This document shows positions 1 to 64,000 of a DNA stretch of 64,000 nt, in pieces. How positions within the stretch are numbered: position 1 is the stretch's first letter; every line of letters begins with the position of its first letter. The notes under the pieces were generated by a model, which saw nothing but the letters and a program-made list of their open reading frames with translations, ran no database searches and was not told where the DNA came from. The translations under genes were made by a program, and so were the position numbers. The DNA is from Petrotoga mexicana DSM 14811 (GTDB taxonomy: Bacteria > Thermotogota > Thermotogae > Petrotogales > Petrotogaceae), in NCBI RefSeq assembly GCF_002895565.1, contig NZ_AZRN01000006.1, positions 1 through 64,000 of the forward strand, written 5' to 3'.

Positions 1-288
1 AATGTACAACAAAGTTTCAACAGGATAAAAGAAAGGATAGAAAGGATGGACCAAGGGATAGAAAACATGACAGCAAGTGCTCAAGAACAAAGTGCAAGTG
101 CGCAAGAGATGAGCACAGCAATGGACAGGGTAGCGAAAGCGGTAACAGAGATAAGTGAACAACTAGAAAGGTCAAGAAGTGTAATAGACGAACAAGTAAA
201 ACAAGGGGTAGGGATAAACGAAGAAGCGAAAGAGTTGAGTGAGTTAGCCACAGAGTTAAAAGGATTAGTTGAAAGTTTTAAGATATAA
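1..288 (+). CDS. Methyl-accepting chemotaxis protein, C-terminal fragment
   Basis: The reading frame is open from the first base, so the gene starts upstream of the window; only the last 95 residues are seen. They form an Ala/Ser/Gln/Glu-rich heptad helix (around ASAQEQSASAQEMS) of the kind found in the C-terminal arm of the receptor signalling hairpin, which contains the methylated Gln/Glu sites. The protein ends in a short LKGLVESFKI-like tail. In this family the hairpin controls the CheA-CheW array at the cell pole. The sensor domain is outside the window, so the ligand is unknown. A strong hairpin terminator follows directly. Confidence 0.85.
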   Translation, partial: NVQQSFNRIKERIERMDQGIENMTASAQEQSASAQEMSTAMDRVAKAVTEISEQLERSRSVIDEQVKQGVGINEEAKELSELATELKGLVESFKI

Positions 289-300
289 AAAGATTTATTT

Positions 301-336
301 TGATAAAAGGCAGACTAAGTAGTCTGCCTTTTATCA
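301..336 (+). terminator. Rho-independent terminator after the chemotaxis receptor
   Basis: Perfect 17-bp inverted repeat (301-317 with 320-336). The practical stem is AAAGGCAGAC/GTCTGCCTTT with a short loop and a T4 run inside the 3' arm. It lies 12 bases after the receptor stop codon. Confidence 0.8.
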
Positions 337-377
337 TTGACAAATTAATTTCACTAAAAAAACAAGTGCTATTTTTA

Positions 378-386
378 TGATATAAT
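378..386 (+). promoter_or_regulatory. Extended -10 promoter for the orphan binding protein
   Basis: TGATATAAT (TGN plus TATAAT at 381-386), 36 bases before the start codon at 422. No good -35 lies at 16-18 bp, which extended -10 promoters tolerate. Confidence 0.5.
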
Positions 387-421
387 TTAGTAAGAATGAA
401 AAATACGAGGGGGTGTGTAAA

Positions 422-1660
422 ATGAAAAAAAAATTGTTTGTTTTCATTGTCACATCTTTATTTATCAACTTGTTTGCTGTTCAAATAAATATCGCTGTTG
501 AATCAATAGAAGATCAAATTCAATTACTAAACTCCCAAATAGAGAATTTTGAAAAACAAAATCCAGGTATTGATGTTGAAATATATTTGATTCCAAGTTA
601 TCCAGGTTCAACTTACAAATTTTACGGGACATTTGTAGTTACCAACGCGAAAGAACCTACGATCTTATCTCTTGATATGGAGTGGATAAATGAATTTTCT
701 CCTTTTCTTGTAAGCTTAAATCAAGACACTGAATATTTTGATGTAAACAATTTTATTCCACAAATCTTAGAAATGGTAACAATTAATGGTGAATTAAAGG
801 CTATTCCTTATTATGTCGAAACTGGTGTTTTATATTATCGAAAGGATTTATTGGAAAAATATGGATATGAAGTACCGAAAACCTGGAATGAATTGATTAC
901 AATTGCAAAGGATATTTCCCAAAAAGAAGGAATAGAAGGATTTGTTTGGCCAGGTGCTAGATACGAAGAGTTAACAACTTTTTTCCTTGAAATTTTTTAT
1001 TCTCATGGAGGTAAGATATTCGAAGGAGATAACTTTGTTCTAGAACAACCAGAAAATAAAGAAAAGGCTTTAGAAAGCCTAAAAATCTTAAATAAAATAA
1101 TATCGGAAGAAATTAGTCCAAAAGGTGTAACAACTTACAGAGAAGAAGAATGCAGAAATATATTTCAAAGTGGCGATGCCGTTTTCATGAGAAACTTGAG
1201 CTATGCTTGGCATTTAATAAATAGCGAAGGTTCGGCTGTTAGTGGAAAGGTTGGGGTCGCACCTATTCCAAAAACTGAATTTACAAATCAACATGTATCT
1301 GTTCTTGAAGGAAAAGCCTTAGCGATAAATCCAAACGCTTCTGATGAAGAGAAAAAAGCTGCAAAACAATTTATAAAGTACTTGACTTCCAATGAAAGTC
1401 AAGCACAAAGATTAATACAATTAAACTTTTTACCAACTAATTTAGAAGTATTTAACGAACCAACTATCTCTGAAGTTGATCCCAATTTATTGAATTTTAG
1501 ATCATCTTTAGAGAATTTAGTTTTAAAGCCAAAATCGCCCATATACACAGAAATTTCTTTTGCTATACAAAATAATGTGTATGATGCCTTAACAGGAAGA
1601 ATTTCAGTAGAAAAGGCTTTAAACAACATGATAGCAGAAATAGGGTTTTTATTACGTTAA
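422..1660 (+). CDS. ABC transporter extracellular solute-binding protein (family 1, sugar type)
   Basis: About 412 residues. A basic N-terminus followed by a hydrophobic stretch (MKKKLFVFIVTSLFINLFAV) looks like a signal peptide, so the protein should be exported. The body is like family 1 sugar-binding proteins: an early helix with EKQNPGIDVE, then PYYVETGVLYYRKDLLEKYG and PKTWNELI. The start is placed at the ATG at 422, with AGGGGG eight bases upstream; a GTG at 413 in the same frame overlaps that ribosome site. No permease or ATPase gene is adjacent, so it either supplies a transporter encoded elsewhere or one outside the window. The substrate cannot be read from sequence. Confidence 0.85.
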   Translation: MKKKLFVFIVTSLFINLFAVQINIAVESIEDQIQLLNSQIENFEKQNPGIDVEIYLIPSYPGSTYKFYGTFVVTNAKEPTILSLDMEWINEFSPFLVSLNQDTEYFDVNNFIPQILEMVTINGELKAIPYYVETGVLYYRKDLLEKYGYEVPKTWNELITIAKDISQKEGIEGFVWPGARYEELTTFFLEIFYSHGGKIFEGDNFVLEQPENKEKALESLKILNKIISEEISPKGVTTYREEECRNIFQSGDAVFMRNLSYAWHLINSEGSAVSGKVGVAPIPKTEFTNQHVSVLEGKALAINPNASDEEKKAAKQFIKYLTSNESQAQRLIQLNFLPTNLEVFNEPTISEVDPNLLNFRSSLENLVLKPKSPIYTEISFAIQNNVYDALTGRISVEKALNNMIAEIGFLLR

Positions 1661-1700
1661 AGGATTCAATTAAAAAAATTAATATCGGAGGTGTAATTTA

Positions 1701-2912
1701 GTGAACAGTGTAGATCGACAACAAGTTATAAAAGACTTAGTAGTTAAGACAGATTCAAAAATAGTATTACTCGTCATGGATGGGTTGGGAGATCTGCCAA
1801 AAGATGGTAAAACTCCTCTTCAAGCTGCATACAAACCCAACATGGATGCTCTAGCCAAAGAAAGTGATTTAGGGCAAAGTGTACCTGTTCTACAAGGAGT
1901 CACTCCTGGTAGCGGTCCCGGGCATCTTTCTCTGTTTGGCTATGATTCCTTAAAGTATGACATAGGAAGAGGTATATTGGAAGCGCTTGGATTAGGAATA
2001 AAAGTGGATAAAAAGGACGTTGTTGCAAGAGGCAATTTTGCAACAATAAAAGATGGGATAATAGTTGATAGAAGAGCGGGAAGACCAGCTAGTGAAGAAT
2101 CAAAGAAAATTGTAGAAATTCTCTCCAAAAATATTAAAAAAATTGAAGACGTTGATATTACTTTCTATCCAGGGAAAGAACATAGATTTGTGGTTAAATT
2201 TACAGGAGAGGGCTTATTCGATGAAGTAACGGATGCTGACCCACAAAGAGAAGGGCTGCCAATGGAATGGGCTAAGGCAACCAATCCTGATTCTGAAAAA
2301 ATGGCTAATATAGCGAACAAATTGATAAAAGAGATAGGGGAAGTGTTGAAAGATCAACCAAAAATGAACTTCGCACTATTACGAGGATTTTCCAAGCATC
2401 CTCTACTGCCATCTTTTGAAGAGAACTATAAACTAAAGGCCGCTGCTATTGCCACATACCCTATGTATAAAGGACTTGCAAAATTAGTAGGAATGGAAGT
2501 GTTAGAAGCAGGACAAACAACAGAAGATGAGGTCGAAACATTGAAAAAAGTATGGAATGAATATGATTTCTTCTACTTTCATGTGAAAAAAACTGATTCC
2601 TACGGTGAAGATGGAAATTTTGAGGAAAAAGTGAAAGTAATTGAAAATACCGATAAAGCTGTGAAGGAAATTTTAAACCTCAATCCAGATGTTTTAATCA
2701 TCACCGGAGACCATTCTACTCCTGCTTTACTCAAAGCACATAGTTGGCATCCTGTTCCTGTTTTGATTTATTCAAAATATGTAAGAAAAGGATTGTCTGT
2801 ATCTTTTGATGAATATGAATGCGCAAAGGGAACCCTTGGAACGATATCAGCCTTGGATATTATGCCGTTAGCTTTAGCAAATGCTTTAAAACTAGAAAAG
2901 TACGGAGCTTAA
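1701..2912 (+). CDS. apgM: 2,3-bisphosphoglycerate-independent phosphoglycerate mutase, archaeal type
   Basis: 403 residues of the ApgM branch of the alkaline phosphatase superfamily, which interconverts 3- and 2-phosphoglycerate in glycolysis and gluconeogenesis using metal ions and a phospho-serine intermediate. Supporting motifs are LLVMDGLGDLP near the N-terminus (metal Asp), GVTPGSGPGHLSLFGYD (nucleophile region) and ITGDHSTPALLKAHSWHPVP near the C-terminus (metal His/Asp). Length matches the family (about 400, shorter than bacterial GpmI at about 510). It starts at GTG with GGAGGT eight bases upstream, 40 bases after the binding-protein gene and possibly co-transcribed with it. Its end converges on the GH65 gene across a shared hairpin. 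Confidence 0.93.
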   Translation: MNSVDRQQVIKDLVVKTDSKIVLLVMDGLGDLPKDGKTPLQAAYKPNMDALAKESDLGQSVPVLQGVTPGSGPGHLSLFGYDSLKYDIGRGILEALGLGIKVDKKDVVARGNFATIKDGIIVDRRAGRPASEESKKIVEILSKNIKKIEDVDITFYPGKEHRFVVKFTGEGLFDEVTDADPQREGLPMEWAKATNPDSEKMANIANKLIKEIGEVLKDQPKMNFALLRGFSKHPLLPSFEENYKLKAAAIATYPMYKGLAKLVGMEVLEAGQTTEDEVETLKKVWNEYDFFYFHVKKTDSYGEDGNFEEKVKVIENTDKAVKEILNLNPDVLIITGDHSTPALLKAHSWHPVPVLIYSKYVRKGLSVSFDEYECAKGTLGTISALDIMPLALANALKLEKYGA

Positions 2913-2914
2913 TC

Positions 2915-2938
2915 AAAGCGGGCCCTATGGCCCGCTTT
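2915..2938 (+). terminator. Hairpin terminator between apgM and the GH65 gene
   Basis: Ten-bp stem AAAGCGGGCC/GGCCCGCTTT with loop CTAT, then T5 on the plus strand. It lies between two converging stop codons only 26 bases apart. The minus-strand reading has a weaker T-run but could serve the GH65 operon. Confidence 0.85.
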
Positions 2939-5230
2939 TTAAATTGTATTTGAAGTATCAAAAACAAACGATTTGTGACTGATTAAATGGCAATCTTGAG
3001 AAAAAACCTTTACTGTTAGATCTTGTGTTGATTCTAAGATTACTTTATCTTGGAAAATACTGATCGTTATCTTTGCTCCCTTCCAGTAGATTTTGAAAGA
3101 TAACTTCTCCCATTTTTCTGGTATCCAAGGGTTGAGATTCAAAACTCCATTCTCATCTATACTCAATCCCCCAAAACCATAGACAATGCTTTGCCATGAA
3201 CCTCCCGTAGATGCAGCGTGTAATCCAAACTCTGTGTTCCCTTGATTATCTTCCAAATCAGTCATTACTGTTTTCATAAAATATTCATAGGCATTGTGAT
3301 GATCTCCCACTTTCAACCCCATTATTGAATACATAGATGGACTCAAAGAAGATTTATGCATAGTCCTTTTCTCATAATAGTCATAATTCAATTTTTTCGT
3401 ATTGCTATCAAATTCATCGTCTAACAACAATAAAAGCATCACCACATCTGCTTGTTTCACTAGTTGAGTTTTATCCAATTTATTGATCTCTACACCTTTA
3501 GGCCAAATCGGCATCTTGTTTTTGTCCCATTCAGTGATAATATAATCCTTCAGTTTAAAATAGCCCTCAAATTGTTCTATAAGTTCTGTATCATCAAACT
3601 TTGGAATAAATATCTTTTCCGAAATTTCTTTCCAGTTGTTGAAATCTTTTTCTGATAAACCCAAATTATTACACAGTCTATCATATTTTGTGAAATCTCT
3701 TTGTTTAAGTAAGTTAGAAATCTCATAAGCTTTTTTCAAATTCCACCTAGCTAGATAATTCGTATAGGCATTGTTATTTACATGTTCATGAAACTCATCA
3801 GGACCAATAACATTATTTATTTCATATCTATCTTTTTGTTCATTATATTCTAATCTAGATTCCCAAAATTTTGCGGTTTCAAAAAATATTTCAGCTCCAT
3901 GATCAAACATGAAATTCTCATCGTTAGTAGCTCGAAAATATTCCCAATACGCAAAAGGAATATCTGCTGTAATGTGTATTTCTTCATCACCCGTCCATAT
4001 TCTCACTGGATTACCCAAATAATCTTTTCCCCACTTTGGGGTGGTTTCTGAACCATTATCTGTTGACTCCCATGGGAATTGAGCACCATTGTATCCATTC
4101 AAAATGGCATTTTCCCTCGCTCCGTTTAATGTGTTATATCTGTATAGTAGAAGCGACTTTGCCGTTCCCGGTTGAGTGTATGTGAAAAACGGAACCATAA
4201 ATATTTCGGTATCCCAGAATATGTGCCCTTTATATCCTTCCCCGTGTAATCCTTTAGCGGCTATACTAACATTAGGATCGCTTTTATTGGCACATGAAGT
4301 TAATTGAAAAACGTTGAATCTAATGCCTATTTGAGCTTTTTCATCACCTTTTATTTCTATATCAATATCTTCCCAAATCTTTTCCCATTCTTCACAGTGT
4401 TTTTTTAATTCTTTTTCATAACCTTCAAAGGCAAATTCTACTAAAGCTTCTTCTGAAACTTTTTCAATATCAGTTATATTATCTCTCGTTGTATAAGTTA
4501 CTCCATATTTATATATAGTATAAGTTTCATTTTTTTCAAGAAAAATCTCGTAAAGTTCTTTTACTTTACTACCTAAAATTTTAAAAGAGCGATTTCTTAA
4601 AAGGTTATTATGATTTTTGTAGCAACGCAACGTTGTTGCTTCGATTACATCAATTGCTTTATCTTTTGTCGAAGATTTTAAAAATATACCCGGCTTCAAA
4701 TCTTTCATTTTTAGAACATTATAATGTTTCACTTCTTTATAAGGATCGTGTACAGAATTTGTAATTGATCCATCTATTGTGTTTTCAATAATAAGTTTAC
4801 CTGAAAAATTCTTCGGTATTATTTCATATTTAGCTGCCCACTTGTGTACATTATTTTTGCTAACAAATCTTTCGGCATTGATCGTTAATATTTCACCAGA
4901 ACTCAATTCAACTTCTAAGTTTGTTTTTAAAACCGCTTTTCTCATATCAAGAAACCTTTTGAACCTTCTAATTTTGTGATTATCTAAATTAACTACTTTT
5001 CCATTGATATAGAATTTTATTGTTAAAGGGTCCGGATTATTCACTATCTCCTGTACTTCTGCTTCTGATTTGTCATATATACCAGCAATAAAGTTACCTT
5101 TCCATCCTTCACTTGAAAATTCGTTGAATCCTCTAAGTCCACGATAACCATTTGCTAATGTGAAAATAGTCTCGTATTTTTTGTTTTCTTTTGGATTATA
5201 TTCGTCTTGTACAATTTCCCAAAGGCTCAA
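2939..5230 (-). CDS. Glycoside hydrolase family 65 disaccharide phosphorylase
   Basis: 763 residues, the usual length for GH65 phosphorylases of the maltose, trehalose, kojibiose and nigerose type. These inverting enzymes split an alpha-glucoside with phosphate into beta-glucose 1-phosphate and a sugar. The catalytic acid is seen in GPDEFHEHVNNNAYTNY (Glu479), and HAASTGGSW near the C-terminus belongs to the phosphate/sugar pocket. No signal peptide, so it is cytosolic. TTG start with GGGAGG upstream. It is the last gene of a LacI operon with beta-phosphoglucomutase and an ABC importer, which supports intracellular phosphorolysis of an imported disaccharide. Exact substrate is not readable from motifs; trehalose or kojibiose are reasonable candidates, maltose is less favoured. 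Confidence 0.9.
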   Translation of the reverse strand: MSLWEIVQDEYNPKENKKYETIFTLANGYRGLRGFNEFSSEGWKGNFIAGIYDKSEAEVQEIVNNPDPLTIKFYINGKVVNLDNHKIRRFKRFLDMRKAVLKTNLEVELSSGEILTINAERFVSKNNVHKWAAKYEIIPKNFSGKLIIENTIDGSITNSVHDPYKEVKHYNVLKMKDLKPGIFLKSSTKDKAIDVIEATTLRCYKNHNNLLRNRSFKILGSKVKELYEIFLEKNETYTIYKYGVTYTTRDNITDIEKVSEEALVEFAFEGYEKELKKHCEEWEKIWEDIDIEIKGDEKAQIGIRFNVFQLTSCANKSDPNVSIAAKGLHGEGYKGHIFWDTEIFMVPFFTYTQPGTAKSLLLYRYNTLNGARENAILNGYNGAQFPWESTDNGSETTPKWGKDYLGNPVRIWTGDEEIHITADIPFAYWEYFRATNDENFMFDHGAEIFFETAKFWESRLEYNEQKDRYEINNVIGPDEFHEHVNNNAYTNYLARWNLKKAYEISNLLKQRDFTKYDRLCNNLGLSEKDFNNWKEISEKIFIPKFDDTELIEQFEGYFKLKDYIITEWDKNKMPIWPKGVEINKLDKTQLVKQADVVMLLLLLDDEFDSNTKKLNYDYYEKRTMHKSSLSPSMYSIMGLKVGDHHNAYEYFMKTVMTDLEDNQGNTEFGLHAASTGGSWQSIVYGFGGLSIDENGVLNLNPWIPEKWEKLSFKIYWKGAKITISIFQDKVILESTQDLTVKVFSQDCHLISHKSFVFDTSNTI

Positions 5231-5258
5231 AATTTACTCCCTCCCAAAAGATATATTT

Positions 5259-5903
5259 TTAAATAAATTCAATCAAAGTAAAATTAATGTTTTTAAAATT
5301 CTTAATTACTTTATCCGCACCTTTCAATACTTCTTCTTCTCCCACACCAATAACTTTCATTCCAGCCCTTTTTGCAGCTTGAACCCCTGCAACGGCGTCT
5401 TCAAAAACGACACATTCTTCGGGCTTTAAATTTAAATAATTAGAAGCTTTTAAAAAGATTTCGGGATTAGGTTTTGCATTACTTATCATTGTTCCATCTA
5501 TAACCGCATCGAAGACTTCTTCCAAATTTAATCGCTTTAAAATTAATTTTGTATTTTTACTAGCTGATGCGATTGCGATCTTAATACCTTTTCTTTTCAG
5601 ATTTTTTATAAATTCTTCTACACCAGGAAGTAATTCATTTTTGTCCATGTTATTTATGTACTCAACATACCAATTATTTTTCTTTTGTGCTAGCTCTTCT
5701 TTTTCTTCATGTCTAAGGTTCAAATTTCCTAAATCTAATATAATCTCTAAACTTTTCATCCTACTAACACCTTTTAACCTTTCATTATCTTTTTTATTAA
5801 AAGGTATATTCAACTGGTCCGCAAGTTTCTTCCATGCCATATAATGATATTTTGCTGTATCGACTATCACTCCATCTAAATCGAAAATGCAGGCTTTTAT
5901 CAA
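5259..5903 (-). CDS. pgmB: Beta-phosphoglucomutase (HAD superfamily)
   Basis: 214 residues. It interconverts beta-glucose 1-phosphate and glucose 6-phosphate, feeding the GH65 product into glycolysis. HAD motifs are all present: FDLDGVIVDTAKYH (nucleophile and acid/base Asp), LKGVSRMKSLE (cap substrate loop), ASASKN (motif II), KPNPEIFLKA (motif III Lys) and EDAVAGVQAAKRAG (motif IV). The LKGVSR cap loop is typical of beta-PGM rather than general phosphatases. TTG start with AAGGAGG upstream. It sits 28 bases before the GH65 gene, the classic pairing for GH65 phosphorolysis. Confidence 0.93.
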   Translation of the reverse strand: MIKACIFDLDGVIVDTAKYHYMAWKKLADQLNIPFNKKDNERLKGVSRMKSLEIILDLGNLNLRHEEKEELAQKKNNWYVEYINNMDKNELLPGVEEFIKNLKRKGIKIAIASASKNTKLILKRLNLEEVFDAVIDGTMISNAKPNPEIFLKASNYLNLKPEECVVFEDAVAGVQAAKRAGMKVIGVGEEEVLKGADKVIKNFKNINFTLIEFI

Positions 5904-5962
5904 AGATTAATCCTCCTTTGTATTTCTAAAATCTGTACCTTCATCATCAAATTTTTTATCGT

Positions 5963-6856
5963 TTAACCTTTAACCGCAGCAGCTCTACCCGTTTCAACAA
6001 ACTGTTTTTGAAATGAAAGAAAAATAATTATCATTGGAATCGTCATTATGATAGTTGCCGCCATCATATACTGCCAGAACGTATAATAAGACGTCTTAAA
6101 GAAGTTTAACCCTAGGGTTAAGGTGTACATCTCTTTTTGAGAAGTAATTATTAAAGGCCATTGAAAATCGTTCCAAGCACCTAAAAAGGTGTATATCGCT
6201 AACGCCCCAACAGCAGGTCTAGCATTGGGTAACACTATTCGGAAAAAAGTTCCTCCTATCCCAGCGCCATCTATTCGTGCAGCTTCTTCCATTTCTTTTG
6301 GAAAATTCATAAAGAACTGCCTCATCAAAAAAAGTCCAAAAATATTTGCCAATTTTGGGAACACCATTCCATAATACGTATTGACTAAATCCCAATTTAC
6401 CATTAAAGTATATTGTGGTATCATGGTAACTTGAGCTGGAACCATCATGGTTCCTAGAAAAAGAGCGAACCACACTTCCTTTAAGGGAAATCTTAGTCTC
6501 GCAAAAGCATAACCACCCAAGGTACCTATGAGAATGTTCCCTAAGGTGATAAGGCCTGCGTATAAAACTGTATTTAAAAACCATCTCGAATACAATGGAA
6601 CTACTTCAAAAACCTTCGCGTAGTTTTCAAATGTCAAAGGAGCGCCAAAAGCCTTAGGTGGCCATTCAAAGATTCGTATCTTTGGGGGCCAACTCATTAC
6701 ATCAGTACCTTTGGTAATACCGTTTTCGTCAACATAATTCATAGGAACAAATGAAACGAGTGCCGCCCACAAAAAAGGAAAAAGGGAAATTAAAGTGTAA
6801 ACAATTAAAACAATATAAGATATTATCCTTGCAATTTTCCATTTTTTCTCTGTCAT
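5963..6856 (-). CDS. Carbohydrate ABC transporter permease, MalG-like
   Basis: About 297 residues with six predicted membrane helices. The inner-membrane loop EEAARIDGAGIGGTFFRIVLPNARP is the EAA motif that contacts the transport ATPase. The start is put at ATG 6856, with GAGGTG six bases upstream overlapping the stop of the preceding permease; longer in-frame starts would run back into that gene. Partner of the MalF-like permease and the binding protein upstream. No ATPase subunit is encoded in the operon, so a shared MsmX-type ATPase from elsewhere in the genome is inferred. Confidence 0.92.
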   Translation of the reverse strand: MTEKKWKIARIISYIVLIVYTLISLFPFLWAALVSFVPMNYVDENGITKGTDVMSWPPKIRIFEWPPKAFGAPLTFENYAKVFEVVPLYSRWFLNTVLYAGLITLGNILIGTLGGYAFARLRFPLKEVWFALFLGTMMVPAQVTMIPQYTLMVNWDLVNTYYGMVFPKLANIFGLFLMRQFFMNFPKEMEEAARIDGAGIGGTFFRIVLPNARPAVGALAIYTFLGAWNDFQWPLIITSQKEMYTLTLGLNFFKTSYYTFWQYMMAATIIMTIPMIIIFLSFQKQFVETGRAAAVKG

Positions 6857-6866
6857 CGATTTCACC

Positions 6867-8030
6867 TCAATATTCTTCAGGGATGTATCTTCGCTGTAAA
6901 AACGTAATGAACATAATAATCGCAAAAAGTATTAATGCTAGCGAGGAAGCATACCCCATATTCCCATATTCAAAAGCATTTTTATATATATAAAAAGAGA
7001 TCGTGATATTTCTCATATTTTCGATTAAAAAATAAATCTGATCAAACACTTGCATACAGCCAATAGTTCCCATGACTATAACAAACAAGATCTGTGGTCT
7101 TAAAAGAGGTAAAGTAATTCTCCAAAATTTCTGTCCCCCAGTCGCACCATCTATATCTGCAGCTTCATATAATGAATTGGGAATATCCTGCAGCCCTGCT
7201 AAAAAGGTAATCATAAAATATCCGGCCGTAGACCATATGTTCATGAGCATTATTGAAAATAACGCCGTATTTGGATTATTAAGCCAATCTATTGGTTGAT
7301 ATCCAAAATTACCGAAAAGCGTTACAAGAATTCGATTTAAGATTCCAGGTTTAGAATAAATCAACCAAAAAATCATTGAGATTGCCGCAGACGATGTTAT
7401 GGCTGGTAGGAAAAATACAACTTTGTAAAATTTAACCCCCTTAACTTTTGAATTCGCTGCAACTGCTAACAAAACAGCTAAAAAAGTTTGTATTGGAACA
7501 ACGATCATTGTATACAGTAAGGTATTGAAAAGGGAAATTCTAACGTAATCATCATTAAACATTCTCCGAAAATTTTCTAATCCAACAATTTGGGGCCTAT
7601 ATTTTTTAAATAGATCTTTTTCTTCTTTCATATAAGTTGTCATAAATTCTGAATTTGTCATAGTTGTATCTAATTTACCTTCGATAAAATCCTTCAAAAG
7701 TTCTTGGGTATCGAAATATTTAAGTATCGCTTCTTTTTGTTCCTCCGTCAAATTTATGCCAACATCATATTGAACGAAAGATAGTACATCAAACCAATCT
7801 TCTATTTCATCAACTGATTTCACATCTGTCTGGAACATACCAAGGTGAAGCTCAATAGCTTCTTGCGGGTTAAGAGGTGCCTTGAATTTTTGTGTTTCTA
7901 AAGGATTAAAATTGGTAAAACTATAATAAAATATCATAATAATTGGGTATATAACAAATAATAAAACTATAATTATAACAGGGGAAGCGAACACATACCC
8001 AGATATTGCTTCTCTAGTTTTAGGTTTCAC
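6867..8030 (-). CDS. Carbohydrate ABC transporter permease, MalF-like
   Basis: About 387 residues. One N-terminal helix is followed by a soluble insertion of roughly 110 residues and then the permease core, as in MalF-type proteins. The EAA loop is LYEAADIDGATGGQKFWRITLPLLRP. Start placed at GTG 8030 with GAGGTG five bases upstream; an in-frame ATG at 8078 would lie inside the upstream terminator hairpin and has no ribosome site. Forms the membrane channel with the next gene. Confidence 0.9.
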   Translation of the reverse strand: MKPKTREAISGYVFASPVIIIVLLFVIYPIIMIFYYSFTNFNPLETQKFKAPLNPQEAIELHLGMFQTDVKSVDEIEDWFDVLSFVQYDVGINLTEEQKEAILKYFDTQELLKDFIEGKLDTTMTNSEFMTTYMKEEKDLFKKYRPQIVGLENFRRMFNDDYVRISLFNTLLYTMIVVPIQTFLAVLLAVAANSKVKGVKFYKVVFFLPAITSSAAISMIFWLIYSKPGILNRILVTLFGNFGYQPIDWLNNPNTALFSIMLMNIWSTAGYFMITFLAGLQDIPNSLYEAADIDGATGGQKFWRITLPLLRPQILFVIVMGTIGCMQVFDQIYFLIENMRNITISFYIYKNAFEYGNMGYASSLALILFAIIMFITFLQRRYIPEEY

Positions 8031-8051
8031 AAAATCACCTCTTTTCTTAAA

Positions 8052-8080
8052 AAATGATGAGGGGTAACCCCTCATCATTT
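8052..8080 (-). terminator. Intra-operon terminator between binding protein and permeases
   Basis: Perfect 13-bp inverted repeat (8052-8064 and 8068-8080, arm AAATGATGAGGGG) with a 3-base loop. Read on the minus strand it is followed by a run of T. It lies between the stop of the binding-protein gene (8121) and the start of the first permease (8030), so it should partly stop transcription and leave more mRNA for the binding protein than for the permeases. Confidence 0.85.
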
Positions 8081-8120
8081 AATTCACTTGAATAAAAGCC
8101 TTGAAGACAACTAGTCTGAT

Positions 8121-9332
8121 TTACTGAGTTACCCAAGAATTGTAATTCTTTTCGATAGAATTAACAGCTTCTTCGATAGTAATTCTTCCTGCAAAAAGGT
8201 CATTTAGTAACGAATTCAAATAATCGTTTGCCTTTGCAAATATACCGGTAGGAGTAGGAACTCTCCATGGGTAACCAAATTCAACTGAATCATAGAACAC
8301 CTGCTTCATAGGATCTGTATCTTTAGCAGCTACACTTTGCCTTGAACCAAGAACCCCAGCCTTTTCAACGAAAATTTCTTGTCCTTCAGTTACTAAGAAT
8401 TTTAAAACCTCCCAAGCTTCGTCCTTGTGTAGGGATTGTCTATTCATCCCCCAAGCAACGGTATATATCATAGTGGATGCCTCAACAAGACTTGGTATTT
8501 CAACTATACCTGTCTTTTCTTCAACGTTTGGAAAAGATTCTCTTATATATCCCAAAGCCCAAGGGCCTTCCATTACCATAGCAGTCATCTCTTTAGCAAA
8601 AGCATCTCCAAGCCACCCCGCACCCAAAGTGGATGGTAGATAAGCCAAATCGTATTTTGTAGCTAGTTCAGTATAAAACTTTAAGGCAGCCACCGCTTCT
8701 TTTTCGGTTAAGGCAGTTGATAAATCTTCTTTCACCAATCTTCCACCAAAGCTATGAATTAATGGAATCAACCTGTTGAAATCTGCTGCCAAAGATAAAG
8801 GTGTATCGTACCCTCTTTCTTTCAATAAAGCTGCTTTGTACAACAAATCAAACCACGTATCATCACTAGTAGGATAAGGAACTCCGTATTCATCAAAAAT
8901 CTCTTTGTTGTAGAAAAGCGCAAGAGTTGAGAAATCTTTAGCTACTCCATATATTCTATTGTTAAATGTGAACGCATCCACCAAGTTGGGATAGAAGTCG
9001 TCAATATCAAAGTTATCTCTTTGTATGTAAAGATCTAAAGGTTGTAAAACATTGGCTCTTGCAAGCTCTTCGAAAACATACACATCTACATAGAACAGAT
9101 CAGGCCCTTGACCACCAGATAACCTAGTCATAAGCGTTTGTTTGTAATCTCCGGCAATAGGATCCCATCTGACTTGGATATCTTGATGAGAAGAGTTGAA
9201 TTTTTGAACAATCTCGTTTATAGCTGATTCTTCAGCAGGGTTCCCAGGCCATCCGGTGATGGTAATAGTAACAGCAGAAAAAGATGAACCTACCAACAAA
9301 ACCATTAAAACAAATAAAGCTAACTTTCTCAT
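8121..9332 (-). CDS. Sugar ABC transporter substrate-binding protein
   Basis: 403 residues with a clear signal peptide (MRKLALFVLMVLLVGSSFSA). Family 1 features are GWPGNPAEESAINEIVQKFN near the mature N-terminus, LMTRLSGGQGPDLFYVDVYVFEELA, and AMVMEGPWALGYIRE in the second lobe. ATG start with AAGGAGG upstream. It follows the LacI gene by 35 bases and precedes two permeases, so it is the receptor for the disaccharide cleaved by the GH65 enzyme. Confidence 0.93.
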   Translation of the reverse strand: MRKLALFVLMVLLVGSSFSAVTITITGWPGNPAEESAINEIVQKFNSSHQDIQVRWDPIAGDYKQTLMTRLSGGQGPDLFYVDVYVFEELARANVLQPLDLYIQRDNFDIDDFYPNLVDAFTFNNRIYGVAKDFSTLALFYNKEIFDEYGVPYPTSDDTWFDLLYKAALLKERGYDTPLSLAADFNRLIPLIHSFGGRLVKEDLSTALTEKEAVAALKFYTELATKYDLAYLPSTLGAGWLGDAFAKEMTAMVMEGPWALGYIRESFPNVEEKTGIVEIPSLVEASTMIYTVAWGMNRQSLHKDEAWEVLKFLVTEGQEIFVEKAGVLGSRQSVAAKDTDPMKQVFYDSVEFGYPWRVPTPTGIFAKANDYLNSLLNDLFAGRITIEEAVNSIEKNYNSWVTQ

Positions 9333-9367
9333 ACAATACTACCTCCTTTAAAGTGTTTTTTATGATA

Positions 9368-10360
9368 CTAAATGTGTTTCTGAATAAAACTCAATGTGCT
9401 TTGTCTCTTAATTAATTTTGAAGGAACAACCATAGAAATCGTTTCTTTCCCATTTGCCATGTTATCCACTGCCTGTGCAGCACTGTAACCAATTTTTATA
9501 ATGTTCTGGTCGATGGTACTCAAACCCACAAATTCGGAAAGCGGGATATTATCGTATCCAATAATCGGTACTTCTATATTCAAACCCTTCAAAAATTTCA
9601 TAGTTGCATAAGCCATAATATCTGAGGCACAAAATATACCATCATATTCAAATCCTTTTTTTAGAATAGATTTTAATATTTCAACTGTTTTGTCTTCATC
9701 AAAATCACCAAATTCTACGTCTACTTCAACCCCCAAGTCCTTCTGAGCACTTTTGACCCCTGTTAATCTTTGCTCTGAGACAGGAATTCCCATATTACCA
9801 CTAATATAAAGAATCTTTTTACATTTTATCTGTTTTAAATGTTTGATAGCCATATAAGATCCAGCTACGTTATCACTGTCAATGTATACAAAATTGTTTT
9901 CATCATTTCTTCCTATAACAACATATGGAAATTTTTCTTTATTTAAAAGATTCACCCTTTCATCATTTTTTCTAATATCTAATAGAATAAAACCATCGAC
10001 AATCTTACTTTTTATCATATTACTGTAATATTCAGCTACATTGCCATTTTCATGGATATCTACGATAAGTTTAAGACCTTGTATAGAAAAGTAATTTAAA
10101 ACTCCTTTTAAAAATTTTGTGGAGTAAGTATCTTCTAAAACCTTTCCACCTTTCACAGAGAAAATAACAGCGTAAATCCCCGTTTTTTTTCTTCTTAAAG
10201 AAGTTGCTATCCTATCCGGTTTATAATCATATTTCTGTATTATTTTCATAATCTTGTTTTTTGTTTCAAGGCTTACTTTATCGGAATCATTCAACACACG
10301 CGAAACTGTCGCTACAGATACATTTGCCATTTTAGCAATATCTTTTATTTTTAAAGCCAT
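9368..10360 (-). CDS. LacI-family transcriptional regulator of the disaccharide operon
   Basis: 330 residues. N-terminal helix-turn-helix and hinge (IKDIAKMANVSVATVSRVLND, then YKPDRIATSLRRKKT) and a periplasmic-binding-protein-like sugar domain to the C-terminus. First gene of the six-gene operon, ATG start with GAGAGGT upstream. Two LacI-type palindromes lie in its upstream region, one right at the predicted transcription start, so it should repress its own operon until an inducer sugar or sugar phosphate binds. Confidence 0.93.
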   Translation of the reverse strand: MALKIKDIAKMANVSVATVSRVLNDSDKVSLETKNKIMKIIQKYDYKPDRIATSLRRKKTGIYAVIFSVKGGKVLEDTYSTKFLKGVLNYFSIQGLKLIVDIHENGNVAEYYSNMIKSKIVDGFILLDIRKNDERVNLLNKEKFPYVVIGRNDENNFVYIDSDNVAGSYMAIKHLKQIKCKKILYISGNMGIPVSEQRLTGVKSAQKDLGVEVDVEFGDFDEDKTVEILKSILKKGFEYDGIFCASDIMAYATMKFLKGLNIEVPIIGYDNIPLSEFVGLSTIDQNIIKIGYSAAQAVDNMANGKETISMVVPSKLIKRQSTLSFIQKHI

Positions 10361-10384
10361 AACAATTACCTCTCAAGATAATAT

Positions 10385-10400
10385 TTGTAATCGTTTACAA
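10385..10400 (-). promoter_or_regulatory. LacI-type operator (proximal)
   Basis: TTGTAATCGTTTACAA, a 16-bp near-palindrome with a central CG, typical of LacI-family sites, about 25 bases upstream of the lacI start codon. Confidence 0.65.
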
Positions 10401-10492
10401 AAAAATAGAATAGATTTGATTTATTTAATACCTTTAAATAAAGAGCTTTAAGTCTAAATTTTTTAAATTATTTTCAAGAATAAGCTGTATTG

Positions 10493-10539
10493 ATGTAATC
10501 GGTTACATTAATTATATACCAAAATTTCAAAATCAACAA
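10493..10539 (-). promoter_or_regulatory. Promoter of the disaccharide operon with overlapping LacI-type operator
   Basis: Read on the minus strand: -35 TTGTTG (10534-10539), 17-bp spacer, -10 TATAAT (10511-10516), followed at once by the near-palindrome ATGTAACCGATTACAT (10493-10508), which would cover the transcription start. With the second operator about 100 bp downstream, repression by steric block, possibly with looping, is plausible. Confidence 0.65.
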
Positions 10540-10547
10540 GTTCAATT

Positions 10548-10592
10548 ATAGGCGTTTAAGGATGATTAAAGTCATTTAAAGCTGATTATTTT
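10548..10592. repeat. Short phased A/T repeats upstream of bioY
   Basis: Three to four imperfect units of about 10-11 bp ending in TTTAAG/TTAAAG/TTTAAAG. A similar run, also starting with AATTATAGGC, occurs at 61966-62020. Function not known; possibly tandem regulator sites. Confidence 0.3.
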
Positions 10593-10627
10593 GAAAATCC
10601 TTCATTTTTCTCAATATTTATATTTTT

Positions 10628-10636
10628 TGATATAAT
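10628..10636 (+). promoter_or_regulatory. Extended -10 promoter for bioY
   Basis: TGATATAAT with TATAAT at 10631-10636. Transcription would begin near 10643, giving a leader of about 25-35 bases before the Shine-Dalgarno sequence and coding region. Confidence 0.5.
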
Positions 10637-10647
10637 CTATAAAACTA

Positions 10648-11202
10648 TTGAAAAAATTTAATGAAAGGAGAATTGGAATAACGATAAGAGCTAAAGAACT
10701 TTCTTTAATAGCCATATTTGTTTCTCTAATGTGTATAGGCTCACAGATTATTATTCCACTGGGTCCTATACCTTTTACCCTTCAACTACTTTTTGTGTTT
10801 TTGACGGGATACTTTTTCTCTCCAAGAAAGGCTTTTGCTATTCAAATGATCTACTTATTATTGGGTGTAATAGGCTTACCGGTATTTGCAGGCTTCTCAG
10901 GAGGGATTGTTCACATTTTAGGACCTTCTGGTGGTTTTTTAGTTTCTTTCCCCTTAGCTGCTATTTGTATTAGTTTTCTTAAATTCAAAAAAGGTTTTTC
11001 AGATTATTCCTCTGGTTTATTAGGATTATGTGTAATTTACTCTATAGGTTGGATTTGGTTAGGAATATATACGGAAAGCCTTCTTCTATCTTTTAAGGTA
11101 GGTGTATTACCTTTTATATTATTTGATCTCATCAAAATGGTTATTTCAATTTATCTGAAAAAATTGATAGAGTCAAGATTAAAACTGATTTCATCTTTTT
11201 GA
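10648..11202 (+). CDS. bioY: BioY-family biotin transporter substrate-binding component
   Basis: About 175-184 residues with five or six hydrophobic helices. Family motifs are IPLGPIPFTLQ, the glycine-rich GLPVFAGFSGGIVHILGPSGGFL and FILFDLIKM near the C-terminus. BioY is the membrane biotin-capture subunit, alone or with an ECF energising module; no ECF ATPase gene is nearby. The start is unclear: the only standard in-frame codon is TTG at 10648, just after the predicted transcription start. A strong AAAGGAG (10664-10670) is followed seven bases later by ATA (10678), which may be the true start. The gene stands alone between divergent lacI and a convergent HAD gene. Confidence 0.88.
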   Translation: MKKFNERRIGITIRAKELSLIAIFVSLMCIGSQIIIPLGPIPFTLQLLFVFLTGYFFSPRKAFAIQMIYLLLGVIGLPVFAGFSGGIVHILGPSGGFLVSFPLAAICISFLKFKKGFSDYSSGLLGLCVIYSIGWIWLGIYTESLLLSFKVGVLPFILFDLIKMVISIYLKKLIESRLKLISSF

Positions 11203-11214
11203 TACTTTCAAAAA

Positions 11215-12279
11215 CTATTCGTTCTTTATCAAGGTCGGTTTTTTTCTTATCCATTTCAACGCTATTCTTTCAAAAAATCTCATAATTCGAGTCCATAATC
11301 CTTCTTTTTTAGACAGAGGGTTAACTTTTATTGTGTAAAATCCTAAGGCATTTCCCAAAGCAACATCCGTGAAAAGTTGATCCCCAATCACTACGCCCTC
11401 CCCAGGTTTGTAACCATGAAATTTTATTTTTTTTCTGATTTTAAACCTTAATGGCTTCATTGCAGAAGTCAATAAATCTACCCCTAACTCACTTAATTGT
11501 ATATCTAAATTCTTAAAACTCTTTTTTGAACTATTACTTGCTATTAATATATAGAATCCGAGATCTTTTAATTTTAAAAAGAGGTCAATGACTTCTGGTT
11601 GTAAATAATCACTATGCCATTCGTTGAGGGTATTATCAAAGTCAAAAACTAAAATTTTATACCCCTTCTCTTTTAGGTGCTGGTAATCAATATCAAATAC
11701 ACTTTTTTCAAATTCATTTGGACCTACTAAATCAATAGCTCTAAAAAACCAACCTATCGTATAAAAAAACACGTTGTAAGCAAATTTCGTAAATCCAGCC
11801 ATAAATTGTTTAAACTTATTTTCGAGGCCGTAAGTGTATGGATTTATCAAAATCGTATACAACCCCAGACGATTTCCTGCGCTAATATCTGTGATAAAAA
11901 GATCACCTATAATAACCGTTTCTGATTCTTTGGAATCAAGCTCTTCTAAAACAGATTTTAATTTTTTAGGATTAGGTTTTTTCATACTTGTATGTACTTT
12001 TACCCTTCCGTTAGTCAGTTTTTCAATTCTTTTTACCTTTTCCCTTTTGGCATTGGTAACTATTGCAACTTTAAAACCATCGTTTATTAATTTGTTTAAA
12101 AGATTCACGGTTTTGTCGGGAATGTTGTCGTCTCTCCAAACAGTAATTGTAAAATCATAATCCATAAGAATAGTATTGAAACCAAGCTTTTTTAATTTTT
12201 CATAGTCAACAGAGTATATATCAGGACTATATTCTCTAGGTATTGGAATGTATTTAAATAATCCCGTTATGCGGTTCAA
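11215..12279 (-). CDS. Tandem two-domain HAD phosphatase (two YqeG-like domains fused)
   Basis: 354 residues containing two HAD-IIIA (YqeG-like) domains in a row. Domain 1 (about 1-155): MDYDFTIT with D40/D42, VTNAK with T75, KKPNP with K101, GDLFITD. Domain 2 (about 185-335): FDFDNTLNEW with D213/D215, IASNSSKK, MKPLRFK with K275, GDQLFTDVALGN. Both keep all four motifs, though in domain 1 the usual DNT is DFT. Normal YqeG proteins have a single domain of about 170 residues. TTG start after GGAGGT; the start overlaps the preceding gene by 26 bases. Substrate unknown. Confidence 0.8.
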   Translation of the reverse strand: MNRITGLFKYIPIPREYSPDIYSVDYEKLKKLGFNTILMDYDFTITVWRDDNIPDKTVNLLNKLINDGFKVAIVTNAKREKVKRIEKLTNGRVKVHTSMKKPNPKKLKSVLEELDSKESETVIIGDLFITDISAGNRLGLYTILINPYTYGLENKFKQFMAGFTKFAYNVFFYTIGWFFRAIDLVGPNEFEKSVFDIDYQHLKEKGYKILVFDFDNTLNEWHSDYLQPEVIDLFLKLKDLGFYILIASNSSKKSFKNLDIQLSELGVDLLTSAMKPLRFKIRKKIKFHGYKPGEGVVIGDQLFTDVALGNALGFYTIKVNPLSKKEGLWTRIMRFFERIALKWIRKKPTLIKNE

Positions 12280-12508
12280 TACTTATAACCTCCACTTTTA
12301 TGTCAGAATTTTTTAAAGAGTTGAGTAAAGTTAATGCTTCATCGACTAAACCTGCTGGTACTATTATTTTAAAATACCCATTCTCTTGTTTTTTCCTAAC
12401 ATTCATTATGTGAGCTTCAGCTTCGACCAGATAAATTAAAAGGTGAATGTCTTCTTTTGCAATATCTATGTAGATATCGTATTCAGGATGCAATTTTTCT
12501 TTCTCCAT
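12254..12508 (-). CDS. Small DUF4911-like protein
   Basis: About 84 residues, no signal peptide or membrane segment. The sequence (YDIYIDIAKEDIHLLIYLVEAEAHIMNVRKK, then GYFKIIVPAGLVDEALTLLNSL) resembles the DUF4911 family, small alpha/beta proteins that often sit beside YqeG-type HAD genes. ATG start at 12508 with AGGAGG 12 bases upstream; longer in-frame reading would pass through that ribosome site and a GC-rich repeat. Overlaps the tandem HAD gene by 26 bases, suggesting translational coupling. Function unknown. Confidence 0.65.
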   Translation of the reverse strand: MEKEKLHPEYDIYIDIAKEDIHLLIYLVEAEAHIMNVRKKQENGYFKIIVPAGLVDEALTLLNSLKNSDIKVEVISIEPHNGII

Positions 12509-12535
12509 TAACTTATTTTTCCTCCTAGTAAATAG

Positions 12536-12563
12536 TTTTAGCGCCCCTTCGCCCCGCAGCCCG
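12536..12563. repeat. GC-rich 28-bp dispersed repeat, copy 1
   Basis: Identical over 28 bp to 40176-40203 (begins TTTTAGCGCCCC). A partial second unit, TTCGCCCCGCAGC, recurs at 12585-12597. Strikingly GC-rich against an A/T-rich background and placed between two minus-strand genes. In the minus reading it contains GGGGCGAAGGGGCGC. Confidence 0.7.
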
Positions 12564-12609
12564 CCCAAAAAGATAAAAGGGGATTTCGCCCCGCAGCTCT
12601 CCCTAAAGG

Positions 12610-12640
12610 AAAAAGAAGTCTTACCCCTTTGCCAGACTCC
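12610..12640 (-). terminator. Probable terminator after the PhoH gene
   Basis: On the minus strand, a stem of about 7 bp (arms 12634-12640 and 12615-12621, one G-U pair) with a 12-base loop is followed by T5. It lies about 30 bases after the phoH stop codon. A second hairpin, GGGG-CGAAAT-CCCC followed by a T-rich stretch, lies just downstream (about 12568-12593). Confidence 0.5.
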
Positions 12641-12670
12641 CTACCCTACATGTCTTTATCCATCAACCTA

Positions 12671-13957
12671 CTACAGAATTTCAGAAGATACAGTCGCTAA
12701 TTCTGATCTTTCACCTTTTTTCATTGTAATATTGGCAGATAAAGGATTTTCTTTAAATTTTGAAGCGGTGTAGACTAAACCGTTAGATGAACTGTCCAAA
12801 TAGGGGTTATCTATTTGATATGGGTCTCCAGTTAATACAATTTTTGTGCCTTCTCCAACTCGAGTTAAGATAGTTTTTACTTCAGCTGGGGTTAAATTTT
12901 GAGCTTCGTCAACTATCATATATTGGTTTGGGATTGTTCTTCCTCTTATATATGAAAGTACCTCTATCTCTAATAAATCTTTCTTAGTTAAATATTCTTC
13001 TGGTTTTTTACCGCTACCCTTGAATAACAAATCTAAATTATCATATATAGGTTGTAACCAGGGGCGCATTTTTTCTTCTATATCTCCGGGTATATATCCG
13101 ATATCCTTCCCCATCGGTATAACAGGCTTTGAAACCAAGAGCTTATTGTACAACTTTTCAACTTGCACACAGTATAACCCTGCTGCCAATGCTAGTAACG
13201 TCTTACCAGTTCCAGCCTTACCAACTAGCGTCACAAAAGGTATGTCAGGGTTTAAAAGTGCATCCAAGGAAAAAACTTGTTCTACATTTCTAGGTTTTAT
13301 TCCAAAAATTTCGCTTTCAAAATCTATCAAAATTGATTGAAACTTCTTTGACTTAGAATCATATCTTAAAAATAAGTCTCCATAGTTAAGATATGTATTT
13401 GGAAAAGGTTCTTCTTTGAACCCTAATTCTGAAAAATCGTATTCATTCTTCTTTTCAACCTCTTTCTCCGGGTTTTCTATTGTATGATAACCATCAGGCA
13501 GAAGTTTTATATCTATTTTATCCGTCAAATAATCTTGACTTTCTAATCCTAATGCATCAGCTTTGATCCTCAGATTTAAATCTTTACTTACAATTATTGT
13601 TGGTAAGTTGTCTGTTTTTTTTAAAAACATGGCGTAATATAATATGAAATCATCTTTTGATTCCCCAAGGTAAGTAGGAATTTTATGTTTTTCATCATTT
13701 TTTTCGAGGGCTAAGATTTTCAATGTACCTCCGCTAGGCAATTTTATCCCCTTATGTAATGGTGTCCCGTTTCTAAAGCTATCTAAAATTCTGTTTACCT
13801 CTCTGGCGGATTTAGCAACTTTATCGCTTCTTGTTTTTAACTTATCTATTTCTTCTATTACTGGAAATGGGATCAAAACATTGTTATCCTGAAAATTGAG
13901 AATACTGTTAGGATCATGAATCAAAACATTTGTATCGATAATGAAATTCTTAACCAA
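12671..13957 (-). CDS. PIN domain plus PhoH-type ATPase (PhoH2/YlaK-like)
   Basis: About 428 residues. The N-terminal PIN nuclease domain (about 1-140) starts NFIIDTNVLIHDP and keeps the acidic residues of the RNase fold. The C-terminal PhoH ATPase has Walker A (GKAGTGKT), PVIPMGKDIGYIPGD and Walker B (MIVDEAQN). Such fusions are described as RNA helicase/nuclease-like proteins, often tied to toxin-antitoxin or RNA turnover, but no antitoxin is seen beside it. The start is ambiguous: TTG at 13963 or 13957, or GTT at 13954, all after GGGGTG. It overlaps or abuts the upstream exonuclease gene, so the two are co-transcribed. Confidence 0.88.
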   Translation of the reverse strand: MVKNFIIDTNVLIHDPNSILNFQDNNVLIPFPVIEEIDKLKTRSDKVAKSAREVNRILDSFRNGTPLHKGIKLPSGGTLKILALEKNDEKHKIPTYLGESKDDFILYYAMFLKKTDNLPTIIVSKDLNLRIKADALGLESQDYLTDKIDIKLLPDGYHTIENPEKEVEKKNEYDFSELGFKEEPFPNTYLNYGDLFLRYDSKSKKFQSILIDFESEIFGIKPRNVEQVFSLDALLNPDIPFVTLVGKAGTGKTLLALAAGLYCVQVEKLYNKLLVSKPVIPMGKDIGYIPGDIEEKMRPWLQPIYDNLDLLFKGSGKKPEEYLTKKDLLEIEVLSYIRGRTIPNQYMIVDEAQNLTPAEVKTILTRVGEGTKIVLTGDPYQIDNPYLDSSSNGLVYTASKFKENPLSANITMKKGERSELATVSSEIL

Positions 13958-13959
13958 AA

Positions 13960-14523
13960 TCAATCACCCCATTTTTTAATAAAATTGGTTATTGCTTCGA
14001 AAGAAAAAAGTTTTATATATTTTTGGAAAAGTTTGGCTGTAGATAAAGCATCATCCCAAGCTCTATGAAATTGTTTTATCCCTAAATTGAATTTTTTCGA
14101 AAGGAATTCAAGATTGTATGGACCTTTATCAAAATAGTATTTTGAAATCTCGAGAGTGTCAATATAGTAATTGTCAATTGAAAACATTCCACTTTCTTTT
14201 GCAGCAATATCTAAAAACCTCAGATCCATTTTTACGTTATGTGATACAATTATAGAATCATCAACATACTCTTTAAATCTTGGAAAAACTTCCGATAAAG
14301 ATGGAGCGTTAGAAATATCTTGATTATTTAATTTATGAAATTTCGAGACCTCTCCCGGTATGAATATATTTGGATTTACCAAGGTATGAAATGCATATTT
14401 GAAATTAATTTTTTTATTGTATATAGGAATTGCAGCAATTTCTATAATTCTATCTCCAAACTCTGGGTTCAAACCAGTTGTTTCAAAATCTAAGGCTAAA
14501 AAAACTTTATCTTTAACTTTCAT
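13960..14523 (-). CDS. DnaQ-like DEDDh 3'-5' exonuclease
   Basis: 187 residues, one exonuclease domain. Motifs are ALDFETTGLNPEFGDRIIEI (Exo I, Asp/Glu), IIVSHNVKMDLRFL (Exo II) and HRAWDDALSTAKLF (Exo III, His/Asp). It is the size of stand-alone proofreading-type exonucleases; it could proofread for PolC/DnaE or act in RNA or DNA repair. ATG start with GGAGGT nine bases upstream. Runs into phoH with an overlap. Confidence 0.88.
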   Translation of the reverse strand: MKVKDKVFLALDFETTGLNPEFGDRIIEIAAIPIYNKKINFKYAFHTLVNPNIFIPGEVSKFHKLNNQDISNAPSLSEVFPRFKEYVDDSIIVSHNVKMDLRFLDIAAKESGMFSIDNYYIDTLEISKYYFDKGPYNLEFLSKKFNLGIKQFHRAWDDALSTAKLFQKYIKLFSFEAITNFIKKWGD

Positions 14524-14577
14524 CCTGATCTTACCTCCACGAATAAATTATATCATATGATTTAAAAATTTTTGGTC

Positions 14578-14607
14578 TTGATTTAAATAGTCAATTTAAG
14601 GTATAAT
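14578..14607 (+). promoter_or_regulatory. Promoter of tRNA-Arg
   Basis: TTGATT (14578-14583), 18-bp spacer, TATAAT (14602-14607), with transcription expected about 10 bases before the mature tRNA. Confidence 0.65.
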
Positions 14608-14622
14608 TGTTACTAGTGAAGA

Positions 14623-14699
14623 GCGTCTGTAGCTCAACTGGATAGAGCGTCGGACTTCGGATCCGAAGGTTGTGGGTTCAAATCCCACCAGATGCGCCA
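14623..14699 (+). tRNA. tRNA-Arg (anticodon TCG)
   Basis: 77 nt including an encoded 3' CCA. Acceptor GCGTCTG pairs with CAGATGC (one G-U). Anticodon stem TCGGA/TCCGA has loop CTTCGGA, so the anticodon is TCG (Arg, CGA). T-arm GTGGG-TTCAAAT-CCCAC. Confidence 0.95.
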
Positions 14700-14753
14700 T
14701 TTGTCTCATATAAGTCGAAATTATAAACAAAACATTACAGGGAGGTATCATTC

Positions 14754-15026
14754 ATGGCAGAAATGGAAGTACTAAAAGTAGCTGCTAATTCAAATCCAGT
14801 TGCTGTTGCCGGTGCTTTAGCTGCTATCATTAGAGATAAAGGAAGCGCTGAGTTACAGGCTATAGGAGCCGGCGCAGTTAATCAAGCTGTCAAAGCTATA
14901 GCAATAGCCAGGGGGTACGTAGCTCCTAGCGGAATCGATTTGGTTTGTGTTCCAGCATTTTCGGATGTTGAAATTGAAGGGGAAGAGAGAACGGCAATTA
15001 AATTTTTGGTTAAAGCAAGAGACTAA
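14754..15026 (+). CDS. spoVS: Stage V sporulation protein S family (SpoVS)
   Basis: 90 residues, full length for the family, beginning MEVLKVAANSNPVAVAGALAA, with GAGAVNQAVKAIAIARGYVAPSGIDLVC, the near-invariant core of SpoVS. These are small dimeric Alba-like proteins thought to bind nucleic acid; in Bacillus SpoVS affects sporulation, but it is common in non-sporulating Thermotogota and Thermus, so a sporulation role is not implied. ATG start with GGAGGT upstream. It follows tRNA-Arg and ends in a strong terminator, probably transcribed with the tRNA. Confidence 0.93.
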   Translation: MAEMEVLKVAANSNPVAVAGALAAIIRDKGSAELQAIGAGAVNQAVKAIAIARGYVAPSGIDLVCVPAFSDVEIEGEERTAIKFLVKARD

Positions 15027-15055
15027 AAGAGGCTATGCCTCTTTTAGTTTTTTTA
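15022..15055 (+). terminator. Terminator after spoVS
   Basis: Perfect 12-bp stem (15022-15033 with 15037-15048, arm ACTAAAAGAGGC), 3-base loop, then T7. The spoVS stop codon lies inside the 5' arm. Confidence 0.9.
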
Positions 15056-15105
15056 ATTTTAGAATTAAAAAATATGCGTGTTTTTAGTTTTTTTTCATTT
15101 AGCTG

Positions 15106-15114
15106 TGTTATAAT
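15106..15114 (+). promoter_or_regulatory. Extended -10 promoter for the zapB-like/zapA/murI cluster
   Basis: TGTTATAAT, with TATAAT at 15109-15114, 50 bases before the ATG at 15164. Confidence 0.5.
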
Positions 15115-15163
15115 TGTTTTAGTTTCACTTCAACAAATTATTATATAAAGGGGGAAAGTACAA

Positions 15164-15484
15164 ATGGACGTTTTGAAGGAATTGGAAAATATGTTAGAAA
15201 CGTTGGCCGACAAATACAATGAATTAAAAAAAGAAAAAAACGATCTTCAAACTCAGTACGATGAATTGTTCAGTGAGTATGAAAAAATAAACAATGAAAA
15301 AGAAGAGATGGGACGTGAACTAGAAGAATTAAGAAGAAAAAATGACGAAATCGAAAACCATCTAAATCAGCTAAAAAGTTCCCTGATATCAAGATTAGGA
15401 GATGAGTTTAGAACCGGAGAATTTGATAATCCGGCATCTTCAAATACCTCATTCCAAGATGAACCGGATCAAAATAGATATTAA
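15164..15484 (+). CDS. Coiled-coil protein, ZapB-like
   Basis: 106 residues. Residues 1-80 form one continuous heptad coiled coil (LENMLETLADKYNELKKEKN onward), rich in Glu/Lys with Leu spacing; the last 30 are polar and probably disordered. No signal or membrane segment. ZapB in gammaproteobacteria is a small all-coiled-coil divisome protein that binds ZapA. This one is followed directly by a zapA gene, which is the main reason for the call; sequence identity to ZapB cannot be judged by eye. GGGGGAAA precedes the ATG. Confidence 0.6.
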   Translation: MDVLKELENMLETLADKYNELKKEKNDLQTQYDELFSEYEKINNEKEEMGRELEELRRKNDEIENHLNQLKSSLISRLGDEFRTGEFDNPASSNTSFQDEPDQNRY

Positions 15485-15518
15485 TTGATTCACTAAAAAC
15501 ATTTAAGGATGAAAAATC

Positions 15519-15833
15519 ATGAAGAATTATCGCTCAATTGAAGTAAAAATCTTAGGAAAAGATTATAAATATAAAGTGGACGAACCCGAGGATGTTATAA
15601 ACGAAATTTTAGAAAACATAAAATCCGAAGTTGAAACTTATGCAAAAAAAATCGGTGGAGAAGAAGTGGATTATATCTTTCTCCTATTGCTTCTAAACGA
15701 AAGATTAAACAGTATAAGAACAAAACAAGAAATCAAGCATATGGTTGATAAATTCAGCGATATGTTGAATACAGCACTTAAAAGCAATGAAGAAGGCAGC
15801 GATGATCAAAGTAAAAGTATTCAATGGGGGTAA
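15519..15833 (+). CDS. zapA: Cell division protein ZapA
   Basis: 104 residues. Begins IEVKILGKDYKYKVDEPEDVINEILENI, the usual ZapA start (binding globular head), followed by a long helix with VDYIFLLLLLNERLNSIRTKQEI for tetramerisation. ZapA crosslinks FtsZ filaments at the septum. ATG start with AAGGATG upstream. Lies 34 bases after the coiled-coil gene and directly before murI, linking septum and wall functions. Confidence 0.8.
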   Translation: MKNYRSIEVKILGKDYKYKVDEPEDVINEILENIKSEVETYAKKIGGEEVDYIFLLLLLNERLNSIRTKQEIKHMVDKFSDMLNTALKSNEEGSDDQSKSIQWG

Positions 15834-15847
15834 GATATTTTCCAATT

Positions 15848-16624
15848 ATGAAAATAGGTCTTTTTGATTCAGGAATAGGTGGCTTAACAGTCTTAAAAAA
15901 AGTGATAGAAAATTTTGGTAATCATGAGTATTTTTATCTAGCTGATAATTTAAATGTACCTTATGGTTCAAAGCCTATTTCTTTTTTAAGAGAAAATTTA
16001 AAAAATATACTATCTTTTTTCAACAAGAAGAAAGTAGATCTTTTAATTTCTGCATGTAATACAACAGATTCTATTGTAAAAAAAACAAATTTCGACACGA
16101 AAAATTACAGTTTCTCATATGTAAGTATAATTGACAACGCTATAAAAACAATAGAAAGGAACGATTCTGTTCTTTTGTTAGCCACCGAAAACACTATTAA
16201 TTTGGGTGCTTATAAGGAAGCTCTTATAAAGAAAAAAATAACCAATCTCGAAGAAAAAGCATGCCCTTTGTTCGTTCCACTTATAGAAGAAGGTTATTGG
16301 GACGGACAGATGGCAGAATCTGTATTGAGATTTTATTTACAAGATTCCAAATCCAAGTATCACAAAGTAATATTAGGATGCACTCATTATCCAATTTTAG
16401 AAAAACAAATTAGAAAATACACTAATTCTTCCATCGTTGACCCAGCAGATGGAATAGTTGGTTTTTTGAAAAATGAGATCAATTTAGAGAAAACAGATGG
16501 AAAAATTAGAGTGAATTATTTAGTTACAGGAAATACTGAGAAATTCAAATTGCTTTCCAAAATATTTATGAAAGACGTAAAGTATCATCCTATTTTTAAA
16601 AAAATTGAATTAGAAAGCACTTAA
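15848..16624 (+). CDS. murI: Glutamate racemase
   Basis: 258 residues. It makes D-glutamate for peptidoglycan. The N-terminus KIGLFDSGIGGLTVLK carries the catalytic Asp7/Ser8 region. The two catalytic cysteines are C70 in SACNTTDS and C178 in GCTHYP. Note CNTTDS in place of the more usual CNTAS/T. The ATG at 15848 fits family length, but its ribosome site is poor (GGGGG is 17 bases away); an in-frame ATG at 15824 overlapping the zapA end would add eight residues. Probably coupled to zapA. Confidence 0.92.
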   Translation: MKIGLFDSGIGGLTVLKKVIENFGNHEYFYLADNLNVPYGSKPISFLRENLKNILSFFNKKKVDLLISACNTTDSIVKKTNFDTKNYSFSYVSIIDNAIKTIERNDSVLLLATENTINLGAYKEALIKKKITNLEEKACPLFVPLIEEGYWDGQMAESVLRFYLQDSKSKYHKVILGCTHYPILEKQIRKYTNSSIVDPADGIVGFLKNEINLEKTDGKIRVNYLVTGNTEKFKLLSKIFMKDVKYHPIFKKIELEST

Positions 16625-16639
16625 GGGTGATTGATAATA

Positions 16640-17494
16640 TTGCAAACAAAACCAACTGTTTTTTTAATAACCGGATTATCAGGAGCGGGTAAGACCTTAT
16701 TATTACAATCTCTAGAAGACGAAGGATATTATACAGTTGACAACATACCTCCTCATTTAATAGAACATTTTTTAAACATTTTATGTACAAGCAATGTTAA
16801 AAAACTTGCTATAGTAAGCGATATTAGATGGAAAAATCCAGATAAATTGAACGAACTATTTAAAAATGTTGAAAGTTTAGCCAAATGTAATATGGAAATT
16901 CATAAAGTCTTTTTAAAAGCTGATAAAAGTGAGTTAATCAACAGATACAAAAAAAGCAGAAGAACCCACCCTTTAGGCCTTTCCTTAGAAAACGCTATAG
17001 ATGAAGAAATGAAAGTTATGTCAGAAATAGAAAGTTATTGTGACATTGTTATCGATACTTCCTCAACTGAACCAACCGAGTTTAAAAAAAGATTCTTTCA
17101 GATGATAAAAGAAGATATGAAAAAACTAAAGTTAAATTTTATTAGTTTTGGATTTAAAAACGGTATTCCACCAATCTCTGATTATGTTTTTGACGTGAGA
17201 TATCTCCCAAATCCTTTTTATTTTCCAGAGATGTATGAACTTACTGGTTTAGATATGAAAGTAATTGAATTCCTTGAAAAATTTAAAGAAACTCATGAAA
17301 CTGTCGAGAAGATTGCTAATTTAGCGAAATTTATCCAAGATAAATATTCTGAAAGTGGTCGTATAGAAGCATATTTTTGCATAGGTTGCACAGGAGGGCA
17401 ACATAGATCGGTTTACGTTGCTCAGAAGGTTTATGAAATTTTAAAAAATGAAGGTAGAGAAGTAAGTATAGATCATAGAGATATAGAACGATAA
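16640..17494 (+). CDS. rapZ: RapZ-family nucleotide-binding protein (YvcJ)
   Basis: About 284 residues. Walker A GLSGAGKT at 12-19, the family YTVDNIPPHL just after it, RRTHPL, and the C-terminal CIGCTGGQHRSVYVAQKV, whose metabolite-binding domain is diagnostic. In enterics RapZ is an RNase E adaptor for glucosamine-6-phosphate control; in Firmicutes YvcJ binds GTP and affects competence. The start is a TTG near 16640 about nine bases after GGGTGA; another TTG at 16631 abuts that site. First gene of the conserved rapZ-yvcK-whiA trio. Confidence 0.93.
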   Translation: MQTKPTVFLITGLSGAGKTLLLQSLEDEGYYTVDNIPPHLIEHFLNILCTSNVKKLAIVSDIRWKNPDKLNELFKNVESLAKCNMEIHKVFLKADKSELINRYKKSRRTHPLGLSLENAIDEEMKVMSEIESYCDIVIDTSSTEPTEFKKRFFQMIKEDMKKLKLNFISFGFKNGIPPISDYVFDVRYLPNPFYFPEMYELTGLDMKVIEFLEKFKETHETVEKIANLAKFIQDKYSESGRIEAYFCIGCTGGQHRSVYVAQKVYEILKNEGREVSIDHRDIER

Positions 17495-17525
17495 CATGGA
17501 AATTTTCGTCAGGTGGGTTGATACT

Positions 17526-18461
17526 GTGAAAAATATAGTAACTATTGGTGGTGGAACGGGAACAAGTCAAATATTAAGGGGATTGAAATGGAATCAAGAT
17601 CTCGATATTGTTTCCATTGTTACCGTTACAGATGATGGAGGAAGCTCAGGAATATTGCGTGAAGATTTCAATATACTGCCACCAGGAGATATTAGGAACA
17701 ACATCTTAGCTTTGGCTGAACAGGAAACCTTTCTTACTAAATTACTTAAATATCGATTTAATGAAGGCTTCTTAAAAAATCATAATCTTGGTAACATAAT
17801 TTTGCTAGCATTAACTCGAATTAACGGTAATAATTTCCCTTTAGCGATAAAAACGTTGTCTGAAGCGCTGAAAATAAGGGGAAAGGTCTTTCCTGCTTCT
17901 TTGGATTCTCTAAAACTTGTAGCAGAACTTGACGATGGTGAAATTATTTTTGGGGAAACATCAATTGTGTTGAAAAATAAAAATATAAAAAGAATCTGGT
18001 TGGACGGCAATGCCGAGGCATTTGATGAAAGCGTTATGGCTATTCAAAAAGCTGATATAATAATTTTTGGGCCTGGCAGTTTATATACGAGTATTATCCC
18101 CAATATATTGGTAGACGGAATAAGAAACGCAATCAATTTATGCAAAGCTAGGAAAGTATATATTGCGAATATTATGACACAACCCGGAGAAACGACTAAT
18201 TATTCTTTGAAAGATCATGTTAAAGAATTAGAAAATTATTTAGGTGAAGAATTAGATTACATCATAGCCAACAAATCAAATTTACCAGACGAAATAATTC
18301 AAAGATACCAGAAAATGGGATCTATCCCAGTAAAATTGGATATGGAAGCAGATAGAAGAGTAATGATATCAGATTTGGTTTATATTATAAACGATGAGGA
18401 ACCGAAAATTAGACATGATCCAAAAAAAACATCAGAGTTGATTTTAAAATGCGTTCGATGA
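17526..18461 (+). CDS. yvcK: Gluconeogenesis/morphology factor YvcK (CofD-like)
   Basis: About 311 residues. N-terminal KNIVTIGGGTGTSQILRGLK is the Rossmann-like binding loop; VTVTDDGGSSGILREDFNILPPGDIRN and FGPGSLYTSIIPNILVDGI are family signatures. YvcK binds UDP-sugars and steers carbon to the cell wall in Firmicutes and Mycobacterium. Start at GTG 17526 with AGGTGGG eight bases upstream; an in-frame ATG at 17496 would place that ribosome site inside the gene. Sits between rapZ and whiA with short spacing. Confidence 0.93.
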   Translation: MKNIVTIGGGTGTSQILRGLKWNQDLDIVSIVTVTDDGGSSGILREDFNILPPGDIRNNILALAEQETFLTKLLKYRFNEGFLKNHNLGNIILLALTRINGNNFPLAIKTLSEALKIRGKVFPASLDSLKLVAELDDGEIIFGETSIVLKNKNIKRIWLDGNAEAFDESVMAIQKADIIIFGPGSLYTSIIPNILVDGIRNAINLCKARKVYIANIMTQPGETTNYSLKDHVKELENYLGEELDYIIANKSNLPDEIIQRYQKMGSIPVKLDMEADRRVMISDLVYIINDEEPKIRHDPKKTSELILKCVR

Positions 18462-19369
18462 ATTCCTTTTCAGAAGCACTAAAATTGAGTCTTGTGAATA
18501 GTGATTATATTTTCCCAGAAGCTGAGTTCTATGGTTTTTTCATAGGAAAAGGGGAAATTATTGAAAAAGAAACTAAAAAATTGATAAAAATATCCATAAC
18601 ATCTTTGAATAGTTTTAAAAGATTATATAAACTTTGCAAATATTTTTTCACCGATAAATTTGAAGTACAATTTAACAACGAAAAAAGGTTAAATCTCGGA
18701 GGAACAGGTTCTATATTCTTAAACTATCAAACAACAGATAAAATATTAAAGAAAAAAAATATTTGTTTAACTAAAAATAGATTTTCCCCACTTTTAAAAA
18801 AAGATCCAGTAATTTTTGGATCTTTTATTAAAGGTTTATTGTTATCTTGTGGGTCTATATCAGTAAAAGAATCTTATCATTTAGAATTCAATTTGAAAAC
18901 AAACAATATATTTAAAGAGGATTTAGTTAGAACATTTAAAAGTCTTTTGGGTGTAAATGCCAGATTTTTTAATAGAAGTAAAGGCTCGAAAGTATACATA
19001 AAATCACGCGATGACATTTTGAATATCCTTGAACTTCTCAATGCCAAGGAAAAAGTAAAAGAACTAAGTGAATTAATGGATATAAGGGATTTACGTAGCA
19101 ACGTTACAAGGACTATTAATTTAATATCTGCTAATTCATCAAAAACAGCTCATAGCTCAATAAAGCAAATTAACGATATACAAATTATTCAAGAAAGCAT
19201 TGGTTTAGATAGTTTACCAAACGACCTAAAACAAATTGCTGCTTTTAGATTAGAAAATGAAGATGCAAGTTTGAGTAACATGGCAGAATCTTTATCAATG
19301 AAAAAATCTACCTTGTACAACAAACTAAAAAAAATTTCAAAAATTGCTGAATCTCTAAAAAATACCTAA
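18449..19369 (+). CDS. whiA: DNA-binding protein WhiA
   Basis: 306 residues. N-terminal LAGLIDADG-like half (EAEFYGFFIGKGEI, later IKGLLLSCGSISVKESYHLEF) is degenerate as in all WhiA, followed by a C-terminal helix-turn-helix (SLSNMAESLSMKKSTLYNKLKKI). WhiA regulates division genes in Actinobacteria and affects chromosome segregation in Bacillus. Start ATG 18449 overlaps the yvcK end by 13 bases; a second ATG at 18458 is possible. Conserved operon position after yvcK supports the call. Confidence 0.92.
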   Translation: MRSMNSFSEALKLSLVNSDYIFPEAEFYGFFIGKGEIIEKETKKLIKISITSLNSFKRLYKLCKYFFTDKFEVQFNNEKRLNLGGTGSIFLNYQTTDKILKKKNICLTKNRFSPLLKKDPVIFGSFIKGLLLSCGSISVKESYHLEFNLKTNNIFKEDLVRTFKSLLGVNARFFNRSKGSKVYIKSRDDILNILELLNAKEKVKELSELMDIRDLRSNVTRTINLISANSSKTAHSSIKQINDIQIIQESIGLDSLPNDLKQIAAFRLENEDASLSNMAESLSMKKSTLYNKLKKISKIAESLKNT

Positions 19370-19396
19370 TTTAGGTAAAATGGTGGTGCAATAATT

Positions 19397-19849
19397 ATGA
19401 AATGTCCTTTCTGTGGTTACGAGGAAACTAAAGTTCTAGACTCAAGACCAGTTAGTAACGGCACTTCCATAAGAAGAAGAAGAGAGTGTTTGCAATGCCA
19501 AGCACGCTTTACAACTTATGAAAGATACGAACAAACAAGGATAAGAATAATAAAAAAAGATGGCAGAAGAGAACTATACGATAGAAAAAAACTAATGAAC
19601 GGGATCTTAAAGGCATGTGAAAAAAGGCCTGTAAGTACGGATCAAATCGAAGAAATTGTTGATAATATAGAAGAACAATTAAGAAGAAGTGGCAATTCAG
19701 AAATTTATTCTTCTGAAATCGGTGATAAGGTTATGGAGCAATTGAAATCAATCGACCAGGTAGCTTATGTAAGATTTGCTTCGGTTTATAAAGAATTCAG
19801 AGATTTAGACAGTTTTTTACAGGCTATAAGAGAATTAAAAAATAGTTAA
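19397..19849 (+). CDS. nrdR: Transcriptional repressor NrdR
   Basis: 150 residues, family length. Zinc ribbon C3, C6, C31 and C34 ([20 protein letters not shown]), then an ATP-cone domain ([21 protein letters not shown]). NrdR senses ATP/dATP and represses ribonucleotide reductase genes. No nrd genes are in the window. ATG start with GGTGG upstream. Confidence 0.95.
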
Positions 19850-19884
19850 TCACCATTATTAGAAATGGGAGGAGCGATACAAAA

Positions 19885-20364
19885 GTGGCTGAACAAGTAT
19901 ACAAACTAACCAGAGAAGGGTACGAAAAATTAAAAAAGGAACGAGAAGAGCTTAAAAAAAGACTTATGGGGGAAGTTGCCCAAAGAATTAAAGAAGCCAG
20001 GGAATTGGGAGATTTATCAGAGAACAGTGAGTACGAAGAGGCAAAAAACGAACAAGGAATGATAGATTCAAGAATCAAAGAGATAGATTACATATTAGAC
20101 AATGCAGAAGTAATTGAAAATGGAAGCAATCACGATAATTCTACCGTAAGTTTAGGAAAAAAGGTGAAAATAAAAGATTATAGATTGAATAGAGAACAGG
20201 AGTTCTTGCTAGTTACCCCTCAAGAGGCAAATATCGAAGAAAATAAGATCAGTATTGAATCTCCTATTGGAAGATCATTACTAGGAAGAAGAAAAGGGGA
20301 AGTTATCAACATTAAAACAGCCAGAGGAAGCTCAAAAAAAATAGAAATCAAAGAGATAAGCTAA
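19885..20364 (+). CDS. greA: Transcription elongation factor GreA
   Basis: 159 residues. N-terminal coiled coil with [16 protein letters not shown] and the tip acidic pair in [17 protein letters not shown], which provokes transcript cleavage in stalled RNA polymerase; C-terminal FKBP-like domain with [21 protein letters not shown] start with GGAGGAG upstream. Confidence 0.96.
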
Positions 20365-20409
20365 GATTTCACACATTACAAACTAACTTTACCAAGCAGG
20401 AGGCAAAGT

Positions 20410-21918
20410 ATGGATCTTAGAAATATACGAATACATCTAATTAAAGAAATGAGAGAAAAAGGATACAATCCGTATAAGTACAATTTTCAAAAAAATTATA
20501 CTTCTCAACAAATTAAAGATCTTTTCGACAGTAAAATAGAGGCTGGCCAACAATTACCGGATCAAGCTTTTAATTTCGCCGGAAGGTTGATGAATCTAAG
20601 AAAACACGGCAAATCTGCTTTTGCTGATTTAAAGGATGAATTTGGACGTATCCAAATATATATCCGTTTAGATCAAGTAGGGCAAGAAAGTTATGATTTT
20701 TTCAAAGAATATATTGATATCGGAGATTGGATAGGAATAAAAGGTTATCCCTTCAAAACAAGAACCGGCGAATTAACCCTTTTGGCTTTAGAAATAGAAT
20801 TACTTTCAAAGGCTATTCGCCCTCTTCCAGAAAAATGGCATGGACTCAAAGATAAAGAAGTTCGATATAGACAAAGATATGTGGATATGATCGCAAACGA
20901 TGACACCATTAAAACCCTTAGAACACGTTTTTTAATCATCAAATACATTAGAGAATACTTAAACAACAAAGGTTTTTTAGAAGTCGAAACTCCTGTTCTC
21001 CAAAGTATAATGGGGGGAGCAAATGCAAGACCTTTTATTACCCATCTAAACGTTTATGATATAGATATGTACCTCCGGATAGCCACAGAACTACATCTAA
21101 AAAGATTGGTCGTCGGAGGCATGGAAAAAGTTTATGAAATAGGGAAAATATTCAGAAACGAAGGTGTTTCAAACAAACATAATCCAGAATTCACAACTAT
21201 TGAGTTGTATCAAGCTTTTGCTGACTACAACAATATGATGGAACTAACCGAAGATCTCTTGTACAACATTACAAAAAAAGTTCACAACAAAGCAAAAGTT
21301 ACATATCAAGGAGAAGAAATAGATTTCACACCTCCTTTCAAAAGAATAAAGATGAGAGAATTCATACAAGAAAATCTTGGAATAGATATAGTAGAAGCTA
21401 GTGATCAAGAACTAAAAGAGTTTTTGAAAAACCAAGGTGAAGAGGTAGAAATAGAAGACAGATACCATTATCTCGATAAAGTATGGGATTTAGTCGAAGA
21501 TAAGATCATTCAACCTACATTTGTTATGGATTACCCTATAGAATTATCTCCACTAGCAAAAAGAAAAAAAGATGACCCAAGGTTGACCGAAAGGTTTGAA
21601 TTAATAATAAAGGGCAACGAAATAGCTAACGCCTTTTCTGAATTGAATGATCCTCAAGATCAATTTGAAAGGTTTAAAAAGCAAATGGAACTGAAAGAGT
21701 TGGGCGATGAAGAAGCTCAAATGATGGATCTTGATTTCATAAGGGCCTTAGAATATGGTTTGCCACCAACTGGAGGGCTAGGAATAGGTATTGACAGAGT
21801 TTGTATGTTGCTCACCGATACTCCAACTATTCGCGACATAATACCTTTCCCAATTGTAAAACCAGTGTCTTTCGAAGACGAAGAAGCTATGTTGAAAGAA
21901 GAAGAGACTAACGAGTAA
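20410..21918 (+). CDS. lysS: Lysyl-tRNA synthetase, class II
   Basis: 502 residues. OB-fold anticodon domain (FNFAGRLMNLRKHGKSAFADL) then the class II core: motif 1 near RYVDMI, motif 2 FRNEGVSNKHNPEFT, motif 3 GLGIGIDRVCMLLT. Charges tRNA-Lys in the cytosol. Start ATG with AGGAGG upstream; ispE follows 12 bases after the stop. Confidence 0.97.
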   Translation: MDLRNIRIHLIKEMREKGYNPYKYNFQKNYTSQQIKDLFDSKIEAGQQLPDQAFNFAGRLMNLRKHGKSAFADLKDEFGRIQIYIRLDQVGQESYDFFKEYIDIGDWIGIKGYPFKTRTGELTLLALEIELLSKAIRPLPEKWHGLKDKEVRYRQRYVDMIANDDTIKTLRTRFLIIKYIREYLNNKGFLEVETPVLQSIMGGANARPFITHLNVYDIDMYLRIATELHLKRLVVGGMEKVYEIGKIFRNEGVSNKHNPEFTTIELYQAFADYNNMMELTEDLLYNITKKVHNKAKVTYQGEEIDFTPPFKRIKMREFIQENLGIDIVEASDQELKEFLKNQGEEVEIEDRYHYLDKVWDLVEDKIIQPTFVMDYPIELSPLAKRKKDDPRLTERFELIIKGNEIANAFSELNDPQDQFERFKKQMELKELGDEEAQMMDLDFIRALEYGLPPTGGLGIGIDRVCMLLTDTPTIRDIIPFPIVKPVSFEDEEAMLKEEETNE

Positions 21919-21930
21919 AAGAGGATTTTA

Positions 21931-22704
21931 ATGCATTTAAAAGCCTTTGGAAAAGTTAACCTTTACTTAGATGTAATTAGTAGGAGAAAAGATAGTTACC
22001 ATAATATTTTAACCCTTTTCCAATCTATTAACGAACACGACGATATATTTATCGAATTTTCTAAAAGTGAAATATTCGAATCAGAACCTCCTTTAAATAT
22101 TTCATGGGATAATAATATAATAAAAAAGTCCATAGAGACCTTTAAAAAAGAAACGGGTTTTTACAATTTTAACTTAAAAATTAAGCTTATTAAGAATTTA
22201 CCTATGGGTGGAGGATTAGGGGGCGGAAGTGCCAATGCCGCTGCTGTTTTAAACTTTCTCTCAAAGAATTTTAAAATATCAGAAAAAGACTTATTCGAAA
22301 TAAGTTGCAAAGTTGGAAGTGATGTTCCTTTTTTGCTAAAAGGCGGAACGGCTATCGGTAAAGGCAAAGGAGAAATTTTAGAATTTTTGGAACCGTTAAA
22401 ATTAAATATAAAAATATACCCCATGAACTATAACATTGATACTAAAAAAATGTATGAAAAAATAGACCAAAATTGGGAAAGTATCATCCATTTTGGTGAT
22501 CCATACAAACTGTACAAAGCTTTAAAAAATAACGACGTTATAACTGCTAAACAAAATGCGTTTAACGTTTTCGAACAAGTGGTATTCAAAGAATATCCTA
22601 AATTGAAACAAAAAAAGGATGACCTAGAAAAGGATGAAGAAATTATATTTGCTTTGATGTCTGGTTCAGGTAGTACGTTATACAAAGTAATTGAAGCTAA
22701 CTGA
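21931..22704 (+). CDS. ispE: 4-diphosphocytidyl-2-C-methyl-D-erythritol kinase
   Basis: 257 residues. GHMP kinase of the MEP isoprenoid pathway. AFGKVNLYLDVISRRKDSYH at the N-terminus and the ATP loop LPMGGGLGGGSANAAA are diagnostic; SDVPFLLKGGTAIGKGKGE and ALMSGSGSTLYKV follow. Slightly shorter than E. coli IspE (283). Its 3' end overlaps the convergent FlhB-like gene by 8 bases. Confidence 0.94.
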   Translation: MHLKAFGKVNLYLDVISRRKDSYHNILTLFQSINEHDDIFIEFSKSEIFESEPPLNISWDNNIIKKSIETFKKETGFYNFNLKIKLIKNLPMGGGLGGGSANAAAVLNFLSKNFKISEKDLFEISCKVGSDVPFLLKGGTAIGKGKGEILEFLEPLKLNIKIYPMNYNIDTKKMYEKIDQNWESIIHFGDPYKLYKALKNNDVITAKQNAFNVFEQVVFKEYPKLKQKKDDLEKDEEIIFALMSGSGSTLYKVIEAN

Positions 22705-22960
22705 ACTCTTTATCTAGCTTATAGACAAAAGCAATTATTTCAGCAGCTAGCTCATACAACTCGGCAGGAATTTCTTCATCCAAATCTAAACCATAAAACT
22801 CTTCAACAGCTTTTTCGCTTTTAACTATTGGTATGTGTTCCTCTTCAGCTATTTCTATGATCCTTCTGGCTATTGAATCGATACCTTTAGCAACGACTTT
22901 AGGTGCCTGATCCGTTCCTCGCTTATACCGTAAAGCTACCGCTTTTTTTGAATTAGACAT
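22697..22960 (-). CDS. Stand-alone FlhB C-terminal domain protein (FlhX/FhlB-like)
   Basis: 87 residues matching only the cytoplasmic C-terminal part of flagellar export protein FlhB. The sequence KKAVALRYKRGTDQAPKVVAKG, then ARRIIEIAEEEHIPIV, corresponds to what follows the autocleaved NPTH loop in FlhB; neither NPTH nor the membrane part is present. Such free-standing domains occur in many flagellated bacteria and can partly replace the FlhB C-terminal domain in substrate switching. No other flagellar genes are nearby. Ends convergent with ispE. Confidence 0.82.
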   Translation of the reverse strand: MSNSKKAVALRYKRGTDQAPKVVAKGIDSIARRIIEIAEEEHIPIVKSEKAVEEFYGLDLDEEIPAELYELAAEIIAFVYKLDKEFS

Positions 22961-22967
22961 TTTTTCA

Positions 22968-23999
22968 TCACTTCTTTAAATACTCTTTCATTGTTTCAAC
23001 AATGTAATCCGCATCTTTTTTACTTACCCAATAATTAGTTACAAATCTGAATTCTCCATTTTCTGGTGGATTTATTTTGATACCTTTTTCTAAAAAAAAT
23101 GATACCATTTCCTCAAAATTTATATCTTTTTGTATTGTGAAAAAAACCATATTTATATGAATATCGTCTAAGTTCAAAGAAATTTCAGGGATTTCACTCA
23201 ATCTTTCTCCCAGATATCTAGCGTTTTCATGATCCTCTTTTAGTCTAAATCTCATCTTTTCAAGGGCAATTAACCCTGCAGCAGCTAAAAATCCAGCTTG
23301 CCTTAAACCTCCACCCATCAGTTTCCGTTTCTTTTTGGCCTTTTGAATGAAATCTTTACTCCCGGCCAGTAAAGAACCTACAGGGGCACACAAACCCTTT
23401 GAAAGGCAAAACATAACTGAATCACAGTACTGAGTTATCTCCTTGGGATCAACGTCCAAGTAGGTTGCAGCGTTGAATACTCTAGCTCCATCCAAATGAA
23501 CAGGAATTCCATTCTCATGAGCTATCTCAGATATTTCTTTCATATTTTCAAGTGGCAAAACCCTTCCATTGGAATGAGCATTTTCTAGACATATCAAACC
23601 AGTAGAGGGGAAATGAAGGTCGTCTTCTTCCTTTCTTATTCTGTTTTGAATGTCTTGAGGTGACATAACTCCCTTATCACTCTTTATAGTTCTCAATTGT
23701 ACACCAGCAATTACCGAAGCCGCTCCAACCTCGTGAACAACTACATGGCAACTATCATCAAGGATAACTTCATTTCCTCTTTCACAATGTGTAAATATGG
23801 AAAGTTGGTTACCAAACGTTCCACTAGGAACAAAAAGTGCGTCTTCCTTTCCAACTACTTCTGCAGCGTATTCTTCTAATTTTTTCATCGTTGGGTCTTC
23901 ATCGTAAACATCATCACCAACTTTTGCATTAAACATCGCTTCTCTCATCTCTTGAGTAGGTTGCGTAACGGTATCACTTCTGATGTCTATGTATCTCAC
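22968..23999 (-). CDS. ltaE: Low-specificity L-threonine aldolase
   Basis: 343 residues. Fold type I PLP enzyme splitting L-threonine or allo-threonine into glycine and acetaldehyde. Family start YIDIRSDTVTQPTQEMREAM, VGDDVYDEDPT, FVPSGTFGNQL, HLDGARVFNAA, and PLP lysine K201 in FCLSKGLCAPVGS. Glutamate and histidine near HEVGAASVIAG also fit. GTG start with GGAGGAG upstream. The FlhB-like gene follows 7 bases later. Confidence 0.94.
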   Translation of the reverse strand: MRYIDIRSDTVTQPTQEMREAMFNAKVGDDVYDEDPTMKKLEEYAAEVVGKEDALFVPSGTFGNQLSIFTHCERGNEVILDDSCHVVVHEVGAASVIAGVQLRTIKSDKGVMSPQDIQNRIRKEEDDLHFPSTGLICLENAHSNGRVLPLENMKEISEIAHENGIPVHLDGARVFNAATYLDVDPKEITQYCDSVMFCLSKGLCAPVGSLLAGSKDFIQKAKKKRKLMGGGLRQAGFLAAAGLIALEKMRFRLKEDHENARYLGERLSEIPEISLNLDDIHINMVFFTIQKDINFEEMVSFFLEKGIKINPPENGEFRFVTNYWVSKKDADYIVETMKEYLKK

Positions 24000-24017
24000 T
24001 AAAACTCCTCCTCTTTC

Positions 24018-24869
24018 TCAAAGCTCTTTTAAATCTAATTTCTTTTTCAAATATTTATTTACTCTATATGAAAAAGTAGTCAAAATTATTACTCCAATCA
24101 TAATTGAAGCCCCAATCATCTGTAACCCAGAAAATTTCTCCCCTAAAAAAATAAATGAAAATAATGAAGCGAATATGGGTTCGCCAATGAATATAAGAAC
24201 GGTTGAATTAGAACCAATTACCTTTTGATATCTAGCTTGCAGAAAATTCACAACTATGGTCGCTGCTATTCCAGTGTATATAGCGGTTAACCAAATTGGC
24301 GCACCTAATTTCCAACTAGAATTGAATGAAATTGACACATTGATTATAGCAGCAAATAAAAACTGATAAGCTAAAAGCGATGTTTCTTCAACAACTTTTG
24401 AAAATTTCGTTATTAAAACAATATGAACTGCAAACAAAACGGCACCCAAAAACGTTAAGAAATCCCCAAAATTAAACCCTGAAATACCTCCAAAAAGCAT
24501 GTAAGAACCTAACAAAGACAAAGGAAAACATAACCACTGAATGAAGTTAGGTTTTTCTTTTTCAATTAAATAAGAAATTATAGGAGTAAATGGAATATAT
24601 AAAGAGGTAATAAATCCACTTTTTGAAGCATCTGTAAAATTGATTCCATAAGTTTGCAAGGCATGTGCTAGTCCTAAAATTATTCCTAAGGTTGCCCCGT
24701 ACTTGAAAGAATGCTTTTTCCAAATAAGGAAAGATAAAACAGCTGCAATACCAAACCTTATAAACAAATAGGGCAAAGTTTGAAGATCAGTTAACACTAC
24801 CTTGTGAATTGGAAAGGTAGAACCCCATATTACAGTAACTAGCAAAAGCCATAAAAATGCTCTAATCAA
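24018..24869 (-). CDS. EamA/DMT-family membrane transporter
   Basis: About 283 residues, ten predicted helices made of two EamA repeats. N-terminal TVIWGSTFPIHKVVL and the second-repeat STVLIFIGEPIFASLFSFIFLGEK are characteristic. Likely an exporter or importer of a small metabolite; substrate unknown. The best start is TTG 24869, with GGGGGAG six bases before it; an in-frame ATG at 24884 overlaps that site. Immediately upstream of threonine aldolase, so an amino-acid exporter role is possible but only inferred. Confidence 0.86.
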   Translation of the reverse strand: MIRAFLWLLLVTVIWGSTFPIHKVVLTDLQTLPYLFIRFGIAAVLSFLIWKKHSFKYGATLGIILGLAHALQTYGINFTDASKSGFITSLYIPFTPIISYLIEKEKPNFIQWLCFPLSLLGSYMLFGGISGFNFGDFLTFLGAVLFAVHIVLITKFSKVVEETSLLAYQFLFAAIINVSISFNSSWKLGAPIWLTAIYTGIAATIVVNFLQARYQKVIGSNSTVLIFIGEPIFASLFSFIFLGEKFSGLQMIGASIMIGVIILTTFSYRVNKYLKKKLDLKEL

Positions 24870-25025
24870 TCTATACTCCCCCATTTTTTTTGCTTATTTC
24901 GAAATATTATACCAAATTTTAATTCGAATTTAAATCGTATTCTTAATTAATCTTAAGAATTTTTAATAAAAATCGTTGCGTTTTGGTGTATAATTGAAGA
25001 AAACTTATATAAAAAAGGGGGTAAT

Positions 25026-25478
25026 GTTTTCAAGTTAAAAAATCCAACTATAGGCACTGTAGAATTCAAAGATTTGACTAATTTCATTAAATTATTTTTA
25101 GAAAACAAAAGTTACAAAGTGTGGGTAGGTACAGATAGCCATGCAAGAGATGGGCACGTAACTTTTGCGACAGCTATAGTAATTTACAAAGTAGGCAATG
25201 GGGCTACATATTTTTATTATGTCACTCACGAACGTAGGTCATACGATATGTACTCAAGATTGATAAAAGAAGCCGAATTTAGTTTAAACACCGCAGAATT
25301 TATCGAAAATCACTTAAATTTAATAAAGCCAGAAATACACCTTGATATAGGTTTAAACGGTAGATCAAAAGAGGTTTTTAGTGTTATTACAGGCTACGTA
25401 AAAGGTTTGGGATATAATTATAAAATAAAGCCAGAATCATTTGCAGCTACTAATGTTGCTCATCTATATACCAAGTAA
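25026..25478 (+). CDS. YkuK-like (DUF458) RNase H-like protein, non-standard start
   Basis: About 150 residues. The core YKVWVGTDSHARDGHVTFATAIVIYKVGNGATYFYY and the C-terminal HLDIGLNGRSKEV, YKIKPESFAATNVAHLYTK match the YkuK/DUF458 family, an RNase H-like fold with unknown function. The first standard in-frame start (TTG 25074) would cut off the conserved leader KNPTIGTVEFKDL seen upstream in the same frame. Upstream of that only GTT (25026) is near the ribosome site AAGGGGGT. An ATG at 25024 is out of frame by one base; one extra T in the T4 run would restore it. Confidence 0.72.
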   Translation, partial: VFKLKNPTIGTVEFKDLTNFIKLFLENKSYKVWVGTDSHARDGHVTFATAIVIYKVGNGATYFYYVTHERRSYDMYSRLIKEAEFSLNTAEFIENHLNLIKPEIHLDIGLNGRSKEVFSVITGYVKGLGYNYKIKPESFAATNVAHLYTK

Positions 25479-25497
25479 AAATATTGGTATATTTTTT
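25466..25497 (+). terminator. Terminator after the YkuK-like gene
   Basis: Nine-bp stem ATATACCAA/TTGGTATAT with a 9-base loop and T6, overlapping the stop codon. Confidence 0.75.
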
Positions 25498-25533
25498 GTT
25501 TTAATTATATTCTCAACAATTATTTTTATTTTC

Positions 25534-25562
25534 TTAACATAAATAGGAGTACAATATATAAG
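25534..25562 (+). promoter_or_regulatory. Probable promoter of the V-ATPase operon
   Basis: TTAACA (25534-25539), 17-bp spacer, TATAAG (25557-25562), 45 bases before the first ATPase gene. Confidence 0.45.
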
Positions 25563-25607
25563 TAGAATTTAGTAAAAATAGTTGTATTTTTTCTCAGAGG
25601 TGGAATC

Positions 25608-25925
25608 ATGAATTTAAATCCAAACGACGTTATAAAAAAGTTGATAGAAGCAGAAGAGAACTACGATAAAAAATTAAAAGATTTCCAAAAAAAATTGATT
25701 GAGGAACAAGAAGAACAAATTTCTCTTTTAGAAAAAGAAAAAGAGGATAAAATGCTGGAAGTTGATAATCAATACAAAGCCATCATTAAAAAAGCAGAAG
25801 AAAGATCAAGAGATCTATTGGACGAAGCAGATAGAGATATAAAGAATTATAAAAACAAGTTTGAAAAGTTGGAAAAAGATAAAGAAAAAATAGCCAAAAA
25901 AGTGATAGAAAATTTAATTTACTGA
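25608..25925 (+). CDS. V/A-type ATPase subunit H (peripheral stalk coiled coil)
   Basis: 105 residues, almost wholly charged coiled coil (LIEAEENYDKKLKDFQKKLI onward), corresponding to AhaH/NtpF, which pairs with subunit E to form the outer stalk. The first gene of a complete nine-gene operon in the order H-C-I-K-F-E-A-B-D. AGAGGTGG precedes the ATG. Assignment rests on position and composition, as coiled coils give weak similarity. Confidence 0.75.
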   Translation: MNLNPNDVIKKLIEAEENYDKKLKDFQKKLIEEQEEQISLLEKEKEDKMLEVDNQYKAIIKKAEERSRDLLDEADRDIKNYKNKFEKLEKDKEKIAKKVIENLIY

Positions 25926-25931
25926 TCGAGG

Positions 25932-26981
25932 TTGTTGAAATTGTTGATCCCTGGACTAACATCTAAAGTTAAAGCACTGTATTCCAAAATCCTTAATCAA
26001 AGTGATTATCACAATTTAATAGAAGCGAGTTCGATAACAGAAATAGTCGCTTACTTAAAAAACAACACTCATTACAATGAAGTATTAGTAGGAACAGATA
26101 TAGCAAATTTACACAGAAGAGACTTGGAAATATTGATACGAAAATCTATATTATCAGACTTTTACCATTTGTATTTTTATCTACCAGTCAAAGTTCAAAA
26201 ATTATTTAAGTTAATAGAAAGGCGTTATGAAATTGAAAATATAAAATTTATCTTCCGTTCTCTACATTCTGGTCATTTAGAATATATTTCAAAGGAAAGA
26301 CTTTTCCCCGTTAATCACAAAACCATTAGTGAAGAGACATTCATGGCGATAAAGAATTTTGACGACGCTTTAAACACATTTAAAAATAGTATTTACTCTG
26401 GAGTAATCACCTCCGCCTATGACAACTACAGAAAAACACAAAAATTGCAATATTTGTTAAACGCTATAGACTTTTGGTATTTTTCCAGTTTGGAATCAGA
26501 ATTCAAAAAAAATCCAGAATTTTCTTCAAACTTGAGGGATTTATTCTTCAAACAAGTGGATTTAATAAATATTCAATGGATCTATAGAGCAAGGCTTCTC
26601 TTCAAACTTTCTACAAGCGAAGTTTTAAACTTATTGCTCCCAATAACTTTTAAATTATCAAAAAGTGAAATAGAAAATCTTTCAACTTCAGAAGATCTCA
26701 ATGATTTCATCGAGAAAATCTCTTTGACCTTTTATGGAGAATATTTTAAGAATATTGATCAAAATATATTTTCTTACATAATAGAAAGGTTATGTAATAG
26801 AATATTGTTAAAAGATGCAAAAGAATTAATATCTGAAACCCAAAATGGTTTGACAGTTATGAGCGGATATTTATTTCTTAGAGAATATGAATATAAAGAT
26901 TTAATTACTCTTATAGAAGCCAAAAGGTATAAAATTCCCAATGATAGATTCAACGCTTTTTTGCTGTTGATTGAGGAGTGA
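25932..26981 (+). CDS. V/A-type ATPase subunit C (central stalk socket)
   Basis: About 346-349 residues, mostly helical, with SKVKALYSKILNQSDYHNLIEASSITEIVAYLKNNTHY near the start as in archaeal/bacterial AtpC. It joins the central rotor stalk to the membrane ring. Several TTG codons (25932-25944) lie after GAGG; the one near 25941 has the best spacing. It overlaps the next gene's ribosome site. Confidence 0.85.
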   Translation: MLKLLIPGLTSKVKALYSKILNQSDYHNLIEASSITEIVAYLKNNTHYNEVLVGTDIANLHRRDLEILIRKSILSDFYHLYFYLPVKVQKLFKLIERRYEIENIKFIFRSLHSGHLEYISKERLFPVNHKTISEETFMAIKNFDDALNTFKNSIYSGVITSAYDNYRKTQKLQYLLNAIDFWYFSSLESEFKKNPEFSSNLRDLFFKQVDLINIQWIYRARLLFKLSTSEVLNLLLPITFKLSKSEIENLSTSEDLNDFIEKISLTFYGEYFKNIDQNIFSYIIERLCNRILLKDAKELISETQNGLTVMSGYLFLREYEYKDLITLIEAKRYKIPNDRFNAFLLLIEE

Positions 26982-26985
26982 GTTC

Positions 26986-28842
26986 ATGCAGGAAAGACTA
27001 AAACCGTTCACAATAATCTCCACCAAAACAGAATTAGAAAAAATTTCAAAGAGAATTATTGATTCTCAAAGTGTGGAAGTTATACCACTCGAAAAGGTAC
27101 TGGATGAAAGTCTATTAGAAAGGATAAAAAAAGATAACGTCAACCCTTTTCAGGAAATATACGAAAATTTTAGAAATATCTATGAATTTGTGGAAAAGAA
27201 CCCCGAACCCAAAACATGGGAAGTTTCTTTCCCTACAAAAATTAAAAAAGATGAAATAATCGAGTTTTCAAAAAATCTTACGGATGAGTTGCACACTTTA
27301 TCCGAAAGGATTTCAAAGTTGAAAGAAGAAGAAAAGTATCTGGAAAATAATCTGAATCTTTTTGATAAACTACAAAAGATTCAACTTGATGTTAAAAATA
27401 TACAAAAAATACAAAACCTTAAATACAAAGTAGGCAAAATCAGCAGTATGTACTATGAAAGGCTTTTTAACAGTATAAAAAATGAGGATATTTTAGTATT
27501 AAAACTCAACGAAGATAAAGATTTCGTATGGCTTTTTATCGTATATGACTCCAACGAAGATATAGAAAAAACACTTTCAATTGCTAATTTTGTAGAATAC
27601 GAAATCCCTAAGAATTATTCAGGAACGCCTTCAGATATATTGAAAACAATTCAAGACCAATTGAAGGCTGTTAAATACGAAATTGAAATTATCGAGATGT
27701 CTATAAAAAAGTTGTTCTACGAAAAGCGTAGATATATTTACGAATACTCTGATTATGTTTTCGTCATGAAAAATATCTATGATTTAGTTCAGAATATTAG
27801 TTTCACTGAGGACTTTTTCATAATCTCTGGTTGGACCGATCAGGCAACATATTCAAAACTTTTTCATTATTGTAATTCAAATGATTATTCTTTACTTATT
27901 GAATGTAGTATTAAAGAAAAACAACCTACTTTACTTAAGAATAGAAGTTTTTTCAAACATTTTGAGTTCATTGTTAAGATGTTCAGCACACCATCGAGCG
28001 ATGAAATAGACCCAACACCTATAATCTCAATATTATTCTTATTCTTTTTTGGGATGATGTTTGGTGACATTGGACATGGCCTTGTTCTTACTTTATTGGG
28101 ATTTCTAATTTACAAAAAGAGTAAAAGTGACTTATTTTACGTCTTAGGTGCTTCTGGAATCTCTTCGATGATTTTTGGAACGTTATATGGGAGTTTTTTT
28201 GGATTTGAAAATATCATTAAACCCTTGTGGAAAAGACCTATGGATAATATAAACTATTTTCTACTCACTTCAATTTACTTCGGGATAGCTGTGATAACTT
28301 TAGCTATGATTTTGAACATATTCAACAAGATTAAAAATAAGCAAACATTTGAACTTTTATTCGATCCAAATGGCTTATCAGGGATTGCATTTTATTGGAT
28401 AGTACTTGGAGGAATTTTTTATTATATGAGAAATGGTGCATTCCCAAAAATAAGTATTGGTTTTATTGTTGCATTGATAGTTGCCATATATCTTAATGGT
28501 ATAATCTTTGAAAAAGGAAAATTAAGTGAAAAAGCTGTTCAAAGTTTTTTCGAGCTTTTTGAATCTCTACTTGGATACCTAAGCAACACTCTTTCTTTTA
28601 TAAGGTTAGGTGCTTTTGCTTTAAACCATGCCGGGCTATTTCTCGCATTTTACATGATGTCTCAAATGGCAAGTAACTCAGTAGTTTCATTTGTTATATT
28701 ACTCTTGGGTAATATTCTAATAATCGGATTGGAAGGCCTGGTTGTGTTCATTCAAACTTTAAGGTTAGATTATTACGAATTTTTCACCAGGTTTTTCAAA
28801 GGTAATGGGAAAGAATTTAATCCAGTTAAATACAAATTTTAA
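26986..28842 (+). CDS. V/A-type ATPase subunit I (membrane stator)
   Basis: About 618 residues. Soluble half to about residue 330 with coiled coils, then seven to eight membrane helices from LFLFFFGMMFGDIGHGLVL on. SNTLSFIRLGAFALNHAGLFLAF near the C-terminus carries the conserved arginine beside the ion channel. Start ATG 26986 with GAGGAGTG upstream. Partner of the K ring in ion translocation. Confidence 0.92.
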   Translation: MQERLKPFTIISTKTELEKISKRIIDSQSVEVIPLEKVLDESLLERIKKDNVNPFQEIYENFRNIYEFVEKNPEPKTWEVSFPTKIKKDEIIEFSKNLTDELHTLSERISKLKEEEKYLENNLNLFDKLQKIQLDVKNIQKIQNLKYKVGKISSMYYERLFNSIKNEDILVLKLNEDKDFVWLFIVYDSNEDIEKTLSIANFVEYEIPKNYSGTPSDILKTIQDQLKAVKYEIEIIEMSIKKLFYEKRRYIYEYSDYVFVMKNIYDLVQNISFTEDFFIISGWTDQATYSKLFHYCNSNDYSLLIECSIKEKQPTLLKNRSFFKHFEFIVKMFSTPSSDEIDPTPIISILFLFFFGMMFGDIGHGLVLTLLGFLIYKKSKSDLFYVLGASGISSMIFGTLYGSFFGFENIIKPLWKRPMDNINYFLLTSIYFGIAVITLAMILNIFNKIKNKQTFELLFDPNGLSGIAFYWIVLGGIFYYMRNGAFPKISIGFIVALIVAIYLNGIIFEKGKLSEKAVQSFFELFESLLGYLSNTLSFIRLGAFALNHAGLFLAFYMMSQMASNSVVSFVILLLGNILIIGLEGLVVFIQTLRLDYYEFFTRFFKGNGKEFNPVKYKF

Positions 28843-28863
28843 AAATTTCCGGAGGTGTTAGTT

Positions 28864-29310
28864 ATGGCATATGTTGTTTCATTAACCGCTTTAGTTGTTT
28901 TGACAATTATGTTTGGTTTTTATTTTTCAAAAAAACCCGAAAAGGCAAGATCTTTTGCAAAAAAGTTTTTTAGGGGAAACATTGCTGTATTTGGAGTTGT
29001 ACTTCTTTTAGCTATAATTACTCTTTTCCCGACCCATGTTTCAGCTCAAACAACAACTTCTACAACTGAAACGAGCGTAACATCTGACACAACGAACAAT
29101 AAGGGGTTAGGATTATTGGGCGCAGCATTATCTACAGGTTTATCCGCTATTGGTGCAGGTATCGGTGTTGCGATAGTAGGTTCGGCAGCGGTAGGAGCTA
29201 TAAGTGAAAAACCCGAGTTATTAGGAAGAACGTTAATATACGTAGGTTTAGCCGAAGGAATAGTGATATATGGGTTGATCGTTTCGATAATGATACTGGG
29301 GAGAATCTAA
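28864..29310 (+). CDS. V/A-type ATPase subunit K (rotor ring) with extended N-terminus
   Basis: 148 residues. The C-terminal part (81-148) is a standard two-helix ring subunit: GAALSTGLSAIGAGIGVAIV, then EKPELLGRTLIYVGLAEGIVIYG with the ion-binding Glu at 131. Unusually, it is preceded by about 80 residues with two extra hydrophobic helices (about 3-20 and 38-56) and a Ser/Thr-rich linker (62-80). The Gln/Thr ligands known from sodium-type K rings are not evident, which slightly favours protons, but this is inference. ATG start with GGAGGTG upstream. Confidence 0.88.
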   Translation: MAYVVSLTALVVLTIMFGFYFSKKPEKARSFAKKFFRGNIAVFGVVLLLAIITLFPTHVSAQTTTSTTETSVTSDTTNNKGLGLLGAALSTGLSAIGAGIGVAIVGSAAVGAISEKPELLGRTLIYVGLAEGIVIYGLIVSIMILGRI

Positions 29311-29313
29311 CAA

Positions 29314-29628
29314 ATGAAATTCTTTCTAATAAGTGATAACATCGACACTGCCATTGGTTTAAGACTTAGTGGAATTGTTGGGACCGTTGTTCATGAAAGA
29401 GATGAGATATTAGAAGCCTTCAATAAGGCGTTGAGCAATAAAGAAATTGGCGTTGTTTTGATAACTGAGTTAGCTTCACAAAAGATACCGGAAGAAGTTA
29501 AAAAACATAAACTAGCCGGACAGTTACCTTTAATTTTTGTCATACCGGATAGGCACGGATGGCGAGGCGACAAAGATTTCATTACAAAGTACGTTGAAGG
29601 GGCAATTGGAGTGAAAATAAATGAATGA
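29314..29628 (+). CDS. V/A-type ATPase subunit F
   Basis: 104 residues. Begins FFLISDNIDTAIGLRLSGIVG and has VVLITELASQKIPEEVKKHK and PLIFVIPDRHGWRG, the usual small alpha/beta F subunit of the central stalk. Three bases after K, overlaps subunit E by 8. Confidence 0.9.
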   Translation: MKFFLISDNIDTAIGLRLSGIVGTVVHERDEILEAFNKALSNKEIGVVLITELASQKIPEEVKKHKLAGQLPLIFVIPDRHGWRGDKDFITKYVEGAIGVKINE

Positions 29629-30196
29629 AATCGAAGATAAATTGGAATCAATGCTTGAATTATTAGACAAGAAATTTGAACAAAAATGTGATGAATTAAA
29701 AATTTCTTATAATAAGAAACTGGAAGAGGTTCAAAAAAGAATTGAAGAAGATATAAATAATTACAGAGATAAAAAATTAAAGGAAGCTAAAGAAGAGGCC
29801 GACCTTACTGTGAAAGTTAGCCAATCAAAAGCTAAGTTGAAGATAAAACAAGAAAGACTTAAGTTGAAAAACCAACTATTGGAAAGTCTTTTACAATTAA
29901 TAAAAAAAGATCTTGTGACTTTGGATCCTGACAACAAAAAATATTTTTACCAAAAATTGTATATTGACGCAACTAAGCTGATACATAACGATTACGAGGT
30001 GCTCTGTAACAAAAATGATTATGAAACAGTGAAATCTATAGTTTTAGATCATAACGTTAAAACAAGTAAAGAAATTGAAGGTGGAATCCTCCTAAAAAGT
30101 AATAATACAATCATTAACAACAGCATAGATTCATATGTAGAACAAAATAAAACAAAAATCTTCTCTCTGATATTGGAAGAAGTAGGTGATATATAA
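29621..30196 (+). CDS. V/A-type ATPase subunit E (peripheral stalk)
   Basis: 191 residues. N-terminal charged coiled coil (EEVQKRIEEDINNYRDKKLK), then a small C-terminal globular domain ending with GGILLKSNNTIINNSIDSYVEQNKTKI, as in AtpE/NtpE. Forms the stator with H. Overlaps F by 8 bases and A by one (TAATG). Confidence 0.88.
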   Translation: MNEIEDKLESMLELLDKKFEQKCDELKISYNKKLEEVQKRIEEDINNYRDKKLKEAKEEADLTVKVSQSKAKLKIKQERLKLKNQLLESLLQLIKKDLVTLDPDNKKYFYQKLYIDATKLIHNDYEVLCNKNDYETVKSIVLDHNVKTSKEIEGGILLKSNNTIINNSIDSYVEQNKTKIFSLILEEVGDI

Positions 30197-31944
30197 TGTA
30201 CATTAAAGAAATAAATGGACCTGTCGTTAAAGTTAAAGGTGTGGAAAAACTTTCGATGAATGAAATGGTTAAGGTAGGTAATCTGCACTTAATAGGAGAG
30301 GTAATCTCCATTGATGAAGATGAAGCAACTGTTCAAGTTTACGAGGAAACTTCTATGTTAAAACCTAAGGAACCCATTGAAGGTACAGGACAGATGCTTT
30401 CTGTAGCGTTAGGTCCGGGCCTTCTAGGAAGTATTTACGACGGTATTCAAAGACCATTGAACAAATTAATAGAGAAAAGTGGATCCTTTATTGGCAGAGG
30501 GGTAGAGGAGTTTGGACTAGATCTTTCAAAAAGATGGGAAGTTATGTTTTTAAAGAAAAAAGGAGATATTGTTAAGGGTGGAGATGTAATATCTCAAGTG
30601 CAAGAAACAAAACACATAGTGCATAAAATTATGGTTCCAGCAGATATACATGGAAAGATAGTTGAAATCAAACAAAATGGTTCCTATAAAGTAGATGAGG
30701 TTTTGGCAAAAATTCAAACTGAAGACGGTATAAAAGAAATAAAAATGTATCAATTTTGGCCTATTAAAGTACCTCGAGTTGTAAAAAATAAATTAGAACC
30801 CAATATACCCTTGATAACGGGCCAAAGAGTTATAGATATTTTCTTTCCCATCAGTAAAGGAGGAACTGCCGCTATCCCAGGAGGTTTTGGTACCGGGAAG
30901 ACTATAACTCAACATCAATTAGCTAAATGGGCAGATGCTGATATTATTGTTTACATCGGTTGTGGAGAAAGAGGAAATGAAATGACAGAGGTATTGGAAG
31001 AATTCCCTAATTTACAGGACCCTAAAACGGGGGCCCCGCTGATGGAGAGAACTGTCCTAATTGCAAATACTTCCAACATGCCTGTTTCTGCTAGAGAAGC
31101 GTCTATTTATACCGGGGTAACTATCGCAGAATACTATAGAGACATGGGTTACAACGTTGCAGTAATGGCTGATTCCACTTCACGATGGGCTGAAGCACTG
31201 AGGGAATTATCAGGAAGACTGGAAGAAATGCCTGCAGAAGAAGGTTATCCCGCATACCTTGCTTCCAGAATTGGCCAGTTTTATGAAAGAGCCGGATTAT
31301 CGAAAAATCTCAACGATACGAATGGTTCTGTCACAATAATTGGAGCCGTATCACCTCCTGGTGGAGATTTTTCTGAACCTGTTACTCAAAGTACTACCAG
31401 ATTTGTTAAATGTTTCTGGGGACTTGACAAAAACCTAGCTTATTCTCGACATTATCCATCTATAAATTGGATTACCAGCTATAGCGGATACGCAGGTGAT
31501 TTAAAAGAATGGTTCACCAAAAACGTTACAAAAGACTGGAGTCAGTATAGAAATGAAGCTATGGAATTACTCAACCAAGACGATGCTCTTCAACAAACTA
31601 TAAAAATTGTTGGGGAAGATGTTTTACCTGATATTCAAAAATTGGTAGTTTCAATAGCTAGAATAATAAAAATTGGAATATTACAACAAAACGCTTTCAG
31701 TGAAGTCGATTCGTACTGTCAATTAGAAAAACAACATATGATGCTAAAGATTATAATTGATACTTATTACAAGGCTAAAACTTTTATAAACAGGTCAGTT
31801 CCAATTACTCAAGTCCTACCCTCAGAAATAACAAGTAAGTTGTTAACAATGAAAGAAGATATCACCGATTTGAACGAATTCAAGAAAATCGAAGATCTTT
31901 TAGGTAAACATTTTGAAGAATTGGAAAAAAAGTATAACAGTTAA
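30196..31944 (+). CDS. V/A-type ATPase catalytic subunit A
   Basis: 582 residues, family length. Walker A GGFGTGKT at 229-236, [44 protein letters not shown], and the A-type non-homologous insert between the N-terminal barrel and the nucleotide domain. Hydrolyses or makes ATP at the A-B interface. Confidence 0.97.
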
Positions 31945-31955
31945 GAGGTGAAAAA

Positions 31956-33326
31956 ATGGCAATAAGGGAATACGATCAAATTTCAGAAATTAGAGGACCT
32001 CTTATAATAGTTGAAAATACGGAAGATATCGGATACAATGAAATAGTGGAAATAGAGGAAAAAGGAAAAAGAAGAGTGGGTTCCGTTATTCTTGTTTCTG
32101 AAAATAAAGCTGTTGTTCAGGTTTTTGAAGGAACACAAGGACTTTCTCTTACAAATTCAAAGATAAAATTCTTGGGCAGAACCCAAGAAATCAATTTATC
32201 TAGTGATATTTTGGGAAGAACTTTCAACGGATTAGGAGAACCAATTGATGGAATGGGGGAGATTATTTCTCAAAAAAGTGCGGATATAAACGGATCAGCC
32301 ATAAACCCCGCTGCCAGAGAATACCCCAAAAATTTCATTCAAACGGGTATTTCTGTAATTGATACAATGTTGACTTTAATAAGAGGACAAAAATTGCCGA
32401 TTTTTTCTGGAAATGGTTTGCCACATAATAATTTAGCAGTACAAATCGCCAAGCAAGCAAAGTTAACTTCCAAAGAAGAATTTTCTGTAGTTTTTGCTGC
32501 TATAGGGTTAAAAAAAGATGATGCCAACTTCATAATCAAAAATTTCGAAGACAGTGGAGCAATTCAGAATATGGTGTTATTTTTAAATTTGGCGAGTGAT
32601 CCAGTGGTGGAAAGGATAGCAACCCCTAGAATGGCATTGACTGTAGCAGAATATTTAGCTTTTGAAGAAGATAAACACGTTTTAGTTATTTTAAACGATA
32701 TGACAAACTATTGTGAATCCTTGAGAGAACTATCTAATTACAGAGGAGAAGTACCAGGAAGAAAAGGATTCCCAGGATATCTTTACTCCGATCTTGCCTC
32801 TTTGTATGAAAGAGCGGGAATAATCAAAGGGAAAAAAGGTTCGGTAACTCAAATACCTATTTTAACAATGCCAAATGATGACATCACCCACCCCATCCCT
32901 GACTTAACAGGATACATCACCGAGGGCCAAATAGTATTATCTCGTGATCTATTTAGAAAAAATATATATCCGCCTATAAACAGCCTTTCCTCCTTATCAC
33001 GACTGATGAAAGATGGTATAGGAGAAGGGTATACTCGGTATGACCATCCAAATCTATCTTCCCAACTTTTTGCTTCTTATTCTCGAGTTTTTGAAATAAG
33101 GTCATTAGCGGCCATAATTGGTGAAGATGACCTATCGGAAATCGATAAACTATATTTAAAATTTGGTGAAGAATTCGAACAGAAATTTCTTAATCAAGGT
33201 TTTCAAGAGAATAGAAATTTGGAACAATCACTTGATCTTGCTTGGGAAATACTTTCTTTGTTGCCAAAAACAGAATTAACCCGGATTAAAGAAAAAGAAT
33301 TTGAAGAACATTATTCCAAAAAATAA
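31956..33326 (+). CDS. V/A-type ATPase regulatory subunit B
   Basis: 456 residues. Begins [47 protein letters not shown] replaces the P-loop of subunit A, and [41 protein letters not shown] is the B-subunit signature. ATG start with AAGAGGTG upstream. Confidence 0.97.
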
Positions 33327-33353
33327 ATCTACGTATTAGAGAGGGTGAAAACA

Positions 33354-33965
33354 ATGATTTTCGATCAAACTATCCCCACAAAAGGTAATTTGATTGCTTT
33401 AAAACAACAATACCAACTTTCACAAGAGGGCCATGACCTATTAGAGAAAAAGAGAAATATTATAATGAAAGAGCTAGTTGATTTGATAGAACAAGCTAAA
33501 GAAATACAAGAAAAAATATTAACTACACTAGCTAGGGCTTATGAATCTTTACAGTTAGCAAATTTAGATCTCGGCATTGAAAATATAGAAGAATATGCCA
33601 ATGGAATCCCAGAATATGATGAATTAAAAATAAGGTTCAAAAGCGTTATGGGAGTTGAGGTTCCGGAATTAATCAGACAAGAAAAACCCAAGTTGGAAAT
33701 TCCTTACGAAATATATAGAACGGATGCCGCTTTAGATGAAGCTTACATTTCTTTTGAAACGGCTTTGGAATTAATAACAGAAGCATCTATGATTGAAAAT
33801 AAAGTTTACAAGCTTGCTTATGAAGTTCAAAAAACAAAAAAAAGAGTTTCCGCTCTAGAAAATATTGTCATACCTAAGATGAAAGAATCTATTAAATTTA
33901 TTCAAGATACGTTGGAAGAAACTGAAAGAGAAGAATTCTTCAAACTCAAAAAGATGAAGAAGTGA
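33354..33965 (+). CDS. V/A-type ATPase subunit D (central shaft)
   Basis: 203 residues forming a long helical hairpin: IPTKGNLIALKQQYQLSQEGHDLLEKKRNIIMKELVDLI at the N-terminus and ALENIVIPKMKESIKFIQDTLEETEREEFFKLKKMK at the C-terminus are the D signature. Start ATG 33354 with GAGAGGGTG upstream. Last gene of the operon; no clear terminator follows, and a sulfatase remnant on the other strand begins at once. Confidence 0.94.
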   Translation: MIFDQTIPTKGNLIALKQQYQLSQEGHDLLEKKRNIIMKELVDLIEQAKEIQEKILTTLARAYESLQLANLDLGIENIEEYANGIPEYDELKIRFKSVMGVEVPELIRQEKPKLEIPYEIYRTDAALDEAYISFETALELITEASMIENKVYKLAYEVQKTKKRVSALENIVIPKMKESIKFIQDTLEETEREEFFKLKKMKK

Positions 33966-34397
33966 CACTTTCAGAAAATAGCCATATTCCTTTGGATTTA
34001 AAGAATAGGGATGGGAAATATTATATTCTTCATATGGCTCTATAACAGGGATGAATTGAACAAAACCAAAGTTTTTCCTTTTATAAAAATTGTAAACTCT
34101 TTGAGGAACCACCTCATCCGCTCTTTCAAGGCCACTTTTTCCCGGGTTATAAACCTCATTGAATCCAGCATAAAACCACCAAGCAGAATGCCTTTCTCTA
34201 AATGGACTTACCATAACCGTATAAAATCCAATGTTTTTCAACAAAGCAGGTAAACTCATATACGTTAGTTTATTTTGAAAATCTCTATTCTTACCTTTTA
34301 TTCGCATGTCAGCCGTTGTTCCTCCGTGACCAACTAAACCTATTTTTATACCAAATTTATCTATAAATAGAGCTCTACATAAAAGTAAATACGGGGC
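33966..34397 (-). pseudogene. Remnant of an arylsulfatase-type gene
   Basis: An open minus frame of about 145 codons encodes a middle piece of an alkaline-phosphatase-superfamily sulfatase: FGIKIGLVGHGGTTADMR, LTYMSLPALLKNIGF, VSPFRERHSAWWFYAGFNEV, and PKEYG. No start codon or ribosome site fits; stop codons precede RAPYLLLCRALFIDKFG, where the Cys/Ser-x-Pro-x-Arg formylglycine site should be but is not intact. The metal and C-terminal domains are missing, the frame running out beside the V-ATPase D gene. This is a decaying fragment rather than a working gene. Boundaries are approximate. Confidence 0.65.
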
Positions 34398-34520
34398 TCG
34401 CGATTTTAATTATTATATTATCTCTAAAAACTCAAAAATTGGAAGTACTGCTAATATTATTTCACTACTGATCAATTTGCATAGAAAATCATCTGTATTT
34501 TCATATTACCCTGTGAATTC

Positions 34521-34561
34521 TTGACATGATTACTTTTATTTGATATAATTTGTGTATACAA
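34521..34561 (+). promoter_or_regulatory. Consensus promoter of the GntR gene with overlapping operator
   Basis: TTGACA (34521-34526), 17-bp spacer, TGATATAAT (TATAAT at 34544-34549), then directly TTGTGTATACAA (34550-34561). The latter is one base off the 12-bp TTGTATATACAA palindrome known for GntR/UTRA regulators such as Bacillus TreR. It would cover the transcription start, suggesting self-repression. Confidence 0.7.
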
Positions 34562-34609
34562 GCTTGAGTAGACATATTTGTATATTTTTATTGAAGGAAG
34601 GTATTGTAA

Positions 34610-35314
34610 ATGGCTGATTATAAGACACCTATTTATCAAAGAATTGCTGACAAAATAATTTCAAGAATCTATGAAGGGGAATATCCAATGAACTCATTTC
34701 TTCCCTCAGAAAATGAGTTGGCGGAGGAGTTTCATGTAACAAGAACGACGATAAGAAAAGTTTTAAGTTTATTGAAGCAACAAGGTACAATTAAAAGTTA
34801 CCAAGGGCGAGGATATAAAGTTCAATCTCTTTTTTGGGAGCAAAGTCTTTTGAAGTTTTACAGCTTCGGAAAAAGTATAGCCAGCAAGCTTGAAAATTCT
34901 AATACTAAACTTATATCGGTAAAAAAGGTTTCTGGATTGGAAGATGTCGATGAATTTGAAAACCTTGAATTATGGGAAATTACAAGGTTGAGATTAGTTG
35001 GTGAAATTCCTTTAATATTAGAAAGTTCTTACATTCCTGTCGAGTTTTTAAAAAAAGTGGATAATAAAAATCTGGAAACAAAACCTCTGTATGATTTACT
35101 TGCTAGAGAAGGAATAAGATGTGTCAATGCCAAAGAATATCTCGAACCTGTCCTACCTTCGCTGGAAGCCCAAGAATTGCTAGAAATTGATGAAAATATT
35201 CCTCTTTTTCAAACTACAAGATACACATATGATTCGGAAAATAGATTGGTAGAATTCAGGGAAAGCCTGATAAGAGCCGATCATTTTAGATTCTTTACTG
35301 AACTGAAATTGTAG
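34610..35314 (+). CDS. GntR-family regulator (HutC/UTRA subfamily)
   Basis: 234 residues. Winged helix with PSENELAEEFHVTRTTIRKVLSLL and GTIKSYQGRGYKV (about 5-72), then a UTRA effector domain with FENLELWEITRLRL and ETKPLYDLLAREGI. Effector is probably a small metabolite, often a sugar phosphate in this subfamily. Precedes two chromate-transporter genes by 13 bases, so it probably regulates them as well as itself, although UTRA regulators more often serve sugar genes. Confidence 0.9.
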   Translation: MADYKTPIYQRIADKIISRIYEGEYPMNSFLPSENELAEEFHVTRTTIRKVLSLLKQQGTIKSYQGRGYKVQSLFWEQSLLKFYSFGKSIASKLENSNTKLISVKKVSGLEDVDEFENLELWEITRLRLVGEIPLILESSYIPVEFLKKVDNKNLETKPLYDLLAREGIRCVNAKEYLEPVLPSLEAQELLEIDENIPLFQTTRYTYDSENRLVEFRESLIRADHFRFFTELKL

Positions 35315-35327
35315 GGAGATAATATAA

Positions 35328-35891
35328 ATGAGTGAAAAAGGCAAATCAAAAATAGTGTTAAAAATGTTCATTACGTTTTTTAAAATAGGGCTCTTCACTT
35401 TTGGTGGAGGATATGCAATGATTCCTTTAATGGAGAAAGAAGTCGTAGAAAAGCAAAATTGGGTAGAAAAGGATAAGTTCACAGACACGGTCTCTTTAAC
35501 TCAAACTATACCAGGAGCTGTGGCTATTAATCTTTCTATTTTAGTAGGATACAATATAAGGGGAGTTTTAGGAGCAGTTATATCAACAATAGGGGTTTCC
35601 TTACCTTCTTTTATAATAATATTGGTAATAGCTTTTACTCTTACGAAAACAGCGGGACTTAGCGTTTTACAAAGCGCCTTTGAAGGTATAAGACCTGCTA
35701 TAGCCTCACTTATCGTATATGCCGCGATAAGTCTATCAAAATCGGTTAAATGGTCTATCGTTTTAGTTTTATTAACTGCAGGAGCTTTTGTTGCGATTGG
35801 AGCATTTAAAATTAATCCTATTTATATAATTGTTATCGCTTTCATTATAGGCAGTCTTTACTCTATGCCTCAAGGAAGAAAAAAGTCATGA
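35328..35891 (+). CDS. Chromate transporter family, half-size protein 1
   Basis: 187 residues, one CHR domain with about five to six helices. Begins FFKIGLFTFGGGYAMIPLMEKEVVEKQNWV, then TVSLTQTIPGAVAINLSILVGY. Such short CHR proteins occur as pairs that together equal one full-length ChrA. Actual substrate in anaerobes is unproven. GGGAGATAATATAA precedes the ATG; overlaps the next gene by 4 bases (ATGA). Confidence 0.88.
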   Translation: MSEKGKSKIVLKMFITFFKIGLFTFGGGYAMIPLMEKEVVEKQNWVEKDKFTDTVSLTQTIPGAVAINLSILVGYNIRGVLGAVISTIGVSLPSFIIILVIAFTLTKTAGLSVLQSAFEGIRPAIASLIVYAAISLSKSVKWSIVLVLLTAGAFVAIGAFKINPIYIIVIAFIIGSLYSMPQGRKKS

Positions 35892-36403
35892 AAACTTTAT
35901 TTGGCTTGTTTTTTTCTTTTTTTGAAATTGGCTTATTTGGATTTGGTGGTGGTTACGCAATGATACCACTAATTCAAACACATCTAGAAAGAAGAGGTTG
36001 GATGTCCCTTCAAGAATTTCTGGATTTAATAGCTATAGCAGAGGTTACTCCCGGACCAATAGCTGTAAATAGTGCTACTTTTGTTGGATATAGGGTTTTT
36101 GGGATACTTGGTTCGTTGGTCGCAACAACTGCTGTAATATTACCTTCGTTAATTATAGGATTATTGATAGGTAAATATTTTAAGAACGGAAATGGTGATA
36201 CTCAACAAAATATTCTTAAATTTCTAAAACCTGCTGTTATAGGGTTGATACTTGGTTCTGCATATACAATTGGAGTTGCTAATATCGTAAATTTGGCGAG
36301 TTTTCTTATATTTATTGGGGTTTTGATGCTCCTGTTTTTCACTAAATTAAATCCAATTTTTATAATAATTATGACAGGAGTAGTGGGAATTATCTTTTAC
36401 TAG
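35888..36403 (+). CDS. Chromate transporter family, half-size protein 2
   Basis: 171 residues. FFEIGLFGFGGGYAMIPLIQTHLERRGWM and AIAEVTPGPIAVNSATFVGYRVFG mirror the first half, with the PGP(I/V)A motif typical of the second-type CHR domain. Coupled to the first by a 4-base overlap. Its 3' end overlaps the convergent peptidase gene by 14 bases. Confidence 0.88.
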   Translation: MKTLFGLFFSFFEIGLFGFGGGYAMIPLIQTHLERRGWMSLQEFLDLIAIAEVTPGPIAVNSATFVGYRVFGILGSLVATTAVILPSLIIGLLIGKYFKNGNGDTQQNILKFLKPAVIGLILGSAYTIGVANIVNLASFLIFIGVLMLLFFTKLNPIFIIIMTGVVGIIFY

Positions 36404-37349
36404 GATTCAAGTCTTGGTAACTGAGAATATTACCAACTTTTTTTGCCGATTTGATAGCCCTTATAATAGATTTTTCTACTACTTCTGCTGCTACTTCGCC
36501 AATTAAAGTAACGTCGCTTGATAAATCACCAGTAGACAAACAAAAAATAGTATCTCCATCGTACATAGTATGAACAGGTCTTATCGCCCTTGCCAAACCA
36601 TCATGGCTCATTTGAGCCACTTTGTTTGCTTCTTCTTTAGACAATTTTACATTTGTAGCTACGACGGATAGAGTTGTATTTTCACCTGGATTAGACTTAA
36701 AACTAGATTTTTTCATATATTCGGATATATTCAAAAAATTATTGTTATGGTCTATAGCCCCAGCTATTATTTCCCCTTCTTCGTAAACATCTCCTGTAGC
36801 ATTCACAACCGTTATCGCTCCGACAACTATTCCGTTACCTAATTCAATGGAATAACTTCCTACCCCACCTTTCATAGCATTGTTAACACCTGCCGCCTTA
36901 CCAACAACTGCCCCGGTTCCTACACCAACACATCCTTCTTCAACACAATCTGATGTCGCTAAATTTGCTGCGATATAACCAGATCTTTTATCGGGTCTAA
37001 CGTTTGGGTCTCCTATATCCAAATCGTAAATAACTGCAGCAGGTACTATGGGAACTTTCACGGTACTTGTTTGAAAACCTATACTATTTTCTTCTAAAAA
37101 TTGCATAACCCCACTTGCCGCATCTAAACCAAAAGCACTTCCGCCGGTTAATAAGACAGCGTGCACCATTTGAACAAGATTCCCTGGTTTTAGTAAGTCT
37201 GTTTCTCTTGTTCCTGGGGCTGAGCCTTTGACATCTACTCCACCTACCGCCCCATTTTCGGCTAGAATAACCGTACAACCTGTTAAGGATTTATTGTCGG
37301 TGTAGTGTCCTACTTTTATTCCTGGTACGTCTGTTATACCATTTAACAT
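36390..37349 (-). CDS. P1 family (S58, DmpA-like) peptidase/amidase
   Basis: 319 residues. Begins LNGITDVPGIKVGHYTDNKSLTGCTVIL, then GSAPGTRETDLLKPGNLVQMVHAVLLTGGSAFGLDAASGV, typical of DmpA/NylC-like N-terminal-nucleophile hydrolases that self-cleave to two chains. GGVGSYSIELGNGIVVGAITVVNATGDVY lies around the expected processing region, but the cleaved bond is not assigned here. No signal peptide. ATG start with AAGGAG upstream. Substrate unknown; possibly beta-peptides or D-amino-acid amides. Confidence 0.9.
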   Translation of the reverse strand: MLNGITDVPGIKVGHYTDNKSLTGCTVILAENGAVGGVDVKGSAPGTRETDLLKPGNLVQMVHAVLLTGGSAFGLDAASGVMQFLEENSIGFQTSTVKVPIVPAAVIYDLDIGDPNVRPDKRSGYIAANLATSDCVEEGCVGVGTGAVVGKAAGVNNAMKGGVGSYSIELGNGIVVGAITVVNATGDVYEEGEIIAGAIDHNNNFLNISEYMKKSSFKSNPGENTTLSVVATNVKLSKEEANKVAQMSHDGLARAIRPVHTMYDGDTIFCLSTGDLSSDVTLIGEVAAEVVEKSIIRAIKSAKKVGNILSYQDLNPSKR

Positions 37350-37425
37350 GTTGAATCTGCTCCTTTTTTATAATAACTATCTGAAAATTTTCAACCCTCG
37401 AGTAATGGAACCTTATCTATATATT

Positions 37426-38538
37426 TTAAAAGCTTTTGTAATTATATATTTCCACTAATTCTTTGTAATCATCAAGCCAATAGGCTTGTGGATCTCTTTT
37501 GAATACAAAAAATTTACCATAGTTATCAGGATTGTGCGATCTATGATAACGAAAGATAATATTTTTGCTAGTCAATGCGGCAACTTCTATTTTTCCAGAT
37601 TCATGAGACATTACAAATCTAGGTCTTTTGGCTAAACCTGAGATATCTTCTAAAGATTCTAGGAATATTGAATAAGCTTTTTCTAAAGGAATAGTAAAAC
37701 CTTTATTTCCCATGACAGGTCTATTTTGAAATACATAATAGGGAGGAATACCATTAAAGGATAGCTTTTTAAATAATGTCGATAATGTCTTAGGATTATC
37801 ATTGATACCATGCAAAAGAGGAGTTTGATTTGCTATTATGGCTCCAGAATTTTGCAATATATTTATTCCCTGAATAGAAGCAGAAGTTAATTCTCTTGGG
37901 TGATTAAAGTGCACAATAAAATATAATTTTTTACCACTATTGGTAATTTTTTTAATGAAACTTGATAGGGTATCATCCGATATTATTCTGAAAGGGTTAA
38001 AAGCCGGGGTCTTTGTACCTATGCGAATGATTTTTATATGATCTATTTCATTAATAGCTTCTACAATTGATTTAAGTTTATTAGTTGAAAGGAGTAAAGG
38101 ATCACCCCCTGTCAGGAGAACATTTGTGATTTCTTCATGTTTTCGAATATAATCGAGATCTTGTTCAATTTCACGGGTTCTAACTACTTCTTTACCAACG
38201 TTCTTGAACAATCTTTTTCTAAAACAGAATCTACAGAAACTCCCACATACATCATTTACTAACAGTAAAGCGGTATCCCTATACTTGTGTTGCAGTCCCT
38301 TACTTATTGTATATGAATGTTCTTTTGAGGCGTCTTCTAATCCCCATTCTTCCAATTCTTCAATATTTGGAATTATAATCTTTCTTATAGGATCGTTTTT
38401 GTCTTTCCAATTGATTAAGTCCAAGTAATATTCATTAGCTCTAAACTTATACTTTTCTTCAACAGGTTGAAGTTCTTTTAATTCTTCTTGTGAAATCCCT
38501 TTTACTTTTTCCAATTTAGTAACATATTCTGGATACAT
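37426..38538 (-). CDS. KamA-family radical SAM protein (lysine 2,3-aminomutase-like)
   Basis: 370 residues. Iron-sulfur site C98-x3-C102-x2-C105 in VCGSFCRFCF; NVLLTGGDPLLLS follows. RFVMSHESGKIEVA near the C-terminus aligns with the PLP-lysine region of aminomutases, with ESGK in place of GGGGK. Shorter at the C-terminus than true lysine 2,3-aminomutase (about 415). It may make a beta-amino acid solute, such as beta-lysine or beta-glutamate, or modify a protein. Start ATG 38538 with GGGGAGTG upstream; other in-frame ATGs precede that site. Confidence 0.85.
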   Translation of the reverse strand: MYPEYVTKLEKVKGISQEELKELQPVEEKYKFRANEYYLDLINWKDKNDPIRKIIIPNIEELEEWGLEDASKEHSYTISKGLQHKYRDTALLLVNDVCGSFCRFCFRKRLFKNVGKEVVRTREIEQDLDYIRKHEEITNVLLTGGDPLLLSTNKLKSIVEAINEIDHIKIIRIGTKTPAFNPFRIISDDTLSSFIKKITNSGKKLYFIVHFNHPRELTSASIQGINILQNSGAIIANQTPLLHGINDNPKTLSTLFKKLSFNGIPPYYVFQNRPVMGNKGFTIPLEKAYSIFLESLEDISGLAKRPRFVMSHESGKIEVAALTSKNIIFRYHRSHNPDNYGKFFVFKRDPQAYWLDDYKELVEIYNYKSF

Positions 38539-38580
38539 CGATATCACTCCCCTAATATTTTTCATCATCGGCATTTTATA

Positions 38581-39075
38581 TTATTCTTTTTGAGAAAAAT
38601 TTTTCAATAAGGAAGAAATCTCATATTTCAATCTCTTTAATAAATACCCATAAATATTGGTAAATATCAAATAAAGAAATATTATAAAGAATAGACCTTT
38701 TCCCTGAGTTGCGAAATCCGGAAGAAGTTCACCAAAAAAGGTAAACATAAGATAAAAGGCAAGAATAGAAAGAGTAGTAATGATCAAGTGTTTAAATAAC
38801 CTTTTTTTTACAACAATAAAAGCAAGGATTGGAAGAAAAAATAGCAAAAAGATACCAATTGCTTCAACAACAAATCCACTGATAAATATTAAAAAGAAAA
38901 TTGAAATACTAAAGATAAATACATATCTTTTTTCTAAAAAGAAAGCTCCCAGAGGAAGTATCAAACTAACAACGGTGGGAGCGATTCTCAAATACCTTGA
39001 CATAAGAAATAGCAAGAAAAAAAAGATAACCAAAAAAGCAGTCTTTATAAGGGGATTTTTTATATTTAAATTCAT
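38581..39075 (-). CDS. Small integral membrane protein of unknown function
   Basis: 164 residues with five or so hydrophobic helices and basic loops (for example IFFFLLFLMSRYLRIAPTVVS, VEAIGIFLLFFLPILAFIVVKKR). Ends in a charged helix. No family recognised with confidence; the general look is YybS/DUF2232-like. Lies seven bases after the Cys-rich small gene and before the KamA-like gene, in the same operon. Function unknown. Confidence 0.6.
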   Translation of the reverse strand: MNLNIKNPLIKTAFLVIFFFLLFLMSRYLRIAPTVVSLILPLGAFFLEKRYVFIFSISIFFLIFISGFVVEAIGIFLLFFLPILAFIVVKKRLFKHLIITTLSILAFYLMFTFFGELLPDFATQGKGLFFIIFLYLIFTNIYGYLLKRLKYEISSLLKNFSQKE

Positions 39076-39081
39076 AAACTT

Positions 39082-39312
39082 TTAAAACCAATTACAAAGA
39101 TCTCCGCCACCACATTCACAAAGGGTATCTAAACAGACAGTGGTTCCTAAACATTCTAAACAATTACCACATCCACTTCTTCCATAGCTATAGTAACCCG
39201 CTCTAAAAGTATCCATTTTTTCTCTAAACTTTTCATCTTCCTTATATTTTAAAAATAGGCTTTTGAACTCTCCCTTTTTTATTTGCTCTAGAATGGTTTG
39301 TTGCTCTTTCAT
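39082..39312 (-). CDS. Cysteine-rich small protein, unknown
   Basis: 76 residues. The first 40 are a charged helix (KEQQTILEQIKKGEFKSLFL); the last 30 hold seven Cys in the tail SGCGNCLECLGTTVCLDTLC followed by ECGGGDLC. The CxxCxxC and GGDL pattern looks metal-binding and resembles small proteins found beside DUF5685 genes. Start ATG 39312 with GGAGGAG upstream; its first 71 bases overlap the 3' end of the DUF5685 gene in another frame. No signal peptide. Could be an assembly partner or metal carrier. Confidence 0.65.
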   Translation of the reverse strand: MKEQQTILEQIKKGEFKSLFLKYKEDEKFREKMDTFRAGYYSYGRSGCGNCLECLGTTVCLDTLCECGGGDLCNWF

Positions 39313-40132
39313 CAATTTCTCCTCCATCTAAAATTTTTGTGACAGAATTTCTGTGATATATCAAAGAAAAAGTCGCTAGCTTTTTTACTAAATGCTCGTT
39401 AAAATTTGCAACTTCTTCAACGTTTTCTAAGAATTCTTTTGAACATAAATCGTAAGTAAATAAAATTCTTTCTTTTTGATCCTGAGTTAATTCATCAAAT
39501 TTTTTTACTCCAAAAGAACTCGCTATAGAGTTAAAATTTCTTTTTTTTATATCTTTGTTAAAATCGTACACACTATCTACCAAATATAGCAAATAAGCAG
39601 TCACAATAGGCATGGTTGCTGGATACCCTTGTGGAAAAAATTTTTCGAATAACATTTCCATAATTTCTTGAGATGGTTTGGCATAATCATCCAAATCTAA
39701 ATTTTGTTCTTCTACCTTTTGTTGCATTTTTAATAGATGTTTGTACTCATTGATAGTCTTGGAGTCAAAGTATTCAAATAGTTTTGCTTCCAATTTTTTT
39801 AATATTTTTTTTGGTACTAACTTTCCCTCTAAATTGTAATCCAAAAGTTTTCCATAGATTATGAGTAAGTTGAGATAAGCATAAGGTGTCATAAAAGAAT
39901 TATTTTCAGGTTTAAATCGTTTTTTTAATCCTACATATGGACATCTGAATTCGTTTATATTCTTAAGAGGGTTGTTCAACATTGAAAAGAAAACCACTTC
40001 TTTTACCGTCGTGAGTCTATAGAACTCTCCTAAATTTTCCTTTAAAGAATGACATAATCCACAATAGTAATATAGGTAACTTTTTCTTTCTTCTTCGGTA
40101 GGGGTAAAATAGATAGATATGTATCCGTACAT
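39242..40132 (-). CDS. DUF5685-family protein
   Basis: 296 residues. N-terminus with YYCGLCHSLKENLGEFYRLTT, the hallmark CGLC of this uncharacterised family, followed by a helical domain with FRCPYVGLKKRFKPENNSFM and PIVTAYLLYLVDSVYDFNKDIKKRNFNS. Cys pairs suggest metal or disulfide. ATG start with GAGGT upstream. Its last 71 bases overlap the Cys-rich gene, so the two are surely co-expressed. A GC-rich repeat lies just upstream. Confidence 0.75.
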   Translation of the reverse strand: MYGYISIYFTPTEEERKSYLYYYCGLCHSLKENLGEFYRLTTVKEVVFFSMLNNPLKNINEFRCPYVGLKKRFKPENNSFMTPYAYLNLLIIYGKLLDYNLEGKLVPKKILKKLEAKLFEYFDSKTINEYKHLLKMQQKVEEQNLDLDDYAKPSQEIMEMLFEKFFPQGYPATMPIVTAYLLYLVDSVYDFNKDIKKRNFNSIASSFGVKKFDELTQDQKERILFTYDLCSKEFLENVEEVANFNEHLVKKLATFSLIYHRNSVTKILDGGEIDERATNHSRANKKGRVQKPIFKI

Positions 40133-40175
40133 TTTTTAACCTCATTCATATTAATTTTACTCTTTAGAAACTTTA

Positions 40176-40203
40176 TTTTAGCGCCCCTTCGCCCCGCAGC
40201 CCG
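40176..40203. repeat. GC-rich 28-bp dispersed repeat, copy 2
   Basis: Identical to 12536-12563 and in the same orientation relative to flanking minus-strand genes. Just beside it (40214-40243) is an inverted repeat ATGGAGA/TCTCCAT with a 16-base loop. The intergenic gap holds nothing else recognisable. Confidence 0.7.
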
Positions 40204-40270
40204 ACCATAAGGAATGGAGATGGCTTTTGACCCCACTCTCCATCTATAAGGATAAAGGAGATAGGTGAAC

Positions 40271-41482
40271 TCAATAAACCTCAACTTTTTGTTTCTTTGT
40301 AAATGTCTTATCACCTATATTCACACTGAATTGAATTTCATACTCTCCTGATCTATCTAAATTTATAGTTTTAACGTTCGCTAAATCAAATACCTTGGCC
40401 GTTCCCGACTTTGGTATATACACTCTAGATAAATCGTTATTCTCGTAATTATAAATTAGCTGTCCTTCATAGAATAACTTAAATTGTACCTGTGAAATTT
40501 CAAAGGCCTTAGCTTCTTTATTAGAATTTTTAAGTAAGCCCTCAAAATCAAGTTGATCTCCTCTGGAGGCTGCTGAAACAACATAAACTAAAAGGGATAT
40601 ATCGTTGTAATTTTTATCTATTTGATTCACTACATTCAAAGTGGTTACATAAGTTTGCCCAACAGAATCAAAATCGAATAAAACATAATAATTCCCTGGA
40701 TCCAACTTTTTGTTGATTTCAAAATCTAAAGGTATCGAAGACAAAGGATTCAAATTTAATGTCCCAAAAGAAAATTTCTGTGAATGGATAACCTTTTCTT
40801 TTTGTTTTATTGTTAGCGTTCCAAATAATTCTTTGTTAAAGGTTTCGTTAGTCCTGTTTACTGCTAATATGCTAACAGAAGGAAATTCCGTAGTTAGGTA
40901 GAACATCTCTTTAGCAGAAACATCTATAATCAATCCTTTATTATATTTAAAGGTTTTAACAAGATTTACATTTTCATTATTTAAGATAAAGGTCATTCGG
41001 ACTTCATAGGTTCCTTTGTCCAAATTTGAGATTTCCTTTTCTCTTAATAGATCAAAAACTAAAATTGTTTTATACGGTGAGATATCAGTTTCTACAGGTT
41101 GAGGAAAAACATAACTGTATACAACCTCTGAACTTTCTTGGTTTACTATCAAAAATGAAAAATTATCAATTTTTATATGAGAATCTTTGTTGTTTGTGTT
41201 TTGAATAGTAACTTTTATATCTAAGTTATCTGGATAATAATATTCTTCTTTCGATTCTAAATTGATATGAATGCCTCTTATAACTACATTGTAAGGTAGA
41301 TCAAACCTTGAACCCCTACGTCCCATAACAATAAATATCATTGATAATATAGACAAAAAAATAACAATGTAAAACGTCCATCTAATTATTCTTTTTTTAG
41401 GTTGCTCTCTTCTTTCTTTTTCTTTTTTCCTTTCTTCATCATACTTTTGCCATTCTTCTGGGCTTTTTGAAAAATATTGCAT
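40271..41482 (-). CDS. Single-pass membrane protein with extracytoplasmic beta domains, unknown
   Basis: 403 residues. A very charged cytoplasmic N-terminus (YDEERKKEKERREQPKKR), one membrane helix (about 33-52, WTFYIVIFLSILSMIFIVMG), then about 350 residues of repeated beta-strand patterns such as DNLDIKVTIQNTNNKDSHIKI, KGTYEVRMTF and PGNYYVLFDF, resembling three immunoglobulin-like or BsuPI-like modules. No catalytic motif. Placed after ftsA-ftsZ and a GspE-like ATPase gene in the same direction. A role at the envelope is inferred only from topology and context. Confidence 0.6.
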   Translation of the reverse strand: MQYFSKSPEEWQKYDEERKKEKERREQPKKRIIRWTFYIVIFLSILSMIFIVMGRRGSRFDLPYNVVIRGIHINLESKEEYYYPDNLDIKVTIQNTNNKDSHIKIDNFSFLIVNQESSEVVYSYVFPQPVETDISPYKTILVFDLLREKEISNLDKGTYEVRMTFILNNENVNLVKTFKYNKGLIIDVSAKEMFYLTTEFPSVSILAVNRTNETFNKELFGTLTIKQKEKVIHSQKFSFGTLNLNPLSSIPLDFEINKKLDPGNYYVLFDFDSVGQTYVTTLNVVNQIDKNYNDISLLVYVVSAASRGDQLDFEGLLKNSNKEAKAFEISQVQFKLFYEGQLIYNYENNDLSRVYIPKSGTAKVFDLANVKTINLDRSGEYEIQFSVNIGDKTFTKKQKVEVY

Positions 41483-41510
41483 GAATTCATCTCACTATTC
41501 TCAATATTAT

Positions 41511-42617
41511 TTAGAAAAAAGATAAGTTACTTAAATACTGATCTTCATTGATTACCCCTTCATTAAAAAATTTACGAAGTGTAGGCAACGGATCTATATA
41601 ACAATCAGAATTTTTGTATTTTTCACTTATAAAATTGATACTTTTACTCTGTGAAATATCTTTTTTTAAATTTTTTGAAATTATTAAACCTTCAAAAATA
41701 GTTATAAAACCTTTTTTCCCTGTATTATAACAGTTATGACACCCATTTCCTTGGCAAAAAGGACATTTTTTAGGGATTAATCTTTGATTAAGGATGAGAT
41801 CTAAGCTTTCAGAGAGATTCCTTACTTCTATTCCAAACATCTTCAACCTTTGAAGTACTAAAAAAACATTTTTAGAATGTAAAGAGGAAAACACCAGATG
41901 ACCCGTTATCGAAGATTCAAATAACAATTTTGCAAAATTCTTCTCTCTAATTTCACCCACAACTATTAAATCAGGGTCTTGTCTCAATATATATTTTAAA
42001 ATATCTGCCTTGTCTTCCTCAATTTTTGATACTATTTGAATTATACCAGGATTAATATACTCTATTGGATTTTCTATGCTATGTACTTTTCTTTTTCTTT
42101 TGAACTTATTAACTATATACTGCATCGTTGTAGTTTTGCCAGACCCTGTAGGACCAGAAAAAATAAGCATTTTTGATTTTTGATCAATTAATTTTTCTAC
42201 ATTAGAAAGAATCAAAGGCTCCATGAAAACTTTAATATCGTTTATGTTTCTTAATTTTCTTAAGACACAACTTATTCCTTCTGAAGATCTAACAAAGGAA
42301 GCTCTGTAATTAACGTTCTGAAAATTAAAAGAACCGTCGATATTTTCAAAATCTTTTACTATATCATACCCACAATTGATAAGTAATTTGTTTAGCACTA
42401 CTTCGTATTCATATACACCCATAGTTTCTAAAGTTATTAAATCCCCACAGTATCTGGCTTTAACATCTACCTTTTCTTCATGGGGCTCAAAATGAAAATC
42501 TGTAATATTTTCATTGTCATACTTTTTCAAAAAGTTATCTAAAATATTTTCTTCAACTTCATAATTTTTTAAGTCTTTATTATACAAGAGATAGAAATTA
42601 GAAGGTTTCTTTTTCAT
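41511..42617 (-). CDS. GspE/PilT-type secretion or pilus ATPase
   Basis: 368 residues, shorter than GspE/PilB (about 550) as the N-terminal domain is reduced. Walker A SGPTGSGKT at 154-162, Walker B DPDLIVVGEIREKNFAKLL from 214, ITGHLVFSSLHSKN, and a tetracysteine zinc site (CPFCQGNGCHNC) found in extension-type ATPases. Adjacent to ftsZ, 2 bases apart. Could power a type IV pilus-like or competence machine; no pilin or inner-membrane platform gene is nearby. Confidence 0.85.
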   Translation of the reverse strand: MKKKPSNFYLLYNKDLKNYEVEENILDNFLKKYDNENITDFHFEPHEEKVDVKARYCGDLITLETMGVYEYEVVLNKLLINCGYDIVKDFENIDGSFNFQNVNYRASFVRSSEGISCVLRKLRNINDIKVFMEPLILSNVEKLIDQKSKMLIFSGPTGSGKTTTMQYIVNKFKRKRKVHSIENPIEYINPGIIQIVSKIEEDKADILKYILRQDPDLIVVGEIREKNFAKLLFESSITGHLVFSSLHSKNVFLVLQRLKMFGIEVRNLSESLDLILNQRLIPKKCPFCQGNGCHNCYNTGKKGFITIFEGLIISKNLKKDISQSKSINFISEKYKNSDCYIDPLPTLRKFFNEGVINEDQYLSNLSFF

Positions 42618-42619
42618 TA

Positions 42620-43747
42620 TTATTGTTGCTGAACTTCTTCTCCTGGAATTTCTTCTACATGATCTTGTAAATACTTGTTCAATTTGGATATTTCTTCAGC
42701 AACGACACCTTTACCAAATTGTCTATATAATGCTGGTTGCTCATAAAGATCTAGATAGTTTTCTTCTCCAGGCAATTTGTCGTAACCGGATGCTATAACC
42801 GTTACCTTAATAACTTCGGGAGGCAAATCTATAATTGTAATTCCCATTTTTAGCCTTGCATCATCTATTGCGTATGAACGTAAAATTTCGTTGACAATTT
42901 TCACATCTTGTGTGGTTGGAGTCTTACCAGCAATGTTCACCAAAGCAGCGGTTGCATTCCTCACAGGATCTTCCAAAATCTTACTATTCAGGGCATTTTT
43001 TATAGCTTCTTCGGCTCTTTTTTCTCCTTTCGCAAGTCCAATACCTAGCATGGCAGAACCTTTTATACGTAATACCGATGCTACGTCTGCAAAATCTAAA
43101 TTGATCATACCTGGCTTGGTTATCAAATCAGAAATACCTGTAATTGCTTGAATAAGTATTTCATCAGCTTTCTCAAAGGCTTTGTCAATGGGTATATCAT
43201 CGTCGTTATCTATGAGCTTATCGTTTGATATTTTAATTAAACTATCCACATACTTTTTAGTTTCTTGAAAACCCTTCAAAGCTATTCTTTCTTTCGTTGA
43301 TCCTTCAAAGTGAAAAGGTAAGGTAACTATTGCCACAGTCAAAATACCCATTTGTGTAGCTAAATCAGCTATAATAGGTACAGCTCCTGTTCCTGTACCT
43401 CCCCCTAAACCCGCCGTTATAAATAAAAGATCTGTATCTTTTAAAGTTTCTTTTAAATCATCTTGACTTTCTAAAGCCGATTTTTTCCCAATTTCTGGAT
43501 CTCCACCGGCCCCTAACCCTTTTGTCAATTCTTTGCCCAATTGGATTTTTGTAGGTGCATCATTATTTTCTAATACCTGTACATCCGTGTTAGCCGCGAC
43601 TAGTTCTACATCATCAATACCCTTTTTTATCATCCTTTGAATAGCATTATTGCCTGCTCCTCCAACACCTATGACTTTTATTTTGTAACTGGTTTTCCTA
43701 CTAAACAATTTATCTCGTTTATTGATTTCTTCCATTTCAAAGGGCAT
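42620..43747 (-). CDS. ftsZ: Cell division GTPase FtsZ
   Basis: 375 residues. Tubulin-like: GVGGAGNNAIQRM (28-40), AANTDVQVL, and the G-box GLGGGTGTGA (113-122). Polymerises at midcell as the Z ring. Start ATG 43747 with GGAGGTG six bases upstream; an in-frame GTG at 43756 lies within that ribosome site. Overlaps ftsA by 11 bases. The C-terminal tail is short and ends VEEIPGEEVQQQ, without the usual basic end. Confidence 0.97.
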   Translation of the reverse strand: MPFEMEEINKRDKLFSRKTSYKIKVIGVGGAGNNAIQRMIKKGIDDVELVAANTDVQVLENNDAPTKIQLGKELTKGLGAGGDPEIGKKSALESQDDLKETLKDTDLLFITAGLGGGTGTGAVPIIADLATQMGILTVAIVTLPFHFEGSTKERIALKGFQETKKYVDSLIKISNDKLIDNDDDIPIDKAFEKADEILIQAITGISDLITKPGMINLDFADVASVLRIKGSAMLGIGLAKGEKRAEEAIKNALNSKILEDPVRNATAALVNIAGKTPTTQDVKIVNEILRSYAIDDARLKMGITIIDLPPEVIKVTVIASGYDKLPGEENYLDLYEQPALYRQFGKGVVAEEISKLNKYLQDHVEEIPGEEVQQQ

Positions 43748-45047
43748 CTTCTTCACCTCCTGTTATCTTTTTAAAAAAAGTTTTTAAGGCGGTTGTTGTT
43801 TTTTTGGAAGATTTACTTTTTTTGGGGGGTTCAGAACGTGTCTCTTTACTTTTTTCATAAAGATTTTCTTCCAACAAATCAATTCTGTACCTTTCTATTA
43901 ACCCAAAAACAGTTTGGAACTCCGGATCTTTTATTAACTCTTCTGGAATATCCTTAAACGAGTCGAAAGATACTATGGAACTTTTCCTGAAATTTTCACC
44001 CATCAGTTCTTTAACGGTACTTTCAATATTTCTTATCTTCGAACCTCCCCCGGTCAGTACTATTCCTCCTTGTAAAGCTCCTACTTCAAAAGTTCTTTCA
44101 TAACCTATTTTTGAGAGCTCTCCATTTAACCTGCTTATGATTTCTCTGACTCGAGCAAAAATAATTTTATTTAAAAGACTTAGGGGAACGTAAGAATAAC
44201 CGCTACCTGTCAATAATTGGAAATTCACCTTTTTCATTACTTTGGTTTCTCTTGAACATGCCCCTTCTTCTTCCAATAATCTATGGGCCTCTCTTTCAGA
44301 AACCTTAAGTATATTAGAAATATCTTTTAATACATATTTCATTCCATACGGAAAAGTGTAGAACAATTTTGGAATCCCCTCTTTAAAAATGATTATTCTA
44401 CAAGAATTGTAACCAAAATCTATGACAGTGATTCCAACATTCCTATCGTTTGGAGTGGTAATAATATAACTACTTGATAAAGTTGAATCATATATAGGAA
44501 TTTCAGAAGTATAGACAATGTCTTTTAAAACGTTAATTAACAGCGAAAAGGAATTTTCATCTACCCAAACAATATTTAGTGTTGTAGTTAAAGATTTTTC
44601 AGCAAAAAAAGAAACTGGATTTTTTACTCTTTTTTCGTCGATATGAAACTTCACAAAGTTAGAATCTAAAATTATTTTTCCTTCGTCTGTGTATTTTTTG
44701 ATAACGCTTTTTTTGATGTTTCTAAGTTCATTTTCTCTAATTTCTGTTCTTTTACTAAATTCAACGGTAAAATTCTCTTCGGTAATATTTAAAGAGTTAG
44801 TAGAATATCCTACAATAATCTCAGGATTTTTAACCTTTTTTGGAGACTCCTGATTCAACTTTTCTATAAGCGTTTCAATCGATCTACGTAATGATTCCAT
44901 ATCTTGTATTTCACCATTAATGATGCCTTCAACTGGAAGTTTACTCAGCGAAATTGGTACTATATTTCCATTTTCGTCTGTTTCAAAAAGGACTCCTTTT
45001 AGAAAAAAACTGCCTATATCTATTCCAATCAAATAATTCTTAGCCAT
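43737..45047 (-). CDS. ftsA: Cell division protein FtsA
   Basis: 436 residues, actin-like. NYLIGIDIGSFFLKGVLFE is the phosphate-1 loop; VIDFGYNSCRIIIFKEG and GGIVLTGGGSKIRN are the phosphate-2 and adenosine motifs. The C-terminus ends in a basic/hydrophobic stretch (KKTTTALKTFFKKITGG), fitting an amphipathic membrane anchor. Start ATG 45047 preceded by GGGGG. Directly before ftsZ. Confidence 0.93.
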   Translation of the reverse strand: MAKNYLIGIDIGSFFLKGVLFETDENGNIVPISLSKLPVEGIINGEIQDMESLRRSIETLIEKLNQESPKKVKNPEIIVGYSTNSLNITEENFTVEFSKRTEIRENELRNIKKSVIKKYTDEGKIILDSNFVKFHIDEKRVKNPVSFFAEKSLTTTLNIVWVDENSFSLLINVLKDIVYTSEIPIYDSTLSSSYIITTPNDRNVGITVIDFGYNSCRIIIFKEGIPKLFYTFPYGMKYVLKDISNILKVSEREAHRLLEEEGACSRETKVMKKVNFQLLTGSGYSYVPLSLLNKIIFARVREIISRLNGELSKIGYERTFEVGALQGGIVLTGGGSKIRNIESTVKELMGENFRKSSIVSFDSFKDIPEELIKDPEFQTVFGLIERYRIDLLEENLYEKSKETRSEPPKKSKSSKKTTTALKTFFKKITGGEEDAL

Positions 45048-45048
45048 A

Positions 45049-45537
45049 TTACAACCCCCGATCATCGATTTTAAAAAAACTATGGTTACTAATAAAATAA
45101 TTCCCAGGTCCTAAGAATTCTATATTACTAAGTGTGATCAAGAAATCGTTAATTTTTGGTAATTCAAGATATTCAATTCTTATGTTATTATAACAAAGTA
45201 TTTCTTTATTTTGAAAATTTATTTCCCTAATTGACGTATTACAACAAATACTCTTGATAAAATTGAGTTCTTCTTTTTTTATTTTATCTTTCGAAAAAAT
45301 TACTTTAATGAATTTTGGTTGTGGATAATCGCTAACAAATGTTATTTTATCATAAATATCAAAATAAAAATATCTATTATTTATTTCTATGTAATAAATA
45401 CTTTTCTCAATTTCTATTTTATCTTTATAAACAAAAAGTTCTTCTTGAGTTTCATCAAAAAAAGGGCTGAGATGGTAAAAACAAATTATTAAAAGTAGAA
45501 GGTAAAAAAAGTTTAAAGTTAACTTTTTCCATTGCAC
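45049..45537 (-). CDS. Short FtsQ/DivIB-like bitopic protein (candidate)
   Basis: 162 residues. Short cytoplasmic start, one membrane helix (about 8-24, LNFFYLLLLIICFYHLSPFF) and about 135 residues outside. The order gyrB, this gene, ftsA, ftsZ puts it exactly where ftsQ is expected. FtsQ has a POTRA domain of about 70 residues and then a beta domain; here the exterior part could fit a POTRA plus little more (YPQPKFIKVIFSKDKIKKEE, later FLGPGNYFIS). No clear sequence motif is visible, so this is a positional call. GTG start overlapping the gyrB stop by one base, with weak ribosome site. Confidence 0.5.
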   Translation of the reverse strand: MQWKKLTLNFFYLLLLIICFYHLSPFFDETQEELFVYKDKIEIEKSIYYIEINNRYFYFDIYDKITFVSDYPQPKFIKVIFSKDKIKKEELNFIKSICCNTSIREINFQNKEILCYNNIRIEYLELPKINDFLITLSNIEFLGPGNYFISNHSFFKIDDRGL

Positions 45538-47462
45538 TAAATATCGAGCTCTTTCACCTTATTAGCATTAGATTCAATAAACTCTCTTCTAACCGAAGGA
45601 TCATATCCCATGAGTATTTCTATCATCTCTTCTGCCATTTCTAAATCTTCCATCTTTATTTTCACAAGTTTTCTAGTTTCTCTATCCATAGTGGTTTCTC
45701 TCAATTGGTCAGGATTCATTTCTCCTAACCCCTTATATCTTTGTAGCCTCCATTTTTTATCCCCATACTTTTTCTTCAATTCTTCAAGTTCGTCGTCAGA
45801 ATAAAGATAAAAATGTTGTTTTCCAACTTCAAATCTATACAAAGGTGGTTGAGCAATGTATACATATCCTTCTTCTATTAAAGAACGCATATATTTGTGA
45901 AAAAGCGTCAATACTAAAGTTCTAATATGCGCACCATCAACATCTGCATCAGTCATGATAATGATTTTACCATATCTCAATTTGGATAGATTAAACTCGT
46001 CTCCTATACCAGTTCCCAATGCTGTGAAAATATTCGAAACCTGTTCATTTTTTAAAAGTTTTAAAAAGTCAGTTTTCTCTGCATTTAGAATTTTTCCTCT
46101 TAAAGGTAAAATTGCCTGGTACATCCTGTCTCTAGCTTGTTTTGCATTTCCCCCCGCAGAATCTCCTTCAACTATAAAAAGTTCTGATTCGTTTAAATCC
46201 CTCGACGTACAATCTGCCAATTTACCTGGTAAAGTTGTATTTTCGAATATTGTTTTTCTTTTAATGCTATCTCTGGCTCTTTTAGCCGCCAGTCTTTTTT
46301 TGTAGGCTAAAAACATTCTTTCAAAAATGTTTTTTGCTTCTTTTATATTTGCATCAAAATATAAAGATAATTTTTCTGTAGTTATTTGATTTACTGCTTC
46401 TCTAGCAACTTTAGATCCCAATCTTCCCTTTGTTTGACCTTCGAAAACAGGATTGGGCATTTTTATATGTATTATGGCTAATAATCCTTCTCTCACATCT
46501 TCTCCACTAAAATTCTCGTCTTTTTCCTTTAAAACGTTGTACTTTCTTGCATATTCATTTGATAATCTTGTTAGAGCCTGTTTAAATCCAGATTCATGTT
46601 CTCCTCCATCGATAGTTCTAATGTTGTTCACAAAAGAAATAACATTGCTTTCTTCAGAATCGGTATATACAAAAGCTATTTCCACTTGAATTTCAGACTC
46701 CACTTTACTATATTGATATGATCCATACATATAAACCGGCTCGGAAATAGAATTCATTTTCCGCCGTTTCAAGATGTAATTTATAAATTCATTTAACCCA
46801 CCTTGAAAATGAAATTCTTGCCTATAATCTCTTTTTCTATCTTCAAAGATAACTTTCAAGTTAGGATTTAAAAAGGCTATTTCTTTCAACCTATTCTCTA
46901 TTAATCGTGATTCAACTGTGATATCTCCATCATCGAATATTTCTTTATCAGGGAGAAATTTCACAACAGTACCAGTCTTGTCTGTTTCGCCTATAACAAT
47001 TACATCTGTTTGAGGAACGCCTTTTGCATACTTTTGATAGTATATTTTTCCGTCTCTGTAGACCTTTACCTCCATATATTCGGAAAGAGCGTTAACAACC
47101 GATGCTCCTACTCCATGAAGCCCTCCACTAACCTTATAGGCTTTCTTATCGAACTTTCCACCCGCATGAAGCGAAGTCATAACTAACTCCAATGTATTTT
47201 TGTTTTCAGTTGGGTGTATATCTACAGGTATACCTCTTCCATTATCCTCAACTTCAATAGAATCATCCTCATTCAAAGTAACTCGGATTGTATCACAAAA
47301 GCCATTAACATGCTCATCTATGGCGTTATCAATTATTTCATAAACCATATGGTTTAATCCGGTTTTACCCGTTGATCCAATGTACATTCCAGGTCTTAAC
47401 CTAACAGGTTCTAGTCCTTTTAAGACTTTTATATCGTTTCCAGAATATGTTTTTTCTACCAT
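45537..47462 (-). CDS. gyrB: DNA gyrase subunit B
   Basis: 641 residues. GHKL ATPase domain with GMYIGSTG, EIIDNAIDEHVNGFCD and GLHGVGASVVNALS; transducer QTKGRLGS; TOPRIM with EGDSAGGNAKQARDR and ITDADVDGAHIRTLVL. Length fits the short GyrB type without the gammaproteobacterial insert. ATG start with GGAGGTG upstream. gyrA is not in the window. Confidence 0.97.
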   Translation of the reverse strand: MVEKTYSGNDIKVLKGLEPVRLRPGMYIGSTGKTGLNHMVYEIIDNAIDEHVNGFCDTIRVTLNEDDSIEVEDNGRGIPVDIHPTENKNTLELVMTSLHAGGKFDKKAYKVSGGLHGVGASVVNALSEYMEVKVYRDGKIYYQKYAKGVPQTDVIVIGETDKTGTVVKFLPDKEIFDDGDITVESRLIENRLKEIAFLNPNLKVIFEDRKRDYRQEFHFQGGLNEFINYILKRRKMNSISEPVYMYGSYQYSKVESEIQVEIAFVYTDSEESNVISFVNNIRTIDGGEHESGFKQALTRLSNEYARKYNVLKEKDENFSGEDVREGLLAIIHIKMPNPVFEGQTKGRLGSKVAREAVNQITTEKLSLYFDANIKEAKNIFERMFLAYKKRLAAKRARDSIKRKTIFENTTLPGKLADCTSRDLNESELFIVEGDSAGGNAKQARDRMYQAILPLRGKILNAEKTDFLKLLKNEQVSNIFTALGTGIGDEFNLSKLRYGKIIIMTDADVDGAHIRTLVLTLFHKYMRSLIEEGYVYIAQPPLYRFEVGKQHFYLYSDDELEELKKKYGDKKWRLQRYKGLGEMNPDQLRETTMDRETRKLVKIKMEDLEMAEEMIEILMGYDPSVRREFIESNANKVKELDI

Positions 47463-47485
47463 TTAAACACCTCCACAAGAGTTCC

Positions 47486-47776
47486 TCAAGAAACAATTCT
47501 AATTCTATTTATCGTTTCATTTTCTAGAATAGAATTTAATGCGTTCAACAATATTTTTTCCCTAAAAAGTATTTCCTGTTTAACATAATTGTTTTCACAG
47601 GCTATTTCCACTACCTTCTCTTTTAAGAGATAATTTTTAACTGTTACATGTTTTGATAAATTCTCAGGCATATACTTAGGTAATTCTTCTCTTAATTTTT
47701 TTATTATATATATTTTTTTGTAGACCAAATTTTTTTTAGAAAGTTGTTTTAAAACTCCTTCAAACTTTTCCTCCAT
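47486..47776 (-). CDS. DciA-like (DUF721) protein
   Basis: 96 residues. The KH-like core VVEIACENNYVKQEILFREKILLNALNSIL matches DUF721/DciA, the ancestral helicase-loading factor that recruits DnaB at the origin in bacteria lacking DnaC/DnaI. Position immediately upstream of gyrB in transcription order fits a replication cluster (recF/dciA/gyrB in many genomes). Similarity is short, so confidence is moderate. Confidence 0.7.
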   Translation of the reverse strand: MEEKFEGVLKQLSKKNLVYKKIYIIKKLREELPKYMPENLSKHVTVKNYLLKEKVVEIACENNYVKQEILFREKILLNALNSILENETINRIRIVS

Positions 47777-47806
47777 TTAGACCATCTTAGTAATATACTG
47801 TTTCCC

Positions 47807-48622
47807 TTAATCTTCTATTTTTTCTGTAATGAAATCTTTCCAATTATCGAGAATAGCTTCCGTTACAACACCAGGCACCGTAAAAGTAAAATCAGGAAAA
47901 ATTCTTCTAACAGGTACAACACCTCTTGAAGTGTGGGTAAGAAATACTTCCTCAGCAGATAAAAGTTCCCATACTTGAACATTTGCTTTCTCTTCAACTT
48001 CTAAAGATAAATCATTTGCTAATTCAAGGACATCTTCTCTGGTTATCCCCGGTAATATTCCTGATGAAATATGAGGTGTCAACAAAACGCCACCACTGAC
48101 GTAAAAAATATTAGAATAGGTGCCTTCGGTAACATTACCGAACTCATTCAAAACGATGGAATCATAATAATAATCATATTTTTTATGGATGTATTTGATC
48201 GATCCATTTAAAGGTGTTTTTACATAATAAGGAATAATAGGAGAAGAAGTTTTTCTTTCTCTAGCTATATTTACTACCACGCCTTCTTCAATTAAATCTA
48301 CATCCTCTTTTAATTCTTCAACAAAGCAATAAAATGTTTTATATTTAGAAGTGAAAGGAGTTACATATATTTTAAATCTGAATTCTTCATAATTATGAAT
48401 CTTTTTTGCCTGATTTAAAATTATTTTTATCTTTTCCAGAGGTGGTATTTCAAGTGCCATAAAATCAGCAGATCGTTTCAACCTGTCATAATGCCTTTTT
48501 AAATTGTAAGGAATACCTGAATAAGTTCTGAGTACATCATAAATGGAATAACCATTCACGAATCCTTCATCATCTCCACTAACCAAGGGAAATTCTACCC
48601 ACTCTTTACCATTATAAAACAT
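47807..48622 (-). CDS. Class IV PLP aminotransferase (branched-chain aminotransferase or aminodeoxychorismate lyase type)
   Basis: 271 residues. Fold type IV PLP family: GFVNGYSIYDVLRTYSGIPYNLKRHYDRL at the N-terminus; catalytic Lys near TPLNGSIKYIHKKYDYYYD; VLNEFGNVTEGTYSNIFYV and GILPGITREDVLELA are phosphate/cofactor motifs. Substrate (branched-chain amino acids, D-alanine or aminodeoxychorismate) is not resolved by eye. The Lys context differs from the usual T(L/S)K. Start overlaps the mtaB end by 11 bases. Confidence 0.85.
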   Translation of the reverse strand: MFYNGKEWVEFPLVSGDDEGFVNGYSIYDVLRTYSGIPYNLKRHYDRLKRSADFMALEIPPLEKIKIILNQAKKIHNYEEFRFKIYVTPFTSKYKTFYCFVEELKEDVDLIEEGVVVNIARERKTSSPIIPYYVKTPLNGSIKYIHKKYDYYYDSIVLNEFGNVTEGTYSNIFYVSGGVLLTPHISSGILPGITREDVLELANDLSLEVEEKANVQVWELLSAEEVFLTHTSRGVVPVRRIFPDFTFTVPGVVTEAILDNWKDFITEKIED

Positions 48623-49916
48623 TCGATACCACCCCTTTATTTTCTTTAGACAAAGAAGATATCATTGTATTAAAAAACTGACCTTTTTCAATTTTTTTCT
48701 CATGAAATTGAACATTATGGGGAATATAATATTCATCGTATCCAAAAAAAACATCTTTTAAGCGATTTTCTGTCAATACCTTAACTTTAGACCCTATGAT
48801 ACCATTAAGGTAATTTTCTCTTGAGAGATCGGCAATTTTATTCATTTGTGAAAGTCTGGCCTTTTTCTCATTTCCAGGTATCTGATTTTTCATCTTAGCA
48901 GCTACAGTCCCTTCACGTGGTGAATACCTAAAACTATGGACTTTCAAAAGCTTAAGTTCTTCAATTGAATCAAACATGATACCTAAATCTTTCTCATCTT
49001 CACCTGGAAAACCAACTATGAGATCACAGGTAATAGAAAATTTTGAGTCGTATTTTCTTAAGTTTTCAATGGCTGTATAAATCATTTTTCTATTATACTT
49101 TCTATTCATTGTTTCTAAAATTTTATCGGAAAAATGTTGAATCGAAAGATGTACGTGTCTTTCAAATATTGGATAAGCGTTCAATATGGCAGACAAATTA
49201 TCGGTTATTATTTCAGGATATAGAGATGTTATTCTTATTCTAATTTCTTTATCAGCAAAACGCTTCCCAATTTGATTTAATAGTTCTTCCAAGGTTTCTG
49301 AATTGTCCACTCCATAATATCCCAAATTTGTTCCGGTAAGCACTATTTCTTTATAACCTTTTTCTATGAATTTTTCTATACTTTTAATAACTTCTTCTTT
49401 TGGTAAACTGACTATTTTTAATCCTCTCAAAAATCTTATTTTACAGAATGTGCAGGAGTTAATACATCCTTCCTCTATGGGTAAAAAAACCCTTGTTCGG
49501 TTATCGTACGGTTCGTTGGGAACTAATATGTCATATTTTTCATTATGGAGCCAAAAATGCTTATCTGAGTATATACCTTCTTCGTACAAAAAACGGTCTA
49601 TTTGTTTTTTTTCAAAATTACCTAAGACCACATCGGCACCTAATTTATTTAATTCTTCGGGATCAGAAATAGAATAACAACCTGTTGCTATAATCTTTGA
49701 ATTCCCATTTAATTTTTTTAATCTCCTAATTGTTTGTCTAATCTTCCTTTCAGCCTCTGAAGTAACAGCACAAGTGTTTAAAACGTATATATCACTTTCA
49801 CCCATTTTTTCTTCAAATACAATATCAAAATGAGGAGATAATTTCTCGGCCATCGCCTGACTTTCGGCTTGGTTCATTTTACATCCAAAAGTAATAAAAG
49901 AAACTTTACGCTTCAT
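48612..49916 (-). CDS. mtaB: tRNA t6A37 methylthiotransferase MtaB-like
   Basis: 434 residues. UPF0004 domain with three cluster cysteines (C12 in FGCKMNQAES, C49 in LNTCAVT, C80 in TGCY), radical SAM cluster C151-x3-C155-x2-C158 (GCINSCTFC), and C-terminal TRAM-like region. FGCKxNQxES is the MtaB hallmark versus MiaB. Adds methylthio to t6A at position 37. Start overlaps the CBS gene by 11 bases. Confidence 0.93.
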   Translation of the reverse strand: MKRKVSFITFGCKMNQAESQAMAEKLSPHFDIVFEEKMGESDIYVLNTCAVTSEAERKIRQTIRRLKKLNGNSKIIATGCYSISDPEELNKLGADVVLGNFEKKQIDRFLYEEGIYSDKHFWLHNEKYDILVPNEPYDNRTRVFLPIEEGCINSCTFCKIRFLRGLKIVSLPKEEVIKSIEKFIEKGYKEIVLTGTNLGYYGVDNSETLEELLNQIGKRFADKEIRIRITSLYPEIITDNLSAILNAYPIFERHVHLSIQHFSDKILETMNRKYNRKMIYTAIENLRKYDSKFSITCDLIVGFPGEDEKDLGIMFDSIEELKLLKVHSFRYSPREGTVAAKMKNQIPGNEKKARLSQMNKIADLSRENYLNGIIGSKVKVLTENRLKDVFFGYDEYYIPHNVQFHEKKIEKGQFFNTMISSLSKENKGVVSNVL

Positions 49917-50364
49917 ATTCTATTTCACCGCTCAATGTTCTACTAAGTAAACCTATTCTCCTAATAACCCCTACCAATCTTTCATTATCATCAACGACAG
50001 GCAAAACCTTTAACTTATTTTTTATAATTACATCTGCCACATGCAAAACCGTATCATCAAAGTAAACCTTAAATGGCTTTTTTATCATAAAATCAGATAC
50101 TGGACGATCCAATATTTTTTTCAATCCATTAAAAAATTGATGGCTATCCGGTATAAAAGAAGTAGTTTCCATGAGCTTCAAATACCCCGGAAGTGAGGCA
50201 TCAATGATACCGCTTTCGCTTAAATACCCTACCAGTCTAAAATCACTTGTAACTATGGGAAGTGCAGATAAATTATGCCTTCGACATACAGTAATAAAAC
50301 GCTCTACTTTCTCATCTTCCATTAAAGATGTTAGATCTCTCTCCATTATTTCTTTAGCTTTCAA
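49906..50364 (-). CDS. Two-CBS-domain protein
   Basis: About 152 residues. Two CBS motifs: AKEIMERDLTSLMEDEKVERF with LPIVTSDFRLVGYLSESG, and VSDFMIKKPFKVYFDDTVLHVADVII with VLPVVDDNERLVGVIRRIG. Probably binds an adenine nucleotide. The start TTG at 50364 has AGAGGTG six bases upstream; an in-frame GTG at 50373 is inside that site. Target unknown. Confidence 0.9.
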   Translation of the reverse strand: MKAKEIMERDLTSLMEDEKVERFITVCRRHNLSALPIVTSDFRLVGYLSESGIIDASLPGYLKLMETTSFIPDSHQFFNGLKKILDRPVSDFMIKKPFKVYFDDTVLHVADVIIKNKLKVLPVVDDNERLVGVIRRIGLLSRTLSGEIEYEA

Positions 50365-50380
50365 GGTAAACACCTCTTTG

Positions 50381-51343
50381 TTATTCTAATCTTTCAATGG
50401 AAAACCTATTTAAACTTCTTTTTATATCTTCTAAAGTTCCTATCTTTTTTTCTATATAATCCGTTTTGGAAATGGCACTAGCCATACCGAATTTTGCAGC
50501 TTCAAAATAATTGAAATTATAATTTATTATGTAGTATAATATTCCCGACATAAATGCATCCCCCGCCCCAAAAAGATGTGACTTCTCAATTTTTTCCTCC
50601 GGATTAAAAAGCCACACACCCTCATTAGTTGTTATTACGTCACCGAAAATCTGATAACTCATAACAACTAATCTGGCACCATTTTCTATAATTTTTTTTG
50701 AAGCATCAATAAAATCATCAATACTTTCCAGAGTTTTTCCAAAAATTTCTGTTTTTCTTCTAAAGTCTGGTCTTACAACGGTAGGACAATTATTTAAAAT
50801 AGCTTCTTCAAAACAAGGGCCAAATGATTCCATGTAAGTAGTTTTTCCTCTTTTCTTAGCTTCCAACATCAAATCGGAATAAACACTACTTTTCAAACCT
50901 GGAGGAACACTCCCAGACACTACGACATGTTCCACTAATGAAAGAGAATTTTTGTATCTCCTCAAAAAATGATCGTAATCCTCATTGTTAATAAAAGGAC
51001 CTTTACTGTTTATCAATGTTATTACTTCTTTTAAGGGATCTATTATTTCAATATTTTCTCTACTTTCTTCGTCTGAATAAACAAAATTCATTGTTATATT
51101 ATCATACGCTGAAAGTTTGCTCTGAATAACGTTACCTATGTATCCCCCCAAAAAACCTGTTACTATCGATTTTATTTGTAAATTAGATAGCATTATTGAA
51201 ACGTTAATACCTTTACCTCCTGGTTCCATTTTGGAATTTGAAGGATTTTCTATTCTATACATATTCCCTACTTCAAAATTATCAATTATAACTTCTCTAT
51301 CCAACGAAGGATTTAAAGTGACTGATAAAAAATCGTACTCCAT
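50381..51343 (-). CDS. PfkB-family sugar kinase, 1-phosphofructokinase-like
   Basis: 320 residues. SVTLNPSLDREVIIDNFEVGN and PGGKGINVSIMLSNL at the N-terminus and HLFGAGDAFMSGILYYI at the C-terminus are those of the FruK/LacC branch. Lacks an adjacent PTS gene, so it may act on tagatose-6-phosphate or fructose-1-phosphate from another route. First gene of the long minus-strand block; ATG start with AGGAGG upstream. Confidence 0.85.
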   Translation of the reverse strand: MEYDFLSVTLNPSLDREVIIDNFEVGNMYRIENPSNSKMEPGGKGINVSIMLSNLQIKSIVTGFLGGYIGNVIQSKLSAYDNITMNFVYSDEESRENIEIIDPLKEVITLINSKGPFINNEDYDHFLRRYKNSLSLVEHVVVSGSVPPGLKSSVYSDLMLEAKKRGKTTYMESFGPCFEEAILNNCPTVVRPDFRRKTEIFGKTLESIDDFIDASKKIIENGARLVVMSYQIFGDVITTNEGVWLFNPEEKIEKSHLFGAGDAFMSGILYYIINYNFNYFEAAKFGMASAISKTDYIEKKIGTLEDIKRSLNRFSIERLE

Positions 51344-51530
51344 CGATTTCCTCCTAATACCAATATTATTTTATTAGTTATAGAAATTCAAAACTTGCTT
51401 TTGACGACCTTCCTTCCCACACATCGTTTCTAGAAAAGGAGTATGTACGATAATTCTCTATTTTATTTAAATAATTTCTTCTTTTCTATATTATATCATA
51501 ACAAACCTAAGTATAATTAACTGAAAAATT

Positions 51531-51561
51531 AAAATAACGGGTACAAAAGACCCGTTATTTT
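51531..51561 (-). terminator. Terminator after the radical SAM gene
   Basis: Perfect 12-bp stem AAAATAACGGGT/ACCCGTTATTTT with a 7-base loop, followed by a T-run on the minus strand. The remaining 190 bases up to fruK hold only a weak minus-strand TATAAT at 51490-51495. Confidence 0.85.
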
Positions 51562-51589
51562 AAAAGATAGTATTATAATCAAAGGATTA

Positions 51590-53038
51590 CTATTCAGCTT
51601 TTTTGTCCAATGCTAATTTTTCTTCATTTTCTGAGTACCTTCTCATCCTTACTTTGTAGTTATATACTCCTCTTTTTGAAGGATATTTTTCAGCATAGCC
51701 TTCTTCGTACCAAAGTTTATCGGCATATTTTTTCCATTCTTCGGCAAGTTGGTCTAATTCAGGCGCTAATTCATTCACAGTCCGCTCACTGCCTGGATGC
51801 TGTGGAATAGCGTTGAACTTCTTTACCATTGCCCTGAATACCTTGGGATTATCTATTATGGGACATGGTCTAAACAAATTATTGGAATAGGGGATAGTTC
51901 TCTTATAAGCCTCAAAAAATGGTGATTTTAAAATATCTACAATTCGTTTTTCCCTTATATTATCCACGGCAAACTGTTGGAAGACACATGGTTCAGCATA
52001 ACCTTTGGCGTTTATATGTAAATACTTAGCTCCCGCTGCTAAACAACCGTTAGTTAAGAAACCATGATTCCAGAAATCGGCAACAAATGCAAACTTTCCA
52101 CCTAACCTTAACTCTTCCAATTTGTAGAATCTTTCGTACCTTTGTTCTGCAGTAGGTACTAAATCCATCGAAGCATCCGCTCCTACGGGCATAAATTGGA
52201 AAACCCATGCATAACTCACATTGTTTTCTTTTAAATAATTCCAAAAATCATCACTCATTATAACATCGTGATTCTTTCTTGTTGCGGTGACGGAGGCTCC
52301 ATATATAACCCCATTTTCACTTAAGAGCTTCCAAGCGTTTTGAATTTTTTCAAAAACACCCTTACCTCTTCTCCAATCGGTGTCAGCTTCATATCCTTCA
52401 ACTGATATAGCTAATGTAGCGTTACCCAATTCTGCCAACTTTTTAGCGTTTTCTTCATTAATTAAGGTTCCATTCGTATAAATTAAAAAGTAAGAATCAC
52501 TGAACTCTTCTAGTACATCGAATAGATAAGGATACACAAATGGCTCTCCACCCGTTATAATGAAGAAATAGATACCTAAGTCATTGAATTGTCGAATTAC
52601 ATCAAAAATTTCTTCTTTGGAAAGCATATACTTGTGACCATACATAGCAGCATAACAACCCACACATCTAAGGTTACATGCATATGTTGGAGAAAGTACA
52701 GCTAATTTTGGAAGGACGATCCCATATTCATGCATCTTTTCTTGTCTTGTTTTTTCACCAACAGCAAATTCGTTGATGATTAGATTGTTTATTATTTTTT
52801 CAACAACTTTGGGATTAGATTTCTTGAACAAATCAGCCCAATTCACCAACATCGGATCATGGTTTTCCGCCCCTGTTGCTAATTTTCTAAGTCCACTTCT
52901 CGCAGGTTCTTTAGAGAATTTCGATAATGTCCATAACAATTTCCCAAGTTGATCCACATCAGAATGTCTTACAACGTTGGTTATTAATTTAGAACTTTGT
53001 TTAAGTAACATGTTTTTCATTGAGTCCATAACTGCCAT
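51590..53038 (-). CDS. Radical SAM protein with SPASM-like C-terminal cysteines
   Basis: About 482 residues. Cluster site C121-x3-C125-x2-C128 in YACNLRCVGCY, FFIITGGEPFVYP, and additional cysteines downstream (GCLAAGAKYLHINAKGYAEPCVF, PCPIID), suggesting an auxiliary cluster. An extra N-terminal helical region of about 105 residues precedes the core. Start ATG 53038 with GGAGGTG upstream; an in-frame GTG at 53047 overlaps it. Directly follows the TetR gene (12 bases), so it is the regulated target. Substrate unknown; heme-like/AhbD-type or peptide modifying enzymes are possible. Confidence 0.85.
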   Translation of the reverse strand: MAVMDSMKNMLLKQSSKLITNVVRHSDVDQLGKLLWTLSKFSKEPARSGLRKLATGAENHDPMLVNWADLFKKSNPKVVEKIINNLIINEFAVGEKTRQEKMHEYGIVLPKLAVLSPTYACNLRCVGCYAAMYGHKYMLSKEEIFDVIRQFNDLGIYFFIITGGEPFVYPYLFDVLEEFSDSYFLIYTNGTLINEENAKKLAELGNATLAISVEGYEADTDWRRGKGVFEKIQNAWKLLSENGVIYGASVTATRKNHDVIMSDDFWNYLKENNVSYAWVFQFMPVGADASMDLVPTAEQRYERFYKLEELRLGGKFAFVADFWNHGFLTNGCLAAGAKYLHINAKGYAEPCVFQQFAVDNIREKRIVDILKSPFFEAYKRTIPYSNNLFRPCPIIDNPKVFRAMVKKFNAIPQHPGSERTVNELAPELDQLAEEWKKYADKLWYEEGYAEKYPSKRGVYNYKVRMRRYSENEEKLALDKKAE

Positions 53039-53050
53039 ACCGGACACCTC

Positions 53051-53623
53051 CTAATTTTTGTTGTCTTCTGTAAGACTTAAAATCATTTTTTTGAAATTAT
53101 CCTTTATCTCATCATCAGAGAATTCTACGCCTACGGCTCTATATATAACTAACCCATCAAACATCGCTTGTAACATAAATGCTTTAGTTTTCGAATTAAA
53201 TAACTTTTCAAATTTGCCGAGGATCTTTCCGTAATTTTCTTTGAATGTTTGAGTTAAAATTTTCATCATACTTTGATCATGTGTAGAATTCATCAAAATT
53301 TCAAACAACCGCATTAATTCTTTTGAAGGAAAAGTACTTAAAATTTTTGAATAAAGATTTGCATAAAAATCAGCACTTGCCTCCACACAATCCTGAGAAA
53401 GCACGGATTCGTTTTCTTCAAAAAAATTTTGGACTTTTTCTAACAGCGCACTAAAAGCAGAAACAATTAGCGAATTTTTATTTTTGAAATAGTTATATAT
53501 AGAACCTTTAGACAAATTACACGAAAGAGCAACATCTTCCATCGTTAGATTTGTCAAACCTTTTTCGCTTATTAATTCTAAAGTTTTTTCTGCTATGTAT
53601 TTTTTGCGTTCTTGTTTATCCAA
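53051..53623 (-). CDS. TetR-family transcriptional regulator
   Basis: About 190 residues. N-terminal HTH: YIAEKTLELISEKGLTNLTM, VALSCNLSKGSIYNYFKNKNSLI. The ligand domain is unspecific helical. Start probably TTG at 53623 after GGGGTAAAG; GTG at 53653 is further upstream. Autoregulation is likely: a perfect palindrome overlaps its promoter. Confidence 0.9.
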   Translation of the reverse strand: MDKQERKKYIAEKTLELISEKGLTNLTMEDVALSCNLSKGSIYNYFKNKNSLIVSAFSALLEKVQNFFEENESVLSQDCVEASADFYANLYSKILSTFPSKELMRLFEILMNSTHDQSMMKILTQTFKENYGKILGKFEKLFNSKTKAFMLQAMFDGLVIYRAVGVEFSDDEIKDNFKKMILSLTEDNKN

Positions 53624-53663
53624 AACCTTTACCCCTGTGTTAATTTGGATCACCTCTTTTTCC

Positions 53664-53716
53664 TGACTGACTGGTCAGTCAGTTAGATTATAAACTATTG
53701 TGAAAAATAATTCAAA
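53664..53716 (-). promoter_or_regulatory. Promoter and palindromic operator of the tetR-radical SAM operon
   Basis: Minus strand: TTGAAT (53711-53716), 17-bp spacer, TATAAT (53688-53693), then a perfect inverted repeat CTGACTGAC-N2-GTCAGTCAG (53664-53683), placed to cover the transcription start. A 9-bp arm with 2-bp centre is typical of TetR sites. Confidence 0.8.
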
Positions 53717-53836
53717 TATGATTAAATTTATCCGATTTATTACCGTACGTTTTATAATAAGATATAATACTCTATTTATAATAGATAGACAGCAAATATA
53801 TTAAACAGAACCAAAATCGTATTTTTTTAATTTAAT

Positions 53837-53944
53837 ATTTTCAGAAAAGACATTTTATTTACATATTGTTGCTGAAAATGTTACTCTTTTATGCTCTTTT
53901 CAAGTTGTCAGGAGCCTCCCTTTGCTTCGCTACCTATCTTTTTT
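53837..53944 (+). other. Intergenic inverted repeats and a terminator-like hairpin
   Basis: The 435-base gap between tetR and thiI holds an 8-bp inverted repeat ATTTTCAG/CTGAAAAT (53837-53844, 53872-53879). It also holds a hairpin AGGAGC ... GCT(A)CCT (53910-53935) with a C-rich loop and T6 (53939-53944). No gene on this strand precedes the hairpin. A possible promoter TTACCG-17-TATAAT ends near 53760, so a short transcript is conceivable but weakly supported. Confidence 0.3.
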
Positions 53945-54004
53945 AAAATCTTTTTTATTTTTAAAGTGTCTTACTAAAAAAATATAGCTCTAAAATCCCA
54001 GTTA

Positions 54005-54013
54005 TGTTATAAT
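54005..54013 (+). promoter_or_regulatory. Extended -10 promoter for thiI
   Basis: TGTTATAAT (TATAAT at 54008-54013), 45 bases before the thiI ATG. Confidence 0.5.
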
Positions 54014-54058
54014 TTAAATGTAGAAAATATTTTTTATAAATTCTAAGGTGGGAAATGA

Positions 54059-55267
54059 ATGCAAGTATTGATAATCAGGGTTGACGAAATTGGTCTAAAA
54101 AATAAGAACAAAATGTTTTTTATGCATAAACTCAAAGACAACATCCAAAGCAAAATTTCGCAGAATTTCATTTTCAAGGTTAACAATAACAGAATATATC
54201 TAATTCCTCAACAAAATATGGGAATAACCGTTAAAGATATTGACATTCTAAAAAAGATTTTCGGAATACATTCGTTTTCAATAGCCGAAAAAACTGAATC
54301 AAATATAGACTCAATTAAAACTCAAGTCTATAAAGTGGCAAAAAAATCTCTTGAAAACAATAATTATAAAACTTTTAAAATAAGTGTCAATCGAGCCAAC
54401 AAATCATTCCCTTATAACAGCCAAGAATTCGCTGGTATAATAGGTGAATTTATACTGAATAATTTCCCCCAATTAAAAGTTGATTTAAATCATCCAGAGC
54501 TTAATATAGAAATAGATATTAGAAAAGAAGGTACGTTTATATTCAACAATCGTTTAGAAGGACCAAGTGGATTACCTGTAGGCACATCTTCAAAAGGAAC
54601 CGTTTTGTTATCAGGTGGGATTGATAGTCCAATAGCTACTCTTTTAATGATGCGACGAGGGATGTTACTAAATGCTGTGAACTTTTATAGCCCCCCATTC
54701 ACCGGTCCTAAATCTTTAAATAAAATTTTGAAAATTGGTTCTATAGTGTCAGAATTTACGTCTTTCCCTTTTTATTTGTACGTGGTACCCTTAACTAAGA
54801 TTCAACTTCTTTTCAGAGATATAAAAGAAGATAAATATTCGGTTATTCTACAAAGAAGAGCAATGATGAGGATTACCAATAAAATTTCTGATATTACAAA
54901 CACAAAAGTTCTGGTCAGCGGCGAAAGCTTAGGGCAGGTAGCCTCACAAACAATAGAAAATCTACTAACAATTTCTGACTCCAGTCAAAAAGTTGTGTTA
55001 AGACCACTTATAGGTTTCACAAAAAACGAAACCATTAAACTATCTAAAAAATTTGGATTGTATGAAACATCTATTTTACCATACGAAGATTCCTGTAGCG
55101 TATTTCTTCCTTCTAAACCCGCTACTAAATCAAATATAAATCACATAAAATCAATTGAGGATTCTCTACCACATTTAAGTGAATTAGAAAAAGAGGTTTT
55201 AGATGAAGCTAAAAAATATAAGATTGAAGATAGTAAAGTCTCTGAAATTGATCACTTTGAATCATAG
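54059..55267 (+). CDS. thiI: tRNA 4-thiouridine synthase ThiI
   Basis: 402 residues, the short form without rhodanese domain. N-terminal ferredoxin-like plus THUMP domains (to about 165), then PP-loop SGGIDSP at 185-191. GESLGQVASQTIENL and LPYEDSCSVFLPSKPATK are family motifs. Makes s4U in tRNA, and in some bacteria supplies sulfur for thiamine. Preceded by AAGGTGGG. Confidence 0.95.
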   Translation: MQVLIIRVDEIGLKNKNKMFFMHKLKDNIQSKISQNFIFKVNNNRIYLIPQQNMGITVKDIDILKKIFGIHSFSIAEKTESNIDSIKTQVYKVAKKSLENNNYKTFKISVNRANKSFPYNSQEFAGIIGEFILNNFPQLKVDLNHPELNIEIDIRKEGTFIFNNRLEGPSGLPVGTSSKGTVLLSGGIDSPIATLLMMRRGMLLNAVNFYSPPFTGPKSLNKILKIGSIVSEFTSFPFYLYVVPLTKIQLLFRDIKEDKYSVILQRRAMMRITNKISDITNTKVLVSGESLGQVASQTIENLLTISDSSQKVVLRPLIGFTKNETIKLSKKFGLYETSILPYEDSCSVFLPSKPATKSNINHIKSIEDSLPHLSELEKEVLDEAKKYKIEDSKVSEIDHFES

Positions 55268-55315
55268 TCTTATTTATATTAAACTAAAAAAAGGGACAAA
55301 AAAGGAGGACAGTTG

Positions 55316-56092
55316 ATGAAAAAGGTATTAGAAACAATAAAGGCGATCTTCTTCACAATATGGTTAATTATCGGATTTTTCGGGGTTGTGATTGTATATG
55401 GAAGTTATGTGTTGATAAAAGCTAATATCTTGGAAAAACGGAAAGGGATCAAAGCCTCTCAAGAATATATTAGAAAAGTCGTATCTTGGTTTGGAAGAGT
55501 CACTTTTAAATTTTTAAATAGCAACATTTCGGTTTTCGGCGAAGAAAATATACCACAAGAAGGTCCTTATGTAATAGTAGCGAATCATCAAAGCATATTC
55601 GATATTCCCCTAATTTTAGGTTATATTTATCCCACAGCTTTTATAGCAAAAAAAGAGCTTTCTATGATTCCTATATTGGGAAGTTTTATCAAAAAACTTG
55701 GTTCTATCTTAATAGATAGAAGTAATGTAAAAAGTGGGGCTATAGCACTTAAAAAGTTCGCAAAATTATCTCGATCAGGAGAAATTATAACCCTTTTTCC
55801 TGAAGGAACAAGGAGTTTAAACGGACAAGTAGGTGAATTTAAAAAGGGAACTCTTTTGATACCTTTTAGGTATAATATAAAAATATTACCTGTCACAATA
55901 GATGGAACTATCAAAATGAGCAAAAAAGGAAGCGCCTTTATCAAGCCTTCGAATATTAATCTATTCATACACGAACCAGTTGAGCCAAAACTTTTCGCTA
56001 GTGAAGGGGAATTAAGAGAATGTCTTAAAAGCATTATCAGTGAAAAGGTTACAATTGAGCCTCAACTGGCTTTGAAAGAAACAAAAACGTAA
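55316..56092 (+). CDS. plsC: 1-acyl-sn-glycerol-3-phosphate acyltransferase
   Basis: 258 residues. An N-terminal membrane helix (about 9-35), then the acyltransferase motifs NHQSIFD (H91, D96), AFIAKKEL and FPEGTRS (161-167). Converts lysophosphatidic to phosphatidic acid at the inner face of the membrane. ATG start 55316 with AAGGAGG upstream. Confidence 0.94.
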   Translation: MKKVLETIKAIFFTIWLIIGFFGVVIVYGSYVLIKANILEKRKGIKASQEYIRKVVSWFGRVTFKFLNSNISVFGEENIPQEGPYVIVANHQSIFDIPLILGYIYPTAFIAKKELSMIPILGSFIKKLGSILIDRSNVKSGAIALKKFAKLSRSGEIITLFPEGTRSLNGQVGEFKKGTLLIPFRYNIKILPVTIDGTIKMSKKGSAFIKPSNINLFIHEPVEPKLFASEGELRECLKSIISEKVTIEPQLALKETKT

Positions 56093-56121
56093 TTCCAGTT
56101 TTTTAAAGGGGGTTTTTAACC

Positions 56122-56640
56122 ATGAAAAAAGTAAGCAATGTTACTATGGGAATAGATAAAGTTTCAAATTCACCAATAGTTTTCTTAAAGGTAGAAGATA
56201 CAAACGTTGTTGTACCAATATGGATTGGACCATGTGAAGCTGGTGTTTTGGCTTTAATATTGAGGAATGAAGATTTTGAAAGACCTTTAACCCACGATCT
56301 CATTGGAAATATCATCGAACAACTTAACGCAAAACCTATTAAGATAGAAATTGACCAATTCAAGCAGGATATTTATTATGCTAAATTAGTCCTGAAAGAT
56401 AGTGATTCTAAAGATATATATATCGATGCAAGGCCTTCGGATTGTATAATCTTATCGTTAAAAAATAACTTACCTATTTACATAGAAGAAAAAATAGTAA
56501 CCGAACATGGTATTGAAGCTTCTTTTATAAACACCGAAGAAGAAAGCGAATTCAGACAAGATATTGAAAATTTCGATATAGACGAGCTAAGAAGGAAGTT
56601 CGAAAATAAAAATAAAGATGAAGATGAAGATGACGAATAA
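56122..56640 (+). CDS. Bifunctional nuclease (DUF151) family protein
   Basis: 172 residues. VPIWIGPCEAGVLALILR, RPLTHDLIGNIIEQL and DARPSDCIILSLKNNLPIYIEEKI are hallmarks of the BFN/DUF151 family, which in plants has DNase/RNase activity and is common in Thermotogota. Acidic tail ENKNKDEDEDDE. ATG start with AGGGGG upstream. Lies between plsC and a prenyl synthase gene. Confidence 0.92.
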   Translation: MKKVSNVTMGIDKVSNSPIVFLKVEDTNVVVPIWIGPCEAGVLALILRNEDFERPLTHDLIGNIIEQLNAKPIKIEIDQFKQDIYYAKLVLKDSDSKDIYIDARPSDCIILSLKNNLPIYIEEKIVTEHGIEASFINTEEESEFRQDIENFDIDELRRKFENKNKDEDEDDE

Positions 56641-56667
56641 TTTTTTCTAAAAGCACGAGGTGAATTG

Positions 56668-57534
56668 ATGGAATTTCTAAAATTATTAGAGTTTAAAGAT
56701 TTCTTTGACAAGAAGATAAAGAATTTTTTCGAAAATTTGGAGCTGGGAAATCATTTAAAAAATCCATTGTTTTATTACATAGCAAACGGAGGCAAGAGAC
56801 TAAGACCATGGATTATATATAACTTTGGGCAGCTAGCCTCCGCAAATAAAAAGAATTTAATGGACATTGCGATAGCTATAGAAATTTTACACTCTTCATC
56901 TTTAATACATGATGATCTACCTGCCTTAGACAACGCAAAGTTAAGAAGAGGAGGACTCGCAAACCATTTAAAGTTTGGAGAATATAAAGCCATACTAGCA
57001 GGAGATTATGGATTTACTCTTCCACTACAGATTATTTCCAATTTAGATAATATAAACGAAGGAAATAAACTTCTTTTAATGAATTATTTTATAAAGACCA
57101 TTTTAAAATTGTTTGAAGGAGAAATGGAAGACTTAATCTTTGAAAAAGAAGATAGAGATGTGAGTGAAAAAGAAATTCTTGGAATGTATTCGAAGAAAAC
57201 AGGTGCAGTTTTTGGCTTTTGTTTTGCATCTCCCTTTTTAATAAACGGAGAAGTACAGCTAGCTAAAGAAATGAATATAATAGGAACTGATTTCGGTGTT
57301 TCTTTCCAAATTTTCGATGATATAAAAGATGTCTTTACTACGGAAGAAGATATTGGAAAAGAAACTAATAAAGATGTAAACAAAAAAACTCTTTTAAATT
57401 TTTATAACTATAAAGAAACTCAAATAATTGCCGATAATATCTATAGAAGTGTTTTACAAAAATTGGAAGAACTTAACCTAAAAGAACTATCCATAATTTT
57501 GAAAGAAGTTCGAAAGACTATAGAAACAAGTTAA
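56668..57534 (+). CDS. Polyprenyl (farnesyl/geranylgeranyl) diphosphate synthase
   Basis: 288 residues. First aspartate-rich motif HDDLPALD (81-88) followed by KLRRGG, second DDIKD (217-221); NGGKRLRPW is the isopentenyl-binding site. The form DDxxxxD with two intervening residues and length under 300 fit FPP/GGPP-type IspA. Product length not determined. ATG with AGGTGAATTG upstream. Confidence 0.92.
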   Translation: MEFLKLLEFKDFFDKKIKNFFENLELGNHLKNPLFYYIANGGKRLRPWIIYNFGQLASANKKNLMDIAIAIEILHSSSLIHDDLPALDNAKLRRGGLANHLKFGEYKAILAGDYGFTLPLQIISNLDNINEGNKLLLMNYFIKTILKLFEGEMEDLIFEKEDRDVSEKEILGMYSKKTGAVFGFCFASPFLINGEVQLAKEMNIIGTDFGVSFQIFDDIKDVFTTEEDIGKETNKDVNKKTLLNFYNYKETQIIADNIYRSVLQKLEELNLKELSIILKEVRKTIETS

Positions 57535-57557
57535 CAATCTAAAAAGGAGTTGACTGA

Positions 57558-59957
57558 GTTATAAAATTCAAACCTTTTAACTTTTTAAATAAAATTAGAT
57601 ATATGGAAAAAAAATACAAAATTCTTTTATTTATTATTGTAATTGCTGTTGTGATACTTGTTTTTTCCCTCATTTTTAAAAACATCTTTTGGCCTTCAAA
57701 TAAGATAACTCCTTCTTCTACAAATATTCAAATAGTTGTACCTGATTTTTCTTTTTCTTCAAAGAAAAACATTGACATTAAAGTCTTAGATAGAAGTTCT
57801 TCAGAATATCAAGAATTGATCAATTACAAAAATTTTTATGGGGAGATATATAAAATTACTTTCTCAGATGAAAGTAATGAATCCTCTATTTTACCAATTA
57901 CTGTAAGATACAGGATTCCAAAAGATAATTACTTTGGAGATAACTTCGTTAATTTCTCCTTAGCTTACATTACACAGGAAGATCCTCCTGTTATCTCTGA
58001 ATTCAGCGGGGAAAAAATAGTAAAAATAGAGGACGAGTATTACATAGAAGCACAAACATTCCAAATAACTAAAGTAAATTATATAGGTCTAGTCATTGAA
58101 TCTCCACAAGAATCATCTAGTGGACTCAAGGTTATAAAAGAATCACCCCCAACTCTTGAACCTGATATTATTTTAATTCCTGGAACGGATCTTAACTTCC
58201 TTGGAAAGGTAATGAATATACCTGAAAATGGCTATCCACAATCTTTTTGGTCCTCCCTTTTTCCAAATAGAACCATTTGGAGTTACAATTACCCATTGAC
58301 ATCTACAAGAAGCAAAAATTACAATGATTCTTTTGTTAGTTTTGTTGAAAGAACAGGGATTAATAGCTATATAGAATTTGAAGGAAGGCGACTCGCTCAA
58401 GAACTTTCTAGATTTCCCAATAAAAAGTTTGATATCATTGCACATGGCATTGGTGGATTAATTGCTCGATATGCTTTAGAGTCCAGTCAAACAATTCAAA
58501 ATGTGGAAAATTTAGTACTCATTTCTACTCCAAACAAAGGAAGCAATCTCGCAAATCCTCTTTTTTTCAATTTGCTCTTCGGGAAAAACACGGAAATATT
58601 ATCTCAATACTTTAATGTTGAAGATAGCGCAATATTAAAAATCACCTTGCAAATCAGTTCTTATCTAGATCAAATCAATTCGTACTATGAAGATCTTATT
58701 CCTGACTCTGAGTTTCTAAATAAGTTAGACTCTTTTGGTATAAGAAATGACATCAGATATTTATCGGTTATTGGTAATAACCCTGAAATAGAGGAAGACT
58801 TATCGAACAAATATATTTCCAGACTGTATCCAGAATTTGTGCAAGGAAAGGGAGATGGAATAGTAAGTGTTGACAGCGCCAACTTAGAAGGTATTGAAAA
58901 AACTTATTATTCTAAAAAAAGCTTTTATGAAATTTACAATGATCCTGACGTTTTAAAGGAAATAGTTAATTTTTTAGAAGAATCTGTCCCATCATATTCA
59001 GTGGAGCCTTTTAAAGATGATAATTTTGTCGAATACACATACGAAACTGAAGACGGAAACAGCTCTAGCGACCAAAGTAAAAATACCCACCCCAGTATAA
59101 TTTCGTCTTTTACCCTTCCATCACAGTATAAGGAAAGTTCAATTTTACTAAATCCAGTGAAGCAAGGAGAAATAGATGAAGATACACTGAGCATTATTGC
59201 AGTGGGAGAAAATATTTATTTTAAAAGTCCTAATTCTATTTACAACAGCAAACTAGAAAAAATATTTTCAAACAAAATTATGGGAGGATTACTATTTAAC
59301 AACAAATACTATATATCTACCATTGATGGTATATACATTTTGAATGAAAACGGCAAAATTGATAAAATTAATTCAGAAATACCTTCTAAAGGTACCGAAA
59401 TTTACTATTTACCAAATATAGGGTTTTTAAGTGTAGAATATGAATCAAACAATTGTAACGTTTATCTCAACGATTCCTTGATAAATCAAGGCAGCAATTT
59501 TATATCATTAAAAGTAATAAATGGGGAAATATATGTCATCTTTGAGGATAAAATAACAAAACTACAAAATAAAGATGTCGTAGAATTAATAAATACTTCC
59601 ACCATTCAAGAAGTTTTAGAAACTCAGTTTGGGGAGATTACTGATTTTGCTTTATATAACAACAATTATTTTATTTTATTTTCAAATTATAAATTAGTTC
59701 TTTGGAATAGTTCAAAAAATGGATTACAACTTATAGAAGACGGAAATATAGGAAGATTAAAATTACAAATATTTAATGATAAATTATTTGTTTTCGGAAA
59801 AGATTATGTGAGCTACATACTTTTAAAAGAAGTTACTTTTCCTGGTTTTTTCCAAAGATTTGAAAGACACATAATTGATGTCCTTATCGATAAAAACGGC
59901 AAAGGATGGATAGTCACCAAAAATAACCGAATTGAAATAATTACATTTTCTTTGTGA
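57558..59957 (+). CDS. Lipase-like alpha/beta-fold membrane-anchored protein with propeller-like C-terminus; active-site Ser missing
   Basis: About 800 residues. An N-terminal signal-anchor helix (ILLFIIVIAVVILVFSLIF), an alpha/beta-hydrolase-like region around 185-450, then about 300 residues of beta-rich repeats resembling a propeller. PDIILIPGTDLNFLGKVM and KKFDIIAHGIGGLIARYALE match lipases, but the nucleophile elbow HSxGG is HGIGG, so Ser is Gly (residue 297 from the start used here). LISTPNKGSNLANPL still follows. The ATG at 57603 lacks a ribosome site; AAAGGAG at 57543-57549 lies before an in-frame GTT (57558) or ATA (57561). Probably outside the membrane, role unknown. Confidence 0.65.
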   Translation, partial: VIKFKPFNFLNKIRYMEKKYKILLFIIVIAVVILVFSLIFKNIFWPSNKITPSSTNIQIVVPDFSFSSKKNIDIKVLDRSSSEYQELINYKNFYGEIYKITFSDESNESSILPITVRYRIPKDNYFGDNFVNFSLAYITQEDPPVISEFSGEKIVKIEDEYYIEAQTFQITKVNYIGLVIESPQESSSGLKVIKESPPTLEPDIILIPGTDLNFLGKVMNIPENGYPQSFWSSLFPNRTIWSYNYPLTSTRSKNYNDSFVSFVERTGINSYIEFEGRRLAQELSRFPNKKFDIIAHGIGGLIARYALESSQTIQNVENLVLISTPNKGSNLANPLFFNLLFGKNTEILSQYFNVEDSAILKITLQISSYLDQINSYYEDLIPDSEFLNKLDSFGIRNDIRYLSVIGNNPEIEEDLSNKYISRLYPEFVQGKGDGIVSVDSANLEGIEKTYYSKKSFYEIYNDPDVLKEIVNFLEESVPSYSVEPFKDDNFVEYTYETEDGNSSSDQSKNTHPSIISSFTLPSQYKESSILLNPVKQGEIDEDTLSIIAVGENIYFKSPNSIYNSKLEKIFSNKIMGGLLFNNKYYISTIDGIYILNENGKIDKINSEIPSKGTEIYYLPNIGFLSVEYESNNCNVYLNDSLINQGSNFISLKVINGEIYVIFEDKITKLQNKDVVELINTSTIQEVLETQFGEITDFALYNNNYFILFSNYKLVLWNSSKNGLQLIEDGNIGRLKLQIFNDKLFVFGKDYVSYILLKEVTFPGFFQRFERHIIDVLIDKNGKGWIVTKNNRIEIITFSL

Positions 59958-59968
59958 GGTGAATCATC

Positions 59969-61084
59969 GTTAAGAAAGTACTCACTCTGTTGATAATTCT
60001 GCTCCAAATAATGTTGATATTTGCTGATAATTACGAAGTTGCCTACGAATACTATATGAATGGCTTAAAGTACTATAGAAATGCCCAATATGATTTGGCT
60101 CAAGATTTTTTTGAAGAAGCTTTGCAACTATCACCTAGATTAGAAAGTGAAATACCCGATATAAAATTGTATTTAGGGTTATCTGCATTTCACAACAAAG
60201 ATTACGCTACAGCTAAAATATATTTGCAGCCATTTAAGGATATTCCTATTGTGGATGAAGCTCTAAGAGTTATTGAATCTTTACCCTCCGAATCAGATGC
60301 TTTCGACGCTTCAAATCTAAAAATCAACAATACTCAATCTCCTGAAAAAGAACAGCAAAATTTTAATTTTTTAACCTTTTTTACTATAATGTTAATAATA
60401 TTTGTTATTTCCTTGGCGGCCTCATTTTTTACCGTTTTTTTGATACGTAAACATGTCTCTTTTGAAAAAAAAGAAAATGAGTTAAATGATTTGAAAATAC
60501 TAACCAATATAGACAAAGTTGAAACCCAAGAAATCAAATACAAAACAATAGACCAATTTGATGAACCACACATAAAAAAAGTTTGGAAAGTATCATCCCC
60601 TTTAAAAAAACTTATAGGGATAACTTCAAATGAAGATGTTTCTCCAAATGAAAATAACGTATCGAAAGGTCCCAAGGAAGGAAAACTAAATGAGATAGAA
60701 AACCTTGAAAACAAACTTGATAAAGATATAAACGATATCTTAAAAGAATCAAACCTTGAAGAGATAGAGGAAATTCTAAATGAGTTAGAAGGTAATGGTG
60801 AAAAAAATAGCATTCAAGAAGCAGATACTCTTGAAGAGGAAAGTAATGAAAAAAACCAAGAAGAATATTCTCACTTGGAAGATGCTATAAAACCTGATTC
60901 TGAGATAAAAAATAACTTTTCTTCGATAATGGAAAAAGAAGAAAAAGAATTATCATTTGAAGATGATCTAGATAATGACTTATTTGATATAATTAAGGAA
61001 TTAGAAACAAAAAAACTTTCTCAAAATAATTTACAAAAATTCTTTCATAAATTATTTTATGATGTTAACAAGGAAAAAATATAA
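59969..61084 (+). CDS. TPR-containing membrane protein with acidic C-terminal region
   Basis: About 372 residues. A signal-peptide-like start (KKVLTLLIILLQIMLIFA), then TPR-like helices (YEYYMNGLKYYRNAQYDLAQDFFEEALQLSP and YLGLSAFHNKDYATAKIYLQ), a second membrane helix near 132-160 (LTFFTIMLIIFVISLAASFF) and a 210-residue charged tail rich in Glu, inferred cytoplasmic. The hydrophobic leader starts after GAGGT and ATC GTT; the first standard codon (TTG 59990) would delete half the signal peptide. Twelve bases after the lipase-like gene and probably coupled to it. Function unknown; maybe a scaffold. Confidence 0.65.
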   Translation, partial: VKKVLTLLIILLQIMLIFADNYEVAYEYYMNGLKYYRNAQYDLAQDFFEEALQLSPRLESEIPDIKLYLGLSAFHNKDYATAKIYLQPFKDIPIVDEALRVIESLPSESDAFDASNLKINNTQSPEKEQQNFNFLTFFTIMLIIFVISLAASFFTVFLIRKHVSFEKKENELNDLKILTNIDKVETQEIKYKTIDQFDEPHIKKVWKVSSPLKKLIGITSNEDVSPNENNVSKGPKEGKLNEIENLENKLDKDINDILKESNLEEIEEILNELEGNGEKNSIQEADTLEEESNEKNQEEYSHLEDAIKPDSEIKNNFSSIMEKEEKELSFEDDLDNDLFDIIKELETKKLSQNNLQKFFHKLFYDVNKEKI

Positions 61085-61099
61085 TCAAAATATGAAATA

Positions 61100-61128
61100 T
61101 TGATTTTCTTTATAATTATTGGTATAAT
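61100..61128 (+). promoter_or_regulatory. Promoter of tRNA-Gly
   Basis: TTGATT (61100-61105), 17-bp spacer, TATAAT (61123-61128), with tRNA starting 30 bases downstream. Confidence 0.65.
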
Positions 61129-61158
61129 ATATTTGATCAAAAGTAAAGAATGTCAGAT

Positions 61159-61234
61159 GCGGATGTGGCTCAGTTGGTAGAGCTCCAGCTTCCCAAGCTG
61201 GGAGTCGCGGGTTCGAGTCCCGTCATCCGCTCCA
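61159..61234 (+). tRNA. tRNA-Gly (anticodon CCC)
   Basis: 76 nt with encoded CCA. Acceptor GCGGATG pairs with CATCCGC. Anticodon stem CCAGC/GCTGG, loop TTCCCAA, anticodon CCC (Gly, GGG). T-arm CGGG-TTCGAGT-CCCG. Confidence 0.95.
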
Positions 61235-61240
61235 AAAATG

Positions 61241-61267
61241 AAAGGGGCTAAATGAAGCTCCTTTTTT
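61241..61267 (+). terminator. Terminator after tRNA-Gly
   Basis: Stem AAAGGGGCT/AGCTCCTTT (one G-U), 6-base loop, T6. It lies just before the rsmD ribosome site, so rsmD would need read-through or its own start. Confidence 0.7.
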
Positions 61268-61286
61268 GTTTGAATGAGGTGTAAAG

Positions 61287-61835
61287 ATGGCTTTGAAGAT
61301 TGAAAGTGGCAAATTTAAGAATATTACTATAGAAACAGTTGATGATCGTAGGACAAGATACACGCCAGCTACTTTAAGAAGGGCTTTAATGAGCATTTTT
61401 GATTTTTCAGGTGCTAACTTTTTGGAGTTTTTTGCAGGTAGCGGCATAATGAGTTTTGAAGTTTTAAGTAATGGGGCAAAAAGCTCCACAATGGTGGATA
61501 TTTCGTCTAAAGCGGTGAGCTCGATTTTAAAAAACGCTGAATCTTTAGGGGTACTAAGTAATATAAAAGTTATAAAATCAGATTTTAGAAAATCTATTAC
61601 AAAACTTTCAGCCGAACAGTTTGATTACATATTTGCTGATCCACCATTTAATAATCATTATGTCCAAGAGTTTTTGAAATTCATAGATTCAAATATATCT
61701 TTAATTAGAAAAGGGGGCTATATCATTATTGAAAAACATAAAAATGAAAAAATTGATTATATACCCAAAAATTTGATTAGGGAAGAAGTAAGAGATTACG
61801 GTGATATTGAAATTCTAATCTTTTTTAAATCTTAA
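61287..61835 (+). CDS. rsmD: 16S rRNA (guanine966-N2)-methyltransferase, RsmD-like
   Basis: 182 residues. Class I methyltransferase: RYTPATLRRALMSIFDF (RsmD N-terminal signature), FLEFFAGSGIMSFEVLSNGA (SAM motif I), DYIFADPPFNNHY (catalytic DPPF). ATG start with GAGGTG upstream. Stop codon abuts the terminator shared with the candidate small RNA on the other strand. Confidence 0.9.
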   Translation: MALKIESGKFKNITIETVDDRRTRYTPATLRRALMSIFDFSGANFLEFFAGSGIMSFEVLSNGAKSSTMVDISSKAVSSILKNAESLGVLSNIKVIKSDFRKSITKLSAEQFDYIFADPPFNNHYVQEFLKFIDSNISLIRKGGYIIIEKHKNEKIDYIPKNLIREEVRDYGDIEILIFFKS

Positions 61836-61927
61836 AAAAAGGGCCTTAATAAGGCCCTAATTTGGAAATGAATTCTTCCGGGGACAGAACACTCCAGGAG
61901 GGAGGGTAACCTACAAAAGTGCTCTGT
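61834..61927 (-). ncRNA. Candidate small RNA with C-rich anti-Shine-Dalgarno loop
   Basis: Not a known family by eye. The unit has a promoter just upstream (TTGAGA-16-TATAAT). From the predicted start A61927 it begins a 10-bp stem: ACAGAGCACT (61918-61927) pairs with AGTGTTCTGT (61884-61893), one G-U. The 24-base loop contains CCCTCCCTCCT (61896-61906), complementary to Shine-Dalgarno sequences. It ends with hairpin GGGCCTT/AAGGCCC (61841-61857) and T7 (61834-61840). About 94 nt, no coding frame of note. Confidence 0.55.
61841..61857. terminator. Bidirectional hairpin between rsmD and the small RNA
   Basis: Stem GGGCCTT/AAGGCCC, loop AAT. T7 follows on the minus strand; the plus-strand T-run is weak. 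The minus direction therefore terminates better; it also lies 170 bases after the phosphatase gene. Confidence 0.75.
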
Positions 61928-61933
61928 AGAGAT

Positions 61934-61961
61934 ATTATACATCATGAAATTTTTTTCTCAA
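61934..61961 (-). promoter_or_regulatory. Promoter of the candidate small RNA
   Basis: Minus strand TTGAGA (61956-61961), 16-bp spacer, TATAAT (61934-61939). The predicted start at 61927 coincides with the first base of the stem. Confidence 0.5.
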
Positions 61962-61965
61962 AACC

Positions 61966-62020
61966 CAATTATAGGCAATTACTTTCAATTAATAGCGATT
62001 AAAGCCGTTTAACTCCATTT
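61966..62020. repeat. Phased short A/T repeats, second locus
   Basis: Imperfect units around ATTAAAGCCGTTTAAC and CCATTTAAG with about 10-bp spacing, preceded by AATTATAGGC. They are similar to 10548-10592 and lie between the phosphatase stop and the small-RNA promoter. Confidence 0.3.
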
Positions 62021-62023
62021 AAG

Positions 62024-63226
62024 TCAATAAATCTCAAAAATTGAAAAAATCTCATTATTTGATATTATATTTTTATCAAAGGGAACGTTGGAAAAAAGAG
62101 GTACATAATCTAATGTATGTCCAAAAGTGCCCCAATTTACACCTACAGGATCGTTTAATACATCATAAAAACTTCTAACCACAGACGATTGATAACTTAC
62201 ATTTTTTCCTGAATTCTTTGTATAGTAAAATTCTTTTTCTAAATCAAGTTTTAACCCTAATTTTTCTTGAAACTCTTCATAATTCTTAGATTGGTTAAAT
62301 GTACTTATCATCTTTTCATAAGAAAAAGCACTGGGTTGAAACTTATTAAGAGCTAAAAAACCATCACCTAAACTCAACCCACCCGTTGAATGATCTGCAG
62401 TCACTATGATCAAGGTATCTTGAGGATATTGCTTATAAAAATCGATAGCAACCTTCACTGCCTTGTCAAAATCTAATATTTCGTTTATCATTGAATAAGT
62501 ATCATGTGCATGTGCAGCGTGATCGATTCTTCCCCCTTCTATTAAAATGAAAAAAGGAGAACCATTAAATTTACTCAATGCATAATTTAACGTTTCTTCT
62601 AACGTTACTCTGTTTGGATCATCCGTTAAAAAGGGGAAATTCCCATAATATAACATAACAATTTCATCATCAAGAGACGGAATCCTATCAAGTGTTTCTG
62701 TGTAAAAATATCCGTACTCTTTTGTGTTGCTATCCTTAAGATAAGCTTTTCCTCCCCCTATGAAAAGATCAAAATTACTTTCTAAAAGATCTTGCGTTAT
62801 CTTTTGGTAATCTTTTCTATTTTCAACGAAAGCATAAGCACCCGCAGGGGTAGCATCAATGATGGTGTTGGTTGTTATGACACCAATTTTGTACCCTTGT
62901 TTTTTTAGTTCATAAGTAATGGGAAGTATTTTTTCATCATCAGGATTAATGTTTATTCTATCGTTGTAGGTTTTTTCTTTAGATAAAATTGCTGTTATGG
63001 CTCCTGCTGAATCCGTTACACCATTCATCGAAGAAGTTTCAACCATTCCATAGTAAGGTAATTCTAGGATGTGTAGTTGATCTGTGTATAAATATTGCTT
63101 ATACATATTAGATAACTGCATGTGTGGAATTCCCATTCCATCAGCTATAAACAAAAAAACATAGTCAAATGAAAAAGAAAGATAAACTAAAAGAGTAATG
63201 AGAAAAACCAACAAAATTTTTTTCAC
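62024..63226 (-). CDS. Secreted alkaline phosphatase (PhoA family)
   Basis: 400 residues with signal peptide (KKILLVFLITLLVYLSFSF). LFIADGMGIPHMQ carries the first metal Asp (D29), NGVTDSAGAITAIL the phosphoserine (S73), EGGRIDHAAHAHD the metal Glu/Asp/His and TADHSTGG the others. Hydrolyses phosphate monoesters outside the cytoplasm. Start GTG at 63226 with AAGGTG six bases upstream; an ATG at 63241 overlaps that site. No clear Pho-type regulator nearby. Confidence 0.92.
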   Translation of the reverse strand: MKKILLVFLITLLVYLSFSFDYVFLFIADGMGIPHMQLSNMYKQYLYTDQLHILELPYYGMVETSSMNGVTDSAGAITAILSKEKTYNDRININPDDEKILPITYELKKQGYKIGVITTNTIIDATPAGAYAFVENRKDYQKITQDLLESNFDLFIGGGKAYLKDSNTKEYGYFYTETLDRIPSLDDEIVMLYYGNFPFLTDDPNRVTLEETLNYALSKFNGSPFFILIEGGRIDHAAHAHDTYSMINEILDFDKAVKVAIDFYKQYPQDTLIIVTADHSTGGLSLGDGFLALNKFQPSAFSYEKMISTFNQSKNYEEFQEKLGLKLDLEKEFYYTKNSGKNVSYQSSVVRSFYDVLNDPVGVNWGTFGHTLDYVPLFSNVPFDKNIISNNEIFSIFEIY

Positions 63227-63244
63227 TTTTAACACCTTCATTGT

Positions 63245-64000
63245 TTAATTAATGTTTTCAAATAAATTTTCAAAACTTTTATCATCTAATCTATCAAAAT
63301 TATTTAAAATATATCTTTCTATATCAAATATTTTTTCTTTGTCAAAATCCAATCTTTCCATGAAGGATATTACACTTTCTCCATAAGGCTCATCATAAAA
63401 ACCTGTTTTTTTTAGTTCAAGTTCTTCAAAATACTGCTCTGAAGAAACCTCTCTAAGAAACAATAATGAATTGGTTTCTGCTAAGATTTCGTGCCAAGTA
63501 TCCTTTGGGGAGGTTTTCACCTTGTAACCGAAAAAATAATGAGATAACTCATGAACTAAATCCTTGATAGAATCAACAACGTAAACACTTGGCAAAACTT
63601 GAAAAGACCTACTTTGATTCATATAAAGAATATACAAGGGTTCATCGATCTCTGAAACATTTTCCAAAAAATCTTTAGATTCAACAATCCAATTCTCTAA
63701 CCATTTTTCGTTGTAGAAAACATTATCAAGGTGATAAAGAGTATTTTTGTTTTTTAAATAAACCATTGCCGACGAATCGTTGCTCTGTTTTTGAACTAAA
63801 GAATCTCCATTTTGACGTAGCAAAAATCCGTTTTGTACATTTAACAAAATAAACTCCTCAAAAGGTATTTCTTCGTAAAAAAAGATAGTTTTCTCTTTAA
63901 AGGTATATTGAATGTCATCATAGAAAATTACCTTTGTTAACCCAGTTGAAAAAATTCTAATATTGTTATCTTCTTCATCAACTAAAGTAACCGGATAAAA
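63245..64000 (-). CDS. Putative zinc metallopeptidase, N-terminus cut by the window edge
   Basis: The minus frame is open to the last base, so only the C-terminal 251 residues are seen. KDLVHELSHYFFGYKV contains HELSH, the zinc-binding HExxH of gluzincins/zincins, with HEILAETNSL about 20 residues later offering a third ligand Glu. Before it lie mainly beta segments (TLVDEEDNNIRIFSTG). No family name can be assigned confidently. Ends four bases before the phosphatase gene start area, same strand, so probably co-transcribed and perhaps also exported. Confidence 0.7.
   Translation of the reverse strand, partial: FYPVTLVDEEDNNIRIFSTGLTKVIFYDDIQYTFKEKTIFFYEEIPFEEFILLNVQNGFLLRQNGDSLVQKQSNDSSAMVYLKNKNTLYHLDNVFYNEKWLENWIVESKDFLENVSEIDEPLYILYMNQSRSFQVLPSVYVVDSIKDLVHELSHYFFGYKVKTSPKDTWHEILAETNSLLFLREVSSEQYFEELELKKTGFYDEPYGESVISFMERLDFDKEKIFDIERYILNNFDRLDDKSFENLFENIN

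What the first reader, a model, noticed from the sequence alone, without database searches (positions are those of the whole stretch)
61834..61961. Free-standing small RNA candidate with an anti-Shine-Dalgarno loop
A complete transcription unit can be read on the minus strand in a gap without genes: promoter TTGAGA-16-TATAAT, a start site exactly at a 10-bp stem, a loop with CCCTCCCTCCT, and an intrinsic terminator with T7. The loop is complementary to AGGAGG-type ribosome sites, as in the C-rich small RNAs of Firmicutes (RsaE type). It does not look like SRP RNA, tmRNA or a riboswitch I know. If real, it would be a global translational regulator candidate.
Basis: partly seen in the sequence, partly recalled or inferred. 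Interest (0 to 1): 0.75.

Follow-up and report, generated by a model that had tools for sequence, protein, structure and literature searches.

The report
Conserved C-rich-loop small RNA in Petrotogaceae
The window carries a real, strongly conserved small-RNA gene of about 95 nucleotides, limited to six related genera of heat-loving bacteria, whose exposed C-rich loop is shaped to pair with ribosome-binding sites of messenger RNAs, most plausibly to switch off a limited set of genes such as homocitrate synthase.

Summary
On the minus strand, TTGAGA-16-TATAAT, a ~95-nt transcript (10-bp stem, C-rich loop, CCCCGGAA linker, second hairpin) and an intrinsic terminator are all present. The unit is conserved as one copy in 12 of 103 Thermotogota genomes: every genome of six genera of the window's family, none of the other two genera or elsewhere in the phylum. 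The core keeps 77-98% identity while the DNA upstream of the promoter is near random and the neighbouring alkaline phosphatase falls to 42-47% protein identity. It always lies downstream of that gene. Rfam has no match, and SRP RNA lies elsewhere. Best reading: a new trans-acting sRNA family whose loop (UUACCCUCCCUCCU) blocks G-rich ribosome sites. "Global" regulator is not supported: perfect complements are not more common in carriers than in non-carriers. The best target is a NifV-type homocitrate synthase: all nine orthologues in carriers keep AGGAGGG[A/T]GGGU, fully complementary in seven, before a conserved hairpin. That site is also the likely ribosome site, so pairing is unproven. Transcription was not observed.

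The parts
61956..61961 (-). -35 box TTGAGA
   Evidence: TTGAGA in nine carrier genomes, TTGAAA in G009 and G006, TTGTAA in G008
61934..61939 (-). -10 box TATAAT
   Evidence: invariant in 12 of 12 carrier genomes, always 6 nt before the stem
61834..61927 (-). small RNA, about 94 nt, inferred start 61927 and inferred end in the T run
   Evidence: start and end inferred from promoter spacing and terminator, not measured
61884..61927 (-). stem-loop 1: 10-bp stem (61927-61918 with 61893-61884) closing the C-rich loop
   Evidence: 98.3% of cells paired in six distinct sequences against 33-62% for slid partners, one pair with changes on both sides
61896..61911 (-). loop GGUUACCCUCCCUCCU, anti-Shine-Dalgarno-like; UACCCUCCCUC invariant in all carriers
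   Evidence: apical UUACCCUC predicted unpaired at 37 and 58 C
61876..61883 (-). invariant linker CCCCGGAA
   Evidence: invariant in 12 of 12; its perfect complement occurs in G009 only in the RNA gene itself, so it is not an 8-nt seed in that genome
61864..61879 (-). stem-loop 2 (GGAAGAAUUCAUUUCC here); a hairpin of different sequence in the same position in G009, G006 and G008
   Evidence: weak and not in the centroid structure in G007 and G013
61834..61858 (-). intrinsic terminator AGGGCCUUAUUAAGGCCCU plus U tract, probably shared with convergent rsmD
   Evidence: a terminator-type hairpin in this position in every carrier, with different stem sequences
62024..63241 (-). alkaline phosphatase family gene directly upstream of the RNA in all 12 carriers
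   Evidence: PF00245, E 2.9e-47; stop to RNA start 81-136 nt in 11 genomes by automatic measure; for G005 the measure picked a wrong frame, but the gap sequence printed there contains the same end of the gene
61287..61835 (+). rsmD-like methyltransferase, convergent neighbour (only in the Petrotoga/G011/G007/G013 arrangement)
   Evidence: PF03602, E 2.2e-33; in G006, G008, G009 an O-antigen-ligase-family gene follows instead

Best explanation
It is the gene of a small trans-acting regulatory RNA, a family not in Rfam and confined to part of the family Petrotogaceae. Shown by sequence: its own promoter, a 5' stem that presents a C-rich loop, an invariant CCCCGGAA linker, a second hairpin and a terminator, all under strong purifying selection. 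Inferred: the loop pairs with G-rich ribosome sites of a limited set of mRNAs (best candidate nifV-type homocitrate synthase; further, exploratory candidates gltB, hom, metY, alr), blocks 30S binding and lowers their translation, possibly with the help of Hfq, which these genomes encode. The RNA may also form the 3' end of the alkaline phosphatase transcript, since no terminator-like site separates the two in the window.
For: One copy in 12 of 12 genomes of six genera, CM E-values 1e-11 to 1e-14. Core identity 77-98% while the spacer upstream of the promoter is at or below shuffled level for G009 and G006 and near it for G008, and the neighbouring protein is 42-47% identical there. TATAAT and its 6-nt distance to the stem invariant. 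Individual folds with z -2.9 to -6.3 for copies given with their 5' arm (L007 was folded without it and is not counted). Two different downstream gene contexts, so it is not the leader of one particular gene. Hfq in all 12 genomes tested, including ones without the RNA. All nine nifV orthologues found in carriers have AAAGGAGGG[A/T]GGGU in the leader, 12-13 nt fully complementary to the loop in seven of them, while the DNA upstream of it has diverged; duplex energy -26 to -33 kcal/mol against a best of -21.6 among 146 unselected leaders. The GGGU part of the site lies beyond what the usual 16S tail would pair with (inference from the standard 16S 3' end).
Against: No transcript has been measured. 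Targets other than nifV were chosen by complementarity, and nifV was found that way too, so their energies are partly circular; only the conservation is independent. The nifV site can be conserved simply as a strong ribosome site, and nifV is missing from three carriers (G006, G008, G009) that keep the loop unchanged. No enrichment of loop complements over non-carriers or over the reversed pattern. Stem covariation is thin: one pair with a double change. The invariance of CCCCGGAA is not explained by 8-nt target pairing.
Confidence: 0.68

Rival explanations
1. A structural or protein-binding RNA: the invariant C-rich loop and CCCCGGAA are a binding site for a protein (for example an RNA-binding regulator or a ribosome-associated factor), and the RNA titrates that protein instead of pairing with mRNAs.
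For: Loop and linker are more conserved than target pairing requires, and stay invariant in genomes without nifV; CCCCGGAA has no perfect complement elsewhere in G009; loop complements are not enriched.
Against: The loop is exactly of anti-SD type and is perfectly complementary to the conserved nifV leader in seven genomes; no known protein-binding RNA family matches. A CsrA sponge is unlikely: only one GGA is conserved.
Confidence: 0.17
2. A 3'-UTR element of the alkaline phosphatase mRNA: its main role is to end or stabilise that transcript, and the small RNA is only a by-product.
For: Linked to the alkaline phosphatase gene in all 12 genomes, with no terminator-like site between them in the window.
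Against: A promoter between the two is conserved, with TATAAT invariant and at fixed distance; a plain terminator would not need an invariant loop and linker.
Confidence: 0.1
3. A cis-acting leader (attenuator or riboswitch) of the following gene.
For: In G006, G008 and G009 the RNA lies upstream of an O-antigen-ligase-family gene on the same strand, whose ribosome site AGGAGGG is complementary to the loop in G008 and G009.
Against: In the window and eight relatives the next gene is convergent, so nothing lies directly downstream on that strand. A promoter-like stretch with an extended -10 follows the terminator in the other genomes, as it does in Marinitoga-type genomes, which lack the RNA (read by eye).
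Confidence: 0.04
4. Not expressed: a chance arrangement or a short coding gene.
For: No transcript data; a 37-codon frame overlaps (61832-61945).
Against: Conservation pattern. The 37-codon frame starts inside the promoter, upstream of the inferred RNA start; the frame through the conserved part is shifted by the one-base insertion in G008.
Confidence: 0.01

Closest known systems
RsaE/RoxS (Staphylococcus/Bacillus C-rich sRNA)
   Same: About 100 nt, own promoter and terminator, C-rich unpaired regions complementary to SD sequences; RoxS binds SD sites and inhibits translation (PMC5419742).
   Different: No Rfam match to that family even at E 10; one long C-rich loop on a 5' stem plus CCCCGGAA instead of several short C-rich regions; no Rex-type regulation shown; different phylum.
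FsrA and other C-rich Firmicutes sRNAs; Helicobacter RepG (C/U-rich loop)
   Same: C-rich pairing region aimed at G-rich leaders (own knowledge).
   Different: No sequence or structure relation shown; RepG uses its terminator loop (own knowledge), here the 5' loop is C-rich.
3'-UTR sRNAs of enterobacteria with their own promoter, e.g. MicL (own knowledge)
   Same: Own promoter at or behind the 3' end of a conserved gene and possibly a terminator shared with that gene's mRNA.
   Different: No link between the RNA's function and alkaline phosphatase is shown.
Bacterial small SRP RNA (4.5S)
   Same: Similar length.
   Different: A bona fide SRP RNA lies elsewhere in all ten genomes tested.

Membership tests
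RsaE/RoxS | matches the Rfam covariance model of the family | tested here: not met
   No RsaE hit among all Rfam families up to E 10 on 61700-62100
RsaE/RoxS | unpaired C-rich region complementary to SD sites | tested here: met
RsaE/RoxS | base-pairs with and represses SD-containing leaders in vivo | not testable with these tools
   needs an experiment
trans-acting sRNA (general kind) | own promoter and intrinsic terminator, no obligatory downstream gene in cis | tested here: met
   by sequence only:
trans-acting sRNA (general kind) | conserved unpaired pairing region and stem | tested here: met
trans-acting sRNA (general kind) | expressed as a discrete RNA | not testable with these tools
   no reads available
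trans-acting sRNA (general kind) | conserved complementary targets | tested here: inconclusive
   nifV leader 9 of 9 in carriers that have the gene (7 fully complementary, 2 with one mismatch), but indistinguishable from a conserved ribosome site, and no genome-wide enrichment
Bacterial small SRP RNA | matches RF00169 | tested here: not met
   no match here; RF00169 found elsewhere in 10 of 10 genomes
any Rfam 15 family | gathering-score match | tested here: not met
   only two tRNAs in the window
CsrA-sponge RNA (CsrB type) | several GGA motifs in loops | tested here: not met
   only the GGA of CCCCGGAA is conserved

The most novel reading that the evidence does not exclude
A clade-specific sRNA that controls amino-acid and nitrogen metabolism in Petrotogaceae: it recognises an unusual class of leader in which the ribosome site AGGAGGGAGGGU is set about 45-68 nt before the start codon and brought to it by a conserved hairpin (nifV in nine genomes, alr in one), as well as ordinary extended SD sites (gltB, hom, metY). 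It would be among the first mRNA-pairing sRNAs with a defined target described in Thermotogota.
Probability: 0.25. Interest if true: 0.72.

Novelty: new member of a known kind. Interest (0 to 1): 0.5.

Why it matters
Small RNAs of Thermotogota are almost undescribed: a 2022 review counts one sRNA for the phylum (PMC9029176), and the Thermotoga maritima transcriptome study found only 12-13 putative ncRNAs without definable structure (PMC3636130). A conserved, well-bounded sRNA gene with a testable target in thermophiles that have Hfq would let one ask whether base-pairing sRNA control of ribosome sites, known from Firmicutes and Proteobacteria, also works in this early-branching phylum at 50-60 C.

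Tried and rejected
Rfam at gathering score and at E 10: only weak hits far below the gathering scores, none convincing. SRP RNA: rejected, it lies elsewhere. That scan may leave out near relatives and did not return several known carriers, so absence outside the phylum is not proof. Divergent copy at the syntenic place in Marinitoga-type genomes: none. CCCCGGAA as an 8-nt seed: rejected for G009. Global SD regulator by enrichment of GGAGGGTAA or GAGGGNGGGT: not supported. Palindrome ATGAAATTTTTTTCAT as an operator near the promoter: one match in the window against 1.4 expected, not pursued. Peptide coded by the RNA: rejected, frame not conserved in G008.

Full report
Observation. The minus strand of 61834-61961 carries TTGAGA-16 nt-TATAAT, then six bases, then a 10-bp stem (ACAGAGCACT with AGUGUUCUGU), a loop containing GGUUACCCUCCCUCCU, CCCCGGAA, a small second hairpin and a G+C-rich terminator hairpin with a T run. 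The 95-nt RNA folds at -35.0 kcal/mol, z = -4.6 against dinucleotide shuffles. The neighbours are an alkaline phosphatase family gene upstream on the same strand (stop codon 96 nt before the RNA) and a convergent rsmD-like gene whose stop codon overlaps the end of the T run. No Rfam family matches.

Conservation. BLAST and a covariance model (R1, built on six distinct sequences) find exactly one copy in each of 12 genomes out of 103 searched in the phylum, all in the window's family: genera g1 to g5 and g7, but not g6 or g8, and nothing outside the family. 'Marinitoga-type' in this report means genus g6 on that basis. The core is 77-98% identical between the window and six other carriers. For G009 and G006 the spacer upstream of the promoter is at or below the shuffled level, for G008 just above it; the adjacent phosphatase is 42-47% identical in amino acids in these three. 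UACCCUCCCUC, CUGUCCCCGGAA and TATAAT are invariant. The stem stays paired in 98.3% of cells, against 33-62% for slid partners, with one doubly changed pair; shuffles reach this in 96 of 500, so covariation alone is weak. Hairpin 2 and the terminator recur with other sequences in G009, G006 and G008.

Gene order. In all 12 carriers the RNA follows the phosphatase gene. In the Petrotoga-like genomes the next gene is convergent rsmD; in G006, G008 and G009 it is an O-antigen-ligase-family gene on the same strand. So it is not the leader of a given gene, but it may also form the 3' end of the phosphatase mRNA. Upstream of that O-antigen-ligase-family gene in genera g6 and g8 there is no RNA.

Function. 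The loop resembles the 3' end of 16S rRNA and is predicted to be open in its apical part at 37 and 58 C. All 12 genomes tested, with or without the RNA, encode Hfq. Searching for long complements led to a NifV-type homocitrate synthase gene (NCBIfam nifV equivalog above cut-off), whose close orthologue is present in nine carriers and absent from the three others and from g6 and g8 genomes. All nine leaders hold AAAGGAGGG[A/T]GGGU; seven are fully complementary to the loop over 12-13 nt and two (G007, G013) have one mismatch. Between this site and the start codon lies a hairpin that stays paired (5 pairs, 100% of cells, one pair with a double change), so the site looks like a ribosome site bridged to its start by a hairpin. 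Duplex energies are -26 to -33 kcal/mol; the best of 146 unselected leaders reaches -21.6, and the 16S tail gives -14 to -18 on the same leaders. Other leaders with long complements are gltB in five Petrotoga genomes, hom in G003 and G007, an O-acetylhomoserine-sulfhydrylase-like gene in G011 and alr in G007 (apart from gltB named by eye from the protein starts). The amino-acid theme is exploratory, because these were selected by complementarity.

Limits. Long complements are not enriched in carriers over non-carriers or over reversed patterns in total (for GAGGGNGGGT the carriers have more hits than non-carriers, but the reversed control is about as frequent in carriers). The nifV site may be conserved as a ribosome site only. 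The linker CCCCGGAA is unexplained. No expression data were available.

Verdict. A real and new sRNA gene family of a known kind. Mode of action by pairing with G-rich ribosome sites is the best reading (about two in three); a broad, global role is not supported.

Noticed in passing
G000:C36:58300-58370 (L107:1511-1570) and L103, L084, L098, L166-L174: Leader of the NifV-type homocitrate synthase gene: invariant AAAGGAGGG[A/T]GGGU, then a hairpin with changing sequence, then roughly 6-11 nt to the start codon; no other ribosome site seen near the start. Looks like a hairpin-bridged Shine-Dalgarno arrangement conserved in nine genomes.
   Followed up: partly
L085 (G007:C1:257685, minus strand): An alanine-racemase-like gene has the same AGGAGGGAGGGU followed by a possible hairpin, about 68 nt before its start codon.
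   Followed up: no
61876-61883: CCCCGGAA is invariant in all carriers and contains the self-complementary CCGG; its function (dimer contact, protein site, tertiary contact) is unknown.
   Followed up: partly
61962-62023: Upstream of the -35 box a stretch of the type TGAAANTNATTTGCC recurs in the Petrotoga-like carriers; possible activator site or UP element.
   Followed up: no
L014 (G016, genus g6), about 1501-1532: The promoter of an ornithine-carbamoyltransferase-like gene resembles the sRNA promoter including its spacer (84% over 32 nt); probably a common strong-promoter type in the family.
   Followed up: no
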